Source: Pedobacter aquae | Lineage (GTDB): Bacteria > Bacteroidota > Bacteroidia > Sphingobacteriales > Sphingobacteriaceae | Direction: 5' to 3' | Length of the DNA: 64,000 nucleotides | Assembly (NCBI RefSeq): GCF_008195825.1 | Contig: NZ_CP043329.1 | Coordinates: forward strand, 2,728,001 to 2,792,000 | Shown here: positions 1 through 64,000 of the stretch, piece after piece | How positions within the stretch are numbered: the stretch's first letter is position 1 | Layout: each line of letters begins with the position of its first letter | Notes under the pieces: generated by a model | Databases searched by the model: none | What the model saw: the letters and a program-made list of their open reading frames with translations, nothing else | What the model was told of the DNA's origin: nothing | Program-made: the position numbers and the translations under genes

Positions 1-1415
1 TAGCCTGCATCTGATGGTGTTGAATGTGGAATTATAAATTGATTAGTTCCTTGAAAAAAGAAAGGTTGGTTTGTAGATGTTGCGACATCAATTGTACTGT
101 AACGGTCGTTATCTACAATGCGATAACCCTGACCAGCTACTTCATTAAATATTGTTGTTTTACCGGTTCCACCAAAGAAAACAACATCTAAAGGAATAGA
201 AGTTTCTGTAACATTAATCCCCTCAAAAACTGCAATACCACCAGCATTTCCACTATTCGGTAATAAGCCAGAACTAGCATTTCCAAAACCATCTCCAGCA
301 TTGGTAACATAATTTATAGCTGCTAACCATTTTGCTGAGCTTATGTTCGTAGAATTTGGTCCGTTTATACGCTTATTACTACCTCCTACATAAAAGAATT
401 CTCCTTTAGAAACTGTACCAGAAGTGATGTTAAACTTATAAGTTCTGCCCCCACCTGTAGCCCAACCGCCAGCAGGTGCAGTTCCTGGATATGGGGTTGC
501 AGTGCCAGCATTAGTACATGTCACTACAGATATGGGGTTTTTCTCAAAATCTATATCACGGGTAGCTATAAATTGGAAATATTCATAATTACCATCTGAA
601 CCTTTAGAATCATTTACAAACCCTGTTATTAAAATAGGAAATTTACCTAAACCTGGTCCGTTAGGGTCTGGAGGAGCAACTTGATCTGTTATATCATCAA
701 TACTTCTTGGCCATAATTGTATCTGTAAGCTATCTGCTGTTAGTTCTTTTAAAAAAATAATACCTGTAAATGTGGCATTAGCAGGAAGTGTAACGTTAGC
801 AAAATTAGCCGCAGCCTCGGTATGTAAAAAAACGCTATCAGCCCCATTTACTACACTTTTATCACCTTCAAAAACATCTGTTGGTAAAGGAACCGGATTA
901 ATTGTTCCTGATTTTATTTGAACTAGTGTACTTTCGAAATCACGCGGCCTTTGATTAATATTTAAACTAGAAGTTACTTGGGTTCTTAATGGCCTATCAC
1001 TTGCTATTTTTTCAACGGCGCTTTCTGTAAGGCCAGTAATTTGTAAAGAACCATTTATTTTAGTTAGGGTTTTTCCATTGATATTAATCATTAAAGAATC
1101 TCCAGGTTTATATGTTGACGCATTCTCTAAGGCTAAAATAATTCCTCTGGTTCTAGATCTCCTAGTGTTTTGTATTATTACCATTCCGGATGGTACATTT
1201 GCAGCATCGGGATTAGAAATTACAACACCTGTAATTTTTTCTGCCCCCATTAGTTTGTCTTTATCTAATAATACATCCGCATCAACATAAAGACCTCTAA
1301 CATCTTCTATAGATGTGATAGGGCTTAAAACCCCCTCTGCAAAATTATTTTTTTCACACGACATCCATCCGAATGAAGTAATAAAAAGTAAGAAGTATAA
1401 AAATTTCTTTTTCAT
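1..1415 (-). CDS. DUF5689-type surface lipoprotein, 3' part outside the window
   Basis: An uninterrupted frame runs from an ATG at 1413-1415 to the left window edge, about 471 residues with no stop. The N-terminus reads MKKKFLYFLLFITSFGWMSC, a type II signal peptide with a lipobox-like GWMSC ending, so an outer-membrane lipoprotein is expected. The region after the Cys (SPITSIEDVRGLYVDADV and the segment after it) resembles the DUF5689 domain found beside SusC/SusD pairs in Sphingobacteriales. The later part is Gly/Asn-rich and beta-like. It starts 27 nt after the SusD gene and is probably the third gene of that operon, where it could be an extra ligand-binding lipoprotein. The substrate is unknown. 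The domain name is from memory of the family, so moderately sure. Confidence 0.65.
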   Translation of the reverse strand, partial: MKKKFLYFLLFITSFGWMSCEKNNFAEGVLSPITSIEDVRGLYVDADVLLDKDKLMGAEKITGVVISNPDAANVPSGMVIIQNTRRSRTRGIILALENASTYKPGDSLMININGKTLTKINGSLQITGLTESAVEKIASDRPLRTQVTSSLNINQRPRDFESTLVQIKSGTINPVPLPTDVFEGDKSVVNGADSVFLHTEAAANFANVTLPANATFTGIIFLKELTADSLQIQLWPRSIDDITDQVAPPDPNGPGLGKFPILITGFVNDSKGSDGNYEYFQFIATRDIDFEKNPISVVTCTNAGTATPYPGTAPAGGWATGGGRTYKFNITSGTVSKGEFFYVGGSNKRINGPNSTNISSAKWLAAINYVTNAGDGFGNASSGLLPNSGNAGGIAVFEGINVTETSIPLDVVFFGGTGKTTIFNEVAGQGYRIVDNDRYSTIDVATSTNQPFFFQGTNQFIIPHSTPSDAG

Positions 1416-1442
1416 TGTTTTTTATGTATGAAATAAAACTTA

Positions 1443-2879
1443 TTAAGGTTTTTGCCACCAAACTTGGGTAGTAATATTATCTGGCCCCTGTATAGCTACT
1501 GCTGCCTTATAATTTATACTGTTAGATGATTGAATATAAACTGGATAATTTAAGCGGGCAGGCATAAGTCCACCATTGGCCAAGCCTGCTCCTTTTGGAA
1601 TATTAGGGTGCCCTGTCCTACGATACTCAAACCATTGTTGTAAATCCGTAAAAAACATAGCATAATATTTTTGAAGATGGATGAGTTCCATTTTTTGATT
1701 AAATGAATAAGTATCATCCCATTTAACTTTATCGAATGTCAAATAATTATTAGGTACAGTTAAACCCCATAATGTTATTCCATTTGTAGCTCCTCTATCA
1801 TAGTAAATTTTTGGACTTGTAGAGATATATCCCTTTAATGCTGCTTCTGCAAGGATTAATTGTAATTCTCCATAATTCATGATATTACCTAATAGAGGCT
1901 CTATTTTAAGTGATAATGGGAATGAAGATTTTGCTTCCGGTGCTTGTCCAGGTGCATATCCACTTGGAATACCTGCATAATCACCTTGGTATAATGTAGC
2001 CCATTTTTGTACCCTTGGATCGCTCCATTCATTTAAATTATCGACAAAAAAACTAGCTATTTTTGGCCCATACCAATCTCCGTCTCTAATCGTTGCAAAT
2101 GGTGAAACATAAGGTGCGGTTCCTGTCCATCTTAAAACGGCAGCATCATCATTTGAAGTCATCACTGGATAGTCTGCTGGTTTTATATCAACAATTTCGG
2201 TGATTTTTGATATGGCTAAAGGCTCTTTCGCTGAAACCCTAAGTAATAATCTTAAATATAAAGAGTTTCCAAATTTTCTCCATTTTAAGGCGTCTCCTTT
2301 AAAAACAGGATCACTAGAAGAAAGCACATTGGTTGCACCTTTTAATAAAGTGTTAGCTTGCTCTAACTCTGCAAATAAACCGCTATAAATAGCCTGCTGA
2401 GTATCAAAAACCGGGGCTATAATACCCTCTTTCCCTCTATTTGCCTGAGTGTAAGGAGCATCTCCATAAGTATCTGTAATAAGCGAAAAAATCCAGGCTC
2501 TACAAATTAGCGCTATGCCTTTATAGGTATTATTATCTATCTCGTCTGCAAATTTATAGACGTCATTAATATTGGTTAATTGTACATACCAAGCGTTCCA
2601 AAGAAAGTCTGCTTCCGAAGTACGAATTTCATATCTGAAGATTTTCCCCTCAGTATCGCCCATATTTACAGTTACTTGCATAAGCTCATTGGTAATCCGC
2701 TGGCTACGGCTCATATTGGCACTTACTAAGCTAGTTAACGCTGGCGGAAGAATAGCTTGTGGTAAAGCTTGTGAGCTTCCATTGGGGTTAGTATTAATTT
2801 CTTTAAAATCTTTCGTACAAGAAGAAAATACAAAAGAAGAAATGAGTAAGCTTGTTATATATATTTTTAAAGTTTTCAT
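1443..2879 (-). CDS. SusD/RagB-family nutrient-binding lipoprotein (SusD-like_2 type)
   Basis: Outer-membrane lipoprotein that caps the SusC pore and captures substrate. A frame extends up to 2900, but the start is placed at the ATG at 2877-2879. That gives MKTLKIYITSLLISSFVFSSC, a clean lipoprotein signal with lipobox FSSC, preceded by an AAAGGA Shine-Dalgarno-like stretch just upstream. The following TNPNG motif and the layout (short N-terminal segment, helical TPR-like core, C-terminal Trp/Tyr-rich end) fit the SusD-like_2 subfamily rather than classical RagB. About 478 residues, normal for the family. It begins 10 nt after the SusC stop, so the two are translationally close. The substrate cannot be read from sequence. 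The glp genes downstream of a gap may be a coincidence or a hint. Confidence 0.88.
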   Translation of the reverse strand: MKTLKIYITSLLISSFVFSSCTKDFKEINTNPNGSSQALPQAILPPALTSLVSANMSRSQRITNELMQVTVNMGDTEGKIFRYEIRTSEADFLWNAWYVQLTNINDVYKFADEIDNNTYKGIALICRAWIFSLITDTYGDAPYTQANRGKEGIIAPVFDTQQAIYSGLFAELEQANTLLKGATNVLSSSDPVFKGDALKWRKFGNSLYLRLLLRVSAKEPLAISKITEIVDIKPADYPVMTSNDDAAVLRWTGTAPYVSPFATIRDGDWYGPKIASFFVDNLNEWSDPRVQKWATLYQGDYAGIPSGYAPGQAPEAKSSFPLSLKIEPLLGNIMNYGELQLILAEAALKGYISTSPKIYYDRGATNGITLWGLTVPNNYLTFDKVKWDDTYSFNQKMELIHLQKYYAMFFTDLQQWFEYRRTGHPNIPKGAGLANGGLMPARLNYPVYIQSSNSINYKAAVAIQGPDNITTQVWWQKP

Positions 2880-2889
2880 ATCCTTTGCG

Positions 2890-5800
2890 TTAAATGCCAA
2901 TTACTAAATTAAAACCAAGGGTTCTGGTTGAGGGAAACTGCCCATATTCAAAACCTCTGTTAATTTCAGAACCGCTAAGTGTTCCAAACTCGGGGTCAAA
3001 AATTGGCCATGCAGAAAAGGTAAATAAATCTCTACCATAAATACCTAAAGTAATTCTCTGTAAACCAACTTTATTAGCCACTTTTATGGGCAAACTATAA
3101 TCTAATCTAGCTTCTCTGATTTTTATAAAATCTGTTGAATAACTTGTGCCTTCAACATTATCACGCCCATAATGTGCAGTGTAGTAAGTCCATGGGTCTT
3201 GGGCAATAACATCATTTTTTCTAAAGGTACCGTCTGTATTTCTTATTACACCATTACCAATAATTCCGTTATATCTTCCTGGTAATGTATTAACTGTCTT
3301 GCCTTGTTCTGCCAAAACAGCCGCAGATAGAGAATATGCTTTTGCGCCGTATTGCCCATCCAAAAGAACGTTAAATGAAAAATTCTTATACTTAAAATTA
3401 TTGCCTACACTGGCTCTCCACTGAGGGATGGTATTACCAATATATTTTGCATCCTGAGTTAAAACTGGATAACCATTTTCATAAATGATTTGACCATCAG
3501 GCGCCCTTTCATAACCTCTGCCGTAAAGATCACCTAAACTTCCTCCAATATTTGCGGTTATAGACCCTCTACTTCCAGGTCCGTTTTGTAATACTTGTGG
3601 TAAATCATTTGGCAAACTTTCTACTGTATTTCGGTTTGCTGAAAAAGTTCCGAAAATATTCCAATTTAAGCCATTCTTACTTTTTAGGGGAGAGCCATTA
3701 ATAGCTATTTCCACACCTTTATTAGACACTACACCTAAATTAACCTCAGCAAATCTATATCCGGAAGATGCATCAACAACAGAGCTTAATATTTGGTCTC
3801 TTGTCTCACCTTGATATACCGCTACATCAAAACTTAAACGATTTTTAAATAATCTTACATCTGCACCAATTTCAAAGCTTTGTGTATATAAAGATTGTAA
3901 GTTAAGATTAGGGAGCGTAGTAGGATTAACCAAGCCTCCTGCGAATATATTTTCTGGAAAATAATTATAAGAATTTCGATAGGCTTGTGTGCTTCCGCTA
4001 CCCACGCCAGCAAAAGAAGTTCTTAACTTTGCAAAACTTATAGCTTCTGGCAATTTAAATGCTTCTGATAATACAAAACTTAAATTAAAAGAAGGATAAA
4101 AGAAATCTGCATTATCAACAGATGTAGGTGTTGCTAAAGTACTGCTCCAATCCTTTCTAGCTGTAACATCAAGATATAAATAATCTTTAAAAGATGCTGT
4201 AAAAAGACCATAAAAGCTATTAATAGCATACTTACTTCTGTTTGGTAATGCTTCTAAAACACCAGCAGCGTTTGCTAATGTGAAGAGTCCTGGAAAAGAT
4301 AAAGAATCGGCTCTTAATTCATCTCTATTATAATTGTTTTTAAGTACGCTACCTCCTACTGAACCAGATACAGCAAATTTTTTATTGATTTTTTTGTTAT
4401 ACCTAAGCAAAAAGTCACTATTTACTTCTTGTGAATTTATATTTTGTGTACGATACATTCCCCTTTTAAACTTTTCAGTATCAAAAGGTCTTTGTTGAGA
4501 ACGTTGTTCTTGAGCCATATCCAAAGACGTACGTACCATTAAACTTAAATCTTTGGTGAAATTATAAGTAGCTTGTACGTTACCTGTTAAACCATTTCTG
4601 TTAGACTTATTTAACATTTGATTGGCTATTAAATATGGATTATCAGGAAAACTACTGAATGGAAAACTCTGATTTCTGTTTTCTCTTCCTGGTAGCCAGT
4701 AATCTTTTAACCAATCTACCGATGCGCTTGGTACCCAGAATAAATACCAATACATGATGGATTGATTATTATAGCCTGTAGAAGGTAGATTATCACTAAA
4801 CTTGTTTGTATAATTTACTTTAGTGACAATCTGTAGCTTATCATTCATTTTTTGCGTTACAGATAGCGCCACTGTATTTCTACCATAGCCTGTGTTAGGT
4901 ATAATCCATTTGTTATTTACATTGGTATAGGAAAATCTAGCAGAAGTTTTTTCACCTGCACCATCCAAAGTTACGCTATTCGTAAATGTTCTTCCTTCAT
5001 CAAAAAATCTACGAGAATCATTAACATATGGTATCCAAGGTGTTCTTGTTGTTGATTTTGTATGAGTTACAGGGTCATATTGATAAAACATTTGCCCATT
5101 AAACCTTGGTCCCCAAGCAGAACTTGTACTTCTAGTACTTGGCCCATCCTCAGAAGCGTTATAAGAATAATAGTTATCACCATCTACACCTTGTCCATAT
5201 TCATATTGCAAATCTGGCCAACGATTGATTTGTTCTAAAGAAGTATTTGATGTAAATGTTACACCTAAACCCTTTTTCTTAGCCATTCCAGATTTTGTTG
5301 TGATAATAATAGCACCATTAGCACCTCTTTGTCCATAAAGAGCTGCAGCTCCGGGTCCTTTTAAGACAGTTACACTTTCAATATCCTCAGGATTAATATC
5401 ATTTAAACCACTTCCAAAATCTACCGGCGTCTCAGAGCTTAAATATCCCGAACCACCTGTTCCAGTAGACCTACCGCTTCCTTGATTAATAACCACACCA
5501 TCAACTACAATAAGCGCATCATTTTCTCCTGTTAAATTATTCTCTCCGCGTAAAATAATTTTATTTGATCCTGTTGGCCCCCCGTTAGACCTTACCAAGT
5601 TCAATCCTGCTACTTTACCAGATAAAGCATCTGTCCAATTATTTGATATTGCGCTTGTTAAATCTTCACCTTTTACAGTTGTTGTAGCGTAACCCAATGC
5701 TTTCTCTTCCCTTTTAATACCTAAAGCCGTTACTACAACTTCGTTTAAAGCAGTTGTAGATACTTTTAGTCTTATGGTTAAGTTACTTTGGCTGTTAGCA

Positions 5801-6108
5801 AAAGTCATTCTTGTAGGCTCGTAACCTATGTAAGAAAAAGTAACCGTGGTATTCTTTGGGACGTTGATAGAAAACTCACCATCGAAATTGGTTGTACCTA
5901 AATTCTTCTTGTTATTATCTGTTATGATAACACCAATGATGGGCTGACCATCATCTTCACCAAGAAGTTTTCCTTTAACCGTTATTTGTGCCGTTTGCGC
6001 AAAGGCACTTAACGTATTAAAAATAATTAGAAAGAAAGATAGAAATAAAAGGCTTATACCCTTTGTTTTTACCACTTTCTTTGAGCGGGGTAAACATTTC
6101 TCATTCAT
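2890..6108 (-). CDS. SusC/RagA-family TonB-linked outer-membrane transporter
   Basis: A 1072-residue TonB-dependent outer-membrane receptor that imports ligands bound by its SusD partner. It has a long signal peptide ending SAFAQ near residue 38, then a carboxypeptidase-regulatory-like domain (about 40-130, with GTTNFDGEFSINVP). This is followed by the TonB plug with the family-typical VVTALGIKREEKALGYA segment, and a beta-barrel ending in the C-terminal pattern TRTLGFNLVIGI. Length is typical for SusC. It is first in a SusC-SusD-DUF5689 operon. The 224 bp upstream (6109-6332) is AT-rich and separates it from glpF; I found no convincing TAnnTTTG promoter there. The ligand is unknown. Confidence 0.93.
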   Translation of the reverse strand: MNEKCLPRSKKVVKTKGISLLFLSFFLIIFNTLSAFAQTAQITVKGKLLGEDDGQPIIGVIITDNNKKNLGTTNFDGEFSINVPKNTTVTFSYIGYEPTRMTFANSQSNLTIRLKVSTTALNEVVVTALGIKREEKALGYATTTVKGEDLTSAISNNWTDALSGKVAGLNLVRSNGGPTGSNKIILRGENNLTGENDALIVVDGVVINQGSGRSTGTGGSGYLSSETPVDFGSGLNDINPEDIESVTVLKGPGAAALYGQRGANGAIIITTKSGMAKKKGLGVTFTSNTSLEQINRWPDLQYEYGQGVDGDNYYSYNASEDGPSTRSTSSAWGPRFNGQMFYQYDPVTHTKSTTRTPWIPYVNDSRRFFDEGRTFTNSVTLDGAGEKTSARFSYTNVNNKWIIPNTGYGRNTVALSVTQKMNDKLQIVTKVNYTNKFSDNLPSTGYNNQSIMYWYLFWVPSASVDWLKDYWLPGRENRNQSFPFSSFPDNPYLIANQMLNKSNRNGLTGNVQATYNFTKDLSLMVRTSLDMAQEQRSQQRPFDTEKFKRGMYRTQNINSQEVNSDFLLRYNKKINKKFAVSGSVGGSVLKNNYNRDELRADSLSFPGLFTLANAAGVLEALPNRSKYAINSFYGLFTASFKDYLYLDVTARKDWSSTLATPTSVDNADFFYPSFNLSFVLSEAFKLPEAISFAKLRTSFAGVGSGSTQAYRNSYNYFPENIFAGGLVNPTTLPNLNLQSLYTQSFEIGADVRLFKNRLSFDVAVYQGETRDQILSSVVDASSGYRFAEVNLGVVSNKGVEIAINGSPLKSKNGLNWNIFGTFSANRNTVESLPNDLPQVLQNGPGSRGSITANIGGSLGDLYGRGYERAPDGQIIYENGYPVLTQDAKYIGNTIPQWRASVGNNFKYKNFSFNVLLDGQYGAKAYSLSAAVLAEQGKTVNTLPGRYNGIIGNGVIRNTDGTFRKNDVIAQDPWTYYTAHYGRDNVEGTSYSTDFIKIREARLDYSLPIKVANKVGLQRITLGIYGRDLFTFSAWPIFDPEFGTLSGSEINRGFEYGQFPSTRTLGFNLVIGI

Positions 6109-6332
6109 TATTCAAAAAATTGATTTTCAATTACTATTTAGTATTTAGGTCTAGCTTAATAATAAATTTATTAAGTTATTTGGTTTATTAAAATTAAAAT
6201 AAAAAACATTTAAAAACACCATATTATTTACAATTTATTTTTTATTGTTTCTTTTTATTGCTTAGCGGCACAAATAGAGCAATTAAATATTACTAACTGG
6301 TTATTCTTATGTTAAGTATTTGTTATGATTGA

Positions 6333-7061
6333 TTATGAGAGTAGTATAAATAATAAAGCGGCCAAAACTGCCCCAACAAGAGGACCTATAACTGGTATCC
6401 ACGAATAAGGCCAGTTACACACACCAGCTTTCCCTTTATTGATGAAAAAGAAAACAATACGTGGCCCTAAGTCTCTTACCGGATTGATAGCGTATCCGGT
6501 TGTGCCTCCTAAAGATAATCCAATTGCCCAAACTAGAAAAGCAACAGGTATAGCACCTAAAGAGCCTAAACCTACAACGGTTTTAGGAATTTCCAACTCG
6601 GCCCCAGTAAAATAAAAGATGATAAAAATGAGAACGAAAGTTCCAACAATCTCGTTCATAAAGTTTAATCCTTTATTTAAAATAGCAGGTTGGGTATAAA
6701 AACAAGCTGCTCTAAGGTTAATATCTTCTGTGTTTTTGAAATGATCATGATAAAAAAACCACACCATTAAAGAACCAGCTGCTGCTCCTAAAAGTTGTGC
6801 TGCCGCATAAGCAGGAACTTCGGCCCATGCAAACTTATCGGCGACAGCCAAAGCAACACTTACGGCAGGGTTTAGATGCGCACCACTATGTGGTCCGGCA
6901 ATAACTACACCCACAAAAACAGCTAAGGCCCAACCAGTTGTAATTACTATCCAGCCAGAATTTTGTCCTTTTGTTTTATTGAGCACTACATTGGCTACAA
7001 CACCATTTCCCAATAAAATCAGGAAAAATGTACCCAAAAACTCGGCTACATACTGATTCAT
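6333..7061 (-). CDS. glpF: Glycerol facilitator (MIP/aquaglyceroporin)
   Basis: Inner-membrane channel for facilitated glycerol entry, 242 residues with the usual six membrane spans and two half-helix loops. The first loop carries the canonical NPA (residues 64-66, HLNPAVS). The second reads NPVRDLGP (193-200), so the alanine of the second NPA is valine. The Arg196-Asp197 pair is kept, and the Asp is characteristic of glycerol-conducting members rather than strict water channels. It is the last gene of a glpD-glpK-glpF operon, 63 nt after glpK. Imported glycerol would be trapped by GlpK. Confidence 0.93.
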   Translation of the reverse strand: MNQYVAEFLGTFFLILLGNGVVANVVLNKTKGQNSGWIVITTGWALAVFVGVVIAGPHSGAHLNPAVSVALAVADKFAWAEVPAYAAAQLLGAAAGSLMVWFFYHDHFKNTEDINLRAACFYTQPAILNKGLNFMNEIVGTFVLIFIIFYFTGAELEIPKTVVGLGSLGAIPVAFLVWAIGLSLGGTTGYAINPVRDLGPRIVFFFINKGKAGVCNWPYSWIPVIGPLVGAVLAALLFILLS

Positions 7062-7124
7062 GTTTTCTTTATTTTAGTTTATAATTGGTGATGCACCTTT
7101 TCTAGACTGGATGCATTTATTTGT

Positions 7125-8615
7125 TTATAATGTTGTCCAATGGTTAACCGCTTGTACTGCTTTTTTCCATTGTATAATATTGTTCTGAACCTGTGTTGTA
7201 TGTGCTGGCTCAAAAACTTGATCTACTTCCCACTGCTTCTTTATCTCTTCTATATTAGCCCAAACACCAACCGCCAAACCTGCTAAATAAGCTGCACCAA
7301 TAGCCGTTAACTCTGCTGCCTTAGGTCTGATAACCGATGTATCTAAAACATCTGCTTGGTACTGCATTAATAAATTATTTACGGTAGCACCACCATCAAC
7401 ACGTAATTCTTTAATAGCAAAATCAGCATCGGCTTCCATGGCTTTTAAAACATCCATAGTTTGGTAGGCTATACTTTCTAAAGCTGCTCTTGCTATATGC
7501 GATGATTTAGTCCCTCGGCTTAAGCCAAAAATTGTCCCTTTAGCATAAGGATTCCAATGTGGAGCGCCTAAACCCGTAAAGGCAGGTACCAAAACAACTC
7601 CTCCGTTATCTTCACAAGCGCTAGCTAAATCATCAATTTCAGAAGATGTTTTAATAATACCTAAACCATCTCTTAACCATTGCACAATAGCACCGGCCAT
7701 GAAAATACTGCCCTCTAATGCATAATGGACTTCGTTATTTATCTTCCAGGCTACGGTAGTAACCAAATTGTTTTTAGACATTACAGGTTTGTTACCGGTA
7801 TTCATCAGCATAAAGCAACCTGTGCCATAAGTGTTTTTTACCATACCAGCTTGTGTACAAAGCTGCCCAAAAAGTGCCGCTTGCTGGTCGCCTGCTATAC
7901 CTGCAATAGGAATTTTAGCAGAAAATATAGCTCCTGCTGTTTCTCCATAAACTTCACTTGATGATTTTACTTCTGGTAAAACAGATTCTGGGATATCAAA
8001 AATGCTTAATAATTCATCATCCCAACTTAATGTATGGATATTAAAAAGCATGGTTCTTGATGCATTGCTTACATCTGTAATATGAACTTTTCCTGCTGTT
8101 AATTTCCATACCAACCAGCTATCTACCGTACCAAAAAGTAAGTTTCCTGCATTGGCTTCTGCTCTTGCACCTTCAACGTTATCTAAAATCCATTTTAATT
8201 TTGTGGCAGAGAAATAAGCATCAACCATTAAACCGGTTTTTTCCTTTATCAATGGTTCTTTACCAGCTGCTTTTAGCTCATCACAAAAAGAAGCTGTTCT
8301 TCTATCTTGCCAAACTATAGCGTTACAAATAGGCTCGCCAGTTTGTTTATTCCAAACGATGGTAGTTTCTCTTTGATTGGTAATGCCAATACAGGCAACG
8401 TCTTGCGGAGAAATTCTGGCTTTGATAACAGCTTCTGTAGCCACGCCTATTTGCGAGCTCCAGATTTCCATAGCATCATGCTCTACCCAGCCACTTTGCG
8501 GATATATTTGTGTAAATTCTTTTTGAGCAACTGCTAGTTGCTTGCCTTCATCATTAAAAATAATTGCTCTTGAACTTGATGTTCCTTGGTCTAAAGACAA
8601 AATGTATTTACTCAT
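7125..8615 (-). CDS. glpK: Glycerol kinase
   Basis: ATP-dependent phosphorylation of glycerol to sn-glycerol 3-phosphate in the cytoplasm. 496 residues, full length for the FGGY family. Visible motifs are the N-terminal phosphate loop [11 protein letters not shown], the glycerol-contacting NQRETT, the catalytic Asp in [11 protein letters not shown], and the C-terminal ATP-site [11 protein letters not shown]. The start codon lies 4 nt after the glpD stop, so the two are almost certainly co-transcribed. glpF follows. Confidence 0.96.
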
Positions 8616-8619
8616 GATA

Positions 8620-10233
8620 TCAAGCTTTAGTTAATAATTGGTCTTCTTTATAAGTTGGCGTTACCGGATGCTTGTTTAATAAATATTGCTTAGCTAAAGT
8701 TATAAAATTGCCTATTTGTTGGGCTTTCCATTCTTCATTTTGGTTTAAAACCGATGCCATTAAATCGGCAACTTTAGGAGCCATTTCTATAGCCGCTTGT
8801 GCATCAACAAATAAAATACGCAATCTTCTGGCCAACACATCTTCTACAGTGCGGGCCATTTCATTTTTAGTAACCCAAACTACTTCTGCCAAATAATGTG
8901 GAAATTTAGGATGTAATAACTCGCCTAAATTTGGCTCTTTTTTGATAAGATTTTGAATATGCGCAGCATCCAAGCCATAAAAATCTAAATGATTACCAAG
9001 TTTTTTAGTTGTGCTTCCGTGGATAGCCAAGGCTTCTGTTTTACAAACTGCTTTTGATAATTGAGCCACCTGAATAACTTGATCTATAGTGTCTTGCGCC
9101 ATTTTACGGTAGGTAGTCCACTTACCGCCGGTAATAGTTACCAAACCAGTATCGCTCACAATAAGCTTATGACTTCTAGATATTTCTTTGGTTTTACCCG
9201 TATTTTTTGTTGGCGCAGCTAAAGGCCTTAAGCCCGCAAAAACGCTTAATACATCTTTCTCGGTTGGCTTTTTAGCAAGATATAGCGCTGCCGTTTGTAA
9301 AATAAAATCTATTTCTTGTTGTAGTGCTTCTGGCTCGAGGCTGTTTTTATCTAGTGGTGTATCTGTTGTACCTACTACTAGATAGTTATGCCATGGCACC
9401 GCAAAGAGCACCCTACCATCAGAAGTTTCTGGAATCATTAAGGCAGCATCAGCAGGCATAAAAGATTTATCTAACACAATATGCACTCCTTGACTAGGTC
9501 TTACCAATGCTTTTGCGCCTGGTTTATCCATACTTAAAATATCATCAACAAATACACCTGTAGCATTGATAACAGCTTTGGCTTTAACATTATAGGTGAT
9601 TTGTGTTTCTAAATCTCTTACAGCAACACCATTTACCCTAGCACCAGATTTCAACAAACCTTCTACCTTTATGTAATTAAGTACAGTAGCGCCTTGCTCT
9701 ATAGCCGTTTGTGCAATGTTAACCGCTAAACGGGCATCATCAAACTGGCCATCGTAATACTCTACACCACCTCTTAACTTCGTACTATCTAAACCTGGTA
9801 AAGCTTTCTCTACACTCTTTTTATTTAATATGGTTGATGAACCAAAGCTAAATCTTCCAGATAACCAATCGTAAAGCTTCAAACCTACCACGTATTTAAG
9901 CTGTTCAAAAATGCTAAAACATGGTATAATAAAAGGTTGCTTTTTAACTAGGTGAGCTGCATTTCTCAATAGCAAACCTCTTTCTCTTAAAGCCTCGTAA
10001 ACCAATGCCACATCTCCGGCTGCCAGATACCTAACCCCGCCATGAACTAATTTGGTACTTCTGCTTGAGGTTCCCTTTGCAAAATCTGATTGCTCTACCA
10101 ATAAGGTTTTAAAACCTCTTGAAGCAGCATCAACTGCACAACCCAAACCTGTTGCACCTCCTCCAATCACAACAATATCCCACTGTATGTCTTTTTCTAA
10201 GTCTTTTATCTGGCCTTCTCTATTCCTATCCAT
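8620..10233 (-). CDS. glpD: FAD-dependent glycerol-3-phosphate dehydrogenase
   Basis: Oxidises glycerol 3-phosphate to dihydroxyacetone phosphate at the cytoplasmic face of the membrane, passing electrons to quinone. 537 residues. The dinucleotide-binding motif [19 protein letters not shown] is at about residues 22-40, followed by the family signature [16 protein letters not shown]. The C-terminal GlpD/DAO_C region is present. It is the first gene of glpDKF. The 190-bp divergent region between it and the DeoR-type regulator carries three direct repeats, proposed here as operators. Regulation by the neighbouring repressor, with glycerol 3-phosphate as inducer, is inferred from GlpR precedent. 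Confidence 0.96.
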
Positions 10234-10240
10234 AATTTAA

Positions 10241-10291
10241 AAATCGAAAGTAAATCGAAACACTAAACAATTATAAGAAAATAAATCGAAA
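10241..10291. promoter_or_regulatory. Three AAATCGAAA direct repeats, candidate GlpR-type operators
   Basis: Exact copies of AAATCGAAA lie at 10241-10249, 10252-10260 and 10283-10291, starting 7 bp upstream of the glpD start codon. Start-to-start spacings are 11 and 31 bp. They lie in the 190-bp region between divergent glpD and the DeoR-family regulator. DeoR/GlpR proteins bind repeated TCG-centred half sites, so these are the best operator candidates in the region. Assignment is inference; the repeats themselves are seen directly. Confidence 0.5.
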
Positions 10292-10423
10292 TAAAAAAGA
10301 ACAAATAAAAATAAAAAGAAAACCTCAAGACTTTAAAAAGAGATTAGAAAATATTTTGATAACCTTTAAAACATTTTCTTTTTATATTTAATTATTACCT
10401 TAGAAAATCAAAAAATTAGTGTA

Positions 10424-11188
10424 ATGATAAATATTGCAGAACGTCATCAGTTTATTTTGAATAAACTTCAAAAAGAAGAATATATAGCCGTAGTTGATTT
10501 GTGTAAAGAACTTGATGTATCACCTGTTACTATTAGGAAGGATTTAAAGCTGCTAGAAGAGAAAAACTTACTTTTCAAAACTCATGGCGGGGCAACACTT
10601 CAAAACCCTTACACTATAGACAGACCTGTTAATGAAAAAGAGAAAATTCAATCTTTGGAGAAGGTTAAAATTGCATCTACAGCAGCGGGTATGATACAAG
10701 AGAACGATGCTTTAATTATAGCATCGGGCACCACGGTTTTGGCTTTGGCAAGAGCTATTCCTGCCAATATGCATCTAACTGTAGTTACAGCAGCATTAAA
10801 CGTAGCGCTAGAGTTAACTAGGCATCAAAATATTGAGGTTTTACAATTGGGTGGTTTGTTAAGAAAAAGCTCTTCTTCTGTTACAGGTTCTTATGCGGAA
10901 ACTATTTTAAAAGACTTTTTCTGTAATAAGCTCTTTTTAGGTGTTGATGGTATTGATCTTGAATTTGGCTTAACCACAACCAGTTCTATGGAAGCTCAGT
11001 TAAACAGGGAAATGATTAAAGTTGCCCAAAAAACCATTGTTTTGGCAGATTCTACGAAGTTTGGTAAAAGAGGATTTGGTAAAATTTGCCCAATTGATGA
11101 AATAGACCATATCATTACCGATAGTGGCATTTCTGCTTCAACTTTGCAAGCAATAGAGAGTATGGGGATACATGTGACTGTAGTTTAA
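10424..11188 (+). CDS. DeoR/GlpR-family transcriptional regulator
   Basis: 254-residue repressor of the DeoR family. The N-terminal winged helix-turn-helix (about residues 3-58) contains the family pattern VVDLCKELDVSPVTIRKDL and ends with the hinge KTHGGA. The C-terminal DeoRC sugar-phosphate sensor domain has the typical IASGTT and LGGLLRKSS segments and the D-S-T-K-F-G run near residue 207. It is divergent from glpDKF across a region with repeated candidate operators, so control of glycerol genes with glycerol 3-phosphate as signal is the natural guess. Whether it also controls glpT/glpQ further away is open. Confidence 0.9.
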   Translation: MINIAERHQFILNKLQKEEYIAVVDLCKELDVSPVTIRKDLKLLEEKNLLFKTHGGATLQNPYTIDRPVNEKEKIQSLEKVKIASTAAGMIQENDALIIASGTTVLALARAIPANMHLTVVTAALNVALELTRHQNIEVLQLGGLLRKSSSSVTGSYAETILKDFFCNKLFLGVDGIDLEFGLTTTSSMEAQLNREMIKVAQKTIVLADSTKFGKRGFGKICPIDEIDHIITDSGISASTLQAIESMGIHVTVV

Positions 11189-11212
11189 TTCTTATTTGTC
11201 AGAAATAAAAAA

Positions 11213-11241
11213 ACAGCGCCCTCAAATAAGAGAAGCGCTGT
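11213..11241 (-). terminator. Rho-independent terminator for the Gfo/Idh gene
   Basis: The arms ACAGCGC (11213-11219) and GCGCTGT (11235-11241) form a 7-bp GC-rich stem. Read on the minus strand it is followed by a run of seven T. It lies between the convergent DeoR gene and the oxidoreductase gene. The U-tract is on the minus-strand side, so it chiefly ends the oxidoreductase transcript. Confidence 0.8.
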
Positions 11242-11264
11242 AATTATAAATCTCCAAACTAAAT

Positions 11265-12653
11265 TTAAACCTGTATATCCATTATCTTACCGGTTTTACG
11301 ACTTTCCTCTGCCATAAAACCCATGATATGGCTTTCGATAGATTCATCAATAGTAGAAGTTAAAATACTAGCATTTTGCTGCCCAACGGCTTGTACAAAA
11401 TCTTTAACCAGCAGCCAATCACCTCCACCATGACCACTGTTTTTGTAACCATCTACATCTTCTGCCTTAGGTATGAATTTAACCGATTTTCCTGTTTTAA
11501 AATCACTTAAAACCAGTTCTTCCATATCGCCAACCATATCTCCCATAGTTCCCATAATGCGGGTTCTTCTTCCATGATAAGAAGTAAAAGCCTCCATAGA
11601 GAAACTTGCCGTAACACTATCGGCAAACTGGATGCTGGTAATGTAATGGTCTGGCTGGTCGTTCTCCATACGGTAAACACATCTGCCATAATTGGTGGTT
11701 TTTAAACGCTCCATAATGACTTCCGGATGCTTAGTTTTATCCTCTGGCAAATCTAAAACGCCCAACCTCTTTCTATTTTCGTAGTACTCTTTTATAGCAG
11801 AATAAGGGCATTCTCTTTCAACTTTACATCCATCTGTACAACGGGCGGTACTTCCTTCCGGAGCATTTTCTTTTTTAAACCATTTTAAATCGCCCATGGC
11901 AACTATTTTCCGACTTGGCTTATTGATAATCCATTTAATGATGTCTAAATCATGACAAGATTTTGCTAGAATAATAGGTGTTGTTTGCTTTGCGTTATGC
12001 CAATTACCACGCACAAAAGAATGTGCCATATGGGTATGTTCTATAGGCTCGAAATGTTGTACACTTACTATCTCACCAATAGCACCTTGAGCAATTAAAT
12101 CTCTCATTTTAACAAAATAAGGTGCATACCTCAGCACATGGCAAACAGCAACAATTCTACCTTTCTTTTTAGCTAAACTTAAAATTGCTCTGCATTCTTT
12201 TTCTGTAGGCGCAATGGGCTTTTCTAGCAAAACATCGTAACCCATTTCTAAGGCTTTCATGCAAGGCGCATAATGTAAATCGTCTGGAGTAGAAATGATA
12301 ACAGCATCGGCAAACTTGGGTTGTTTAAAAACATCTTCCCAGGTTTTGAATCTATTTTTATCAGCTATCTGATGCTGTTTTGCATACCTATCATTTCTAA
12401 ATTCATTAGGCTCTGCAATACCAATAATATCTAATTGATCTGGAAATTTAGCTGCAAAATTACCATAAACTGTACCCCGGTTGCCAGCACCAATAGTGAT
12501 AGCTGTTACTGCCTTACCAAGCGGTTTGTGAAGTAAATTTGGCCTACTGGTATACAAAAAAGAATCATTAGCTAATTTTGCAATAACCTCTGTACTGATA
12601 ACCGAAGCACCCAAAGAGATGCTTATTGTTTTTAATAAATTTCTACGATTCAT
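11265..12653 (-). CDS. Tat-type Gfo/Idh/MocA family oxidoreductase
   Basis: NAD(P)-dependent sugar or polyol oxidoreductase of 462 residues. It begins with MNRRNLLKTISISLGAS, a twin-arginine-type signal, so it is probably exported. The Rossmann fold shows GAGNRG at residues 55-60, the family EKP at 144-146, and the catalytic-region HDLD at 234-237. Three cysteines at about 272, 276 and 282 could bind a metal or form disulfides. It follows the PLD-like gene by 39 nt on the same strand and may share its transcript. Proteins of this shape include GH109-type glycosidases that use NAD catalytically, but the substrate cannot be told from sequence. Confidence 0.85.
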   Translation of the reverse strand: MNRRNLLKTISISLGASVISTEVIAKLANDSFLYTSRPNLLHKPLGKAVTAITIGAGNRGTVYGNFAAKFPDQLDIIGIAEPNEFRNDRYAKQHQIADKNRFKTWEDVFKQPKFADAVIISTPDDLHYAPCMKALEMGYDVLLEKPIAPTEKECRAILSLAKKKGRIVAVCHVLRYAPYFVKMRDLIAQGAIGEIVSVQHFEPIEHTHMAHSFVRGNWHNAKQTTPIILAKSCHDLDIIKWIINKPSRKIVAMGDLKWFKKENAPEGSTARCTDGCKVERECPYSAIKEYYENRKRLGVLDLPEDKTKHPEVIMERLKTTNYGRCVYRMENDQPDHYITSIQFADSVTASFSMEAFTSYHGRRTRIMGTMGDMVGDMEELVLSDFKTGKSVKFIPKAEDVDGYKNSGHGGGDWLLVKDFVQAVGQQNASILTSTIDESIESHIMGFMAEESRKTGKIMDIQV

Positions 12654-12692
12654 GATAATTTCATTTTGCTTAAAAGCAATTATTATTGATGT

Positions 12693-15551
12693 TTATTTGA
12701 TGAATTTTGTTGTAAGCTTCTCTTGAGCTTTATCTAACCTTAATACATATACACCTTTAGCTAAACGGATAGGTAATGCTACCTTATTTAAGCCAAAAGC
12801 TAATCTCACTTTTTCTGATAAAAGCTTTCTACCCGATATATCAAAAATATTTAAATAACCTTCATCTACTTGTTGTTGGCTTATAAAAGCTATCACTTGA
12901 GCATCATCGGCGTAAGCCTTTAACTCATTGGTTAACAAGCCATAATTTACAACTTTGATTTCAGATAATGCAATATCGCCATTAAAATCTATCTGTTTCA
13001 GTTGATAATAATTGTTTCCTATTTCAGGATTTACATCTGCATAACTATAAGTAGAAAGCTCATCTTTTGTCCCTTGACCCTGTATAGTGCTTAGTAAAGT
13101 CCAGTTTTTAGCATCAGAAGATCTTAAAATTTCAAAATGGGAATTATTTTTTTCTGATGATGTGCTCCAATTTAAACCTACTTGTGTTACTTGTTTAACT
13201 GCTTCAAATTTGTTGAGTACAACTGGTAAAGATGTTGAAACAGCTGTACCTGCAATGGTAAATACATCATCAGAAGATGTTTCTGATAAACCAAAAGCAA
13301 AAGAACCAACCGTAGATGTATAACCCCAAGAATAAATTCTGAATTTGATATTTTTACTTCCTTCTATATTCTGCAAGGCAGTTACACCAGATACATCTAT
13401 AGGGTCTTGAGGAATACCTCCAGCAAAACTATTTGAAAAAGAAAGAGCTGGGCTCGCATCTAAAAAAGTACCTCCGTTAATACTATATTGTATAATATAA
13501 TTTCTTGCACCTGCACTAGACCGTCTTAACTTAGCATAAATGGTCTTAATAGAAACTTTATAATTAGCCAATACATTAACATCAAACTCTACATAACTAT
13601 TGTTGGCAATAGCACTGGTTTTATCTGTTACAATTGTAAAATTCAAGCTTGCATTTGTTCTAGAGCTAAAACCTTTTGATAAGGAAGATGCTTCTAAACC
13701 GCCGCCTCTAATCATAGTAGATGAACTAATGGCATTAGAACGAGTAGTTGAAGTAAAAGAAGCTGTCGCTCCACTTAAAGTATTTGCAGACCAGCTGATG
13801 AGTAAATTATCATCAGAAATATTGGCTAAATCGCCTCTAATGGTAAGTACGTTTACATCTGTAGCCGAACTTACTCCAAACGCAATAGTTCCTGTCCTGG
13901 TGCCTTCGCCATAAACATAAAGTCTTATTTTTACTAATTCATCAGGTCTGATGTCTTGTAAATCGATAATATTACTAACATTAACAGGGGCTAAATAATA
14001 GCCCTCAGTAGTAGAGTTTACACCAATTTCTGAACCAATATTTGTAATAGCACCACCGTTAAGGATATAAGTCCATTGTATTTTTGATGAACCATTAGAA
14101 GTTCTTCTAATCTTAGCGGAGATTTCTGATAAAGAGATAGCTTTACCCGGTAAAGGCTTTACAGAAAATTCATAATACTCATTTCTATCTTTAGCCTCGG
14201 TAAAAGTTGTAGTTAATACGCCCGAACCTAAATCTGCTTTAGCGGATGAAAATCCTTTGGTTAAGACATTATATACTAATCCGCTTCCTCTGGCTATTTT
14301 TGAGCCCAACATCCCTGACAAATAAGTAGCCGGATAGTCAGACTGGTCTGAGCTAGTTAATCCGGTTAAATCCCAAGCCAATAATTGAACCGTGGGAACA
14401 ACCGTTTTTAGACCCTCAAAATAATTATGGTATTGATTAAAAAGCGGAGAATTTAATAAATAAACCAAAACTTCATTATTGGCTTTCAGCGCAGGGTCTG
14501 TATAATTATGAGAACCTGTAATAATCACTTTTGAGTTAGCCTGACCTTTCCATGTACCTTCAATCAGCATGATTTTAGCATGAATATTAAATTTAGCATC
14601 ACTACCGCTTTCTAAGTTAAATATCCTTACTGTTGCCCCTAGTTGTTGTAATTGTCTTAATTTAGTTTGTACTAATGTTCCTGCTGCATCTTTTGCATAA
14701 ACTTCTATAGTAGCTCCCTGATTTTTTAAGGCGATTAATTTATCGGCTATAGCAACTCTTAAATCAGACCAGTCTGACATGGCAATTCTAATTTTAGCAT
14801 TTGCTACATCTGTAATAGCATTTAAATTTTCTATAACATTATCTTGGCCAATAAAACTACCATTTGTAATTTTAGGAAAAAACTCTGCCCTTAAGCCATT
14901 AGTAACATCTTCATAAACCGTATAATTGAAATTATTCTTCATACCGGCAGCTGCATAAGACCGCATCATTTGCCAATTATTTAAAAAAGCATTGTAAATA
15001 CCGGCATCGTTAAACGTAATAGCATCTTGAACTTTTTTAGCATCTGAAAGAGTGAAGTTATGCGATGTTTGTAAGGTAATATTGCTTACTAAACCTGCTG
15101 TGGTATTTACTTTAGAAAACAAGACATATTTATGGTGATTGATAGATAAAGAACTTACATCGTTTACTGTAGAAACAATTTCTGAGCCAGCTAAATTTGC
15201 CTGCAACCATGGTAAGGAAGCTGCGTTTGTTTCCTGACTATCAGAACGGCTCATATCTACCAACATTTTAATATTAACGCCTCTAGTTTCAGCATTTTTC
15301 AAGGCATCCATTACAGGCTGATAATTAATTAGATAAATAGATATTCTGATGTTTTCACCAGCTGGGGTATTATCTATCAAAGCTATTAACCTATCTAAAA
15401 TAACGGTAGAAGTGCCTTCTCTGGCAATCAAAGATGCATCTGTAAATAAAACCTCTGGAAAAGTAATATTTACTTGTGCTTTTAAAGATGTATTCATGAC
15501 ACCAAGCATCATAAATATCATACTTATTTTTAGTAGTAATTTTCTTATCAT
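12693..15551 (-). CDS. Secreted phospholipase-D-like protein with T9SS type A sorting domain
   Basis: 952 residues. A signal peptide (about 1-26, ending LKAQ) is followed by two PLD-like half-domains. The first HKD-like motif is HHKYVLFS (H139, K141) with Ser at the usual Asp position, and SHN follows. The second is HAKIMLIE (H324, K326) with Glu in place of Asp, followed by GSHNYTDPAL. Next come two related beta-rich domains (about 395-590 and 600-780). A C-terminal domain with NIFDISGRKL and a KGVYVLRL-type ending matches T9SS type A sorting tails, so surface or extracellular location is expected. It sits between the Gfo/Idh gene and glpT/glpQ, fitting release of glycerophospho-compounds from lipids. 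The altered HKD aspartates leave activity uncertain; a nuclease role is also possible. Confidence 0.82.
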   Translation of the reverse strand: MIRKLLLKISMIFMMLGVMNTSLKAQVNITFPEVLFTDASLIAREGTSTVILDRLIALIDNTPAGENIRISIYLINYQPVMDALKNAETRGVNIKMLVDMSRSDSQETNAASLPWLQANLAGSEIVSTVNDVSSLSINHHKYVLFSKVNTTAGLVSNITLQTSHNFTLSDAKKVQDAITFNDAGIYNAFLNNWQMMRSYAAAGMKNNFNYTVYEDVTNGLRAEFFPKITNGSFIGQDNVIENLNAITDVANAKIRIAMSDWSDLRVAIADKLIALKNQGATIEVYAKDAAGTLVQTKLRQLQQLGATVRIFNLESGSDAKFNIHAKIMLIEGTWKGQANSKVIITGSHNYTDPALKANNEVLVYLLNSPLFNQYHNYFEGLKTVVPTVQLLAWDLTGLTSSDQSDYPATYLSGMLGSKIARGSGLVYNVLTKGFSSAKADLGSGVLTTTFTEAKDRNEYYEFSVKPLPGKAISLSEISAKIRRTSNGSSKIQWTYILNGGAITNIGSEIGVNSTTEGYYLAPVNVSNIIDLQDIRPDELVKIRLYVYGEGTRTGTIAFGVSSATDVNVLTIRGDLANISDDNLLISWSANTLSGATASFTSTTRSNAISSSTMIRGGGLEASSLSKGFSSRTNASLNFTIVTDKTSAIANNSYVEFDVNVLANYKVSIKTIYAKLRRSSAGARNYIIQYSINGGTFLDASPALSFSNSFAGGIPQDPIDVSGVTALQNIEGSKNIKFRIYSWGYTSTVGSFAFGLSETSSDDVFTIAGTAVSTSLPVVLNKFEAVKQVTQVGLNWSTSSEKNNSHFEILRSSDAKNWTLLSTIQGQGTKDELSTYSYADVNPEIGNNYYQLKQIDFNGDIALSEIKVVNYGLLTNELKAYADDAQVIAFISQQQVDEGYLNIFDISGRKLLSEKVRLAFGLNKVALPIRLAKGVYVLRLDKAQEKLTTKFIK

Positions 15552-15783
15552 ATTTCTAATTTTAGTTTATAATATTTTGATTTACTGTTATTTAACTCAT
15601 AATTCAAGCCCAAATTTTAGACATAACAAAGGACCCTCAAGAGTTTTTAGCTCTTGAAAAAACTTATAAGCAATATGCGTTAATTGTTATCTCCTAATGT
15701 GAGTATGTAATTTATCTACCAAACGAAGAAATAGTGTAAAATCTAAAGTTTTGGCTTACATTTTCTTCAGTATTACATAAAAA

Positions 15784-17118
15784 TTATATCGTTGATAATC
15801 GTTTAATTTCATCCTTCCATGTTAATAAACTCAAGAATATGGTTAAAACACATGCCATTACCAAAACGTAAAAGCCGCCATCCCAACCCCAAGCATCAAC
15901 AATGTAACCTATAGCAATATTTGCAAATACAGAACCGCCTAAATATCCAAATAAGCCTGTAAAACCTGCTGCCGTACCAGCTGCTTTTTTAGGTACCAAA
16001 TCCAAAGCTTGTACGCCAATCAACATCACAGGGCCATAAATAAGGAAACCAATAACAATCAAAGAAATGTTATCTATCATGGGGTTTCCCGGCGGATTTT
16101 TCCAGTAAACCAGTACAGCTATCAATACAAAAAACATGTACACTATAGTCGCAGGTACTCTTCTTCCGTTAAAAACTTTATCGCTTAACCAGCCGCATAA
16201 AAGCGTACCCGGTATACCTGCATACTCGTAAGCAAAATAGGCCCAGCCAGATTCTGACATAGAAAAACCTTTCACTTCTTTCAAATAAGTTGGTGCCCAG
16301 TCTAATACACCATACCTTACCAAATAGACAAAAACATTAGCGACAGCTATGAACCACAAAGCCTTATTAAAAAGCACATAATCTAAAAAAATGCGCTTAG
16401 CGCTGAGTTCTTTTTCTGCTTCTGGGGAAACTTCACCTTCGTTTTTATAAACTTCTATAGGTGGTAAACCGCAAGATTGCGGCGTATCTCTTATTAAAAT
16501 GTAAGCTAACAGCGCTATGGCTAAAGCAATAAAACCTGGGAAATAGAAATTGCTATGCCAATCGTTAAAAAAGGCTAAACCTAAAATAGCTAAAGGACCA
16601 ATAAGGCCGCCACCAACATTGTGTGCCACATTCCAGATAGACATTTTAACACCTCTTTCTTTCTTAGAAAACCAGTGTACCATTACACGTCCGCATGCTG
16701 GCCAACCCATCCCTTGAAACCATCCGTTAAGAAACAATAAGCTGAACATGATGGCTATAGAACTTGTAGCAAAAGGGAAAAACCCCATTAAAATCATGGT
16801 AAAGGCAGATAAAAGCAACCCTAATGTTAAAAATTTACGAGCATCACTTCTGTCTGATACGTTGCCCATTAAAAACTTACTAATTCCGTAAGCAATAGAA
16901 ACTCCTGATAAAGCCAATCCCAAATCTCCTTTAGAATAGCCTTCTTCTATCAAGTTGGGTATAGCTAAAGAGAAATTTTTCCTTACCAAATAATAGCCCG
17001 CATAACCAATAAAAATCCCTAAAAAAACTTTCCACCTTAACTCCTTATAAGTGGGGTCTATTTTTTGTTCTTGTATAAGAGGTTGATGCTTTGCTGGGTC
17101 TAAAAAAGATAATTTCAT
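15784..17118 (-). CDS. glpT: Glycerol-3-phosphate:phosphate antiporter
   Basis: Inner-membrane MFS transporter, 444 residues with 12 predicted spans, exchanging external glycerol 3-phosphate for phosphate. The organophosphate:Pi antiporter signature region is present. The key residues of E. coli GlpT have clear counterparts: Arg46 (YYLVRKNFS), His166 (WNVAHNVGG) and Arg268 (VYLVRYG). It follows glpQ by 22 nt, so GlpQ makes and GlpT imports glycerol 3-phosphate. A 232-bp gap separates it from the PLD-like gene. Confidence 0.95.
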
Positions 17119-17140
17119 GTATCCTAAAGATAATTAGCTA

Positions 17141-17994
17141 TTAAAATAAGTTTGGATAATCTGATATAATACCATCAACACCTAATTCTTTTAGTTTCTC
17201 TATCTCTTCTTTGGTATTAACTGTCCAAGGTATCACTTTTATATCTTGCTTTTTACAAGCTTCTACCATTTCTTTTGTTACTAATTTATAAGCCGGACTA
17301 TATATAGCGGGTTTAAAACTTAAGTCTTTAAGATGATTTTCTAGATAGCCTTTAGAAACCAAATAAGCAGTTTTTACTTGTGGATATTTTTGGTGAACAA
17401 TTTCTAAAGAGCGAGGATCAAAAGATTGAATAATCACTCTATCCGTAATTCCTTTTTTCTTGATGACTTTCATTAAGCGCTTCACAAACTCTTCTGGTGC
17501 CGGATGTAATTCGCCATCACCTTTTAGAGTAATTTTAGTTTCTATGTTATAATGAGGTGCAGGATAACCTTTTTCTTTAGCGTAAGCCTCAGAAGCATCA
17601 ATTAAATCCTCGAGAAGTGGGATATGTACTTTTATTTTTTTTTGTTCTGGAAATAAAGGATGAAATTTTGAACCTACATCAAAAGTTTTTATTTCTGCGT
17701 AGTTCATTTGGTAAAGCTTTAAACCTTTTCCTTTAGGTATTTCTTTACCATTTTGATCTAAAGCAAATACATCAGAAATATAAGGGTCATGAGCAACCAA
17801 TACCTTTTTATCTTTACTGATAGTAATATCCATTTCTAAAGTAACCCCATAATCTAGCGCCAATTTCATTGCCGGAATGGTGTTCTCAGGCATTAACCCT
17901 CTACTTCCACGATGCCCTTGTTTATCAAAATTTGCTTGTGCCATGCTAACAAGGTTAGAAAAATCAATAATAAAACTAATACTATATTTCTCAT
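17141..17994 (-). CDS. glpQ: Periplasmic glycerophosphodiester phosphodiesterase, apparent 1-nt frameshift in the signal peptide
   Basis: Hydrolyses glycerophosphodiesters to glycerol 3-phosphate and an alcohol. The GDPD core is intact: QGHRGSRGLMPENT with the catalytic His-Arg-Gly, EMDITISKD, VAHDP, and a C-terminal half ending IISDYPNLF. The open frame can only be extended upstream to a TTG at 18052, giving a poor N-terminus. An ATG at 17992-17994 in the neighbouring frame encodes MRNIVLVLLLIF, an excellent signal peptide. It is 50 nt, not 51, upstream of the in-frame ATG of MAQANFDKQGHRG at 17944. One extra T in the five-T run at 17959-17963 would give MRNIVLVLLLIFSNLVSMAQ followed by the catalytic domain. 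Either the assembly lacks a base or export is lost. First gene of glpQ-glpT. Confidence 0.88.
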
Positions 17995-18313
17995 CTATTT
18001 TTAATTGTATATACAATGCTAAACAAAAAGAAACAAATAAAAAATAAAACAATAAATAAAAATAAAAAGGAAATAAAAAGATAATAATTAGTTAATAGTG
18101 GGTTTCATTTTAGCCTTGTCTCCTTATCCCATATATCCATGTAAATTTTAATATGTGGTATTAGTATTTAATGGCTTATTCAGAAAGCTTATCAGGATGA
18201 TCATTATTTGTATGAAAAAGTGAGTATAATCGAATAATTTTTAAAAAAGATCAGATAACCTGAATCATTAGGAAGAATTTCAGAAACAAAATTTTATAAA
18301 TAACACAGTAAGA

Positions 18314-18667
18314 CTAGCCTTGACTTTCTGTAATTAATCTATCAACTTCCAACTTTAGCTTAGGTAAGTGATGAGTAAGTACCGACCATATATTTTCATC
18401 AGAAATATTATCGTAAGCATGGATAACTTGATTTCTTAATCCTATGATAGCTCTTGAATTATTTATTTTTTCTATAAAAGAACTATCACGAGTAATAATT
18501 CTATTTACTGCCTCCCCAATAATTTCCAGGTTTCTTTCCACTGCTCTTTTAAGCATAATATTGCTTTTGTATTTCAAGAAGTTTTTTTCTTCTCCACTGA
18601 AAAAACCATCAATTTCATCAACACAAATTTTAATATCAAAAAGCCACTTAAGAATTCTTTCATCCAT
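18314..18667 (-). CDS. hepT: HepT-like ribonuclease toxin (DUF86)
   Basis: About 117-residue helical protein with the HEPN/HepT catalytic motif Rx4HxY, seen as RNQVIHAY near residues 78-85. Toxins of this family cleave RNA, including tRNA, and are inactivated by AMPylation of the motif tyrosine by the partner MNT protein. A TTG two codons upstream (18673) is possible. The ATG at 18665-18667 is preferred because it overlaps the partner's TGA by 8 nt, a coupled arrangement. Toxin function is inferred from family and pairing. Confidence 0.85.
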   Translation of the reverse strand: MDERILKWLFDIKICVDEIDGFFSGEEKNFLKYKSNIMLKRAVERNLEIIGEAVNRIITRDSSFIEKINNSRAIIGLRNQVIHAYDNISDENIWSVLTHHLPKLKLEVDRLITESQG

Positions 18668-18959
18668 AAACAAGTTCCTTAGATTTATTAATGGAATTAA
18701 TTAAAACAGGATTTCTTAATGTTTGCTCTTCAACTAAGTCGACTTCACGTCCAAATAATTTTTCAAGCTTCTCTTTGAAATTTATATAATTATCAAAATA
18801 ATATGACAAATCCATAGATTTAAACTTTACAAGAAAATCTATATCGCTCTTATCAGAAAAGTTTTGATTTAAAGCCGAGCCAAATAAATAAATCCTCTCA
18901 ACTTTATATATGCTACAAAGTTTTATAAATTTCTCTATATTTTTATCGTCAATAATCAT
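18660..18959 (-). CDS. mntA: MntA-like nucleotidyltransferase antitoxin
   Basis: 99-residue minimal nucleotidyltransferase. The pol-beta signature GSx10DxD is complete: Gly27-Ser28 and Asp39-Ile40-Asp41 in FGSALNQNFSDKSDIDFLV, with a further acidic segment EVDLVEE that can supply the third carboxylate. In the established MntA-HepT system this enzyme adds AMP to the toxin tyrosine. It precedes and overlaps hepT by 8 nt. The pair lies between glpQ and the ribosomal rplM operon, without other mobile genes. Confidence 0.87.
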   Translation of the reverse strand: MIIDDKNIEKFIKLCSIYKVERIYLFGSALNQNFSDKSDIDFLVKFKSMDLSYYFDNYINFKEKLEKLFGREVDLVEEQTLRNPVLINSINKSKELVYG

Positions 18960-19115
18960 ATAACAAATTTATTAAAATTTTCTTTCGTTGTCTTTTATAA
19001 TTGCTGCTCCTCTTTAATCTGATTTATTAATCTTAGCTAAAGAGCATTTCCTCAGTAAATCACCATCAAGCTAAATAAAAAAGAAAAGAGGAGCATAAAT
19101 ATCCATTCAAACCCC

Positions 19116-19145
19116 TTGACAATTAAAGATAAAGCCCTATCTTTG
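19116..19145 (+). promoter_or_regulatory. Bacteroidota-type promoter for rplM-rpsI-rpsB
   Basis: A TTGACA hexamer begins at 19116 and TATCTTTG, an exact TAnnTTTG -7 element, lies at 19138-19145. The gap from TTG to the -7 element is 19 nt, the spacing established for Bacteroidota sigma-ABfr promoters. Start of transcription is expected around 19150, about 50 nt before the rplM GTG. Confidence 0.85.
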
Positions 19146-19148
19146 CAG

Positions 19149-19165
19149 TCCCTAAAAATTAGGGA
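19149..19165 (+). promoter_or_regulatory. Perfect stem-loop at the expected 5' end of the rplM leader
   Basis: TCCCTAA-AAA-TTAGGGA is a perfect 7-bp stem with a three-A loop, directly after the -7 element. The transcript would begin in or next to it. It could protect the 5' end or be part of an L13 autoregulatory leader, as known for rplM leaders in other bacteria. The role here is inference. Confidence 0.5.
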
Positions 19166-19200
19166 TAGAACATATTTATAAATAATTTAAAACAAAGCAA

Positions 19201-19644
19201 GTGAATACGTTAAGTTACAAAACTGTCTCTGCTAACAAAAAGACCGTTGACAAACAATGGATTGTTGTTGACGCTCAGGGCGAGATTTTGGGGCGCTTGT
19301 GTTCTAACATCGCGAAAGTGATTAAGGGCAAAAACAAGCCAGGGTACACCCCACACGTAGACTGCGGCGATAATGTAATCGTTATCAATGCAGACAAGGT
19401 TAGACTAACTGGTAATAAATTAGGTGACAAAACCTATATTTCTTACACTGGTTATCCAGGTGGTCAACGTTTTATTTCTCCGAAAGAGTTATTAGCAAAA
19501 CATCCTGAAAGAGTAATCGAGAAGGCTGTACGTGGTATGTTACCTAAAAACAGATTAGGAAGAGCAATCTTCAAAAACTTATATGTTTATGCAGGTAATG
19601 AGCATCCACATGTTGCACAAAACCCTAAAGAAGTTAAATTTTAA
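19201..19644 (+). CDS. rplM: 50S ribosomal protein L13 (uL13)
   Basis: 147 residues, normal length. Typical features include WIVVDAQGEILGRL near the N-terminus, the KGKNKPGYTPHVDCGD segment, and GMLPKNRLGRAIFKNLYVY near the C-terminus. The start is GTG at 19201, as no ATG lies nearby in frame. First gene of the ribosomal operon, with rpsI 16 nt downstream. Confidence 0.97.
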   Translation: MNTLSYKTVSANKKTVDKQWIVVDAQGEILGRLCSNIAKVIKGKNKPGYTPHVDCGDNVIVINADKVRLTGNKLGDKTYISYTGYPGGQRFISPKELLAKHPERVIEKAVRGMLPKNRLGRAIFKNLYVYAGNEHPHVAQNPKEVKF

Positions 19645-19660
19645 TTAAAGGAGAAAGAAA

Positions 19661-20047
19661 ATGTCAGTTACTAACACTTCTGGAAGAAGAAAAACTGCAG
19701 TTGCCCGCATTTATTTAACTGAGGGTAATGGTCAAATTACCGTAAATGGTAAAGATTATACAGAATATTTCCCAACCTTACCTTTACAATACATTGTTAA
19801 CCAAGCCTTCATCGTTGCTGAGGTTACTGGTCAATACGATGTTAAAGTAAACGTAGCTGGTGGTGGTATTAAAGGTCAAGCTGAAGCTGTTCGTTTAGCG
19901 ATTGCTAAAGCTATTGTTGAATTAGATGGAATTAGAAAACCTGCTCTAAGAGCTAAAGGCTTAATGACACGTGATAGACGTATGGTTGAGCGTAAGAAAC
20001 CAGGTAGAGCTAAAGCTCGTAAGAGATTCCAGTTCAGTAAACGTTAA
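19661..20047 (+). CDS. rpsI: 30S ribosomal protein S9 (uS9)
   Basis: 128 residues ending in the highly conserved basic tail KKPGRAKARKRFQFSKR, whose last residues reach the P-site tRNA in the ribosome. The N-terminus TSGRRKTAVARIYL is typical. An AAAGGAGA Shine-Dalgarno-like sequence precedes the ATG. The L13-S9 pairing is nearly universal in bacteria. Confidence 0.98.
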   Translation: MSVTNTSGRRKTAVARIYLTEGNGQITVNGKDYTEYFPTLPLQYIVNQAFIVAEVTGQYDVKVNVAGGGIKGQAEAVRLAIAKAIVELDGIRKPALRAKGLMTRDRRMVERKKPGRAKARKRFQFSKR

Positions 20048-20065
20048 TTTTAGGAGGACACAACA

Positions 20066-20890
20066 ATGGCAAGAACAACTTATCAGGACTTATTGGATGC
20101 AGGTGTACACTTTGGACACCTTACCCGCAAGTGGAATCCTAAAATGGCGCAATACATTTTCATGGAGCGCAATGGAATCCATATTATCGACTTAAACAAA
20201 ACTTTAGTAAAAGTTGAAGAGGCTGCAGCTGCTATCAAGCAGATTGTAAAATCAGGTCGTAAAGTATTATTTGTTTCTACAAAGAAACAAGCAAAAGACA
20301 TCGTTGCAGAATATGCAAGATCTGTAAACATGCCTTACGTAACCGAAAGATGGTTAGGTGGTATGTTAACTAACTTTGCTACCGTAAGAAAGTCAATTAA
20401 AAAGATGACTAACATCGATAAAATGACTAAAGACGGTACTTACGATGTATTATCTAAAAAAGAAAAATTAATGATACAGCGTGAGCGTATTAAATTAGAA
20501 AACCTTTTAGGAGGTATCGCTGATTTAAACCGTTTACCAGCAGCATTATTCTTAATAGATGTTAAGAAAGAGCATATCGCTGTTACTGAGGCTTTAAAGT
20601 TAAATATCCCAACTTTTGCAATGGTGGATACTAACTCTGACCCTTCTAACATTGATTTCCCTATTCCTGCGAATGATGACGCAACTAAATCTATCTCTTT
20701 AATCGCTGGCATTATTGTTAAAGCCATTGAAGAAGGTTTAGAAGAGCGTAAGCAAGAGAAAGAAGCAGAATCTGACAAAGAAGCAGCAGCTGAAAAAGCT
20801 AAAGCTGATGCGCCAGCTGTTGAAGCTAGAAAAGGAAAAAAAGCAACTGAAGTTACTGCAGAAGTAACTGAAGAAGCTAAAGGCGAATAA
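20066..20890 (+). CDS. rpsB: 30S ribosomal protein S2 (uS2)
   Basis: 274 residues. The core shows TYQDLLDAGVHFGHLTRKWNPKM, the RWLGGMLTNF segment and PTFAMVDTNSDP, all S2 hallmarks. After about residue 225 there is a charged Glu/Lys/Ala-rich extension, common in Bacteroidota S2 and probably disordered. It starts 18 nt after rpsI with a good AGGAGG-like ribosome-binding site. A long hairpin lies between it and tsf. Confidence 0.97.
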   Translation: MARTTYQDLLDAGVHFGHLTRKWNPKMAQYIFMERNGIHIIDLNKTLVKVEEAAAAIKQIVKSGRKVLFVSTKKQAKDIVAEYARSVNMPYVTERWLGGMLTNFATVRKSIKKMTNIDKMTKDGTYDVLSKKEKLMIQRERIKLENLLGGIADLNRLPAALFLIDVKKEHIAVTEALKLNIPTFAMVDTNSDPSNIDFPIPANDDATKSISLIAGIIVKAIEEGLEERKQEKEAESDKEAAAEKAKADAPAVEARKGKKATEVTAEVTEEAKGE

Positions 20891-20902
20891 ATAATTTAGT
20901 TG

Positions 20903-20955
20903 TGGGTTGTTTGTTTTTAGTTGATAGATTTCTACAACTAACAACTAACAGCCCA
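20903..20955. repeat. Long imperfect hairpin built of heptamer repeats between rpsB and tsf
   Basis: The arms 20903-20923 and 20935-20955 are complementary at 18 of 21 positions around an 11-nt loop. The left side reads as AGTTGTG, GGTTGTT, TGTTTTT, AGTTGAT heptamers; the right side carries the same heptamer type inverted (AACAACT). The 12-mer AGTTGTGGGTTG recurs in the heptamer array at 60482-60558, so both belong to one repeat family. It has no T-tract, so it is not a classical terminator. It could modulate the rpsB-to-tsf transition or protect the rpsB 3' end. Confidence 0.75.
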
Positions 20956-20991
20956 TTACTTTTAGTTTGAAACTTAAAAAAAGAAAATAAA

Positions 20992-21831
20992 ATGTCTACA
21001 GTACAAATTTCTGCAGCAGATGTAAATAAACTTCGCCAACAAACTGGCGCAGGTATGATGGATTGTAAAAAAGCTTTAACAGAGTCTAACGGCGATTTTG
21101 AAGCAGCAGTAGATTACCTACGTAAAAAAGGTGCTAAAGTAGCAGCTTCTCGTCAGGATAGAGATTCTAACGAAGGTGTTGTTATTGCTAAAACTACTGC
21201 CGATGGTAAAAAAGGTGTTGTAGTAGAAGTAAACTGCGAAACAGATTTCGTAGCTAAAAATGCTGATTTTATTGCATTTGCTGATGCTATTGCTGCTAAA
21301 GCTATTGAAACTAACCCAGCTTCTTTAGAAGATTTATTAGCTCAAGAATTAAACGGAACTAAAATTTCTGACTTGATATTAGACCAAACTGGTAAAATAG
21401 GTGAGAAAATTGGCGTTTCTAAATACGAAGTTATTGAGGCTGAAAAAGTTGTTGCTTATATCCACGGTAACTACCGTTTAGGTGTATTGGTTGGTTTAAG
21501 CCAAGATGCAGCGGGTGTTGATGAAGCTGGTAAAGACGTAGCTATGCAAATTGCTGCTATGAGCCCAGTTGGCGTTGATAAAGACGATGTTGATTCAAGA
21601 GTAATCGAAAGAGAACTTGAAATTGCTAAAGAACAAATCAGAGCAGAAGGTAAACCAGAAGAAATGGTAGAAAAAATTGCTGCTGGTAAATTAAACAAGT
21701 TCTACAAAGAGCAAACTTTATTAAATCAAGAATTTGTTAAAGATTCTTCTAAAGATATCAGAGCTTTCTTAAATGGAGTTTCTAACGGTTTAACCGTTAA
21801 ATCTTTCAAGAGAGTTGTTTTAGGAGCTTAA
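20992..21831 (+). CDS. tsf: Translation elongation factor Ts
   Basis: Guanine-nucleotide exchange factor that regenerates EF-Tu-GTP. 279 residues. The N-terminal UBA-like domain has VNKLRQQTGAGMMDCKKAL, followed by the exchange-domain signature EVNCETDFVAKN. The C-terminal dimerisation region is complete. It follows rpsB, the usual partner, after a 101-nt gap containing the hairpin. A terminator lies about 60 nt downstream. Confidence 0.97.
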   Translation: MSTVQISAADVNKLRQQTGAGMMDCKKALTESNGDFEAAVDYLRKKGAKVAASRQDRDSNEGVVIAKTTADGKKGVVVEVNCETDFVAKNADFIAFADAIAAKAIETNPASLEDLLAQELNGTKISDLILDQTGKIGEKIGVSKYEVIEAEKVVAYIHGNYRLGVLVGLSQDAAGVDEAGKDVAMQIAAMSPVGVDKDDVDSRVIERELEIAKEQIRAEGKPEEMVEKIAAGKLNKFYKEQTLLNQEFVKDSSKDIRAFLNGVSNGLTVKSFKRVVLGA

Positions 21832-21891
21832 TTGAGATTTGAGTAGTGTGTATTGAGTGGTAAGATTGCTTGATAGGCCGAAAAAATTATA

Positions 21892-21924
21892 AAATCCTCA
21901 TCTTTTATTAGATGGGGATTTTTT
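21892..21924 (+). terminator. Rho-independent terminator after tsf
   Basis: The arms 21892-21902 (AAATCCTCATC) and 21911-21921 (GATGGGGATTT) pair along 11 bp with one G-T wobble and an 8-nt loop, and continue into a T run to 21924. It ends the rplM-rpsI-rpsB-tsf transcript and separates it from pyrH. Confidence 0.85.
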
Positions 21925-21977
21925 GTATCGGCGTTTAGCTAAATCTAAATTGTTATTTTATTTAACAGGATAATTCC

Positions 21978-21985
21978 TATTTTTG
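21978..21985 (+). promoter_or_regulatory. TAnnTTTG -7 element upstream of pyrH
   Basis: TATTTTTG at 21978-21985 matches the Bacteroidota -7 consensus, 16 nt before the pyrH ATG, implying a very short leader. The nearest upstream TTG (21950-21952) is at 25 nt, too far for the usual spacing, so the -33 half is weak. Confidence 0.55.
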
Positions 21986-22001
21986 CCAAAATCCCCCTTT
22001 A

Positions 22002-22706
22002 ATGAAATATAAGAGAATTTTACTGAAACTAAGTGGAGAATCCCTGATGGGAGACCAACAATATGGTATTGATAATGCCAGAGTATTACAATATGCTAAA
22101 GAGATAAAAGCGGTTAAAGAAGAGGGCGTTGAAGTAGCTATTGTAATTGGCGGAGGGAATATTTTTAGAGGCTTAAGCGCAGAAAAATCTGGAATGGATA
22201 GAGCGCAGGCTGATTATATGGGTATGTTAGCCACCGTCATTAATTCTATGGCGCTACAAAACGCTTTAGAAACAGTTGGGGTATATACTCGTTTACAATC
22301 GGCTATTAAAATGGAGCAAATTTGCGAGCCTTACGTTCGTAGAAGAGCCATGAGACATTTAGAAAAAGGAAGAGTTGTAATTTTTGGTGCCGGCACAGGT
22401 AATCCGTATTTCACAACAGACTCTGCAGCTGCATTAAGAGCAATTGAGATTAAAGCTGATGTTGTTTTAAAAGGAACCCGTGTAGATGGTATCTACACTG
22501 CAGACCCAGAGAAAGACGCTACAGCTACTAAGTTTGATCATTTATCGTTTACTGAGGTATACGATAGAAATTTAAACGTCATGGATATGACAGCTTTTAC
22601 GTTATGTGATGAAAACAATCTTCCCATTATTGTATTTGATATGAATAAGCCTGGTAACCTAATGAAATTGATTAAAGGCGAAACCATAGGCACTTTGGTT
22701 AAATAA
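22002..22706 (+). CDS. pyrH: UMP kinase
   Basis: Hexameric bacterial UMP kinase (UMP to UDP) of the amino-acid-kinase family, 234 residues. The N-terminal [14 protein letters not shown] and [11 protein letters not shown] nucleotide-binding segments, the [17 protein letters not shown] motif and the [14 protein letters not shown] segment are all typical. It is followed 28 nt later by frr, the common bacterial order. Confidence 0.97.
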
Positions 22707-22734
22707 AAACTAATTTTACGTAAATAAATTAAAG

Positions 22735-23298
22735 ATGAACGAGTTTATTAAGTTAGAACTGGAAGAGGCAAGCTCTACCATGCAAAAAGCTTTAGCCCAT
22801 ACGGATAGTGAGTTTACTAAAATTAGAGCGGGTAAAGCGTCTCCGGCTATGTTAGATGGCATAATGGTTGATTATTATGGCGCTCCTACTCCGCTTACGC
22901 AAGTAGCTAATATCAACACACCAGACGCAAGAACCATTGTGGTACAACCATGGGAGAAAAGCATGATTGGCCCCATAGAAAAAGCCATCATGATTTCTAA
23001 TGTAGGCTTAAACCCACAAAATGATGGGCAATTGATAAGATTGAATGTACCACCTTTAACAGAAGAAAGAAGACGCGATTTAGTGAAGAAAGTTAAAGAG
23101 GAAGCAGAAACAGGCAGAATCAGCATCAGAAACATCAGAAAAAACACGAATGAAAGCATCAAAAAACTAAAAAATGATGGTGCTTCTGAAGACGAGATTA
23201 AAGTTGGCGAAGCCGAAGTTCAGAAAATTACCGACGCTTACATTGCCAAAATTGACCAATTGGTTGAGCTGAAAGAGAAAGATATCATGACTGTTTAA
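22735..23298 (+). CDS. frr: Ribosome recycling factor
   Basis: 187 residues, full length. It splits post-termination ribosomes together with EF-G. The L-shaped three-helix/beta protein is recognised by FTKIRAGKASPAMLDGI, YYGAPTPLTQVANI and the C-terminal RRDLVKKVKEEAETGRISIR. It lies in a pyrH-frr operon and converges on ald. Confidence 0.97.
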   Translation: MNEFIKLELEEASSTMQKALAHTDSEFTKIRAGKASPAMLDGIMVDYYGAPTPLTQVANINTPDARTIVVQPWEKSMIGPIEKAIMISNVGLNPQNDGQLIRLNVPPLTEERRRDLVKKVKEEAETGRISIRNIRKNTNESIKKLKNDGASEDEIKVGEAEVQKITDAYIAKIDQLVELKEKDIMTV

Positions 23299-23317
23299 GT
23301 CTGTAAAATAAAAAAAA

Positions 23318-23343
23318 GGGAACATCGCTATTGCTTTGTTCCC
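23318..23343 (-). terminator. Terminator of ald between convergent frr and ald
   Basis: GGGAACA (23318-23324) and TGTTCCC (23337-23343) form a 7-bp stem with a 12-nt loop. On the minus strand it is followed by a run of at least seven T. It ends the ald transcript; the plus side lacks a T-tract. Confidence 0.82.
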
Positions 23344-23378
23344 ATTACTGTTAGTTAGTCAGTGTATTATCTTCAACC

Positions 23379-24503
23379 TTAAGCAGGTATTTCTTCTTCT
23401 AATCTGATGGGTTCTAATGGTAAGTTAAAAGCATCTGCAACGCCTTTATAAACTACATCTCCATTTACAATATTTAATCCTTTTCTTAATTCTTCATTTT
23501 CTTTTACGGCTTTTACCCACCCTTTGTTTGCCAATTGTAAAGCATAGGGTAAAGTAGCATTGGTTAAAGCTAAAGTAGAGGTATAAGGCACAGCACCCGG
23601 CATATTAGCTACACAATAGTGCACAATACCATCTATGATAAATATAGGATTCTCATGTGTAGTAGGCGTACAAGTCTCTATACAACCGCCTTGGTCTACA
23701 GCTACGTCAACCAAAACCGTTCCCGGTTTCATTAACTTTAGCATAGAACGTGTAACCAAATGAGGCGCTTTGGCTCCGGGTATTAAAACGGCACCAACAA
23801 TTAAATCTGCTGTTTTTACAGCTTCTTCTAAATTATATTCGTTAGAAATTACAGTATCTACATTGGCAGGCATGATATCTTCTAAATAACGTAGTCTTTG
23901 TAAATCTACATCCATCATGGTAACATTAGCCCCTAAGCCAGCGGCCATTTTAGCAGCCTGTGTACCAACAATACCACCACCAATGATGAGGACATTAGCG
24001 GGCTTAACTCCGGCAACGCCGCCCAATAAAACTCCTCTGCCGCCTGTTGGTTTACCTAGGTATTTAGCCCCTTCCTGTATAGCCATTCTGCCTGCTACTT
24101 CAGACATAGGAATTAAAAGTGGTAAGCTTCTATCTTTTTTCTCTACTGTTTCATAAGCTAAACAGATAGCCTTACTAGCAATCATAGCTTTTGTTAAAGC
24201 CTCGGATGATGCAAAATGAAAATATGTAAATATTAATTGATTTTCTTTTACTAGAGGATATTCTTCTGCAATAGGCTCTTTTACTTTGCAAATCATCTCG
24301 GCAACAGCATAAACCTCTTCAATGGTATCCAGTAATTGAGCGCCTACTTTTGCGTAATCTTCATCGGTAAAACCGCTACCTAAACCAGCAGATTTTTGGA
24401 TATAAACCTGATGACCATTCTTCACAAAAGCAGCTGCACCGGCAGGAGTAACTGCAACCCTATTCTCGTTATTCTTAATTTCCTTCGGTACTCCTATAAT
24501 CAT
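23379..24503 (-). CDS. ald: Alanine dehydrogenase
   Basis: NAD-dependent reversible deamination of L-alanine to pyruvate and ammonia. 374 residues, family length. It has N-terminal MIIGVPKEIKNNENRVA, Arg15, catalytic Lys75 (VKEP) and His96 (FTYFHFA), and the NAD Rossmann motif IIGGGIVGTQAAKMAAGLGA. The Asp-rich DVAVDQGG segment is also present. It is divergent from an Lrp-family gene with two inverted-repeat boxes between them. Its pyruvate product links it to the neighbouring lactate-utilisation genes. Confidence 0.96.
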   Translation of the reverse strand: MIIGVPKEIKNNENRVAVTPAGAAAFVKNGHQVYIQKSAGLGSGFTDEDYAKVGAQLLDTIEEVYAVAEMICKVKEPIAEEYPLVKENQLIFTYFHFASSEALTKAMIASKAICLAYETVEKKDRSLPLLIPMSEVAGRMAIQEGAKYLGKPTGGRGVLLGGVAGVKPANVLIIGGGIVGTQAAKMAAGLGANVTMMDVDLQRLRYLEDIMPANVDTVISNEYNLEEAVKTADLIVGAVLIPGAKAPHLVTRSMLKLMKPGTVLVDVAVDQGGCIETCTPTTHENPIFIIDGIVHYCVANMPGAVPYTSTLALTNATLPYALQLANKGWVKAVKENEELRKGLNIVNGDVVYKGVADAFNLPLEPIRLEEEIPA

Positions 24504-24627
24504 AAATATGTTTTGCTCTTTAAGTATTTAAAATGAATTCCTTAAAGAGTAACTAAATTACAACATCAGAATTTTTTTTTATCATCATGAAAAAAATAAG
24601 AAAATACATATATTTATACTACATATA

Positions 24628-24684
24628 AAAGAAAAATATTCTTTAAATAATTGTTAAAACCGCCGATAAAGAAAAATATTTCTT
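24628..24684. promoter_or_regulatory. Two AAAGAAAAATATT boxes, candidate Lrp operators
   Basis: The 13-mer AAAGAAAAATATT occurs at 24628-24640 and again at 24668-24680, exactly 40 bp apart. Each is the core of an inverted repeat: AAAGAA-N5-TTCTTT (24628-24644) and AAGAAA-N4-TTTCTT (24669-24684). The 40-bp phasing (about four helical turns) just before the Lrp start suits cooperative binding of an Lrp octamer. Function is inferred. Confidence 0.55.
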
Positions 24685-24695
24685 ATTTAGAGCTT

Positions 24696-25160
24696 ATGGA
24701 AGTAGATAAAACAGACCTTAAAATATTGAAACTTTTGCAAGAAAATGCGCAGTTAACCTTTAAAGAGATTTCACAACAAATTAATCTTTCTATCACACCT
24801 ATTCATGATCGTATAAAAAGGATGGAGAAAGAAGGGGTGATAGAAAAATATGTTACCATCCTCAATAAGAAAAAAGTAGGTACATCATTAGTGGTATATT
24901 GTAACATCACTTTGGATAAACAAACACGGCATAATTTCACCGAATTTGAAGAACGTGTTACCCAATTTCCAGAGGTTGTAGAATGCCATATTGTTTCTGG
25001 AGGTTTTGATTATTTGCTTAAAGTGATAACCAAAGACATGGAGAGCTACAACCAGTTTCATCAACAGAAATTATCTGTGATGAGTACAGTGGCACACATC
25101 CATAGTTTCTTTGTGATGTCTGAAATTAAGAGTACAACGGTTTTACATTTGGAGGATTAA
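24696..25160 (+). CDS. Lrp/AsnC-family transcriptional regulator
   Basis: 154-residue regulator. The frame could start at a TTG at 24651, but the ATG at 24696 gives MEVDKTDLKILKLLQENAQL, the standard Lrp beginning. The HTH has FKEISQQINLSITPIHDRIKRMEKEGVI. The RAM effector domain follows, with VVECHIVSGGFDYLLKV. It is divergent from ald, so alanine-responsive control of ald is the likely role. Its stop overlaps the lutC stop: the four bases TTAA at 25157-25160 serve both convergent genes. Confidence 0.92.
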   Translation: MEVDKTDLKILKLLQENAQLTFKEISQQINLSITPIHDRIKRMEKEGVIEKYVTILNKKKVGTSLVVYCNITLDKQTRHNFTEFEERVTQFPEVVECHIVSGGFDYLLKVITKDMESYNQFHQQKLSVMSTVAHIHSFFVMSEIKSTTVLHLED

Positions 25161-25729
25161 ACCAAATAAACCGTTAAACTTCTTGCTCCGTGGGCACCTA
25201 TCACTAAACTTTGCTCAATATCGGCGGTTTTAGATGGACCAGCAATAAAAACACCAAAGCCTGTTTCCTGAACTTGTAATTTTTGGTATGCCTGATACAT
25301 GTTATCTACCAAAGTAGCTTTATCTAAAACAATAAATAAATGCTGGCAAATGAAAGGTAATAACCTGTTGCCCATTTGTGCCTCATACAACCATACCGAA
25401 CCATTTTCTGCTACGCCTAAAGTTGCTTGTAAATAGGCTCTGTCTACCCGTTCTAAATCAAATGAAGTTTGCGCTTTTAAGGCATCATCCGTATTAAAAA
25501 CGGTATCAACTACAAATTCTCCTGATTGCTTATGTATAGCAATTTCCTCTTTTACCTGCTCTATATTTTCTAAAGCAACAACTTTACCGCCTATACCTTC
25601 TAAAATTAGCTTAAACTGAGCTATTTTATCATCGTAGTGGGTTAAATGCTCGTCTGATAGCTGGGGTAAATCAACCAAAGCTGGTTTATTTGCGGTACAG
25701 GTTGCTAATATTTTTTCTCTTGAGCTCAT
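25157..25729 (-). CDS. lutC: Lactate utilisation protein LutC (LUD domain)
   Basis: Soluble third subunit of the LutABC L-lactate oxidation complex, about 190 residues of a LUD domain ending in the typical IGAHGARSLTVYLV. The frame extends to 25753, but the ATG at 25727-25729 forms a classical ATGA overlap with the lutB stop and gives MSSREKIL, so it is preferred. GVFIAGPSKTADIEQSLV is a conserved LutC segment. Last gene of lutABC. Confidence 0.92.
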   Translation of the reverse strand: MSSREKILATCTANKPALVDLPQLSDEHLTHYDDKIAQFKLILEGIGGKVVALENIEQVKEEIAIHKQSGEFVVDTVFNTDDALKAQTSFDLERVDRAYLQATLGVAENGSVWLYEAQMGNRLLPFICQHLFIVLDKATLVDNMYQAYQKLQVQETGFGVFIAGPSKTADIEQSLVIGAHGARSLTVYLV

Positions 25730-27105
25730 TTGTTTTTGTTTTGTTGATACCAATCGTGAAAACTTTGCTTTGGTGCTTCTGGCATTTCTCTTTGTTTATA
25801 CCAAACGTTTAATTTATTATTGCCTAAGAAAGGCATCGTTCTTAAAAACCATCTTCCAGATTTACCAGCCCATCTGTAAACTTTAGGATTAGAGAATAGC
25901 CAAGCCATCCCTTTCATAGCTATTTTCTTTTCTGGCTTCACATAGCCTTCTTCTACGATGACTTGTCGCCATTTCCACAATTGTTCATGAATATCAATCT
26001 TAACTGGGCAAACATTGCTGCAAGAACCACATAGGGTTGATGCAAAAGGTAAGTCTGCGTTGGCTTTCATATCTAAATTTGGATTTAAGATAGAACCAAT
26101 AGGACCAGCAACAGCGGTATGATAGCTATGTCCGCCACTACGTCTGTACACCGGGCAGGTATTAAAACATGCTGCACAACGAATACATTTTAATGAGTTT
26201 CTAAAATCGGCTCTGCCTAACTGTTTAGTTCTACCATTATCAACAATAATGATGTGCATTTCTTGCCCTGATCTTGGCTTTTGAAAATGACTAGAATAGG
26301 TGGTGATAGGTTGCCCAGTTGCACTTCTGGCTAGTAATCTTAAAAACACGCCTAAATGCTCTGTTTTAGGAATAATTTTTTCTATCCCCATACAGGCCAC
26401 ATGAATTTTAGCGGTGTGGGCACCCATATCAGCATTACCCTCATTGGTACATACCACAAAGCCCCCAGTTTCTGCTATAGCGAAGTTAACACCCGTAATA
26501 GCTAGTTCTGATTGAATGAAATGGTCTCTTAAATGTTGTCGAGCGGCTTCTGTAAGGTATTGAGGGTCGTTATTTCCTTCCTCGGTATGTAAATGTTCAT
26601 GAAAAGTTTCACTAACATCTTGTTTTTTAAGGTGAATAGCTGGTAAAACGATATGACTAGGCGCTTCATCACGCAATTGTACAATACGCTCGCCCAAATC
26701 TGTATCCACCACTTCAATGCCTTGTTTTTTTAAATAATCATTTAAATGGCATTCCTCCGTAAGCATACTCTTGCTTTTCACAATGCGGCTGATGTTATTA
26801 TCTTTTAAGATTTTATGCATCAACTGGTTATGCTCTAAAGCATCAGCAGCCCAATGAATTTTAATACCATTGGCTTCAGCTTGTTTCTCAAAAGCAATGA
26901 GGTAATTATCAAGATTTGAAAGCGTATGGTTTTTAATTTCAGAGGCCCATTCTCTTAGCTGTTCCCACTCGGCAATACCATGTACAGCTTTATCTCGCTT
27001 TTGGCGCACAAACCACAAGGTATCATCATGCCAATCTGTTCTGGCCTCATCTTTTATAAATATCTCTGCCGCAGCAGCGTGGTCTAAAGTCTTTAAATTA
27101 CTCAT
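25726..27105 (-). CDS. lutB: Iron-sulfur lactate utilisation protein LutB
   Basis: 459 residues. An N-terminal LUD-like domain is followed by two ferredoxin-type cysteine clusters, C307-C310-C313-C317 (CIRCAACFNTCP) and C359-C362-C366 (CGSCSNVCP), that would hold 4Fe-4S centres. A C-terminal DUF3390-like tail follows. It carries electrons in LutABC-dependent oxidation of L-lactate to pyruvate. It overlaps lutA by 8 nt and lutC by 4 nt, so the three are tightly coupled. Confidence 0.95.
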   Translation of the reverse strand: MSNLKTLDHAAAAEIFIKDEARTDWHDDTLWFVRQKRDKAVHGIAEWEQLREWASEIKNHTLSNLDNYLIAFEKQAEANGIKIHWAADALEHNQLMHKILKDNNISRIVKSKSMLTEECHLNDYLKKQGIEVVDTDLGERIVQLRDEAPSHIVLPAIHLKKQDVSETFHEHLHTEEGNNDPQYLTEAARQHLRDHFIQSELAITGVNFAIAETGGFVVCTNEGNADMGAHTAKIHVACMGIEKIIPKTEHLGVFLRLLARSATGQPITTYSSHFQKPRSGQEMHIIIVDNGRTKQLGRADFRNSLKCIRCAACFNTCPVYRRSGGHSYHTAVAGPIGSILNPNLDMKANADLPFASTLCGSCSNVCPVKIDIHEQLWKWRQVIVEEGYVKPEKKIAMKGMAWLFSNPKVYRWAGKSGRWFLRTMPFLGNNKLNVWYKQREMPEAPKQSFHDWYQQNKNK

Positions 27106-27832
27106 GATTTAATATTTCTGCCAGATGTATGGCCTTTACCTTACTACCTTGTCTTTTTAAAATTCCTTCTAAGTGCATTAAGCAGCTTACATCACCAGCG
27201 GTGATATAATCTACCTCGTTTTTTTGATGCTCTTCTATCCTATCTTTACCCATTTTCACACTTACAGCTTCTTCAAATACGCAGAAAGTACCACCAAAAC
27301 CACAACATTCATCTTTACGCTCTGGATAAGACAATTGCAAACCTTTAACTTTTTGCAGCAATTGCTCTGGTTTAGAGAATTGCGGTAATACCCTTTCTGT
27401 CATAGATGATAAATGCAAGCCTCTTTGTCCGTGGCAACTGGTGTGAAAACCAACTTTGTAAGGAAAGTTTGAAGAAAGATGCTCTACTTTTAAAATATCA
27501 ACCAAAAACTCGGTCAATTCATAAATGTTATTTCTAATTTTTTGTGCCTTTTCGGGATTTTTATCATCCTTAAGATGCTCTTTAATATGCAAAACACAGC
27601 TACCAGATGGCGCTACGATATAGTCATAAGCATCAAAATTGGCAACAAAGTTTTTATCACAGCCCCCAGTTAAAGGAGAGAAACCACTATTAGCCATAGG
27701 CTGTCCGCAGCAGGTTTGATTTTCTGGATAATCAACATCGCAGCCCAATTTTTTTAATAATTGATAGGTGGCGATACCCACTTGAGGGTAAAACTGATCT
27801 ATATAACAAGGTATAAATAATCCAACTTTCAT
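27098..27832 (-). CDS. lutA: Lactate utilisation protein LutA (Cys-rich CCG-domain)
   Basis: 244 residues with two CCG-type motifs: TCCGQPMANSGF in the N-terminal half and ECCGFGGTFCVF in the C-terminal half. These are typical of LutA/YkgE and heterodisulfide-reductase-like iron-sulfur subunits. First gene of lutABC. It is divergent from an AraC-family regulator across about 144 bp, which probably holds the control site. Confidence 0.94.
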   Translation of the reverse strand: MKVGLFIPCYIDQFYPQVGIATYQLLKKLGCDVDYPENQTCCGQPMANSGFSPLTGGCDKNFVANFDAYDYIVAPSGSCVLHIKEHLKDDKNPEKAQKIRNNIYELTEFLVDILKVEHLSSNFPYKVGFHTSCHGQRGLHLSSMTERVLPQFSKPEQLLQKVKGLQLSYPERKDECCGFGGTFCVFEEAVSVKMGKDRIEEHQKNEVDYITAGDVSCLMHLEGILKRQGSKVKAIHLAEILNHE

Positions 27833-27976
27833 GAATGCAAGGTTTTATAATTGCGATTTGAAAAGTAAAACTACAGCGAATAGGATTTTTAGACTACCAC
27901 ATCTTTAACCAAAATTGATACTATTTTAACATAAATTGGTAATTATTGCTATTTTTAGATTATAATAACATCAAAA

Positions 27977-28846
27977 ATGAAACCTCACTTACTTAAAATA
28001 GCTTTAAACCCCGAGCATTCTTTTAATGTAAGGTATGATATTGTGCCGCATTTTTATGATAAATGGCATTATCATCATGAGGTAGAATTGGTTTATATCA
28101 TTAAAGGAACAGGTTTACAATTTATTGGCGATGAGATTTACCGTTGGAAACCCGGCGATATGTTATTAATAGGCTCAAACCTGCCCCATTTATGGCGTAG
28201 TGATGAAGAGTTTCTTTTGCCAGATTCATTGGAAAAAGTTGAGGCCATTGTGGTACATTTTTTACCTAGCTGCTTTGGTGCAGATTTTTTTAGTTTACCA
28301 GAACATCAGGAAATCAACAGGTTGTTAAATCAATCAAAAAAAGCTTTTAGAATACAGGATGCGTGTAGAGATTTAGTTGCCGATAAGCTATTTCAGCTGC
28401 TTAAAGCTTCAAAGAGTAAAAGAACCATTTTGCTTCTAGATATTTTATCAGATTTAGCTGATAGTCCGCTTAAAAAGCCTGTTTTAGATAAAGAATCAGA
28501 CTTTATCAATCAACCTAGTGAGATGGATAGGTTAAATAATATATATCAATACATCCTGAATAACTTTACAGAAGAGGTGAGTTTAGACCAAGCTGCACAA
28601 ATTGCACATTTAACTCCTCCGGCTTTTTGCAGATATTTTAAAACCAGAACACGCAAAACCTTCTCTAGATTTTTATTAGAGTTAAGAACTGCCCATGCTG
28701 CCAAGCTACTGACAGAAAGTTCTAAAACGGTAGCCGAGATTTGTTATGAAAGTGGTTTCAATAATTTCTCGAACTTTAACAGGCATTTTAAAAATATCAT
28801 TGGAAGAACGCCTCTAGAGCATAGAAAATTTTTTAGGGTTTTATAA
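27977..28846 (+). CDS. AraC-family regulator with N-terminal cupin domain
   Basis: 289 residues. The N-terminal half is a cupin sensor (HYHHEVELVYIIKGTG, then WKPGDMLLIGSNLPH). The C-terminal half has the two AraC helix-turn-helices, with VSLDQAAQIAHLTPPAFCRYFK and AEICYESGFNNFSNFNRHFK. It is divergent from lutABC and is the obvious candidate activator for it. Lactate or another carbohydrate-type ligand is possible. Confidence 0.9.
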   Translation: MKPHLLKIALNPEHSFNVRYDIVPHFYDKWHYHHEVELVYIIKGTGLQFIGDEIYRWKPGDMLLIGSNLPHLWRSDEEFLLPDSLEKVEAIVVHFLPSCFGADFFSLPEHQEINRLLNQSKKAFRIQDACRDLVADKLFQLLKASKSKRTILLLDILSDLADSPLKKPVLDKESDFINQPSEMDRLNNIYQYILNNFTEEVSLDQAAQIAHLTPPAFCRYFKTRTRKTFSRFLLELRTAHAAKLLTESSKTVAEICYESGFNNFSNFNRHFKNIIGRTPLEHRKFFRVL

Positions 28847-28974
28847 ATGATATAAACCTTATTTCTATATATTTACTGATGATTAATTTATATTAAATAA
28901 GTTAATTGTAACAAATTTTTTCTTTCATAGTATAAAAGAATTTGTAATTGCTCTCATTATTAGAACTACAGTAT

Positions 28975-31900
28975 ATGCCTGACATTAAAAATGTTATCAG
29001 GTGGTTTCGTTATGTTAAAAAGTATGTAATAGGTCAAAAAATCTACCCGTCCTATATTCTTTTCATGTTTTTTAGCTTTGGTTTTACAACCGAGGCCTTG
29101 GCGCAGTGTGGAACAGGCGCAATACCCATAAATTTGAGTAGTTCGCCTGATGCAACAATTGTTACTCCATTATTAACACGTAACGAACCTGGAAGTTGTA
29201 TTACATTTAGTATTACATTGCATCCAGGAGCACAAGGAATTAGGTTTGCTATCCAGGACGGAGCTAACCCACCAGGAGCATTAACTTACAGCATTAACTG
29301 TGGCCCTAGCCAAACATACGGTCAAATTGTTTGCTTAACAGGAGTAGGCCCTCATATTGTTACCTTTTGTAAACCTGGAAATAATGCTAATAGCTATGCT
29401 GTAACTTCTGTACCTAATGTGCAAGCACAAAGTAATAGTCCTACAGGTTCAAGCGTATCAAGTCAGGTTTGTGAGGGAGGAACGTTAAGTTTAACAGCTA
29501 CCACTATCCCAAATGCTACTTATAGCTGGTCTGGACCAAATGGTTTCGCTTCTAACGTACAAAATCCAATTATCCCAAATGTTTCAGCAGCTGCTGCCGG
29601 AACTTATACAGTAGTTGTTACAGCCCCAGGTAGCTGTGGAACTCCATCAAGTTCTACACAGGTTACCATAAATCCAAAACCAGCAACACCTATTGCTACT
29701 GCTAATGGACCAATTTGTGAAGGGGGGAGTATTAGCCTTTTTGCTAGCACTATACCAGGGGCAAGCTACAGCTGGACAGGGCCTAACGGGTTTACATCAA
29801 CCTTACAAAATCCAGTTATTAATAATGCAAGTACAGCTGCATCCGGAACTTATACCGTTAGAGCAGTTAGCGGTAATTGTATTTCAGACGCAAGCACAAC
29901 AAATGTTGTGGTAAACCCTAAACCGGTTGCTACTGCAACACCAACCGTAGCTAGTTTATGCTCTGGCTCAACCAGTGCTATCGTCTTATCTAGCAACGTA
30001 GCATCAACAACATTTTCTTGGACGGTTACCACAACAGGTAATATTACTGGTGCTTCTGCGGGAAGTGGATCAAGTATCAACCAAAATCTTGTTAATACAG
30101 GCACTAATAATGAAACGGTAACTTACACCATCACCCCCACTGCAAACGGCTGTGCTGGCGATCCTATTACTGTGACTTTAACTGTTGCACCAACTCCGCA
30201 GAGAGCACCAATAACACCACTATCTCAAACTATTTGTTCTGGAAGTAGTACTAATTTACCGCTAAGTTCTACCGTTGCTAATACAACTTTTAGCTGGATA
30301 GTAACACAGAACGGCGTAACCGGAGCTTTTGCAGGAAGTGGTACTAGTATCAACCAAATATTATCTACAACAGGTGCCAGTAGCGGAACAGCTACCTATA
30401 CCGTTACTCCTATTTTAAATGGTTGTAGTGGAACATCATTTAATATCACAGTAAGCGTAAACCCTTTACCAGTGGTTACTGTGCCAAATAATTTGGTTTA
30501 TTGTGATGGAGATAATGTACCAGTTACCAACTTTAGTAGTACTTCAGTAGGTACTACTTTTTCATGGACAAGTTCTAACCCAGCACTTGGTTTAGCAGCA
30601 TCTGGAACTGGGAATTTACCTTCATTTACAGCTACCAATACTACAAATGCACCAATCACCAGTATTATTATAGTTAGAGGAACAGCTAATGGCTGTGAGG
30701 GTGCTCCTGCAAGTTTCAGCATTACTGTAAACCCAAGAATTATTGTAAGTGTACCTTCTAATTTAACTGTTTGTGATAATACCATCATCTCTGCTAGTAA
30801 TTTTAGTAGTAACTTAGCTGGTACAACATATACTTGGACAAATTCTAATACGAGTATAGGCTTAGCATCATCTGGAACAGATAATGTGCCTAGTTTTACG
30901 GCTACAAATACCAGTGGTGCAACCCAAACCGCCACCATAACAGTGACCCCTTCTTTAAATGGATGCTCTGGAATACCAAGTTCTTATACCATTACGGTAG
31001 AACCTCTCCCTAATGTTACTGTTTCAACAACACAAACTTCATCTTGTGTCAGTAATGATGGAACTATTACCGTAACAGCTACCGGAACTGGCACATTAGC
31101 ATATTCTAAAGATGGTGGAATAAATTTCCAGACTAGTAATATTTTTACTGGTTTGCCTGCTGGGAGTTATCCAATAGCAGTAAGAAATGCTTTAGGTTGT
31201 ATTGTTTATGCAAATCCGGTAACCTCTGTAACAGCACCTAATCCTCCGGTAAAACCACAATTATCTACTAACAACCCGGTTTGTGTAGGAGAAGTATTTA
31301 GTATAGGTATTGTTTCTCCGGCTGCCGGCACTACCTACAATTGGACTGGCCCTAATGGTTTTATTGCTAGTGGTCCATCTATAACTATTAATAACCCAAC
31401 AGCAGGAAGCTATGCGGTTACCGCTATTACAGGCGGTTGTAGCAGTGAATCTGAAACTTTTAGTTTAGTAGTAAAACCCTCGCCAATTGTTAACGTACCG
31501 TCTAATATGGTAGTTTGTAATAATAGCTCCATTCCTGCTACTAACTTTAGTAGTAACCCTAATGGAGCTACTTATACATGGACAAATGACAACACTGCTA
31601 TTAACTTACCCGCAAGTGGAAATGGTAATATCAATAGTTTTACAGCTACTAATAATACAAATGCCCCTATAACAGCTACCATAACCGTTACACCAAGCTT
31701 AAATGGTTGTGTTGGAACACCAAGAAGTTATACCATTACAGTTAATCCATCACCTATTGTTACTGCCACCCCTCCTAGCCAAAGTATTTGTTCTGGTAGT
31801 GCGCCATCCATACAATTATCTAGCAATATACCCGGAACTACCTATTCTTGGACAGTAGTACAAACCGGAGTAAGTGGAGCAACATCGGGAACGGGAAATG

Positions 31901-34900
31901 TTATTGATCAAGTAATTACTGCTACATCAGGAACGGCGGTTTATACGATTACGCCCACGGCTAATGGTTGTGTGGGAAATCCTATCAATGTTACTATTAA
32001 TGTTTATGCGGTTCCGGTAGTAGAAACTACCGCCGGAGATAGCCAAGAAATTTGCTCTGGAACAAGCACTAATATTCCGCTTTTTAGCAGTACCAGTGGT
32101 ACCACTTACAATTGGACGGTTGTTCAAAATGGTGTAACAGGAGCTTTTAATGGTTCTGGAACTGGTCCGATAGCACAAAATTTAGTTGCCACCAGTAATG
32201 TAACTGGCACAGCTGTTTACACGATAATTCCTGTTTCTAATGCTTGTACTGGTAACCCAATTACCGTTACAGTTTTTGTAAAACCATTAGCAGAGGTAAG
32301 TGTACCTAATAATTTTGAGGTTTGTGCAGAATCTCAGATACCTGCGAGTGTTTTTACAAGTACAGTTGCGGGTACCATTTACAACTGGACAAATTCTAAT
32401 CCGGCTATTGGGCTGGTAGCCAGTGGCGGTGGAAATGTACCCAGTTTTATAGCTAAAAATACTGGTACTACGCCTATTACTGGTACTATTACAGTAACCC
32501 CAAGTCTTAATGGCTGTAATGGTCCATCAAAAACTTATATTCTAACAGTTAAACCTCAGCCTAGAGCTATAAAACCTAATGATATTACTGTTTGTGCAGG
32601 CAATACTGTAGCGCAAGAAATATTACAAAGCTTACCTAGTGGGGCTACTTATATCTGGACAAACTCTAATTCTGCTATAGGTTTGGCAAGTAGTGGAATA
32701 GGAAACATCCCAGCTTTTACAGCAATAAATACATCAGGGACACCTGTTACGGCCGTAATAACTATTATACCTACAGTAAATGGATGTATTGGTTTACCAA
32801 CCAGTTACTCTATAACAGTAAATCCTTCACCTAATTTAAATATCAGCCCGGCAGAGGCTATTATTTGTGCTGGTGGTAGTGTAACCCTTTCGGTAAGTGG
32901 TGCAAATAGTTATACATGGTCTCCTGCTACAGGGTTAAATACAACATCATCTGCTACGGTTGTTGCATCACCATCAGTAACAACAACCTATACTGTTTTT
33001 GGAGTTGGAAATTTTGGTTGTGCTTATGCTAAAACAGTGAAAGTTATTGTTAACCCTCGTATCGTTTTAGCATCAACAATTAAAAATATTAGTTGTAATG
33101 GAGCTAATGATGGAGAGATAAATCTTAATATTTCTGGTGGTACAGCCCCTTATAATGTTTCTTATAGTTTAAATAGCGGCCCTTCTTCAAGTTTAATCAA
33201 TACTTCATCTGGCTTGGTAAACTTTAATAATTTAAGTGCCGGAAATTATAGCATTAGCGTAGTTGACGCTGTGGGATGTACAGAAATTATCAATATTGTT
33301 ATTAACCAACCGTCTCCTTTATCGGCAACAGCAAGTATTAATAATACGACTTGTAAAACATCATCTGATGGTAGGATAACCATTGCGCCTAGCGGAGGAA
33401 CAGCCCCTTATAGCTATAATTGGGTAAACCAAAATAGTACAAGCGCTGTGTTAAATAATGTACCTGCTGGAAGCTATACTGTAACAATTAGAGATGCCAA
33501 TAATTGTACCTTTTCTTTGAGTTCTACTATTTCATCAGGAAATTGCCCTCCAGTGGCTTTAGATGACAATTTTGTCACAGCAGAAGACACACCAATAAAT
33601 GCTATTGTTGCAACTAATGATATTGATGCAGATGGGGATGTTTTAACTTTTACAAGATTAAGCAACCCAGCTAATGGTAGTATTTCTTTTAATAGCAATG
33701 GTAGTTTCACTTATGTACCTAATAGTAATTGGAGTGGCACTACATTTTTTGATTATAGAGTTTGTGACCCCTTAGGTTTATGCGATATTGCAAGAGTTAC
33801 TATTACCGTAACCCCAGTAAATGATGCCCCGATTGCTAATGATGACAGTTTTTCTCAGACAGAGGATAACCCTATTAATACCACAGTAACCAATAATGAT
33901 TTTGATATAGATGGCGATGCTTTGGTTTACACCAGAATAAGTAACCCTGCCAATGGTAGCTTAATTTTTGACCCGAATGGTACTTTTACCTTCACGCCTA
34001 ATCCTAATTGGCATGGTACAACTTCTTTTGATTATCAGGTTTGTGACCCTAATAATTTATGTGATATTGCAACTGTAACGATTAGGATAAACCCTGTAAA
34101 TGACCCTCCGACAGCCGTTAATGATAACTTCTTTGAAAGGGAAGATAGACCTGTACAAGGTACTATAAGTACAAATGATTCTGACCCTGATGAGGATAAT
34201 TTAACTTTTATTAGGTTAAGTAGTCCTGCTAACGGTAATATCACATTTAATAATAATGGTACGTTTACTTTTATACCTAATTCTAATTGGAATGGGACAA
34301 CATCTTTTGATTATCAAGCTTGCGATCCTTTTGGTTTATGTACCAGAGCAACTGTGTTTATCAACATCACTCCGGTAAACGACCCTCCATTAGCAATTAA
34401 TGATAATTTTACAGGTGTAGAAGATGTTATGATAAACGGGAGTGTTGCACCTAATGATCGTGATATTGAGGGTGACCCTCTATCATTTAATATTTTAACT
34501 AACCCAACCAATGGTAGCATAACTTTTAATACCAATGGTACTTTTAATTTTAGACCTCATAACAATTGGAATGGCACCACAACCTTTACTTATCGGGTTT
34601 GTGATAACCAAAACTTATGTGATACGGCAACCGTAACAATAGTTATTAGCCCGGTTAATGACCCACCAACGGCCATTAACGATAGATTTTTGGTTGTAAA
34701 AGATTCTTTAATAACTGAAACAGTTGCTAGAAATGACTTTGACGTTGATGGTGATTTTTTAACTTTCACGAGACTTACCAACCCTTTTCATGGTTCTATC
34801 ACTTTTTCTGGAAATGGAAATTTCACCTATGTTCCAAATAGAAATTTTGTAGGTAGAGATTCTTTACGTTACCGGATATGCGATCCATCGGGTTTATGTA

Positions 34901-35613
34901 ATACCGCAACAGTTACTTTTTTGATACAACCTAGAGTCATCGTTAACTTAATACCTCCAACCGGAGAGATTTTAGAAGGTGAAAGTATAACTATTAAGGC
35001 GCAACTAACCGAAGCATTACTAGAAGATGTTATTGTTAATTTGGTAAATACTGGCTCTGCAAACTTTCCTTTAGATTATGAACTTAGAGCAAGTACACAA
35101 AGTTTATTTTTTCCAGCTGGCAGTATTTTTAGTACTGATTCTTTAATTATAGCTAGTAAAATAGATGCTTTAAAAGAACCTGCTGAAAATGTGGAGGTGA
35201 ATATTGCTTCAACTTCGTCGGTTTTTGTGCGTATAGGTACCGGGTCTAATATCATCATCACAGATAAATATCCAGAAAGCAAACCTATAGGCCCTGAGGA
35301 AAACCCAGATATTAATCCAGATCCATACATTTCTCCAAATGGTGATGGTATTGGGAATGAAGGTTTTGTTATTTATAATATTGAAAAATATCTTGATAAT
35401 GAACTTATTATCTTCAATAGATGGGGAAATGCTATTTTTAGAGCCAGAAATTATAACAATAAAGACAACTTATTTACTGGAAGTGCCAATACGGGTATAT
35501 TAACCAATGAAAATGTTGTTCTGGTTGATGGGGTTTATTATTTTCTGGTTTACACTACGGATAATGCTGGTGTCAGAAGAATGAATAAAGGATATATTAT
35601 TTTGAGGAGGTAG
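28975..35613 (+). CDS. Giant secreted repeat adhesin with T9SS type B C-terminal domain
   Basis: About 2212 residues from the ATG at 28975 (a TTG at 28948 is a weaker alternative). A long signal peptide ends EALAQ. The first ~1500 residues are Ig/PKD-like repeats of about 90-100 residues with recurring VTPSLNGC and TYTWTNSN patterns. Next come two SprB-like repeats (ISCNGANDGEINLNISGG), then five cadherin/Big_9-type repeats of about 92 residues (33.54-34.93 kb) with the NDxDxDGD Ca-binding pattern and a paired Cys in VCDPxGLCD. A Calx-beta-like domain and the gliding-motility-type CTD follow: ISPNGDGIGNEGF, IFNRWGN, VDGVYYFLVY. Surface attachment by the T9SS is expected; adhesion is inferred. 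It converges on the modular surface-protein array. Confidence 0.88.
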   Translation: MPDIKNVIRWFRYVKKYVIGQKIYPSYILFMFFSFGFTTEALAQCGTGAIPINLSSSPDATIVTPLLTRNEPGSCITFSITLHPGAQGIRFAIQDGANPPGALTYSINCGPSQTYGQIVCLTGVGPHIVTFCKPGNNANSYAVTSVPNVQAQSNSPTGSSVSSQVCEGGTLSLTATTIPNATYSWSGPNGFASNVQNPIIPNVSAAAAGTYTVVVTAPGSCGTPSSSTQVTINPKPATPIATANGPICEGGSISLFASTIPGASYSWTGPNGFTSTLQNPVINNASTAASGTYTVRAVSGNCISDASTTNVVVNPKPVATATPTVASLCSGSTSAIVLSSNVASTTFSWTVTTTGNITGASAGSGSSINQNLVNTGTNNETVTYTITPTANGCAGDPITVTLTVAPTPQRAPITPLSQTICSGSSTNLPLSSTVANTTFSWIVTQNGVTGAFAGSGTSINQILSTTGASSGTATYTVTPILNGCSGTSFNITVSVNPLPVVTVPNNLVYCDGDNVPVTNFSSTSVGTTFSWTSSNPALGLAASGTGNLPSFTATNTTNAPITSIIIVRGTANGCEGAPASFSITVNPRIIVSVPSNLTVCDNTIISASNFSSNLAGTTYTWTNSNTSIGLASSGTDNVPSFTATNTSGATQTATITVTPSLNGCSGIPSSYTITVEPLPNVTVSTTQTSSCVSNDGTITVTATGTGTLAYSKDGGINFQTSNIFTGLPAGSYPIAVRNALGCIVYANPVTSVTAPNPPVKPQLSTNNPVCVGEVFSIGIVSPAAGTTYNWTGPNGFIASGPSITINNPTAGSYAVTAITGGCSSESETFSLVVKPSPIVNVPSNMVVCNNSSIPATNFSSNPNGATYTWTNDNTAINLPASGNGNINSFTATNNTNAPITATITVTPSLNGCVGTPRSYTITVNPSPIVTATPPSQSICSGSAPSIQLSSNIPGTTYSWTVVQTGVSGATSGTGNVIDQVITATSGTAVYTITPTANGCVGNPINVTINVYAVPVVETTAGDSQEICSGTSTNIPLFSSTSGTTYNWTVVQNGVTGAFNGSGTGPIAQNLVATSNVTGTAVYTIIPVSNACTGNPITVTVFVKPLAEVSVPNNFEVCAESQIPASVFTSTVAGTIYNWTNSNPAIGLVASGGGNVPSFIAKNTGTTPITGTITVTPSLNGCNGPSKTYILTVKPQPRAIKPNDITVCAGNTVAQEILQSLPSGATYIWTNSNSAIGLASSGIGNIPAFTAINTSGTPVTAVITIIPTVNGCIGLPTSYSITVNPSPNLNISPAEAIICAGGSVTLSVSGANSYTWSPATGLNTTSSATVVASPSVTTTYTVFGVGNFGCAYAKTVKVIVNPRIVLASTIKNISCNGANDGEINLNISGGTAPYNVSYSLNSGPSSSLINTSSGLVNFNNLSAGNYSISVVDAVGCTEIINIVINQPSPLSATASINNTTCKTSSDGRITIAPSGGTAPYSYNWVNQNSTSAVLNNVPAGSYTVTIRDANNCTFSLSSTISSGNCPPVALDDNFVTAEDTPINAIVATNDIDADGDVLTFTRLSNPANGSISFNSNGSFTYVPNSNWSGTTFFDYRVCDPLGLCDIARVTITVTPVNDAPIANDDSFSQTEDNPINTTVTNNDFDIDGDALVYTRISNPANGSLIFDPNGTFTFTPNPNWHGTTSFDYQVCDPNNLCDIATVTIRINPVNDPPTAVNDNFFEREDRPVQGTISTNDSDPDEDNLTFIRLSSPANGNITFNNNGTFTFIPNSNWNGTTSFDYQACDPFGLCTRATVFINITPVNDPPLAINDNFTGVEDVMINGSVAPNDRDIEGDPLSFNILTNPTNGSITFNTNGTFNFRPHNNWNGTTTFTYRVCDNQNLCDTATVTIVISPVNDPPTAINDRFLVVKDSLITETVARNDFDVDGDFLTFTRLTNPFHGSITFSGNGNFTYVPNRNFVGRDSLRYRICDPSGLCNTATVTFLIQPRVIVNLIPPTGEILEGESITIKAQLTEALLEDVIVNLVNTGSANFPLDYELRASTQSLFFPAGSIFSTDSLIIASKIDALKEPAENVEVNIASTSSVFVRIGTGSNIIITDKYPESKPIGPEENPDINPDPYISPNGDGIGNEGFVIYNIEKYLDNELIIFNRWGNAIFRARNYNNKDNLFTGSANTGILTNENVVLVDGVYYFLVYTTDNAGVRRMNKGYIILRR

Positions 35614-35628
35614 TAGTTTAGCTACCTC
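35607..35628. terminator. Hairpin at the end of the giant adhesin gene
   Basis: GAGGTAG (35607-35613) and CTACCTC (35622-35628) form a 7-bp stem with an 8-nt loop that includes the adhesin stop codon, followed by TTCTTATT. It is a plausible but U-poor terminator between convergent genes. Confidence 0.45.
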
Positions 35629-35652
35629 TTCTTATTGATAAAAATACCTTTA

Positions 35653-36546
35653 TTAATTTATTACAAAAACTCCTGATGATTTAAAGGTATGTAGGGTAAA
35701 TCCGTTGATTTGAGATATTTCACCTCCTATTGCTTTAGGCGCACCTAAATATCTTATAAGTACAAGTCCGGAAGCTCCTCTACCTGCATTCAAATTAGTT
35801 GCTGTTGAAGGCCCGCCTCCTCCACCTCCACCAGTATTAGGTGTGGCATCTTTGCCAAAAGTAGGCCCTGTTCTACCTCCATCGCCGCCTCCATGTGTAC
35901 CTAAACCAGTTGCAGTACCTCCATATTCACCGCCGCCACCGCCGCCACCGTAATATTTACCATCAACTATACTGAGTACGCCTAAACCACCATTGCCAGG
36001 ATTGGTAATCGTTGCAGCTTGCCCAGCCCCACCAGAACCTCCTCCTCCTCCACAGCTTCTGCCACTAAATGCATTACCACCTGCAAAACCACCTTGCCCA
36101 GCATGTGCAGCATTATAATCGTAAGAACCACCACCACCATTCCAACCCGTATTTGTGCCAGGCCCTCCGGAACTTCTAGATCTTCCACCGTTGCCCCCCA
36201 TTGCTGTTATTGTTCCTGCATTTCCTCCTGAAACAGAAGAATTGCCTCCATTTCTACCAAAATGATTATAACCAGCTGGATAATCTGTTTGTACGGCAAC
36301 TGTGATAGTTAAACTTTGTAAACCAGTAATATCATAATTAGAAACGTTTACAACCTGACCGCCACCTCCGCCGCCGCCAACATCGCCGCCACCTCCGCCG
36401 CCGCCACCAACAACAGTTAATCCTATTTCATTAATTGGTTCTTTAGGCGCAGCATAACTATTATTACTTCTGAAAAAACTCTGCTGGGCTTGTAAATTAA
36501 AGCTCGATAAAAGAATAAAAATGAAACATCTAGTTTTAAATTTCAT
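35653..36546 (-). CDS. Secreted glycine-rich protein, last gene of the surface array
   Basis: 297 residues. A signal peptide ending LQAQ is followed by QSFFRSNNSYAAPKEP, closely like the start of the fifth downstream paralogue (QSLFRSNNSYIPKAP). The bulk is extremely Gly-rich (runs of GGGGGG), as in glycine-rich domains of surface fibres. It ends with an ordered segment (GLVLIRYLGAPKAIGGEI, then FTLHTFKSSGVFVIN) that also occurs at the end of Gly-rich-domain proteins. No T9SS tail is seen. It lies 157 nt after the LamG gene, on the same strand. Function unknown; an extracellular structural or adhesive role is a guess. Confidence 0.75.
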   Translation of the reverse strand: MKFKTRCFIFILLSSFNLQAQQSFFRSNNSYAAPKEPINEIGLTVVGGGGGGGGDVGGGGGGGQVVNVSNYDITGLQSLTITVAVQTDYPAGYNHFGRNGGNSSVSGGNAGTITAMGGNGGRSRSSGGPGTNTGWNGGGGSYDYNAAHAGQGGFAGGNAFSGRSCGGGGGSGGAGQAATITNPGNGGLGVLSIVDGKYYGGGGGGGEYGGTATGLGTHGGGDGGRTGPTFGKDATPNTGGGGGGGPSTATNLNAGRGASGLVLIRYLGAPKAIGGEISQINGFTLHTFKSSGVFVIN

Positions 36547-36703
36547 ATTATATATAGTTTAATTAGATCACAAGGACATGGTAATACCCAAATAGGCGAA
36601 TAATCAAATGAGCCTTATTACAATCTTTTGTAGCATTAATAATTATCATATTAGTAACTTTATCAAGCTTATAATGAGATACTTCATCTTTAAAAATTTA
36701 TAA

Positions 36704-37474
36704 TTACATGCCAAATCTTGATTTTAATACATTATAATTTTGTTGAATTTCTGAAGCTGTTAATTCGCGATTATAAATTCTAAGATTACCATATTGCATA
36801 TTTCCGAGAAAACCTCCATTGTTCCAACTACATAATCTTAGGTTGTTGTTAAAACCAGGAATATTAGCATCAGTTCTTACTACCGGAGTTAGTACCCCCA
36901 CATCAACACCGTCTATATAAATTTTATTTGTAGATAATAGGCCTGAACTTTTCATAACAAATGTATAATGGTGCCAATTACCCACTAAGTTTAAATTCGA
37001 AACTATAGCAGCCGATATTCCAACTACATTACCCCCTCCGGTATTATAACCGAGTGTTCCACTTTCAGTCCATACATCATAAGTAGTGAAACCAAAAAAC
37101 ATCCCTCCAGAGCCAGAAACCCATTTCACAAAACCCTCTATGGTTAGTATGGTTGCCGAGCCGAATGAATTAGAAGTGATATCGGCATAATCATTTACAC
37201 CATCAAAAACTAAAGATCCACCATTTGAACTATTAAAGGCGACCCCATTAAATAAAGTACCATGATTACCGTTACCACTTAAATCTGTCCAAGTAATGCC
37301 ATTTCCAGGGTATGATGACGTATTACCAGCATCTAGATTTACAATTAAACTGTTAGTAACCAAATTACTAGTGTTAATCTTAGATTGATAAAAGCTAAAA
37401 GGCATTACTTGCGAAAACCCTAATGAAGATGATAAGAATAGAAAGGAGAAGAAAGATGATTTAAGTTTTTTCAT
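36704..37474 (-). CDS. Secreted LamG/concanavalin-like protein (paralogue 1)
   Basis: 256 residues. After the signal peptide comes QVMPFSFYQSKINTS, the shared motif of this array. A LamG-like lectin domain follows (SLIVNLDAGNTSSYPGNGIT, then WTDLSGNGNHGTLFNGV, and LTIEGFVKW). It ends NYNVLKSRFGM, the family's usual C-terminus. No sorting domain is visible, so its surface anchoring is unexplained. A carbohydrate or protein ligand is possible, but none can be named. Confidence 0.85.
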   Translation of the reverse strand: MKKLKSSFFSFLFLSSSLGFSQVMPFSFYQSKINTSNLVTNSLIVNLDAGNTSSYPGNGITWTDLSGNGNHGTLFNGVAFNSSNGGSLVFDGVNDYADITSNSFGSATILTIEGFVKWVSGSGGMFFGFTTYDVWTESGTLGYNTGGGNVVGISAAIVSNLNLVGNWHHYTFVMKSSGLLSTNKIYIDGVDVGVLTPVVRTDANIPGFNNNLRLCSWNNGGFLGNMQYGNLRIYNRELTASEIQQNYNVLKSRFGM

Positions 37475-37516
37475 ATTTAGAGTATTTTAATGCCGAATTT
37501 TAGTTTATAAATTAAG

Positions 37517-38293
37517 TTATCTAACCCAATACCATAAAATACCAGGATTGGGATTTGTTGTGCCCCCACCCGCATTATCTATCCAAGGAGTTGGAATCCA
37601 GCCAGTACAACGAGAAACTAAGGTTCCCCACCAATTGCCTCCGCCATTATCGGTAGTTATTTGTCCGCAATCATTTTGGTACCATGGCATTCTTTCGCTA
37701 ATACCATTATCATTTATATAAGCCCAATTACCAAATTTGGTATTAATTGTAATGTTGGTTTGAGAATTATCGGTTTTCACAAAACTATAATTACCGTTAG
37801 CAGTCCAAATTGCACCATGGCTTCTTCTTGTTGTTGCATCAATCATGTATTGAAAGCCGGATGCACTTCTTTTGATAAAATCTGCCCAGCCAATGATAGA
37901 ATAATTAGCTGTTGATGTACTGATGACATCTGCAGTATTAGTAAATGGCATAGATGTATTTAATGAAATTGCATTTTCATATGTCCAGCCAGCACTATTA
38001 GAATTCTTTAAAATCAAAGTCCAGCCACCACCATCAGTAGTCATATCTGCATAAATTTGAAATGGCGTATTACTATTGATATTTACATTCTTAATCCAAT
38101 AAATACCATCTGTAGAACTTGGATAATCTCTCTTAATTTGAAAAGCACTGCTACCAGCTGTAGCACTTGTTTTACCATCGCCAAAGCCCGACGCATTATT
38201 TCTCTGAATAAAACTCATAGGCATAACCTGAGCATGTGCCAAAAAAGGAATAATTATTATAAAAAGTAGAACGTTTAATTTAAGATGGTTCAT
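37517..38293 (-). CDS. Secreted fibrinogen-like domain protein
   Basis: 258 residues. The signal peptide is followed by QVMPMSFIQRNNASGFGDGK, the array motif. The main domain resembles fibrinogen-related domains: DGIYWIKN, then IYADMTTDGGGWTLILKN, the classic GGGWTL signature. A Trp-rich C-terminal half contains CGQITTDNGGGNWWG and ends ILWYWVR. Fibrinogen-like domains often bind acetylated sugars, but the ligand here is unknown. Gaps to neighbours are 42 and 15 nt, so one transcript is likely. Confidence 0.82.
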   Translation of the reverse strand: MNHLKLNVLLFIIIIPFLAHAQVMPMSFIQRNNASGFGDGKTSATAGSSAFQIKRDYPSSTDGIYWIKNVNINSNTPFQIYADMTTDGGGWTLILKNSNSAGWTYENAISLNTSMPFTNTADVISTSTANYSIIGWADFIKRSASGFQYMIDATTRRSHGAIWTANGNYSFVKTDNSQTNITINTKFGNWAYINDNGISERMPWYQNDCGQITTDNGGGNWWGTLVSRCTGWIPTPWIDNAGGGTTNPNPGILWYWVR

Positions 38294-38308
38294 TTTTGCA
38301 TATTTAAA

Positions 38309-39043
38309 TTAAAGACCAAACCTTGATTTTAATGCATTATAATTTTGTTGAATTTCTAAATCCGTAAGTGTTCTATTGTAAATTCTAACTATAGCAATTC
38401 TTCCATTCAATCGGGAATTAACATCAGATCTAGTACCGCCAAAATTTAATACTCCGTATGGATTTTCATTTCCGGTTCCAGTATGTTTAGTTTGATTGAT
38501 AAACAGATTAGCCCCCTTAGTAATACAGAACCTATACCAAGTATTTAGAGGAGGTTGTCCTACTGTGCCGTAACTTCTTCCTCCTAAACCATTACCATCA
38601 GTTCTAAACGATGAACCATTGAATGTGTAAGATCCTGCATTCCCATTGTAAGATAAGATATCTCTCTCTCCACTGCTCCGTGTATCATAAATCCAGATTT
38701 CTAAAGTAAAATTAGTGTAGGATGATAAATTTATACTTGATACAATATCATCAGCACCGTCTAATCTTAAATATCCCCCATTGCCACTATTGTAACTAAC
38801 ACCATTTTGAAGAGTTGCATGATTGCCATTACCACTTAAATCTGTCCAAGTTGTTCCAGTTCCAGAGTAAGATGCTGTATTACCTGCATCTAGGTTTACA
38901 ACTAATCCAGAATTTATTATGGGGCCGTCAGCTATAGTAGCTTGTGGTGGTTTTCCTAAAAAACTTACTGGCACTACTTGTGCTTTTCCCAACCATGGAG
39001 TTATTAGAAAAAGAAATAAGATAGTTGATTTTAATTGTTTCAT
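38309..39043 (-). CDS. Secreted LamG/concanavalin-like protein (paralogue 2)
   Basis: 244 residues with signal peptide and QVVPVSFLGKPPQATIADG after cleavage. The LamG-like domain has VVNLDAGNTASYSGTGTTW, TDLSGNGNHATLQNGV and ISTFTLEIW-type strands, ending NYNALKSRFGL. It is close to paralogue 1 at both ends even at DNA level, suggesting recent duplication. Function unknown. Confidence 0.85.
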   Translation of the reverse strand: MKQLKSTILFLFLITPWLGKAQVVPVSFLGKPPQATIADGPIINSGLVVNLDAGNTASYSGTGTTWTDLSGNGNHATLQNGVSYNSGNGGYLRLDGADDIVSSINLSSYTNFTLEIWIYDTRSSGERDILSYNGNAGSYTFNGSSFRTDGNGLGGRSYGTVGQPPLNTWYRFCITKGANLFINQTKHTGTGNENPYGVLNFGGTRSDVNSRLNGRIAIVRIYNRTLTDLEIQQNYNALKSRFGL

Positions 39044-39059
39044 TGTGTAGTTTACTTAA

Positions 39060-39851
39060 CTAATATCCAAACCTGGATTTAAGTGCTTCAAAATTGTCTA
39101 GGACTTGTTTTGCTGTTAAAACAATGGAGTAGGCTTGGGCAATGGCAATATTTCCTGCAAACTTTGGGTCGCCAGTAACATTTGCGTTATAAGCAATACC
39201 AATTTTAGAAGGTCCAGTTAAGGACCCCGTAGAGGTAGTAAAAGTTTTATCTAAAACACCATCAATATACAAATTAACCTCTCCAGAAGTAGCATTTCTA
39301 GTTACTGTAATATAATGCCATAAGTTATCATTGATAGATTTTGTGGTGTAGGATGTAATGTCGTTTGCTCCGTTTCCAAAACCTAATTTACCGTTACCCA
39401 TTACTACTGCATAATCATTAGTACCGCCGGGCATCTCACCTCCAAAAATAGAATAAGCCGTATAAAATTGGCCTGATCCACCCCCAGTCTGACTGGTTTT
39501 AATCCAAGCTGCCCAAGTCATATTATCTTGTACTGGTCTGGCAAGAGAGAATCCATTCGTACCATTAAAATTGAAATAACTAGCTGCTCCATTAACTGTG
39601 AATGTAGGATTACTTGGATTACTATACATAGTTGCATTATAGGTAGTTCCTCCAGTACCTTTATTTATCCAAGTGGTTCCGGTACCTGCATAGCTGGTTA
39701 TATCTCCCGCATCTAAATTTAAAATTAGGCTATTGGTAACAATTGAAGGCACAGCGTTTCTTTGTAAAAAACTTATAGGTACTACTTGTGCAGCTCCTAA
39801 CAATGGGACTAGTAGAAAAAGAAATAAAATACTTGATTTAATATTTTTCAT
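39060..39851 (-). CDS. Secreted LamG/concanavalin-like protein (paralogue 3)
   Basis: The ATG at 39849-39851 gives MKNIKSSILFLFLLVPLLGA, a good signal peptide; an ATG 13 codons upstream would only add a non-signal tail. The mature start is QVVPISFLQRNAVPS. The LamG-like domain includes LILNLDAGDITSYAGTGTTW and LWHYITVTRNATSGEVNLYI. It ends NFEALKSRFGY. It begins 10 nt after the preceding (frameshifted) paralogue. Confidence 0.85.
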   Translation of the reverse strand: MKNIKSSILFLFLLVPLLGAAQVVPISFLQRNAVPSIVTNSLILNLDAGDITSYAGTGTTWINKGTGGTTYNATMYSNPSNPTFTVNGAASYFNFNGTNGFSLARPVQDNMTWAAWIKTSQTGGGSGQFYTAYSIFGGEMPGGTNDYAVVMGNGKLGFGNGANDITSYTTKSINDNLWHYITVTRNATSGEVNLYIDGVLDKTFTTSTGSLTGPSKIGIAYNANVTGDPKFAGNIAIAQAYSIVLTAKQVLDNFEALKSRFGY

Positions 39852-39861
39852 CGTATTAAAT

Positions 39862-40616
39862 TTACAAACCGTATTTAGCCTTGTTAGCATTAAAATTTTG
39901 TAGAATTTCTGAGTCGGAGAGCGCTCTATTATAAACTAATATTTGGTAAATCTGTCCGTTTGGCCCCCAAACCTCGCTACCAGTTACTCTATGTCCAATT
40001 CTAGCTTCGGCTATACCAGTGTTTATGGAAGCAGAAACACCTGATCCCTGCGAAACACCATTTATCCAAAATTTATGCAGTGTATTAGCATGAGTATAAG
40101 TTACTGCAAAAAATAATTTGTTGCAGTAGCAACCGTGGCACCCTGCCCTGGGTATGTGGCCCATGTGTGTGAATTTAATTGGCCATTAGATAATGCTAAT
40201 CCAAATGTTTGATTGTTAGACGTAGAGCCCCAATGTATAATGTGATTTAAAATAATAAAACTTGTTGGGGTTTTTACAAAAGCAATAATTGTTCTATCGC
40301 TAGTACCTATGGGTAGCTTTGATGGATTTAAGCTAACATATTGGCCAGAACCGTTAAAATTAAAATATCCACCATTACTTGAATTGAAAGTAACTCCGTC
40401 TATTAAAGTACCATGATTAGCAGTACCACTTAAATCTGTCCAAACAGTACCAGTGCCAAGGTAAGACGCTTGATTACCTGCTTCTAAATGCAAAACCAAT
40501 CCATTAGTATATGGAGCTTTTGGTATATAGGAGTTATTACTTCGAAATAAGCTTTGTTGGGCTTGTAAGTTTAAGTTAAACACTAAACAAACTAGAAGGG
40601 TTAATTTAAATTTCAT
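39862..40616 (-). pseudogene. Secreted LamG-like protein (paralogue 4), split by a 1-nt homopolymer deletion
   Basis: Two frames together make one LamG protein. The first (40616 to 40101) has a signal peptide, QSLFRSNNSYIPKAP and the first half of the domain, then reaches a premature stop. The second frame continues (to 39862) with FFAVTYTHANTLHKFWING and the family ending NANKAKYGL. Adding one A to the six-A run at 40108-40113 restores an unbroken reading through TNYFFAVTY. Probably a working gene with an assembly error; a real slippage-inactivated or phase-variable gene is the alternative. Confidence 0.82.
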
Positions 40617-40759
40617 GGCTGTTATATTATTAAAAAATAACTTCTATACTTAAACTAATCGATAACTTTTTACTATAAAATTGCCCATCTCTAATGATGT
40701 AGGATGGGCAATTTGTTTTTAATCTTAATATTTGTTAGCTGTAATTATTAAGATTTCCA

Positions 40760-43700
40760 TTAGAAATTTTGCAAAATAGCTGCGTAATACGTTGTGCCAT
40801 CATAAATAATGGTTACAATATCAGTTTTACTAGCCCCAGTTGTTATTGTAGGTATAGTACCCCGCTCCATTTCCAATTTGCAGGAAAAGTTACTGTTTTA
40901 GAACCAGTTCCGTCTTGTGTAAACTCTATAATGTAAGTTCCGGGAGTTGGATTTGTAAAAGACAGCGTACTAATATTAGTCCCTAAAGTAACTTGAAATA
41001 AGTTTCCATCAGATAAATTAAGCGTTGTTGTTGCCGCCGCTGCAACAGTTGGCGCTGTAATGGTATATTTTTTGGCTGTTACGCTACCTGCAACACCTAC
41101 ACCACCATTAACTACTAATGCTCCTGTGGTAGTACTAGTTGAAGCTGTTGTAGGTAAGACTGATACTTTACCAGGCGCAATTTCAAAAATTGAAGGCGCA
41201 ACATTATTTGCAGTAGCTATACGGAATTTTAGAGTTGATATACGAGCTGGATTAGTAGTACCCTCATCTGGGAAATCATTAAACATCCCTGTATTTCTTG
41301 CCCAATCACCTCCTATAAAAGAGAATCCAACTGCCTCATTGTAAGTACTTCCAGCTGCGGCTCTCATTGCAGTCGCTGTTGGCGCCGCCCAAGTAGGCAA
41401 ACCGCTGGCTAGGGTTAATACTTGTCCATCTGACCCTTTCCCTAATCTTGTTCCTGTACCGCTGGTTCCACCATAGATGATATCGCCTGAAGCAGTCATC
41501 GGAGATAAAGCATCAAAAGCAGCCGCTTTAGTAGTTGCATTAGTACCACCATTAGCGATTGATAATGTACCAGTAACACCAGTAGCTAAATTTGTTGCGG
41601 CTGCAGCAGGTGCTGCAGTACCATATCCTTGCCCAACATTCCAATAGTATGTAGAGCCATTATAATAAAAACTAACAATATCTACAGCATTACCTGCCGT
41701 TGATAAACCAACAGTAGTTGTTGAAGTAGAGCCTAATACTCTATGTGTACCTGAAGGTAATGTTAGAGTAGCGCCACCGCCTGCAGGTTGTGTTACTACT
41801 AATGTACCATAGGTACCGCTTGCTGGTGCAGAACTAAAAGCTAAAGTGCTATTTCCTGTTAATGTTACCGAAGCATTTAACCCTTTAGCTGGATCCCATG
41901 TAATGGTAGAGCCTGAAGGACTTATTGGGTTTGGCGTTGAAGCATAAATAGGTGAAGTAACCGTTCCGGTAAAGGTTGGTGAAGCTAATGGTGCTTTTGC
42001 ATCTAAAGCAGTTTGAGTAGCCGTTGAAATTGGTTTACTTAAATCTGTAGTATTATCTACATTACCTAAACCTACCATGGTTTTTGTTATACCTGATACT
42101 GTTCCAGTAAAAGTTGGTGAAGCTAATGGCGCTTTTAAAGCTAAGTCTGTATTTGATGCTTTTGCATCTAATGCTGTTTGAGTAGCTGTTGAAATCGGTT
42201 TACTTAAATCTGTAGTATTATCTACATTACCTAAACCTACCATAGTTTTTGTGATACCTGATACTGTTCCAGTAAAGGTTGGTGAGGCTAATGGTGCTTT
42301 TAAAGCTAAAGCAGGTACTGTTGGAGATTCTGCACTTCCTGCTAAATCACCTGTTAGTTTAATAATGCCTTTAGTAGAACCATCAGCAGTTGGCACCCCT
42401 CCTGATGTAAAAGAATTATCTACATACTGTTTAATCGCTTTTACAGTTGGGTATTTATCATCAGAACTAGCATCCTCTGTAATATCGGTTGATTTATTCG
42501 ATTTATCTTCTTTAGTTAACTCTGCTGCTTTTGCTCTATTCTCTTCAGCCACAATTGCATCGGCATTAGCTTGCTCTGCAGCTCTTGTTATTTCATTTGA
42601 AATTGCAGTTGAATTATCAGACTCCGCCAATTTAGCTCTAGTTTCTTCAGCTGCAATTGCATCGGCATTAGCCTGCTCTGCAGCTTTTGCTCTTGTTATT
42701 TCATTTGAAATTGCAGTTGCATTAACTTCTAAACCAGGTACCTTTGGTAAATCTGCAGTTCCACCTAAATCTCCCGCTAATTGTATTTTGCCTTTAACTG
42801 CAACACTAGCATCCGCTAAAATAGATCCATCAGCACCAGCTGGGCCTTGTGGCCCGATAGGTCCTGCTGGACCAGTTTCCCCTGTTTCTCCTTTGTCTCC
42901 TTTTAATCCTTGTGCACCGGCTACTCCATCTGCACCTGCTGGACCTTGCGGACCTGCTGGACCAGTTGCTCCTGTTTCTCCCTTATCTCCTTTCAATCCT
43001 TGTGGACCTTGTAGACCGATAGGGCCAGCTGGACCTTGAGGGCCTGTATCTCCTTTTATACCACTTCCTACTGAAGCGAAGGTATTATCTACATAACTTT
43101 TAACAGCTTTTTGTGTTGGATACAATACATCGCTTGTTCCTAAAGCAATAGACGAAGACTTATTAGCTATATTCTCTTTAGTATCTAGAGCAGTTTTTGT
43201 TGCATTACTTACAGGTTTATTTGCATCACTGGTATTATCAACATTACCTAAACCTACTTTTGATGGACTTATTCCAGATGCTATTTTAACATCTGTTATG
43301 GCTCCATCAGCTAATTTAACTGTCGTGATATTTCCATCACTTACTGATGCATTTTCTGAGAATAGCGCATAAGGAACAGACATAAAGGGCTGCTCACTAA
43401 TCTTCGTATAAGAAGCACATGCTCCTGTAGTATTTAAGCTTACTACCAATTTCTTGTTTCCTAAAGACCAGCGGATTTTATCAAATGCCGATGCATAACC
43501 TCCAGTTTTAGTTCCTGTTCCAATCATCAGGTTAACCATACCAAACATATCTGTTGTTGTTTGTATAGATTCTTGATATTCTACTTGTGATGATCCATCA
43601 ACAATCTCAAAAAGCATACAAATACCTTTATTGGCTAGAGGAGCACTAGGAATATCTGTACCAGGAGCTGATAAACCTTTTGGGTTTAGAATAACCGCTT

Positions 43701-43776
43701 GGTAGCTAATTCCTTTTTGTTGAGCGTAAACATTAAGTGTTATAAATGTTAAGAAGCTGAGTATAATTCTTTTCAT
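40760..43776 (-). CDS. Collagen-like, tail-fibre-like surface protein; 1-nt frameshift near the C-terminus
   Basis: About 1000 residues. A signal peptide is followed by a conserved Bacteroidota N-terminal domain ([13 protein letters not shown] to [11 protein letters not shown]). Next are [10 protein letters not shown]-type tail-fibre segments, about 80 residues of collagen-like Gly-X-Y repeats ([16 protein letters not shown]), and a heptad-like [17 protein letters not shown] coiled region. Then come [12 protein letters not shown] phage-tail-fibre repeats and a Ser/Thr/Gly-rich beta C-terminus. The open frame stops at 40843 with WSGVLYLQ. One extra base in the four-C run at 40860-40863 continues it through [20 protein letters not shown] to a stop at 40760. 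Likely a trimeric surface fibre. It is the third gene of the nine-gene array. Confidence 0.83.
42005..42301 (-). repeat. 165-bp tandem repeat inside the collagen/tail-fibre gene
   Basis: The segment encoding [20 protein letters not shown] and the following [20 protein letters not shown] occurs twice, with near-identical DNA and a 165-bp (55-codon) period. A third, shorter copy lies beside it. Repeats this similar can recombine and change fibre length. Confidence 0.8.
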
Positions 43777-43789
43777 ATAAATGGAAGGA

Positions 43790-44407
43790 TTAATTAATGT
43801 TGATGCTAAAGCCTAGACTAAGGCTATGGTTATTAAAAGATAGTTTTTGATTACTACTATTGGCTAAGCTATACTGTTTACCGTAATCATAATCTGCAAG
43901 AAGGTGAATATCATTGTTGATAGAGAAGCTATAAGATAAACCTAACTGTGTATTTAAGAATAAGCCTTTAAACTCTGTTTCCTTCAACAAGTCGTATCTG
44001 CCACCGTTAATTTGCTGACGACCATGTATTAATGTTGCAAAACCCAAACCTCCTTTAACAGCTAGTGAGTTTCTATCTATTTGTAGAAGCTTATAATAAC
44101 CTAAGCCTTTAAAATTAGCATAGGAGGTTTCCCATACCAAGTTATTAGAAGCGTAAGAACCACTAGCATTGTATTCTTCTAAACCCAAACTAAAGCCGTA
44201 GTAGAAACGCTTTTTTTGTGGTATTTTACTGATATATCCAAACTCGTAGCTTTGTCCTATTTCATTCTGTAGGTTTGCAACTTCGTTACCACTACTGCTA
44301 AATATATAGTTATTAAGGTTTCTACCAGATTTAATAAATACTGATTGAGCTTTTAAAAATTGCATGCTAAGCAGCAATAAAAGACTCAGAAGGATGATTC
44401 TTTTCAT
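43790..44407 (-). CDS. Small outer-membrane beta-barrel protein
   Basis: 205 residues. The signal peptide ([21 protein letters not shown]) is followed by alternating amphipathic strands and a C-terminal [17 protein letters not shown] typical of outer-membrane barrels. It starts within the stop of the preceding T9SS gene (TAATG overlap) and is 13 nt before the tail-fibre gene. It could anchor or export array components; that is inference. Confidence 0.72.
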
Positions 44408-44910
44408 TATAGTTTAATTAAAGTTTTAGAATGGGTATAATTTTTAGAGGTTAAGACTAGAATATAGCTCCCTGGGGCTAACTGTTCAAAGTTGAAGTCC
44501 ATAGTAATTAAGGGAGCGTTATATTCCCTTTTATATACCATTACCCCAAACATATTGTACAAGGCCGCACTCATTTTTTCTGAAATGGTTTCAGAGAATT
44601 TGATGTTAAGGGCTGATAAAAATGGATTAGGATAAATAGTAGTTTCTATACTGCTGATATTGTAAACAGGAATGAATTTGGAAACCATACTTTGCTGGAA
44701 ACCTTGCTGTATGATGATGTTTGATAAACTTGAACTCCCAATAACACTCTGCTGACCCACCGTTTGTCTTACAATCATCCCATTCTTTAAGATATTTGTG
44801 CTACCCAAAGAAGATAGCATTTGGTGATGAAGAGATTGAGCCTTTACCTGTAAACCAAAAAAGCCTAACAAGCAAAAGACTAAAATTTTTAATATTCCTT
44901 TTTTACACAT
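44407..44910 (-). CDS. Small T9SS type A sorting-domain protein, first gene of the surface array
   Basis: 167 residues. After the signal peptide (ending VKAQ) there is LHHQMLSSLGSTNILKNGMI and VRQTVGQQSVIG, then IIIQQGFQQ, a short domain common in Bacteroidota just upstream of tail-fibre-like genes. It is followed by a T9SS type A tail (TTIYPNPFLSALNIKF, ending PGSYILVLTSKNYTHSKTL). It is the only array member with a recognisable T9SS signal. A TAGCTTTG -7-like element lies 76 nt upstream. Confidence 0.82.
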   Translation of the reverse strand: MCKKGILKILVFCLLGFFGLQVKAQSLHHQMLSSLGSTNILKNGMIVRQTVGQQSVIGSSSLSNIIIQQGFQQSMVSKFIPVYNISSIETTIYPNPFLSALNIKFSETISEKMSAALYNMFGVMVYKREYNAPLITMDFNFEQLAPGSYILVLTSKNYTHSKTLIKL

Positions 44911-45377
44911 AAGCTGTCTTAAAATTTTAAATGAAAGTTTTGTGATTATTTTCTAAAATGAATCACACTTTCACTTCAACAGCTTCAAAGCTAAGTGTCT
45001 AAAACCTGTGTCTAAAATATTAGCAGTAACCACAGAAATTACGTTGTTACTTTTTATGACGCTTTGGTTATCAACTACTTAAAAAAATCATAAAAGCAAA
45101 ACGAAACCAAAGACTTATAGTTTTTTACGCTTATTGTTCTACAAATCAAATCCTTTATTTTTATTGCTAAAGCAAAATTAGATTAGGACAACCTTTTTTA
45201 ACAAACCAACTTTACTTATAAGGAGAGTTCACAAAAATGATATTAAAAATTCTGTGATAAAACCTCTAATTAAAGAAAGTAAAGCATTAACTGCTTAATC
45301 TATTTGGTAAAAGGAGACAAAATAAGGTAGAAGAAATATGACTAAAACAATCCTATTTAATTTAGGGGAAGAGATTA
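44911..45377. other. Non-coding gap before the surface array
   Basis: 467 bp, AT-rich, no ORF of note. On the minus strand TAGCTTTG (44986-44993) fits the -7 consensus for the array; no TTG lies at the right distance upstream of it. No clear terminator for the AraC-type gene upstream was seen. Confidence 0.5.
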
Positions 45378-46438
45378 CTACATATAGTCTAAAGACTTCA
45401 TAAAATCTGATGGTACACCACCATGAAATTTCTTAAATGGTTTATACAAATGGTGTCTAGAACTAAATCCTGCTAGTTGAGATAAAGCATCTATAGTATA
45501 ATTGTTATGTTTTTTGCTTTTCACAATATCTATGAAATATCTTACTCTGTTTTCATTTACCAAATCGTTAAACCCAGATTTGTAATTTTTATAGATATAT
45601 CTGTACAGGGTATCAGAAGAAATTTTTAATTTTTTACTTAAATCATCCATGGAAGCATCTGCATTAAGAAAATATAGATTGTCATAAAAAGCCTCATTAA
45701 ATGCGATATGATCTATTTCTGAATCAGATTTTTTGTAAAATAATTACTTAAAGAGATACTCAGCTTAGATGTATTTAAAAACTTCGGTCTAAATAAAAGG
45801 GCTAAAATGGTTAAAAATAATACTAGGCTATTAAGATATCGGCTGATTTCATTGTTATATCCATTAAATACGCGGTTTACCCCAGATATAAAAATAATTA
45901 TCACACCTACAATAAAAAAGCAAGCCCAACTTTTAATTCGCTTAAAGTAGATATTATCAGCCTGATATTTCGATTGCATTTTAAAATATAATGACCCACT
46001 TATGATTAGAAAAGCTATCATATATCCTAACTTAATATAAGAAACATATCCTCCTAATACATTTTCATCACTTAATGGGATTCCAGTATCTACTGGTTTT
46101 ATAAAAAGATAATAAACAACAAAAACAAAATAGTTTATAAGGCTAATGGCTGAAAATACAACAACATAACTTTTAACTTTATTATAACATAAAGTAGAAA
46201 AAAACGTCATGAAACAGATAGATAATAAAGGAAAAGGGAGTTCTAATAAAATTCTGTTATACCCGTAATAGCTACAATACAAATGACTTGCACTGTACCA
46301 TAAAACACCTGATGAATACCCTATTAGGATTGTTTTAAGAGATTTGTTTTTTTTAAGCACAAAAATCAACTCAAACAAAACAATTAAAGAGACAACAAAA
46401 AGTGCTGAGTAAATATGAACTAAGATATTGAACCCCAT
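45378..46438 (-). pseudogene. Membrane-bound AraC-family regulator, split by a 1-nt homopolymer deletion
   Basis: The first frame (46438 to 45713) encodes about 7 membrane spans and ends prematurely at FTKNLIQK. The second (45650 to 45378) is an AraC HTH domain (LSKKLKISSDTLYRYIYKNY, then IDALSQLAGFSSRHHLYKPF, then HGGVPSDFMKS). Adding one base to the six-T run at 45729-45734 joins them without a stop through TKKSDSEIDHIAFNEAFYD. That gives the usual 7TM-plus-HTH architecture of Bacteroidota membrane AraC regulators. It lies directly upstream of the surface array, so it may control it. An intact gene with an assembly error is the simplest reading. Confidence 0.82.
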
Positions 46439-46588
46439 AGCTTCTAAATCAAGTTAATCTTAAAATATTTTTACTAACCTTTTTAGAAAAGCAATAATAA
46501 TGATAAAGAGGACGCGTCTGATGCCTTAAAATAGGGATAGCTATATTTCATTAAAATTAATATTATTACTAATAATATAATTGAATGC

Positions 46589-47686
46589 TTATGGAGTTAA
46601 TTTATAGACAAAACCTAGGCCTAGGAAATCTGCCTCGGCTTTATGAACATACATTTTAGCTTGTAGAGCAAGCTTTTTATTTAAGTGATAATCAGAATTT
46701 ACAGTCCAATAAGTATGCATAGGTTTAAGACTATTAAAGTATAAATAATATCCATATTTAGGTTCTACTTCAAATTTCCCTATTCTAATACTTGGTCCAA
46801 TAGCTGTACCAAGCCTCCATCTATCTAAGGAGCTTGCATAAGATTGATAAGTACCAAGATTATTATCAGGATGATAAACCTTATGATAATAAACAGCATC
46901 AAAACCTAAACTCAAAGCTAAAAAATAATTGAATCTGTAATTATAACCCAGATATAATCCATTTCTATATAATCCTTTTGAACTTTTATACGCTCCCCTT
47001 CTCCCTATATTTAAACCTAATTCTAATTCATGCTTATTTAATGTGCTATCTGGAAATGTTGTAAGACTTTCTTTAGATGGCTTAGCCTGATTATTCTTTA
47101 ATTCTTTTGAAATTCCGAAGCTGATAGATGATTGATTGAAACCCATATTTGGAACACGAGTTGCAGCATTTGAGATATGCAAGAAGTTAATGCCGGTAAG
47201 CAATTTTGTTGTTGAAGTAATACTAATCTCGGTTTTAAGAGCTGCTCTTGAATACATATTTACATGGCTACCCATAATTCTGTTCTCATTGGTATAGATA
47301 GTTTTATTTGTATAACCCAAGCCAAATGCCGGTGAGAAGTTTAGATTTATATATTTTGTTTTTAACACAGAGAAGTTTAATCCGTAAAGTAGCGCATAAG
47401 AATCGCCAAATTGGTTTATATTTTCATTGATTTTAAGACTTCTTAATGTGTTAAATCTTAAAACCCAATCTTGACTTATGATATTTAATTTTCTCTGCAA
47501 TAAGCTACTTGGTACTTTATGGTAAATAACCTCAGCGCCATAAACTTTACCTGATAAATGATTAGTGGAAGGAAAGTATTTTAAGCTAATCTCAGCATTA
47601 AACTCTATACTATTACCTATATTTTGAGCAAACACATGGTTAATTAAAGTCACAAGAATTAAGGAGATTAAAAGCTTTTTAAACAC
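46589..47686 (-). CDS. PagL-like lipid A deacylase / acyloxyacyl hydrolase
   Basis: 365-residue outer-membrane protein with a GTG start and a signal peptide ending VFAQ. The PagL-type catalytic region HISNAATRVPNMGFN (His170, Ser172, then Pro-Asn) is clear. Family members remove a 3-O-linked acyl chain from lipid A in the outer membrane. It is longer than proteobacterial PagL, as usual in Bacteroidota. Monocistronic by position; divergent from the DUF6268-like gene. Confidence 0.82.
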   Translation of the reverse strand: MFKKLLISLILVTLINHVFAQNIGNSIEFNAEISLKYFPSTNHLSGKVYGAEVIYHKVPSSLLQRKLNIISQDWVLRFNTLRSLKINENINQFGDSYALLYGLNFSVLKTKYINLNFSPAFGLGYTNKTIYTNENRIMGSHVNMYSRAALKTEISITSTTKLLTGINFLHISNAATRVPNMGFNQSSISFGISKELKNNQAKPSKESLTTFPDSTLNKHELELGLNIGRRGAYKSSKGLYRNGLYLGYNYRFNYFLALSLGFDAVYYHKVYHPDNNLGTYQSYASSLDRWRLGTAIGPSIRIGKFEVEPKYGYYLYFNSLKPMHTYWTVNSDYHLNKKLALQAKMYVHKAEADFLGLGFVYKLTP

Positions 47687-48098
47687 ACAGAGCGATTAAA
47701 ATTAAGGCTAAACAATTCTATTCATCATAGAGCCTGCGCTAAATTAATCTCCAAATACATGCTATTTACCCCTTAAATAAGTAGGTAAAAGCAATCTGGT
47801 AATTCTCTAAGAATATAAATTAGTTTCTATAATGGATAAAGTAGAGAGCCTTAAAAATAAGTTAGGTAAACTATTGTATCTCAGCAGACATTAAACCCAT
47901 ATCTAACTTTAAGCCCTTGTTCTTCAATTAAGTTTATAACTCATATTCTTACTTTACAAACCTAAAAAGAATAAATAAAACTAAAAACAACTTGATCTAA
48001 ACTTCTTGAAAATGTGAATCCCAAATCAAACAAATGAATTAAAAAGATGTATAATATTGAATTATATTTGACCAGATTATAAACTTTAAATTAAACTC
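47687..48098. promoter_or_regulatory. 412-bp divergent intergenic region with a TAnnTTTG element
   Basis: TATATTTG at 48063-48070 matches the -7 consensus, 28 nt before the ATG of the rightward gene. No -33 TTG sits at the expected distance. No structured RNA or repeat is apparent in the rest; the leftward promoter was not found. Confidence 0.5.
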
Positions 48099-49118
48099 AT
48101 GCAAAAAATTTTATTTTATCTATTGATGTTGACTTCTGTGCTATCATTTGCTCAAGAAGACACCACAGAAGTTGTAGATTATGGCAAATTTGGTGATGCA
48201 GAAGGGGTTAAACGTTACTGTAACCAAAAAGTAATTAATCAACTTCCTCAACGTATTATAAGTTTTGGTTATGAGCACCAAGGTGGTTTTACCATGCCAG
48301 GCGTTAGGGCATCAGCTTCATCATCAACAGTTCAAGATTTTACGGTAAATCAAGTTTCTTCACTAAGGGCTCAAGTTAACATTCCAGTTATATCAAATAC
48401 CAAGATTATATGGCAAGTAGGAGCCAATTATTGGGCAAGTAGGTTTAATTTGGATAACCCTGGTAATAATTCATTTGCACAAGCATTAAATAGTAGAGCC
48501 TTAACTACCACAGGAATTAATACCACCATTTTTAAGCCTTTAAACGAGAAGAATTTTTTAATTGTTCAGGCTAGCGCCGATGCTAACGGCCTTTTTAAAA
48601 GTTTTAGTGATATTTCTAGCGACGCCATTACCATTAGCGGAGCTGCCATTTATGGATGGAAAACATCTGATAGAAATATGATAGGATTAGGTATCTCTCG
48701 TACTTATAGAGCAGGGCAACTTTTACATGTTCCTATCCTTTTCTGGAATAAAAGTTTTAACGACCATTGGGGGATGGAACTTTTATTACCTGCCCGCGGT
48801 CATGTAAAATATAATTTTTCTACATCCAATATTCTTCAACTAGGTTTTGAACTTGAGGGTAATCAATTCCTAGTAAATTTACCTAATAGCCAAAACGGAA
48901 AGGTTTTTTTACAAAGAGGAGAACTTAAACCACGAGTTGCATGGGATAAGAAATTAACTGGCTTTTTATGGATGAGTGCGCAAGCTGGTTATAGACATAA
49001 TTGGCGTTTTGATGTTATGAACGGATATGATGCTAGAGAAACAAGCCAACGTTATTTCTCTAGCAACTTAGGTAATCCATTTTATTTTAACCTGAGTTTA
49101 AACTTGGTATCGCCTTAA
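48099..49118 (+). CDS. Outer-membrane beta-barrel protein, DUF6268-like
   Basis: 339 residues. The signal peptide (MQKILFYLLMLTSVLSFAQ) is followed by a conserved RIISFGYEHQGGFTM start. Repeated amphipathic strands end FNLSLNLVSP, resembling the DUF6268 barrel family. Function unknown. It ends in the same TTAA that supplies the stop of the convergent DUF2147 gene. Confidence 0.68.
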   Translation: MQKILFYLLMLTSVLSFAQEDTTEVVDYGKFGDAEGVKRYCNQKVINQLPQRIISFGYEHQGGFTMPGVRASASSSTVQDFTVNQVSSLRAQVNIPVISNTKIIWQVGANYWASRFNLDNPGNNSFAQALNSRALTTTGINTTIFKPLNEKNFLIVQASADANGLFKSFSDISSDAITISGAAIYGWKTSDRNMIGLGISRTYRAGQLLHVPILFWNKSFNDHWGMELLLPARGHVKYNFSTSNILQLGFELEGNQFLVNLPNSQNGKVFLQRGELKPRVAWDKKLTGFLWMSAQAGYRHNWRFDVMNGYDARETSQRYFSSNLGNPFYFNLSLNLVSP

Positions 49119-49603
49119 TTTTTAACAACTTGCTTGGTCCAAACATCTGTTCTGCCAATTAAAGAAACGCCAATATAACCTCTAACTTCAAGAGTGTTAG
49201 CATTGAGCATCTTAATAGTGCAAGAATAGGTGTTTCCACTTTTAGGATCGTAAATATTACCTTCATCCCACAAATTTTTCTCTATAAATTTAAAACCCCA
49301 AATATTTACCAAGCCTACTACTGGGCGGTTTTTAGAGGTTTCTGTAGGATTATTTTTGTCAAGTTTAGGTTTTCCAGTATCGGGGTCATGAGGTTCTTTT
49401 AACCATACAATTTTACCTTGATAGGTTTCCCCATTTTTATAAATACGAACAATTGCATTTCCATCTCCAGTCTTCCAAACACCAACTACCGCATCTGGGT
49501 TATTTACAATTGATGCTGCCGTTGCGCTGTTACCTAAAAATACAATCATAGCAGCTATGATGACGAAAAGAAACTTTTTAGTGGCTAAATATTTAGTTAT
49601 CAT
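49115..49603 (-). CDS. DUF2147 periplasmic protein
   Basis: The frame extends to 49792, but the ATG at 49601-49603 gives MITKYLATKKFLFVIIAAMI, a signal peptide, and is preferred. The DUF2147 domain is clear: VGVWKTGDGNAIVRIYKNGE, YQGKIVWLKEPHDPDTGKPK, and the C-terminal YIGVSLIGRTDVWTK. These lipocalin-like proteins have no firmly known function. Monocistronic; its 3' end overlaps that of the plus-strand barrel gene by 4 nt. Confidence 0.87.
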   Translation of the reverse strand: MITKYLATKKFLFVIIAAMIVFLGNSATAASIVNNPDAVVGVWKTGDGNAIVRIYKNGETYQGKIVWLKEPHDPDTGKPKLDKNNPTETSKNRPVVGLVNIWGFKFIEKNLWDEGNIYDPKSGNTYSCTIKMLNANTLEVRGYIGVSLIGRTDVWTKQVVKN

Positions 49604-49779
49604 ATCATTAAAATGGTTAATTGAAAAGATTATAAACAAATATAAAAAAATTATACACTTGCTAAAATTAGTATCATGAAGATTTAATAAGCAAGTAGCT
49701 ACAGGGCTTACAAAGCGTGAAAAGGCACTTTTGGTAAAAAAGAGCGACACCCAATAGGTATATAAAGTAAAAACACAAA

Positions 49780-49814
49780 GAAGTTGTCTCACCTACATCC
49801 AATAAGACAACTTC
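49780..49814 (-). terminator. Candidate terminator of the efflux operon
   Basis: GAAGTTGTCT (49780-49789) and AGACAACTTC (49805-49814) form a perfect 10-bp stem with a 15-nt loop, followed on the minus strand by TTTGTGTTTTTAC. It lies about 90 nt downstream of the outer-membrane factor gene in a 300-bp gap that otherwise holds nothing recognisable. Confidence 0.7.
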
Positions 49815-49904
49815 CTTGGCTTTGCCTATACTAGTCCTAATTAAAAGGAATCTACATTAATAAAATATAATGATAGCATAAACCTGAATCTACATTATGA
49901 TATT

Positions 49905-51332
49905 TTACCATCCTCCACCTAAAGCTTTGTATAAATTTACAGCAGCAATATGCTGTCTTTTATTCACATTTATCAATTCAAATTTTGCTTGAAGAGAGTT
50001 TTGTTGAGCTAATAATACTTCTAAATAACTTGCTCTTCCTGTGCTAAATAGCTCAGTTGACATATCAACCGAGGTGTTTAGCACACTATTTTGTTCCTTT
50101 TTTAAAACATGCAAATTCTTTAAGTTTTCTAATGCCGATAATTGGTTCATAACTTCAGTATAGCCCGTAAGAATACTTTTTTGATAATGATGCATAGCGC
50201 TTAACTGATTGGCCTTTGCATAACTAAAATTGGCCTTTAAAGCGTTCCTATTTATTAGAGGTGTCATTAAACCTCCTAATGCTTGGTAAGTGATAGATGC
50301 CGGAGCTAAAAACAAAAACTCTGGCTTAAAGGCCTGAAAGCCTAGCCCAGCAACTAAGTTCATGCTTGGTAGAAACGCAGCTTTTGCAGATTTTAAATCA
50401 AACTTACTTGCTTCAAGTAATAATTCTGCCTCGCGGATATCAGGTCTGTTTTCAAGAAGTTGTGAGGGTAAGCCAGTTTTAATTTGACTAGGAACATCAG
50501 CTAAAAGGATTTCCTTTACTCTTTCAACTTTTTGGGGAAATCTCCCTAACAAAAAATTTATTCGATTTTCAAATTCTACAATTTGCTGTAATAACTCTTT
50601 CTCAATTGCTTGGGTGTTTAGCAGTTGAGCCTGAAATTGCTGCACAGCTAATTCATTTGTTCTACCTGTTTCTTTTTTGAGTTTTATGGTCTCTAAAGCA
50701 TCTTTTTGCCTTTGAATAGTTTGCTGAATAATTTCTAACTCATGATCTAGCGCAAGCAATTCATAATAAGAAGTGGCAATATCTGAAACTAATGAAGCAG
50801 TAACACCTTTAGCCCCCTCTGCACTTGCAAGAAATTGATTAATAGCTGATTTTTGCTTGCTTTTTAATTTTTTCCAAAGATCTATTTCCCAACTTGCCTG
50901 AAAACCAAGAAAGATATCAGGTAAGTTAATAGGTACTATCCTACCCGGTGTCATTTCTGTAGCAATATTTCCAGCCCCATCCATAGTATAACGTCCAAAA
51001 CGACGGATACCGCCATTAGTCCCTGCATTAACCTGAGGAATTAGGCTAGCTTTTGCATTTGTAACACCCGCTCTAGCAATTTCAATTTTTTGAATGGCGA
51101 TGTTAAGATCATGGTTATTTACTAAAGCAGTATCAATAAGACCGCTTAATATAGGGTCGTTGAAATAGTCTCGCCAATTTATTTTCGATATTTCAGAACT
51201 ATCTGAAACCTTATAAAAACTAGGAGGCAATGTTTTTTTTTGTATGGATAAATTTGTGTCTAAGGTTTTACAAGCATTAAATATCATACCCGTAAATAAA
51301 CACAAGCCTACATATATTCCTTTAATTTTCAT
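49905..51332 (-). CDS. TolC/OprM-like outer-membrane efflux lipoprotein
   Basis: About 475 residues. The start is taken at the ATG at 51330-51332; a TTG two codons upstream would overlap the pump gene's stop. The lipobox FNAC near residue 20 marks a lipoprotein. Two OEP repeats with long coiled-coil segments and the LLENRPDIREAELLLEASKF motif are typical of RND outer-membrane factors. Last gene of the operon, 2 nt after the pump. Confidence 0.9.
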   Translation of the reverse strand: MKIKGIYVGLCLFTGMIFNACKTLDTNLSIQKKTLPPSFYKVSDSSEISKINWRDYFNDPILSGLIDTALVNNHDLNIAIQKIEIARAGVTNAKASLIPQVNAGTNGGIRRFGRYTMDGAGNIATEMTPGRIVPINLPDIFLGFQASWEIDLWKKLKSKQKSAINQFLASAEGAKGVTASLVSDIATSYYELLALDHELEIIQQTIQRQKDALETIKLKKETGRTNELAVQQFQAQLLNTQAIEKELLQQIVEFENRINFLLGRFPQKVERVKEILLADVPSQIKTGLPSQLLENRPDIREAELLLEASKFDLKSAKAAFLPSMNLVAGLGFQAFKPEFLFLAPASITYQALGGLMTPLINRNALKANFSYAKANQLSAMHHYQKSILTGYTEVMNQLSALENLKNLHVLKKEQNSVLNTSVDMSTELFSTGRASYLEVLLAQQNSLQAKFELINVNKRQHIAAVNLYKALGGGW

Positions 51333-51334
51333 TT

Positions 51335-54300
51335 TCAAGGATTTAAATTTTCAGTAAAAGGTTTTTCATCATTTCTATTGGAGCTAAATTTCTCAGCTAT
51401 TTTTGCGAAAGCAAAATATAATCCTGGGATTAAGATAACACCGCATACGGTACCAAAAAGCATCCCTCCGGCAGCTGCAGTTCCAATAGTTTTGTTTCCA
51501 ATAGCCCCTGCGCCTGATGCAAGCATAAGCGGAATTAAACCGGCAATAAATGCAAAAGATGTCATTAATATTGGGCGTAAGCGTTGTTTAGAAGCTTCTA
51601 TTGTTGCTTCTAAAACCGATTTACCTTGGCTATGGCGTTGTGCAGCAAATTCAACAATGAGAATAGCATTTTTTCCTAATAACCCTATTAACATGATCAT
51701 AGCAACTTGAGCGTATATATTATTTTCTAGCTGAAAAATCATCAGCAACAGCAACGCACCAAATACCCCTGTGGGTAAAGAAAGAATAACGGGTAATGGT
51801 AGCAGAAAACTTTCATATTGCGCACAAAGAAGTAGGTAAACAAACAGCAAACAAATGATAAAAATGATGATAGATTCGTTTCCGGCATTTGCCTGATCAC
51901 GTGATGATCCTGCCCAATCAAAATCATAACCTTTAGGCAATTTTTCAGCGGCAGTTTCTTTAATCGCACTTATGGCATCACCACTACTATATCCATTTGC
52001 AGGCTCACCATTTACCAATGCTGAGGAATACATGTTATATCTCGTAATTTGTTCTGGCCCATATATTTTATCTATCGTTATAAAAGAAGCTATAGGAACC
52101 ATTTCCCCATCCCGATTTTTTACATGTAAATTCATTACATTTTCTGGAAGAGCTCTAAACTCTGGAGAGGCCTGAACCATTACTTTATACATTTGACCAA
52201 AACGGATAAAATTGGTAGCATATTCACTCCCTAGGTGAATTTGTAGTGTACTTAAAATATCGTCTACAATTACATTTTTCTGAGCGGCTTTAACATAATC
52301 GATATTGACCATCAACTGTGGGAAACTTGCATCAAAAGAAGAAAAGGAGTTATTTATTTCTGGCCTTTTATTAAGTTCTAACACAAAGCTTTTTGCAACC
52401 TGCTCTAATTGCTTAGCATCCCCTTTACCTGTTTTATCTAACAATCTTAACTCAAATCCGCTTGAGTTTCCATAACCAGGAACAGGCGGCGGTGTAAAAA
52501 ATTCAATGCGAGCATCCTTAATTTGTGATGTTTTCTGTTTAAGCAACTCAATAACTTCCTTATCTGTTTTTTCTCTTTCATTCCAAGGTTTTAAACCAAT
52601 AAGGTTCATTCCGTAACTCGCTCCCGTACCATCTGATAATATACTAAAACCTGCAAGCGTTGAAACTGAAGACACCTCGTCTAAAGACTGGGCAACTTGC
52701 TGAATATGATCAACTACTTTTTCTGTTCTTTCAAGGGTAGAGCCAGATGGGCTGGTTATATTGGTATAAATAGTTCCCTGATCTTCATTAGGTATAAAAC
52801 CGCCAGGAACTATATTGCCTAAAATTCCTGTTGCTAAAAGGAAAAATATTAAGCTACCAAATGTTATAACTCTTCTATTTACTATTTTCTTTATTAACCT
52901 AGCATATTTGTTTTCTATACCATTATAGGAATGATTAAACCAATTGAAAAATCTATTCAGCATACCTTTAGAATGCGCTTCCCCATGAGTATTTTTAAGT
53001 AGAATAGCACATAATGCTGGGGTTAGTGTTAAGGCAATTATACCAGACAGAACAATAGCAACTGCCATTGTTAAAGAAAATTCTCTGTAAAAAATACCTG
53101 TAGGACCAGATATAAAAGATACCGGAATAAAAACAGCAGACATCACTAAGGTGATGGCTATAATGGCTCCAGTTATTTCATGCATAGCCAATTCTGTTGC
53201 CAAACGTGGTTTAACATTGCCATTGCTCATTTTAACATGGACGGCTTCTACTACCACAATAGCATTATCAACCACAATACCTATGGCCAGTACTAAAGCA
53301 AATAAGGTAATTAAATTCAAAGAAAAGCCCATCAGCTGCATGGCCAAAAGTGTACCTATTAAAGAAACTGGAACTGTTAGAATAGGTATTAATGTAGAGC
53401 GCCAGTCTTGAAGAAAAATAAAGACCACAAGCGCAACCAGAATGAATGCCTCAATTAGTGTCTTTATAACTTCTGATACGGAAGCGTCTAAGAAAGCAGA
53501 AACATCATAACTTACTGTATATTCCATACCAGCAGGGAAATTTACTTTCAGTTCTTCCATGCGGTTTTTGATGTTGCTAATTACTTCACGAGCGTTACTA
53601 CCTGGCCTTTGCTTTAGCATAATGGCAGCAGAAGGTCTTCCATTTTCTTTAGAAAGTACATCATACTCTTGCGAATCAAATGCTACAGTAGCAATGTCTT
53701 TTAACTTTAGTAATTCGCCACCGCCATTACTTTTGATAATGATATTTTCATATTGCTCTACCGTATTGAATTTTCCGGTATATTTTAAAACATATTGAAG
53801 TGCTTGGGCCTTTCTTCCAGAACTTTCACCAACTTTTCCGGGTGCTGCTTCAATATTCTGTTCACGAAGACTATTAACAACATCTTCCGTAGAAATGGCA
53901 TAGGTTGTCATTTTCGTTGGATTTAACCAAATGCGCATAGCATATTCTCTAGAGCCCATAAGGTCTGCAAAACCTACTCCTTCTATTCGCTTTAGCTCGG
54001 CCAAAAGATTGATATCCGCATAATTAAAAAGAAATTTCTCATCGGTTTCTTCATCTTTACTCAGTAGATTTAGGTATAATAACATACTGTTTTGTACCTT
54101 TTCTACAATAACACCGGCCTTAATAGCTTCTTCAGGCAGTTCATCCATTACTGATGAGACCCTATTCTGAACGTTTACAGCTGCGATGTTAGGATCAGTT
54201 TCTGAACTAAAAATAATTTGGATAACCCCTGTTCCATCATTTCCAGAAACAGAAGTCATGTATGCCATGCCAGGAACCCCGTTGATTGCTTTCTCAAGTG

Positions 54301-54490
54301 GCGTAATCACAGCTTTCACAACTGCATCTGCATTTGCGCCTGTATATTTTGTGGTCACAGTAACCTCTGGTGGTGCAATATCTGGAAACTGCGTCATAGG
54401 CAGTTGAACTAGGGCAAGTAGCCCTAATAAAGTGATAATAAGTGATATTACTATTGATAATACAGGCCTTCTAATAAATAACGATTTCAT
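51335..54490 (-). CDS. RND-family (HAE1) multidrug efflux pump
   Basis: 1051-residue inner-membrane proton-driven pump of the AcrB type, with 12 spans and two large periplasmic loops. It begins IRRPVLSIVISLIITLLGLL and contains TPLEKAINGVPG. The proton-relay motif in TM4 reads GIVVDNAIVVVE: Asp408 is present, but the second Asp of the AcrB pair is Asn409. The TM10 Lys region LLGKNAILIVEFA is kept. HAE1 members export hydrophobic drugs, but the substrate here is unknown. Between the adaptor and the outer-membrane factor. Confidence 0.94.
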   Translation of the reverse strand: MKSLFIRRPVLSIVISLIITLLGLLALVQLPMTQFPDIAPPEVTVTTKYTGANADAVVKAVITPLEKAINGVPGMAYMTSVSGNDGTGVIQIIFSSETDPNIAAVNVQNRVSSVMDELPEEAIKAGVIVEKVQNSMLLYLNLLSKDEETDEKFLFNYADINLLAELKRIEGVGFADLMGSREYAMRIWLNPTKMTTYAISTEDVVNSLREQNIEAAPGKVGESSGRKAQALQYVLKYTGKFNTVEQYENIIIKSNGGGELLKLKDIATVAFDSQEYDVLSKENGRPSAAIMLKQRPGSNAREVISNIKNRMEELKVNFPAGMEYTVSYDVSAFLDASVSEVIKTLIEAFILVALVVFIFLQDWRSTLIPILTVPVSLIGTLLAMQLMGFSLNLITLFALVLAIGIVVDNAIVVVEAVHVKMSNGNVKPRLATELAMHEITGAIIAITLVMSAVFIPVSFISGPTGIFYREFSLTMAVAIVLSGIIALTLTPALCAILLKNTHGEAHSKGMLNRFFNWFNHSYNGIENKYARLIKKIVNRRVITFGSLIFFLLATGILGNIVPGGFIPNEDQGTIYTNITSPSGSTLERTEKVVDHIQQVAQSLDEVSSVSTLAGFSILSDGTGASYGMNLIGLKPWNEREKTDKEVIELLKQKTSQIKDARIEFFTPPPVPGYGNSSGFELRLLDKTGKGDAKQLEQVAKSFVLELNKRPEINNSFSSFDASFPQLMVNIDYVKAAQKNVIVDDILSTLQIHLGSEYATNFIRFGQMYKVMVQASPEFRALPENVMNLHVKNRDGEMVPIASFITIDKIYGPEQITRYNMYSSALVNGEPANGYSSGDAISAIKETAAEKLPKGYDFDWAGSSRDQANAGNESIIIFIICLLFVYLLLCAQYESFLLPLPVILSLPTGVFGALLLLMIFQLENNIYAQVAMIMLIGLLGKNAILIVEFAAQRHSQGKSVLEATIEASKQRLRPILMTSFAFIAGLIPLMLASGAGAIGNKTIGTAAAGGMLFGTVCGVILIPGLYFAFAKIAEKFSSNRNDEKPFTENLNP

Positions 54491-54514
54491 AATTTTCTGG
54501 TTTACCTGTAATTT

Positions 54515-55615
54515 TTAGTTTTTAAAAGCTTGGGATGCCGAAATCTTTTGGGTATTTATCTTGTCGCCATCTTTTACAAGCTGTATACCTTCATAAAGTA
54601 TATGATCATTTAATTGAAGACCCGATTCAACCACGTAAAGATTTTCTAACCTAAGCTTAGGTATAAATCGTTTCATTTTTACCATGTTATTGGCATCTAC
54701 CAAGAAAACGTAAAGATTTTCTTGAATCTCAAATGTTGACTTCTGAGGAATAATCATGGCATTTTTAAGTGCTGTATTGATTCTTATTTTACCACTACTT
54801 CCATGCTTTAAGAGATGCTCTGGGTTAATGAATCTAGCTCTAAAGGCAATATTACCGGTACTTTTATCAAACTCACTTTCAGAAGTTTCAATATTTCCCT
54901 TGTGCTTGTACACATCGTTATTAGCAAGTATGAGCGTTACCTGGTCCGTTTTACCTCGCTCTTTCGTTTTCGCAAATTCTAGGTAATCTATCTCAGATAC
55001 ATTGAAATAGGCAAAAACTTCCTTATCGTTAGAAATACTTGTTAGCAAAGCTTCTTCATCAACCAAACTTCCTATTTTATTAGGTATCCTATTTATTATT
55101 CCATTAAATGGTGCCTTAATTTGGGTGAATGATAAATTTAACTTAGCCTGCAAATTATTTGCTTTAGCTTCTTCAATTTTAGCCTTTACTATTTCAACCT
55201 TGGCTCGTAACATTTCAAGCTCGGTTTTTGAAACGATATTCTTATCTGCAAGTCTCCTGGTGTTTTGAAGCTCTATTTCCACAGCTTTTAATTCTGTGAT
55301 TGAACTTCTTAACATAGCCTGTGCCTTAACTAAATCTTGCTCAAAAGAACTATTACTAATGGTAAACAAAAGTTGACCTTGCTTTACAATTTGCCCCTCA
55401 TCCACATGAATTTTTTCTATAATTCCATGAATTCGTGAACGTATTTCTACATTTTGAACGGCATTAATTTCTGCAATATATTCCCTATTATATAGGGTAT
55501 CCTTTAAAATAGGATTGAAAACTTGAAAATTTTGTTCTATTTCTTTTTTTGTATTTGTTGAGCATGCAATAAGAAATGTACATGCAATAACACTCAACAT
55601 GGAGATTATTTTCAT
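54515..55615 (-). CDS. RND efflux periplasmic adaptor (membrane fusion lipoprotein)
   Basis: 366 residues. Lipoprotein signal MKIISMLSVIACTFLIACS, then a barrel-sandwich/biotinyl-lipoyl segment (EIRSRIHGIIEKIHVDEGQI) and a coiled-coil hairpin (about 95-160). The second lipoyl half includes FTQIKAPFNGIINRI, and a beta-barrel and membrane-proximal domain follow. It bridges pump and outer-membrane factor. First of the three efflux genes, 24 nt before the pump. Confidence 0.93.
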   Translation of the reverse strand: MKIISMLSVIACTFLIACSTNTKKEIEQNFQVFNPILKDTLYNREYIAEINAVQNVEIRSRIHGIIEKIHVDEGQIVKQGQLLFTISNSSFEQDLVKAQAMLRSSITELKAVEIELQNTRRLADKNIVSKTELEMLRAKVEIVKAKIEEAKANNLQAKLNLSFTQIKAPFNGIINRIPNKIGSLVDEEALLTSISNDKEVFAYFNVSEIDYLEFAKTKERGKTDQVTLILANNDVYKHKGNIETSESEFDKSTGNIAFRARFINPEHLLKHGSSGKIRINTALKNAMIIPQKSTFEIQENLYVFLVDANNMVKMKRFIPKLRLENLYVVESGLQLNDHILYEGIQLVKDGDKINTQKISASQAFKN

Positions 55616-55710
55616 CTTTAATTTAACTTAATAATAATGATAGGTGCAAATAGGCATAAGCATCTTTTTATAAGATGCATGCGAATTAAAAAATAAAGAG
55701 CTAAAAAAAT

Positions 55711-56100
55711 CTAACTAAACTTTGGTGGAGGGGGTGTTAGTTCTGGGTAGAAGTGTGCTATATAAAGTTCTTTGTATAATGTCACTTTAGAAATAACAAT
55801 TTGATGAGAGACAAAAATAAATGACTGAATTAAAGGATCTTCAGGAGATTCATTTACCTCTATTAAAGAAAGATTTTCACTATTATCAGCATCAGAGGTG
55901 TGATTTTTATGATCTAAACCTTTATTGTCAAAAAAATCTTTAGCTACCTGCTCAAAAAAATCTGTTATTATATTACACTCATGAAAATTTCTATTGCCTT
56001 GAGATTTAGAATCAGAACCTACCAAAGTGTAATTTAAAATTACAATTGACATGATCATCCAACTTAACTGGATAAAGATATGGGTTCTAATAAATCGCAT
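55711..56100 (-). CDS. Small hypothetical protein upstream of the efflux operon
   Basis: The ATG at 56098-56100 gives MRFIRTHIFIQLSWMIMSIV, a signal-peptide or one-span start; an ATG at 56142 would put a second hydrophobic stretch before it. The rest is acidic and His-containing (FHECN, DHKNHTSD) and ends ELTPPPPKFS. Small proteins with such proline-rich tails are often found just before RND efflux genes in Bacteroidota, but their role is unknown. The His/Asp-rich middle could bind metal; that is a guess. Confidence 0.55.
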   Translation of the reverse strand: MRFIRTHIFIQLSWMIMSIVILNYTLVGSDSKSQGNRNFHECNIITDFFEQVAKDFFDNKGLDHKNHTSDADNSENLSLIEVNESPEDPLIQSFIFVSHQIVISKVTLYKELYIAHFYPELTPPPPKFS

Positions 56101-56276
56101 TTCGGCAGTAAATGTAAACATAGCTAAGGCTAGGATAATCAATTAATGCTTGAAAATATAATAATTGACCGTATTTTTACAAAGAGCATAAGGGAGCAAA
56201 TAAGGCATCTAATTTAACTGGATTAGTAATTTGGAAAAATAAGTGCTAGGCGCCCTAGAAAAAGATAATCATTACA

Positions 56277-57635
56277 ATGACTGAAAAAACGCTAATCAAA
56301 AATATAAGCATCGTTAACGAAGGCCAAATAATTGTTACCGATATATTAATTGGTAATGGTGTAATTCTAAAAATAGGACGAAATCATGATGCCTTAGATA
56401 CAAAAGTAATTGACGGAACAGACAAATATTTATTCCCTGGTATTATAGACGCTCAAGTACATTTTCGTGAACCAGGGCTTACACATAAAGGTAATATTTA
56501 TTCAGAAAGTAGAGCTGCCGTTGCTGGTGGCGTAACTTCCTTTATTGACATGCCAAATACATTTCCGAATGTTTTGACCATGGACATCTTAAATGAAAAA
56601 TATCAAATAGCCTCAGAAAAATCTTTAGCTAATTATGGCTTCTTGTTAGGTGTTAATGATGATAATCTGGATTACGTTATTAATCTAGATACATCTAAAT
56701 TGTTGGGCGTTACTGATGACGGACTTTACTTTACTAAAAAAGGGAACCTATTGGCAGACAATCCTGAAACCATGGAAAAACTATTTGCCAACTGTAAATC
56801 TATCATTGCTATCCATTCTGAAAAAGAACAAATAGTTGAAGAGAATGAAAACGTTTATCGTGAAAAATATGGCGATGATGTGCCTATTGCATTTCATCCT
56901 CAGATAAGAAGTGAAAAGGCATGTTACGAGGCCAGCAAAAGAGCCATAGACATTGCAAATAAACACAAAGCCCGACTTCATATTCTGCATTTGACCACAG
57001 AAGCAGAAACGCATCTCTTTCGAAATGATATTCCTTTGAAAGAGAAAAATATTACAACTGAGGTATCGGTTCATCACTTGTGGTTTTCTGATCAAGATTA
57101 TCAGCGTTTAGGAACGCTCATAAAATGGAACCCAGCCATCAAAACAGAAAAAGATAAAAAAGGACTATTGAAAGCATTATTAGACGATAGAATAGACATC
57201 GTAACCACAGACCACGCTCCTCATACTTTGGAAGAAAAACAAAAACCTTACTTTCAATCCATGTCAGGCGCACCAATCGTTCAGCACTCCTTAAATATTA
57301 TGCTTGAATTTTATAAACAAGGGCTTATCTCTCTAGAGAAAATTGCTGAAAAAATGTGCCATAACCCAGCAACATTATATAGTATTGAAAATAGAGGTTT
57401 TATACGTGAAGGCTACTTTGCAGACTTAAGTATTGTTGACCTCGATTCTGTTTGGACAGTTAGCAAAGAAAATATTTTATCAAAATGTGGCTGGTCGCCA
57501 TTAGAAGGAACAACATTCCAAACGAAAGTGACTCATTCATTTGTAAATGGCAACTTAGTTTACAACAACGGACAGTTTAATGAAAGCATAAAAGGTAAAG
57601 CGCTAACATTAACAAATAATACCCAAAGAAAATAG
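56277..57635 (+). CDS. pyrC: Dihydroorotase
   Basis: Interconverts carbamoyl-aspartate and dihydroorotate in pyrimidine synthesis. 452 residues of the amidohydrolase fold. The metal-site strand reads DAQVHFREPGLTHKG: the usual HxH is QVH, which I recall as a feature of this Bacteroidota clade, while the REPG signature is intact. Other conserved segments are SFIDMPNTFPN, LHILHLTTEAE and VTTDHAPHT. No other pyrimidine gene is adjacent (pyrH is 34 kb away). Single gene; the disrupted tRNA cluster follows immediately. Confidence 0.9.
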   Translation: MTEKTLIKNISIVNEGQIIVTDILIGNGVILKIGRNHDALDTKVIDGTDKYLFPGIIDAQVHFREPGLTHKGNIYSESRAAVAGGVTSFIDMPNTFPNVLTMDILNEKYQIASEKSLANYGFLLGVNDDNLDYVINLDTSKLLGVTDDGLYFTKKGNLLADNPETMEKLFANCKSIIAIHSEKEQIVEENENVYREKYGDDVPIAFHPQIRSEKACYEASKRAIDIANKHKARLHILHLTTEAETHLFRNDIPLKEKNITTEVSVHHLWFSDQDYQRLGTLIKWNPAIKTEKDKKGLLKALLDDRIDIVTTDHAPHTLEEKQKPYFQSMSGAPIVQHSLNIMLEFYKQGLISLEKIAEKMCHNPATLYSIENRGFIREGYFADLSIVDLDSVWTVSKENILSKCGWSPLEGTTFQTKVTHSFVNGNLVYNNGQFNESIKGKALTLTNNTQRK

Positions 57636-57648
57636 ATTGAGTGATACT

Positions 57649-57734
57649 TTCCATAGGTTGAAAAACAAATTGAGGTAGATTTTAATAGTGGTCCCCGCGG
57701 GAATCGAACCCACATCTAAAGTTTAGGAAACTTC
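57649..57734. repeat. 86-bp direct repeat, copy 1 (tRNA-Arg 3' part plus trailer)
   Basis: This 86-bp segment recurs at 58035-58120 with one mismatch (57696 versus 58082). It spans the 3' half of tRNA-Arg and about 40 bp of trailer, ending at the ATGGAA that is the start of the GIY-YIG ORF in the other copy. The two copies bracket that ORF. Confidence 0.9.
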
Positions 57735-57796
57735 CCTGCCTGCCGTTGAGTAGGTCTGTTTAACGGCAGGTAGATATTCTTATCCGTTGAACTACG
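57689..57796 (-). pseudogene. Disrupted tRNA-Arg copy with a 40-nt hairpin insertion
   Basis: The T arm, anticodon arm (CCU) and most of the D arm match the intact tRNA at 58075-58146. A 40-nt insert sits between the D arm and the anticodon stem and can fold as CCTGCCGTT pairing with AACGGCAGG around a 14-nt loop. One extra T lies in the D arm. The 5' acceptor strand is replaced by the end of the GIY-YIG ORF, so the acceptor stem cannot form and the copy is probably dead. Confidence 0.8.
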
Positions 57797-58040
57797 TAAG
57801 CAATGATTTTAGAAATTCCTTACCAATGCCACTCTTATAGTACTTTTCTTTTTTTCTAGCAGAATCTCTGCCTTGTACCTCCTCAAAATATAATAATGTC
57901 CATGGTCTAAATCCCTTTGTTGATTTAGTTTTACCACTGTTATGCTCATGGATACGCTTATCTAAGTCACCACTAAAACCAACATAAATTCTTTTATCCT
58001 TTGCACTTATGAGAGCGTAAACAAAAAACTTATCTTCCAT
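57792..58040 (-). CDS. GIY-YIG endonuclease-domain protein
   Basis: 82 residues, a minimal GIY-YIG domain of the YhbQ/UPF0213 type. The two tyrosine strands are FVYAL (6-10) and RIYVGFSGDL (17-26), Arg29 is in place, HNSGKTKSTKG and RPWTLLYFE follow, and the metal-binding Glu is at 65 (ARKKEKYYK). The ATG lies 35 nt downstream of the intact tRNA-Arg, inside the repeated trailer. The TAG stop is the TAG of a damaged tRNA copy's TAGTTC. Its C-terminus therefore ends at the tRNA junction. It may be a selfish or repair nuclease; association with repeats hints at the first. Confidence 0.85.
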   Translation of the reverse strand: MEDKFFVYALISAKDKRIYVGFSGDLDKRIHEHNSGKTKSTKGFRPWTLLYFEEVQGRDSARKKEKYYKSGIGKEFLKSLLT

Positions 58041-58120
58041 AGGTTGAAAAACAAATTGAGGTAGATTTTAATAGTGGTCCCGGCGGGAATCGAACCCACA
58101 TCTAAAGTTTAGGAAACTTC
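58035..58120. repeat. 86-bp direct repeat, copy 2 (tRNA-Arg 3' part plus trailer)
   Basis: Partner of 57649-57734, 85 of 86 identical, 386 bp apart. It contains the first codons of the GIY-YIG ORF and the 3' half of the intact tRNA. Confidence 0.9.
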
Positions 58121-58146
58121 TATTCTATCCGTTGAACTACGGGACC
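58075..58146 (-). tRNA. tRNA-Arg (anticodon CCU)
   Basis: 72 nt on the minus strand. The acceptor GGTCCCG/CGGGACC pairs fully with discriminator A, and CCA is not encoded. The D stem is GTTC/GAAT, the anticodon stem GAAGT/ACTTT with loop TTCCTAA (anticodon CCU), and the T arm TGGGTTCGATTCCCG. It is the only complete copy in this cluster and would read AGG codons. Confidence 0.93.
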
Positions 58147-58169
58147 TAATTTAATATTTGTTTTTTTGT

Positions 58170-58304
58170 ACCCCACAGTCTAAAGTTCAAGAAACTTCCC
58201 TACCTAACGGCAGGCAGGCCTACCTAACGGCAGGCAGGCCTACCTAACGGCAGGCAGGCCTACCTAACGGCAGGCAGGTATTCTATCCGTTGAACTACGG
58301 GACC
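58170..58304 (-). pseudogene. Disrupted tRNA copy with four 20-nt hairpin repeats
   Basis: The 5' half (GGTCCCGTAGTTCAACGG, then ATAGAAT) equals the intact tRNA-Arg. An 80-nt insert follows at exactly the same site as in the other damaged copy, then an anticodon arm GAAGT-TTCTTGA-ACTTT with anticodon CUU instead of CCU. The T arm and 3' acceptor are degraded (about 58170-58180). Not expected to be functional. Confidence 0.8.
58199..58278 (-). repeat. Four perfect 20-nt tandem repeats
   Basis: The unit on the minus strand is CCTGCCTGCCGTTAGGTAGG, four identical copies. Each unit folds by itself as a 7-bp stem (CCTGCCT with AGGTAGG, one G-U pair) and the hexaloop GCCGTT. Related sequence in the other damaged tRNA shows this is one repeat family. 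Confidence 0.92.
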
Positions 58305-58352
58305 TTTCAATTTTTGATTTACGAATTAAATCCAAACTCGTCAATCAAAAAA

Positions 58353-60413
58353 TTACCTAATTACAGAACCGTTATTAATATCACTTTCTGTTGGTGCTAC
58401 AAAACTAAGTTTTCCTGATGAATTTTCGGCCATTAAAATCATCCCTTGAGATAAAATTCCTTTAATTTCTCTTGGTTCTAGGTTTACAAGTATACTCACT
58501 TGCTGTCCAATGATTTTTTCTGCTTCGTAAAACTCTGCAATACCAGATACTACTGTTCTCACATCAATACCGGTATCAATTTTTAGTTTCAGCAATTTCT
58601 TTGTTTTAGCAACTTTCTCGGCTTCTAAAATAGTTCCCGTTCTTATATCTAAGCCAGAAAACTGCTCGAAACTGATATTTTCTTTAGCAGGAGCTACAGC
58701 ACTAGCCTCCTCTTTTACTTGCTCTAAAGATGCTTTTTTTGCTATTAATTTTTGAATTTGGCGCTCTATCACCTCATCTTCAATTTTCTCGAACAATAAA
58801 GCTGCTGTATTTAACTGATGGCCGCCTTCAAAAACAATCTCGTCATCAAAAGATAAATTATTTTTAAGATTCAACATAGCAAAAATCTTTTCGGCAGTGT
58901 TGGGCAAAAATGCTTGTAAACAGGTTGCAGCATGCGCTATAATATGTAAACAATTATGTAAAACTTCTCTAGCAGCTTCCGGATTTTCCTTATAAGCTTT
59001 CCAAGGCTCATGCTCTGTTAAATATCGATTACCCAAACGGGCAATTTCCATGGCTGCTGTTTGTGCCTGTCTAAATTTATAAGACTCAAATGCTTGCTCT
59101 ACCTCATCATAACAATTACCTATAGCTTCGTTAATAGCTTTATCAGAAAGGTCTATTTTACCCGAGCCAGCAACAATACCATCAAAGTATTTATGCATCA
59201 AAATCATGACCCTATTCACAAAATTACCTAAGATAGCCACCAACTCGTTATTTACTCTTGCTTGGTAATCTTTCCAAGTAAACTCGCTATCGCTGGTTTC
59301 TGGTGCAATGGCAGTGAGGTAATATCTTAACTCATCAATCTTATGAGGAAAATCTTCCAGATACTCATGCATCTCTATGCTCCAACCTCTAGAAGTAGAC
59401 ATTTTATCGCCTTCTAGGTTCATAAACTCATTAGCCGGAACGTTCTCAGGCAAAATAAATTCGCCCTGGGTATGCAACATCACCGGAAAAACAATACAAT
59501 GGAAAACAATATTATCTTTCCCTATAAAATGCACCAATTTGGTTTCTTTATCTTTCCAATACAGCTCCCAATCTTTGTTATGGTCTAGCGCCCATTGTCT
59601 TGTTGCAGAGATGTAACCTATGGGTGCATCAAACCAAACATATAGTACCTTGCCATCTGCCCCCTCTGCCGGAACTTTAATTCCCCAATCTAAATCACGC
59701 GTAACGGCTCTTGGATGTAAGCCGCCATCAATCCAACTTTTACATTGGCCGTATACATTGGTGCGCCAATCATGCTTATGCCCTTCTAAAATCCACTCTT
59801 TCAGCCAGCCTTCATATTTATCTAAAGGTAAATACCAATGCTTAGTTTCTTTTCTTACAGGTTTATTTCCGGTTAAGGTTGATTTTGGATTGATTAACTC
59901 TTCAGGACTTAAAGAAGTTCCGCATTTTTCGCATTGGTCTCCGTAAGCACCATCGTTTCCGCAGCTAGGGCATGTACCTATAATATATCTATCAGCCAAG
60001 AATTGCTTAGCTTCTTCATCATAATATTGTTCTGATGTTTCAACTTTAAAAATCCCTTTTTCGTTAAGATTTCTAAAAAAATCCTGAGCGGTCTCGTGAT
60101 GAATTGGCTCGCTGGTGCGATGATAAATATCAAAAGATATTCCTAACTTCTCGAAGCTGTGTTTATTAAGCTCATGATATTTATCAATAATAGCCCTGGG
60201 TGTAGTTTGCTCTTTCATAGCCTGATTAGCTATGGCTGTACCATGCTCATCAGAACCACATACAAAAACTACATCTCTCTTCTTTAAACGTAAATAACGT
60301 ACATATAAATCTGCCGGAATATAAGCACCAGCTAAATGGCCAATATGTTTTGGTCCGTTAGCATAAGGTAGTGCAGCAGTAATGGTATATCTTTTAAATT
60401 TATCTTGTCCCAA
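58353..60413 (-). CDS. metG: Methionyl-tRNA synthetase
   Basis: Charges tRNA-Met. 686 residues. HIGH motif at 23-26 (KHIGHLAG), KMSKS-type loop KMSTS, and a zinc knuckle [20 protein letters not shown]-terminal tRNA-binding OB domain is at about 580-686 ([17 protein letters not shown]). The start codon is TTG at 60411-60413, since no ATG precedes the conserved [12 protein letters not shown] segment. A TATCTTTG -7 element lies 30-37 nt upstream of the TTG. Confidence 0.95.
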
Positions 60414-60442
60414 AGCTATATATCTGTATTTCTATGAATTTG

Positions 60443-60450
60443 CAAAGATA
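60443..60450 (-). promoter_or_regulatory. TAnnTTTG -7 element of metG
   Basis: On the minus strand, TATCTTTG is identical to the -7 element of the rplM promoter, with 29 nt between it and the metG TTG. No -33 TTG is evident at the usual distance. Confidence 0.55.
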
Positions 60451-60481
60451 TATTATTTAGCATAAAGATGAGTAGTTTATC

Positions 60482-60558
60482 AGTTTGGAGTTGTTGGTTG
60501 TCGGTTATCAGTTGCTAGTTATCAGTTGCGAGTTGTGGGTTGCCGGTTATCAGTTACT
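60482..60558. repeat. Array of eleven heptamer repeats (RGTTNNN)
   Basis: 77 bp divides into eleven consecutive 7-mers beginning AGTT or GGTT: AGTTTGG, AGTTGTT, GGTTGTC, GGTTATC, AGTTGCT, AGTTATC, AGTTGCG, AGTTGTG, GGTTGCC, GGTTATC, AGTTACT. Period 7 is strict with no indel. The same heptamer type builds the rpsB-tsf hairpin. It lies in the divergent region between metG and the LD-carboxypeptidase gene. Confidence 0.85.
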
Positions 60559-60629
60559 TAGTAAGTATTTAAAACAAAAAAACAAATCCACATTTCATCA
60601 CCTCTTATACTTTACGTTATATTTGATAC

Positions 60630-61517
60630 ATGTTACAAGCCCCATTTCTAAAAGCTGGCGATAAAATTGCCATCACTTGCCCGGCGAAATCTTTAATAAA
60701 GCCAATGGATGATGCTATAAAATTGTTATCATCTTGGGGATTAGATGTCATATTAGGGGATACTATTCATGCACAATTTCATCAATTTGCTGGCACTGAT
60801 GAATTAAGAGCTCAGGATTTTCAGCGTTTTATTGATGACCAAGATATTAAAGCTATTATTGCTGCTCGTGGAGGCTATGGCTCGGTTAGGATTATAGATC
60901 AGATTGACTTTTCTCCCCTTTTATCCCACCCTAAATGGATTGTAGGTTTCAGTGATATTACGGTATTCCACATGCACTTGCAAAAATTAGGTTTACAAAG
61001 CATACATGGGCAAATGCCTGTTACCATTCCTGATAGTACCGCTTTAGGTTTAGAGAGCCTCAGAAAAGCACTCTTTGGAGAAGCTTTACAATATGAATTC
61101 CCTAGTCATCCACTCCACATCCCAGGTACTTGTACTGGCGAATTGATTGGAGGTAATCTAAGTATCCTAATTTCTTTACTAGGTTCTGCCAGTGATATCG
61201 ATTATAGAGATAAAATCCTGTTTATTGAAGATGTTGGAGAGTATTTATATGCTATTGATAGGATGATAAGAGCGCTAGATCGAGCTGGCAAACTATCTCA
61301 ATTAAAAGGATTACTTGTGGGTGGTTTTACCGATTTAAAGGATAATGACATCCCTTTTGGATTTTCTGTAGAAGAGATTATACATACTGTTGTAAAGAAA
61401 TATGATTACCCTGTAGCCTTTAATTTCCCTGCTGGGCATATTAAAGATAATTGTGCTTTGAGGCTGGGTGAGGAGGTTAGGGTTGAGATAGGAGAGCTTT
61501 GCAAGCTAAGTTTTTAA
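60630..61517 (+). CDS. LD-carboxypeptidase (peptidase S66)
   Basis: 295 residues. Cleaves the L,D-bond releasing terminal D-Ala from muropeptide tetrapeptides in cell-wall recycling. The nucleophile Ser108 lies in VGFSDIT, the Glu in FIEDVGEYLY and the His in PAGHIKDN complete the S66 triad. No signal peptide, so cytoplasmic as in LdcA. A TATATTTG at 60618-60625, only 5 nt before the ATG, could give a leaderless or near-leaderless transcript. Confidence 0.92.
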   Translation: MLQAPFLKAGDKIAITCPAKSLIKPMDDAIKLLSSWGLDVILGDTIHAQFHQFAGTDELRAQDFQRFIDDQDIKAIIAARGGYGSVRIIDQIDFSPLLSHPKWIVGFSDITVFHMHLQKLGLQSIHGQMPVTIPDSTALGLESLRKALFGEALQYEFPSHPLHIPGTCTGELIGGNLSILISLLGSASDIDYRDKILFIEDVGEYLYAIDRMIRALDRAGKLSQLKGLLVGGFTDLKDNDIPFGFSVEEIIHTVVKKYDYPVAFNFPAGHIKDNCALRLGEEVRVEIGELCKLSF

Positions 61518-61526
61518 ACAAAAAAA

Positions 61527-61545
61527 GGAGGTCAAATTGACCTCC
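61527..61545. terminator. Bidirectional terminator between LD-carboxypeptidase and SusD genes
   Basis: GGAGGTC (61527-61533) and GACCTCC (61539-61545) form a 7-bp GC-rich stem, flanked by a six-A run on the left and an eight-T run on the right, extending the stem and giving U-tracts on both strands. It serves two convergent genes. Confidence 0.9.
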
Positions 61546-61571
61546 TTTTTTTTGTTATAGCTACTTAGTTA

Positions 61572-63098
61572 CTATTGATTAAGTAATGGATTATTAATTA
61601 CTTCAGCTTGAGGAATTGGAAAAGTTAAATCCACAGAGTTATAAGCAAAAGATTGTCCATCTAAAAATAAATGATTAGGCCCACGTGTTACTGTTGCCTT
61701 ATTTCTTTTCATCGCTAAATATGATTTACCTTCACCCCAAAGTTCTAACCTAGTTTGTAGATAAATCTCATTTCTTAACGCTTGACCACTTAATGCATCA
61801 ACATAAGCAGTACCATTTGTTAGTCTTAAATTCAATAATTGTTTTAACCTAGCTCTAGCAGGAGCATCTTGATTCAATTTAGCATTAGCTTCTGCATTTA
61901 ATAGATAAAATTCATCAACACGCATATAGATATAATCTGTAGTCACATTTAATTGACCATCTAATTGCCTTCCTGGATCAAAGAATTTATTTATAGGTAT
62001 TAGTCCCGTCAAACCAAATTGAGGTAAATCGTCAAATTGACCTCTTCTTATGTCATCAGGTCTCATAGTGTTATAGAGATTTTCATCTATGACTTTTGTA
62101 TCTCCAACAGATGGGTAACCATAGGTAAATACATCAAAAGCACCCCACCAAGAAGTAATATCAACATTAGAAGCAATAGTGATATCTACACCCCACATCC
62201 AACTTGGAGTAGCAACATTATTGAATCCTGATTGTGAATTTATTACATTACCATTTGCATCAAACCTTGCAACTGTCTCATCCTGATTAGTTAGGCGATA
62301 ATCGTAATCTTCTATTATATCATTTGTGAGCGTAACCACCTGTTGTAAATCTGCATTAGTTCCTCTTGCAGATAGAGCATAAGCCAATAAGCCTTTTGCA
62401 ACTGATTGATCAATTTGATCTTTTGATCTCCTATTAAAATCACTTAGATAATCTACAGCCTTAGTTAAATCATCAATTATTAAACTATAAATTTCAGCTG
62501 ATGTACTTAATGGTACGTTATTAGATACCGTTTTATACAATGGGAGAATTTTTTCATTACCAGTTCCATATCCTTCTCTTGCATATAGCTGAGTTAAGTA
62601 AAAATATGCATAGGCTCTCATAGCTTTGGCTTGCCCCATGATATGCTTTTGAGCAGTTGCAGTTGGTACGGCATCTGTTCCACCTAAGGCGTCAATAACA
62701 TTATTAGCACCGAATATAATCCTGTAGTAATAACGCCATGGCATATAAGCCTCATTTCGAGTAAAATCCCTTGTTGGTTGAAGCTGTGCAATACCAGAAT
62801 ACCAACCATAAGTGACACCTCCTACAGCAACATCGGCAGACAAAATATCACTGAAAAGATCATAAGATTTTTGTCCAAAATCATCATCTCCTGATGTACC
62901 ACCAGTATATTCTGTATACATTGTTGCATAAAGTCCAGCAATACTTCCATTCAACAAAGATGGATCTTGCTTTGCAGCTTCACTAATTTGCTCAGTAGAA
63001 AGGTCCTCATTTGGTAATTTTTCCAAAAAATCCTTTTTACAGCTTACCATTAAAATGGAAAAAACTGTAGTTATAGAAATATAAAATATTTTTTTCAT
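61572..63098 (-). CDS. SusD/RagB-family lipoprotein
   Basis: 508 residues of the classical RagB/SusD family, unlike the SusD-like_2 protein at the other end of the window. The lipoprotein signal ends MVSC, then KKDFLEKLPNEDLSTE. TPR-type helices carry MGQAKAMRAYAYFYLTQLYA, the family motif, and the C-terminus is LDLTFPIPQAEVINNPLLNQ. It follows its SusC by 13 nt. Substrate unknown. Confidence 0.93.
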   Translation of the reverse strand: MKKIFYISITTVFSILMVSCKKDFLEKLPNEDLSTEQISEAAKQDPSLLNGSIAGLYATMYTEYTGGTSGDDDFGQKSYDLFSDILSADVAVGGVTYGWYSGIAQLQPTRDFTRNEAYMPWRYYYRIIFGANNVIDALGGTDAVPTATAQKHIMGQAKAMRAYAYFYLTQLYAREGYGTGNEKILPLYKTVSNNVPLSTSAEIYSLIIDDLTKAVDYLSDFNRRSKDQIDQSVAKGLLAYALSARGTNADLQQVVTLTNDIIEDYDYRLTNQDETVARFDANGNVINSQSGFNNVATPSWMWGVDITIASNVDITSWWGAFDVFTYGYPSVGDTKVIDENLYNTMRPDDIRRGQFDDLPQFGLTGLIPINKFFDPGRQLDGQLNVTTDYIYMRVDEFYLLNAEANAKLNQDAPARARLKQLLNLRLTNGTAYVDALSGQALRNEIYLQTRLELWGEGKSYLAMKRNKATVTRGPNHLFLDGQSFAYNSVDLTFPIPQAEVINNPLLNQ

Positions 63099-63111
63099 CG
63101 TAATGTATTTT

Positions 63112-64000
63112 TTAAAGTTTAACTCTCAAACCAGCAGAAATAGTTGTTAAAGGAGCATATAAATATCTACTTTGACTACCGGCTCTTGCTGAACTACCTG
63201 CTTCTGCAACTGAAGGATTTAAACCATCTCTAGAAGTTGTAATCCATAAGTTGTCTCCTGAAACCCAAAGTGATAATCCGCTCACGCCATATTTACTTAT
63301 ATATTTCGCAGGTATAGTATATCCTAATCTAACATTATTTAAAGCTATATAATTGGCTTTTGTTAAGAAACGAGTTGATAAAGAGTTAGTATTTACATCA
63401 AAATCATTAGATAATCTAGGAACTTCTCCATTTCCGGGATTATCAACACTTTGCCATCTATTTAAGATATCAGTATGCCAATTATTACTACCTCCAAAAC
63501 CACTGTGCATTAAGTCAGCGTAGTTATAATCATATGCATAGCCTCCAAAACTATAAAGAAACTGTACATTAAGTTCTAATCCTTTATACCCTCCAAATAA
63601 ATTCAAGGCCCCTCTTAAATCTGGGATTGCTGATTTACCTGTATAATCTGAGGTAGCCTCAGAATAAGTTTTAGTAGTAGATTGTAAAATATCATTAGCC
63701 TGATTAGGATTTTGAGATAAGAAAAGCGGTAGATTAACAATTTCCTCTCCACTATCAAATGTAGAATTACCATTACCATCTATGTATTTGACAGTCCAAG
63801 TTGGTGCACCATCAGCAGGATCGACTCCAGCCCATTCTCTCATGTAGAAGTCAAATATTGACCTTCCTACACCTAAAGCATATGGAGATTGAACATCAAT
63901 AACCTTTGGAAGACCAGTAGCTGGCTCAATAGGCATTTTTGTTATTTTATTACTAAAAATCTCGCCGTTAATACTAACTCCTAATTTTGCATTGCTTTTT
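63112..64000 (-). CDS. SusC/RagA-family TonB-linked transporter, C-terminal part
   Basis: The frame is open to the right window edge (reading SNAKLGVSINGEIFSNKITK before the first internal Met), so about 296 C-terminal barrel residues are seen. Barrel strands such as LNLFGGYKGLELNVQFLYSF, then NWHTDILNRWQSVDNPG, and the final TISAGLRVKL are typical SusC endings. The N-terminus, plug and signal peptide lie outside. Confidence 0.92.
   Translation of the reverse strand, partial: KSNAKLGVSINGEIFSNKITKMPIEPATGLPKVIDVQSPYALGVGRSIFDFYMREWAGVDPADGAPTWTVKYIDGNGNSTFDSGEEIVNLPLFLSQNPNQANDILQSTTKTYSEATSDYTGKSAIPDLRGALNLFGGYKGLELNVQFLYSFGGYAYDYNYADLMHSGFGGSNNWHTDILNRWQSVDNPGNGEVPRLSNDFDVNTNSLSTRFLTKANYIALNNVRLGYTIPAKYISKYGVSGLSLWVSGDNLWITTSRDGLNPSVAEAGSSARAGSQSRYLYAPLTTISAGLRVKL

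Follow-up and report, generated by a model that had tools for sequence, protein, structure and literature searches.

A probable family of minimal mobile elements: GIY-YIG nuclease genes embedded in bacterial tRNA genes, with hairpins in the surplus tRNA copies

tRNA genes are used as targets by integrative elements and by group I introns, both of which keep a working tRNA. Small palindromes are known to invade bacterial genes or to be spread by a helper enzyme, the examples being the palindromic elements of Rickettsia and the REP/RAYT system. In the cited portions of the published account, SegB of phage T6 is a free-standing GIY-YIG enzyme encoded beside tRNA genes that cuts inside tRNA genes; it prefers RAWTSGAAC, a motif present at 23 of the 83 mapped cut sites and not strictly required, and its activity is required for tandem amplification of the tRNA-segB unit (PMC13096335). 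Mitochondria harbour mobile hairpins (yeast GC clusters, fungal double-hairpin elements and sponge hairpin elements), described in the cited parts of two reports as short multiplying palindromes that occur in tandem and in tolerated parts of RNA genes (PMC4478555, PMC2800124); a helper role of intron endonucleases has been proposed for the yeast GC clusters (PMC4478555).

The elements described here resemble SegB of T-even phages in having a GIY-YIG gene by tRNAs, tandem units of tRNA and nuclease, and microhomology shared by the start of the tRNA (5′ end) and the 3′ end of the nuclease gene, but SegB is a phage gene, and the cited portions of its account mention no hairpin-interrupted tRNA copies such as are found here (PMC13096335). 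Unlike the mitochondrial hairpins, those of the present elements occupy fixed positions of the tRNA, in copies tied to a single nuclease family.

Anatomy of the tRNA-Arg locus and its relatives

The window is the whole stretch of 64,000 nucleotides from Pedobacter aquae (genome G000) that was analysed. On its minus strand, the locus consists, in order, of a 5′ tRNA-Arg fragment with four hairpin units, a short spacer, the intact tRNA-Arg(CCT), host flank, an 82-amino-acid GIY-YIG open reading frame (ORF), a 3′ tRNA-Arg copy with a 40-nt hairpin, and host flank again. Its features are as follows.

58170..58304, minus strand: 5′ fragment of tRNA-Arg, covering nt 1 to about 52, with an interruption following nt 26; its start is the start of the relative's tRNA
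58199..58278, minus strand: insert of four perfect 20-nt hairpin units, from sequence and folding
58074..58146, minus strand: intact tRNA-Arg(CCT), the sole Arg(CCT) among 45 tRNAs found genome-wide
57792..58040, minus strand: 82-aa GIY-YIG nuclease ORF, with its stop codon TAG inside the tRNA-derived sequence of the next unit
57688..57797, minus strand: 3′ tRNA-Arg copy without about the first 5 nt, interrupted after nt 26; its end is the end of the relative's tRNA
57735..57774, minus strand: insert, 40-nt hairpin made of an inverted pair of diverged 20-nt units
58035..58135, minus strand: direct repeat copy 1, the 3′ part of the intact tRNA with its host flank, 93% identical to copy 2
57649..57749, minus strand: direct repeat copy 2, the 3′ part of the broken tRNA with the same host flank

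The original prediction had described one intact tRNA-Arg and two units with inserts at the same junction, namely four perfect 20-nt units in one and a 40-nt inverted form of the same sequence in the other. All of these are present, and each insert follows tRNA nt 26 (locus L254); what had been overlooked is the GIY-YIG ORF and the 101-nt direct repeat, whose copies lie 386 bp apart. The 20-nt unit forms an 8-bp hairpin of -9.9 kcal/mol and the 40-nt insert folds with -15.5 kcal/mol, and in each case none of 200 shuffles was as good. The two interrupted units fall short of whole tRNAs: both are truncated, and the Rfam tRNA model at E≤10 reports the intact tRNA-Arg and neither interrupted copy. 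The upstream unit carries substitutions in the anticodon loop and is without the 3′ acceptor strand (one alignment of it begins at nt 6 merely since the searched stretch began there; the unit itself runs from nt 1), and the downstream unit aligns to tRNA nt 6 to 73, its first nucleotides being replaced by the end of the ORF. Functional tRNAs with extra helices are ruled out for the window by the truncation of both copies.

A scan of the window at Rfam gathering thresholds returned tRNA only, with no group I intron ribozyme, and TIGR01453 scored 23.6 bits, below its cut-off of 56.05. Between pyrC and metG, the GIY-YIG gene is the only ORF of at least 60 aa, so that neither an integrase gene nor a Y1 transposase beside the palindromes was found there. 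The locus is unlike tRNA-targeted integrative elements and tRNA group I introns in lacking an integrase ORF and an intron match, in its size of a few hundred bp and in the hairpin-marked fragments that it leaves. It is unlike the Rickettsia palindromic elements and REP/RAYT in that no Y1 transposase accompanies the hairpins and in that these sit in broken tRNA copies and not in functioning genes. Elsewhere in the window, a near-perfect tandem repeat with a 165-bp period and 1.9 copies lies at 41992-42309, and elsewhere in the genome a 112-nt tRNA match of low score (35 bits; G000:C1:3386428-3386539) is Leu-like by eye and possibly carries an insert.

An empty site is seen in relative G013, the MetG end of which is 96% identical and which has one tRNA between near-identical flanks. 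The downstream (right) flank in G013 matches that of the window's 3′ copy at 400 of 400 nt, and the upstream (left) flank is that of the window's 5′ fragment, from which it differs over about 150 nt by a single substitution and a single 15-nt gap; between those flanks, the window exceeds G013 by 544 bp. The place of the host tRNA now holds a broken copy at each end, with the full tRNA and the nuclease gene between them. Host flank sequence recurs behind the intact tRNA, so that part of the structure is a local duplication. Of 30 loci read, among them that of the window, 23 have a tRNA-Arg(CCT) near the end of metG. As read by eye, G004 has the same order as the window and related hairpins at the same 26/27 site; G001, G002 and G014 have another nuclease subfamily and hairpins in the D-loop (between AAC and GGAT), with a further hairpin in the T-loop (between TTC and GATTC) in G014; and G005 has a lone 3′ remnant with a T-loop hairpin, no nuclease gene being seen in the stretch examined. 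A separate observation concerns the tRNA-Arg(CCT) genes L175, L176 and L177 (of G011, G013 and G009), which show paired acceptor-stem changes, GGTCCCG/CGGGACC versus GGTCTCA/TGAGACC. Such paired changes among close relatives could reflect incoming copies that replace the tRNA gene.

The host genome has 14 matches to PF01541, 11 of them beside tRNAs. Eight of these accompany the two tRNA-Val genes, and Arg(CCT), Ser(GGA) and Ser(GCT) have one match each; the remaining three of the 14 are L061, treated below, and two longer reading frames (613 and 287 aa). At the Val site (L060, G000:C1:2471500-2478500), seven units of GIY-YIG gene and tRNA-Val fragment stand in tandem with a 358 bp period and identical listed proteins; an eighth unit lies apart, and the array adjoins two intact tRNA-Val genes. 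All eight units end in a tRNA-Val fragment in which the anticodon arm is replaced by the hairpin TCCCGATATATAATCGGGA, and the tandem array is interrupted by a 316-aa ORF that, we assume, resembles a transposase. The stretch of G009 examined has no element at the Val site, G013 has one remnant that lacks the GIY gene, and G000 has the eight GIY genes, seven in tandem; occupied and empty alleles of one site are seen at both the Arg locus (G000 versus G013) and the Val locus (G000 versus G009). The Ser(GGA) and Ser(GCT) copies each follow a 5′ fragment of tRNA-Ser with hairpins. The Ser(GCT) element is also present in G011 and G013 (90 and 92.5% identity), and the hairpin in its anticodon loop is single in G000 and G011 and doubled in G013. 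This difference between orthologous elements argues that hairpin units multiply in place.

Recurrence across genomes and positions of the hairpins

The generality of the arrangement was assessed by a protein-similarity search in which tRNA information was not used: 84,980 species genomes were scanned with four nuclease proteins, giving 499 stretches and 318 relatives, the best 80 of which were kept for analysis. A partial tRNA copy was called at an alignment score of at least 36, and a hairpin insert at -4 kcal/mol or better. Among these best 80 of 318 loci, a tRNA was present within 1300 nt in 76 and within 100 nt in 72, a partial tRNA copy in 67 and a hairpin insert in 60; three of the four loci without a tRNA reach a contig end 32-78 nt past the match. 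Exactly one intact tRNA of the given anticodon stands on the locus strand in 75 of the 76 loci with a tRNA, and two in the other. The ORF precedes the tRNA in 68 of the 76 and follows it in eight. In 57 of the 68 ORF-first loci, the end of the nuclease match falls in the interval from 25 nt before the intact tRNA to 10 nt inside it, which makes one transcript likely; where the ORF stands immediately ahead of the tRNA, the two would probably be transcribed from the old tRNA promoter. In L128, L129, L149 and L165, the GIY-YIG C-termini appear to run in frame into the downstream tRNA gene.

Hairpin-interrupted copies were found in 51 of 65 loci from Bacteroidota, 2/2 from Chlorobiota, 1/2 each from Ignavibacteriota and Omnitrophota, the single loci of Caldifarciminota, Shapironibacteriota and Yanofskyibacteriota, and two of three unassigned loci; the single loci of Planctomycetota, Levyibacteriota and Magasanikiibacteriota had none. 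Searches with two further subfamilies found matches in 167 and in 191 genomes of a sample of 296 from Bacteroidota, the two sets overlapping. From these genomes, a second set of 60 loci was fetched and 55 were analysed, among them two of the window's own genome (L254 and L260); L248, L255, L267, L273 and L287 had no central match and were left out. In this set, a tRNA lay within 1300 nt in 47/55 and within 100 nt in 34/55, with a partial copy in 40/55 and a hairpin insert in 22/55, and the tRNA preceded the ORF in 36 of 47, opposite to the usual order of the first set. The low number of hairpin inserts is explained in part by arms being replaced rather than interrupted: among 13 loci of the second-set type read by eye, a tRNA arm was wholly or largely replaced by a hairpin of other sequence in ten and partly replaced in two, one having no copy. 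The window's protein gave no match at 1e-5 by tblastn in 50,697 phage records, nor any match to plasmids at the same threshold. Assembly collapse, which had been raised as a possible source of the repeats, is unlikely, since the genome is a single contig and the same anatomy recurs in many other assemblies.

The hairpins take up particular positions in the copies. In the 80 loci, an insert lies inside a stem in 3 of 71 locus-site combinations, compared with 49% of all boundaries, the loci being related and not independent; in the second set, the figure is 3 of 24. The last position of the D-loop is the commonest site, 51 of 63 inserts following GGATA and 46 falling between GGATA and GA. T-loop inserts, repeats included, fall between GTTC and GA in 12 of 14, and the rejoined flanks match GTTCSAWTY in 9 of 14. 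In tRNA-Ser, five inserts lie inside the anticodon by ARAGORN labels, one of them ambiguous by a base. Partial copies retain stems and lose loop or anticodon sequence. Where they span nt 15-28, these surplus copies are interrupted between nt 8 and 33 in 65 of 69 cases, the other four being uninterrupted, and yet an intact tRNA stays in each of the 76 tRNA-bearing loci.

These positions bear on two proposals made in the original prediction. The first, that the inserts would add helices while sparing the other arms, holds in so far as stems are avoided; the carriers, however, are broken copies and not working tRNAs. The second, that a shared junction with different inserts points to a site-specific process, finds support in the recurrence of preferred sites (GGATA before GA, GTTC before GA, and the Ser anticodon), but different inserts are not the same as independent events. 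Both inserts of the window are built from one 20-nt unit, and such units multiply in place, which undercuts the case for separate insertions. The 26/27 site may be inherited with the element lineage, as it is also found in G004 (L186, by eye) and in Pedobacter psychrophilus (L094), whose nuclease is the closest neighbour of the window's nuclease in the tree.

The nuclease and a homing-type explanation

The window's ORF scores 58.8 bits against PF01541, for which the curated cut-off is 22.6. Among 143 proteins, Y8 is conserved in 142 and Y19, R29, H33 and E65 in all 143; the two Tyr, the Arg and the Glu (Y8, Y19, R29 and E65) presumably have the catalytic roles. Values of dN/dS were computable for 12 of 16 named pairs (one was skipped and three were undefined) and range from 0.05 to 0.47, which argues that the gene is under selection. 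In a profile search of solved structures, the closest were UPF0213 (1e-11), which we take to be COG2827/YhbQ, and, more weakly, SLX1 (0.001), which differs from the proteins here in being a larger, structure-specific nuclease; intron-associated endonuclease 1 was found at 0.0045. No report of a tRNA association of UPF0213 or SLX1 appeared among the literature matches listed.

Properties of the loci were mapped onto a quick nuclease tree, in which 81 of 134 inner branches are weakly supported, and compared with label shuffles, which ignore relatedness: tRNA isotype required 26 changes (shuffle mean 60.3, minimum 57 of 200), hairpin class 5 (mean 20.0, minimum 17 of 200), orientation 16 (mean 40.0, minimum 33) and insert site 25 (mean 37.3, minimum 34). 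By this tree, nuclease clades follow tRNA isotype, whereas the cited portions of the SegB account report no isotype preference (PMC13096335).

On the observed anatomy, empty sites, hairpin positions and conservation, we favour the explanation that the locus is a free-standing GIY-YIG homing-type element which targets a tRNA gene, keeps one tRNA, and leaves surplus copies in which a hairpin interrupts or replaces the probable cleavage site; we hold this to be reasonably probable. In the mechanism that we infer, the nuclease would cut tRNA genes at a segment that depends on its lineage, i.e., the D-loop, the anticodon loop or the T-loop; repair against the element-bearing copy would install the element and could amplify it in tandem; and the hairpin would destroy the cut site in the surplus copies, which would thereby become uncuttable. 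The family is widespread, and its members are minimal and probably mobile, with the GIY-YIG gene embedded in a tRNA gene; in most cases the partial tRNA copies have a hairpin that either interrupts a conserved tRNA segment or takes its place. SegB, in the cited portions of its account, is the nearest experimental precedent, and the reverse complement of its preferred motif is GTTCSAWTY, the T-loop sequence interrupted by nine of the 14 T-loop hairpins (PMC13096335).

Several observations count against the homing-type explanation: hairpins occur alone, 4 of 69 spanning copies are uninterrupted, inserts were found in just 22 of 55 loci of the second set, and the motif preferred by SegB is present at no more than 23 of its 83 mapped cut sites. 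In addition, known homing enzymes carry an added DNA-binding domain, and the proteins here, at about 80 aa, have none. Simple target immunity also fails to explain the survival of the intact tRNA, since that gene keeps the uninterrupted sequence. It is possible that the intact tRNA is spared through rare expression of the nuclease, through a need for flanking sequence, or through nuclease action on another structure.

Alternative explanations and the meaning of the elements

The hairpins are also found away from the nuclease. The 20-nt unit occurs 17 times in the host genome at up to three mismatches (the reversed-pattern control gave 0), and it is not scattered at random, an outcome that the original prediction had allowed for, as 12 of the 17 copies occupy, by eye, one position within a single dispersed repeat. 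A repeat of about 300 bp, dispersed in at least 12 copies over the host genome (L005-L009, L011-L017), has the palindrome at the same internal place in each copy. The exact palindrome CCTGCCTGCCGGCAGGCAGG is present in 26 of 198 Bacteroidia genomes, with up to 43 copies in one. When one locus from each of the 26 genomes was considered, a tRNA was within 500 nt in two (7 and 43 nt away), and a GIY gene was within 500 nt of the stand-alone palindrome in none (8 queries, E≤1e-5). Thus hairpins also live apart from the nuclease, in which they are like the yeast mitochondrial GC clusters as described in the cited part of the report (PMC4478555). Palindrome count and PF01541 count per genome, compared by eye, show no obvious link. 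Within the host genome, the GIY-YIG gene of L061 (G000:C1:2665500-2669500) lies away from tRNAs, inside palindromic-repeat arrays in which some repeat copies carry a CCTGCCTGTCCGGTAGGCAGG hairpin insert; L302 of G013 is 93% identical. This hints at a second connection between GIY genes and palindromes.

One alternative is that the GIY-YIG nuclease recognises hairpins, by structure or as palindromes, and mobilises them as RAYT does REP, tRNA copies being favoured for their exposed loops. The arrays of L061 fit this two-component mobility, as do the preference of inserts for loops, the tracking of the nuclease tree by hairpin class, and the position of UPF0213 proteins and, weakly, of the structure-specific SLX1 as nearest solved relatives by profile. 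However, none of the 26 stand-alone palindromes has a GIY gene nearby, the two counts show no obvious link between genomes, and the hairpin classes, which are coarse, may reflect no more than inheritance along with the element. We regard this alternative as unlikely.

The hairpin might instead act in RNA, keeping the leftover tRNA half of a shared transcript from folding or from competing with the good tRNA. Silencing of this kind would suit the abutment of nuclease match and intact tRNA in the 57 ORF-first loci, and copies that keep stems and lose loop or anticodon sequence. Base pairing in the hairpins gives no clear sign of selection on an RNA strand: G-T pairs exceed A-C pairs by 10 to 4 when weighted by occurrence, in favour of silencing, but 12 distinct 20-nt hairpins give four of each, and counted in that way the matter is unclear. 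A hairpin placed in a loop would, moreover, leave a competing cloverleaf able to form, and near full-length surplus copies, which seemingly need no silencing, bear hairpins as well (L147, L161). We find silencing at the RNA level quite improbable. Neutral decay, in which GIY genes duplicate tRNAs and common mobile hairpins then pile up in the useless copies, is already disfavoured and very improbable: the same palindrome is indeed found at many other places and units do multiply in place, but the near-universal interruption of spanning copies (65/69), the recurrence of positions in several phyla (46 of 63 D-loop-end inserts between GGATA and GA) and the replacement of whole arms by hairpins of another sequence stand against it, and chance from 17 unit copies per 3.85 Mb would not give such presence and positions.

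The homing-type explanation remains the one that we prefer. Should the hairpin turn out to belong to the mechanism, the elements would form a new class, beyond free-standing homing-type elements. Tentatively, and with somewhat more doubt than belief, we propose a new class of bacterial mobile element in Bacteroidota and several candidate phyla, in which a lone, isotype-specialised GIY-YIG nuclease of 80 aa would invade a tRNA gene, keep or replace the working tRNA, and have a hairpin exactly in the recognition segment of the surplus copies, so that nuclease and hairpin would make up one self/non-self system. Among the matches listed in the open-licence PubMed Central literature, none described GIY-YIG elements embedded in tRNA genes of bacterial chromosomes, and none described tRNA copies interrupted by hairpins; in the main text of the 2006 survey of the GIY-YIG superfamily, the part of that source drawn on here, COG2827, YhbQ, Bacteroid, hairpin and genomic context are all absent (PMC1564403). 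The element with hairpin-split tRNA copies looks undescribed before.

Small GIY-YIG genes are common in Bacteroidota, and, if the reading is true, many of them would be tRNA parasites with a readable target. Such genes are usually annotated without function. The position of the hairpin would show the cut site of each enzyme and so provide natural, testable pairs of nuclease and target. The same reading would account for broken tRNA copies that tRNA finders skip, and would supply a mechanism by which tRNA genes are split, tandemly multiplied or replaced by foreign ones. The elements would thereby allow a test of the way in which selfish genes may come to occupy essential ones.
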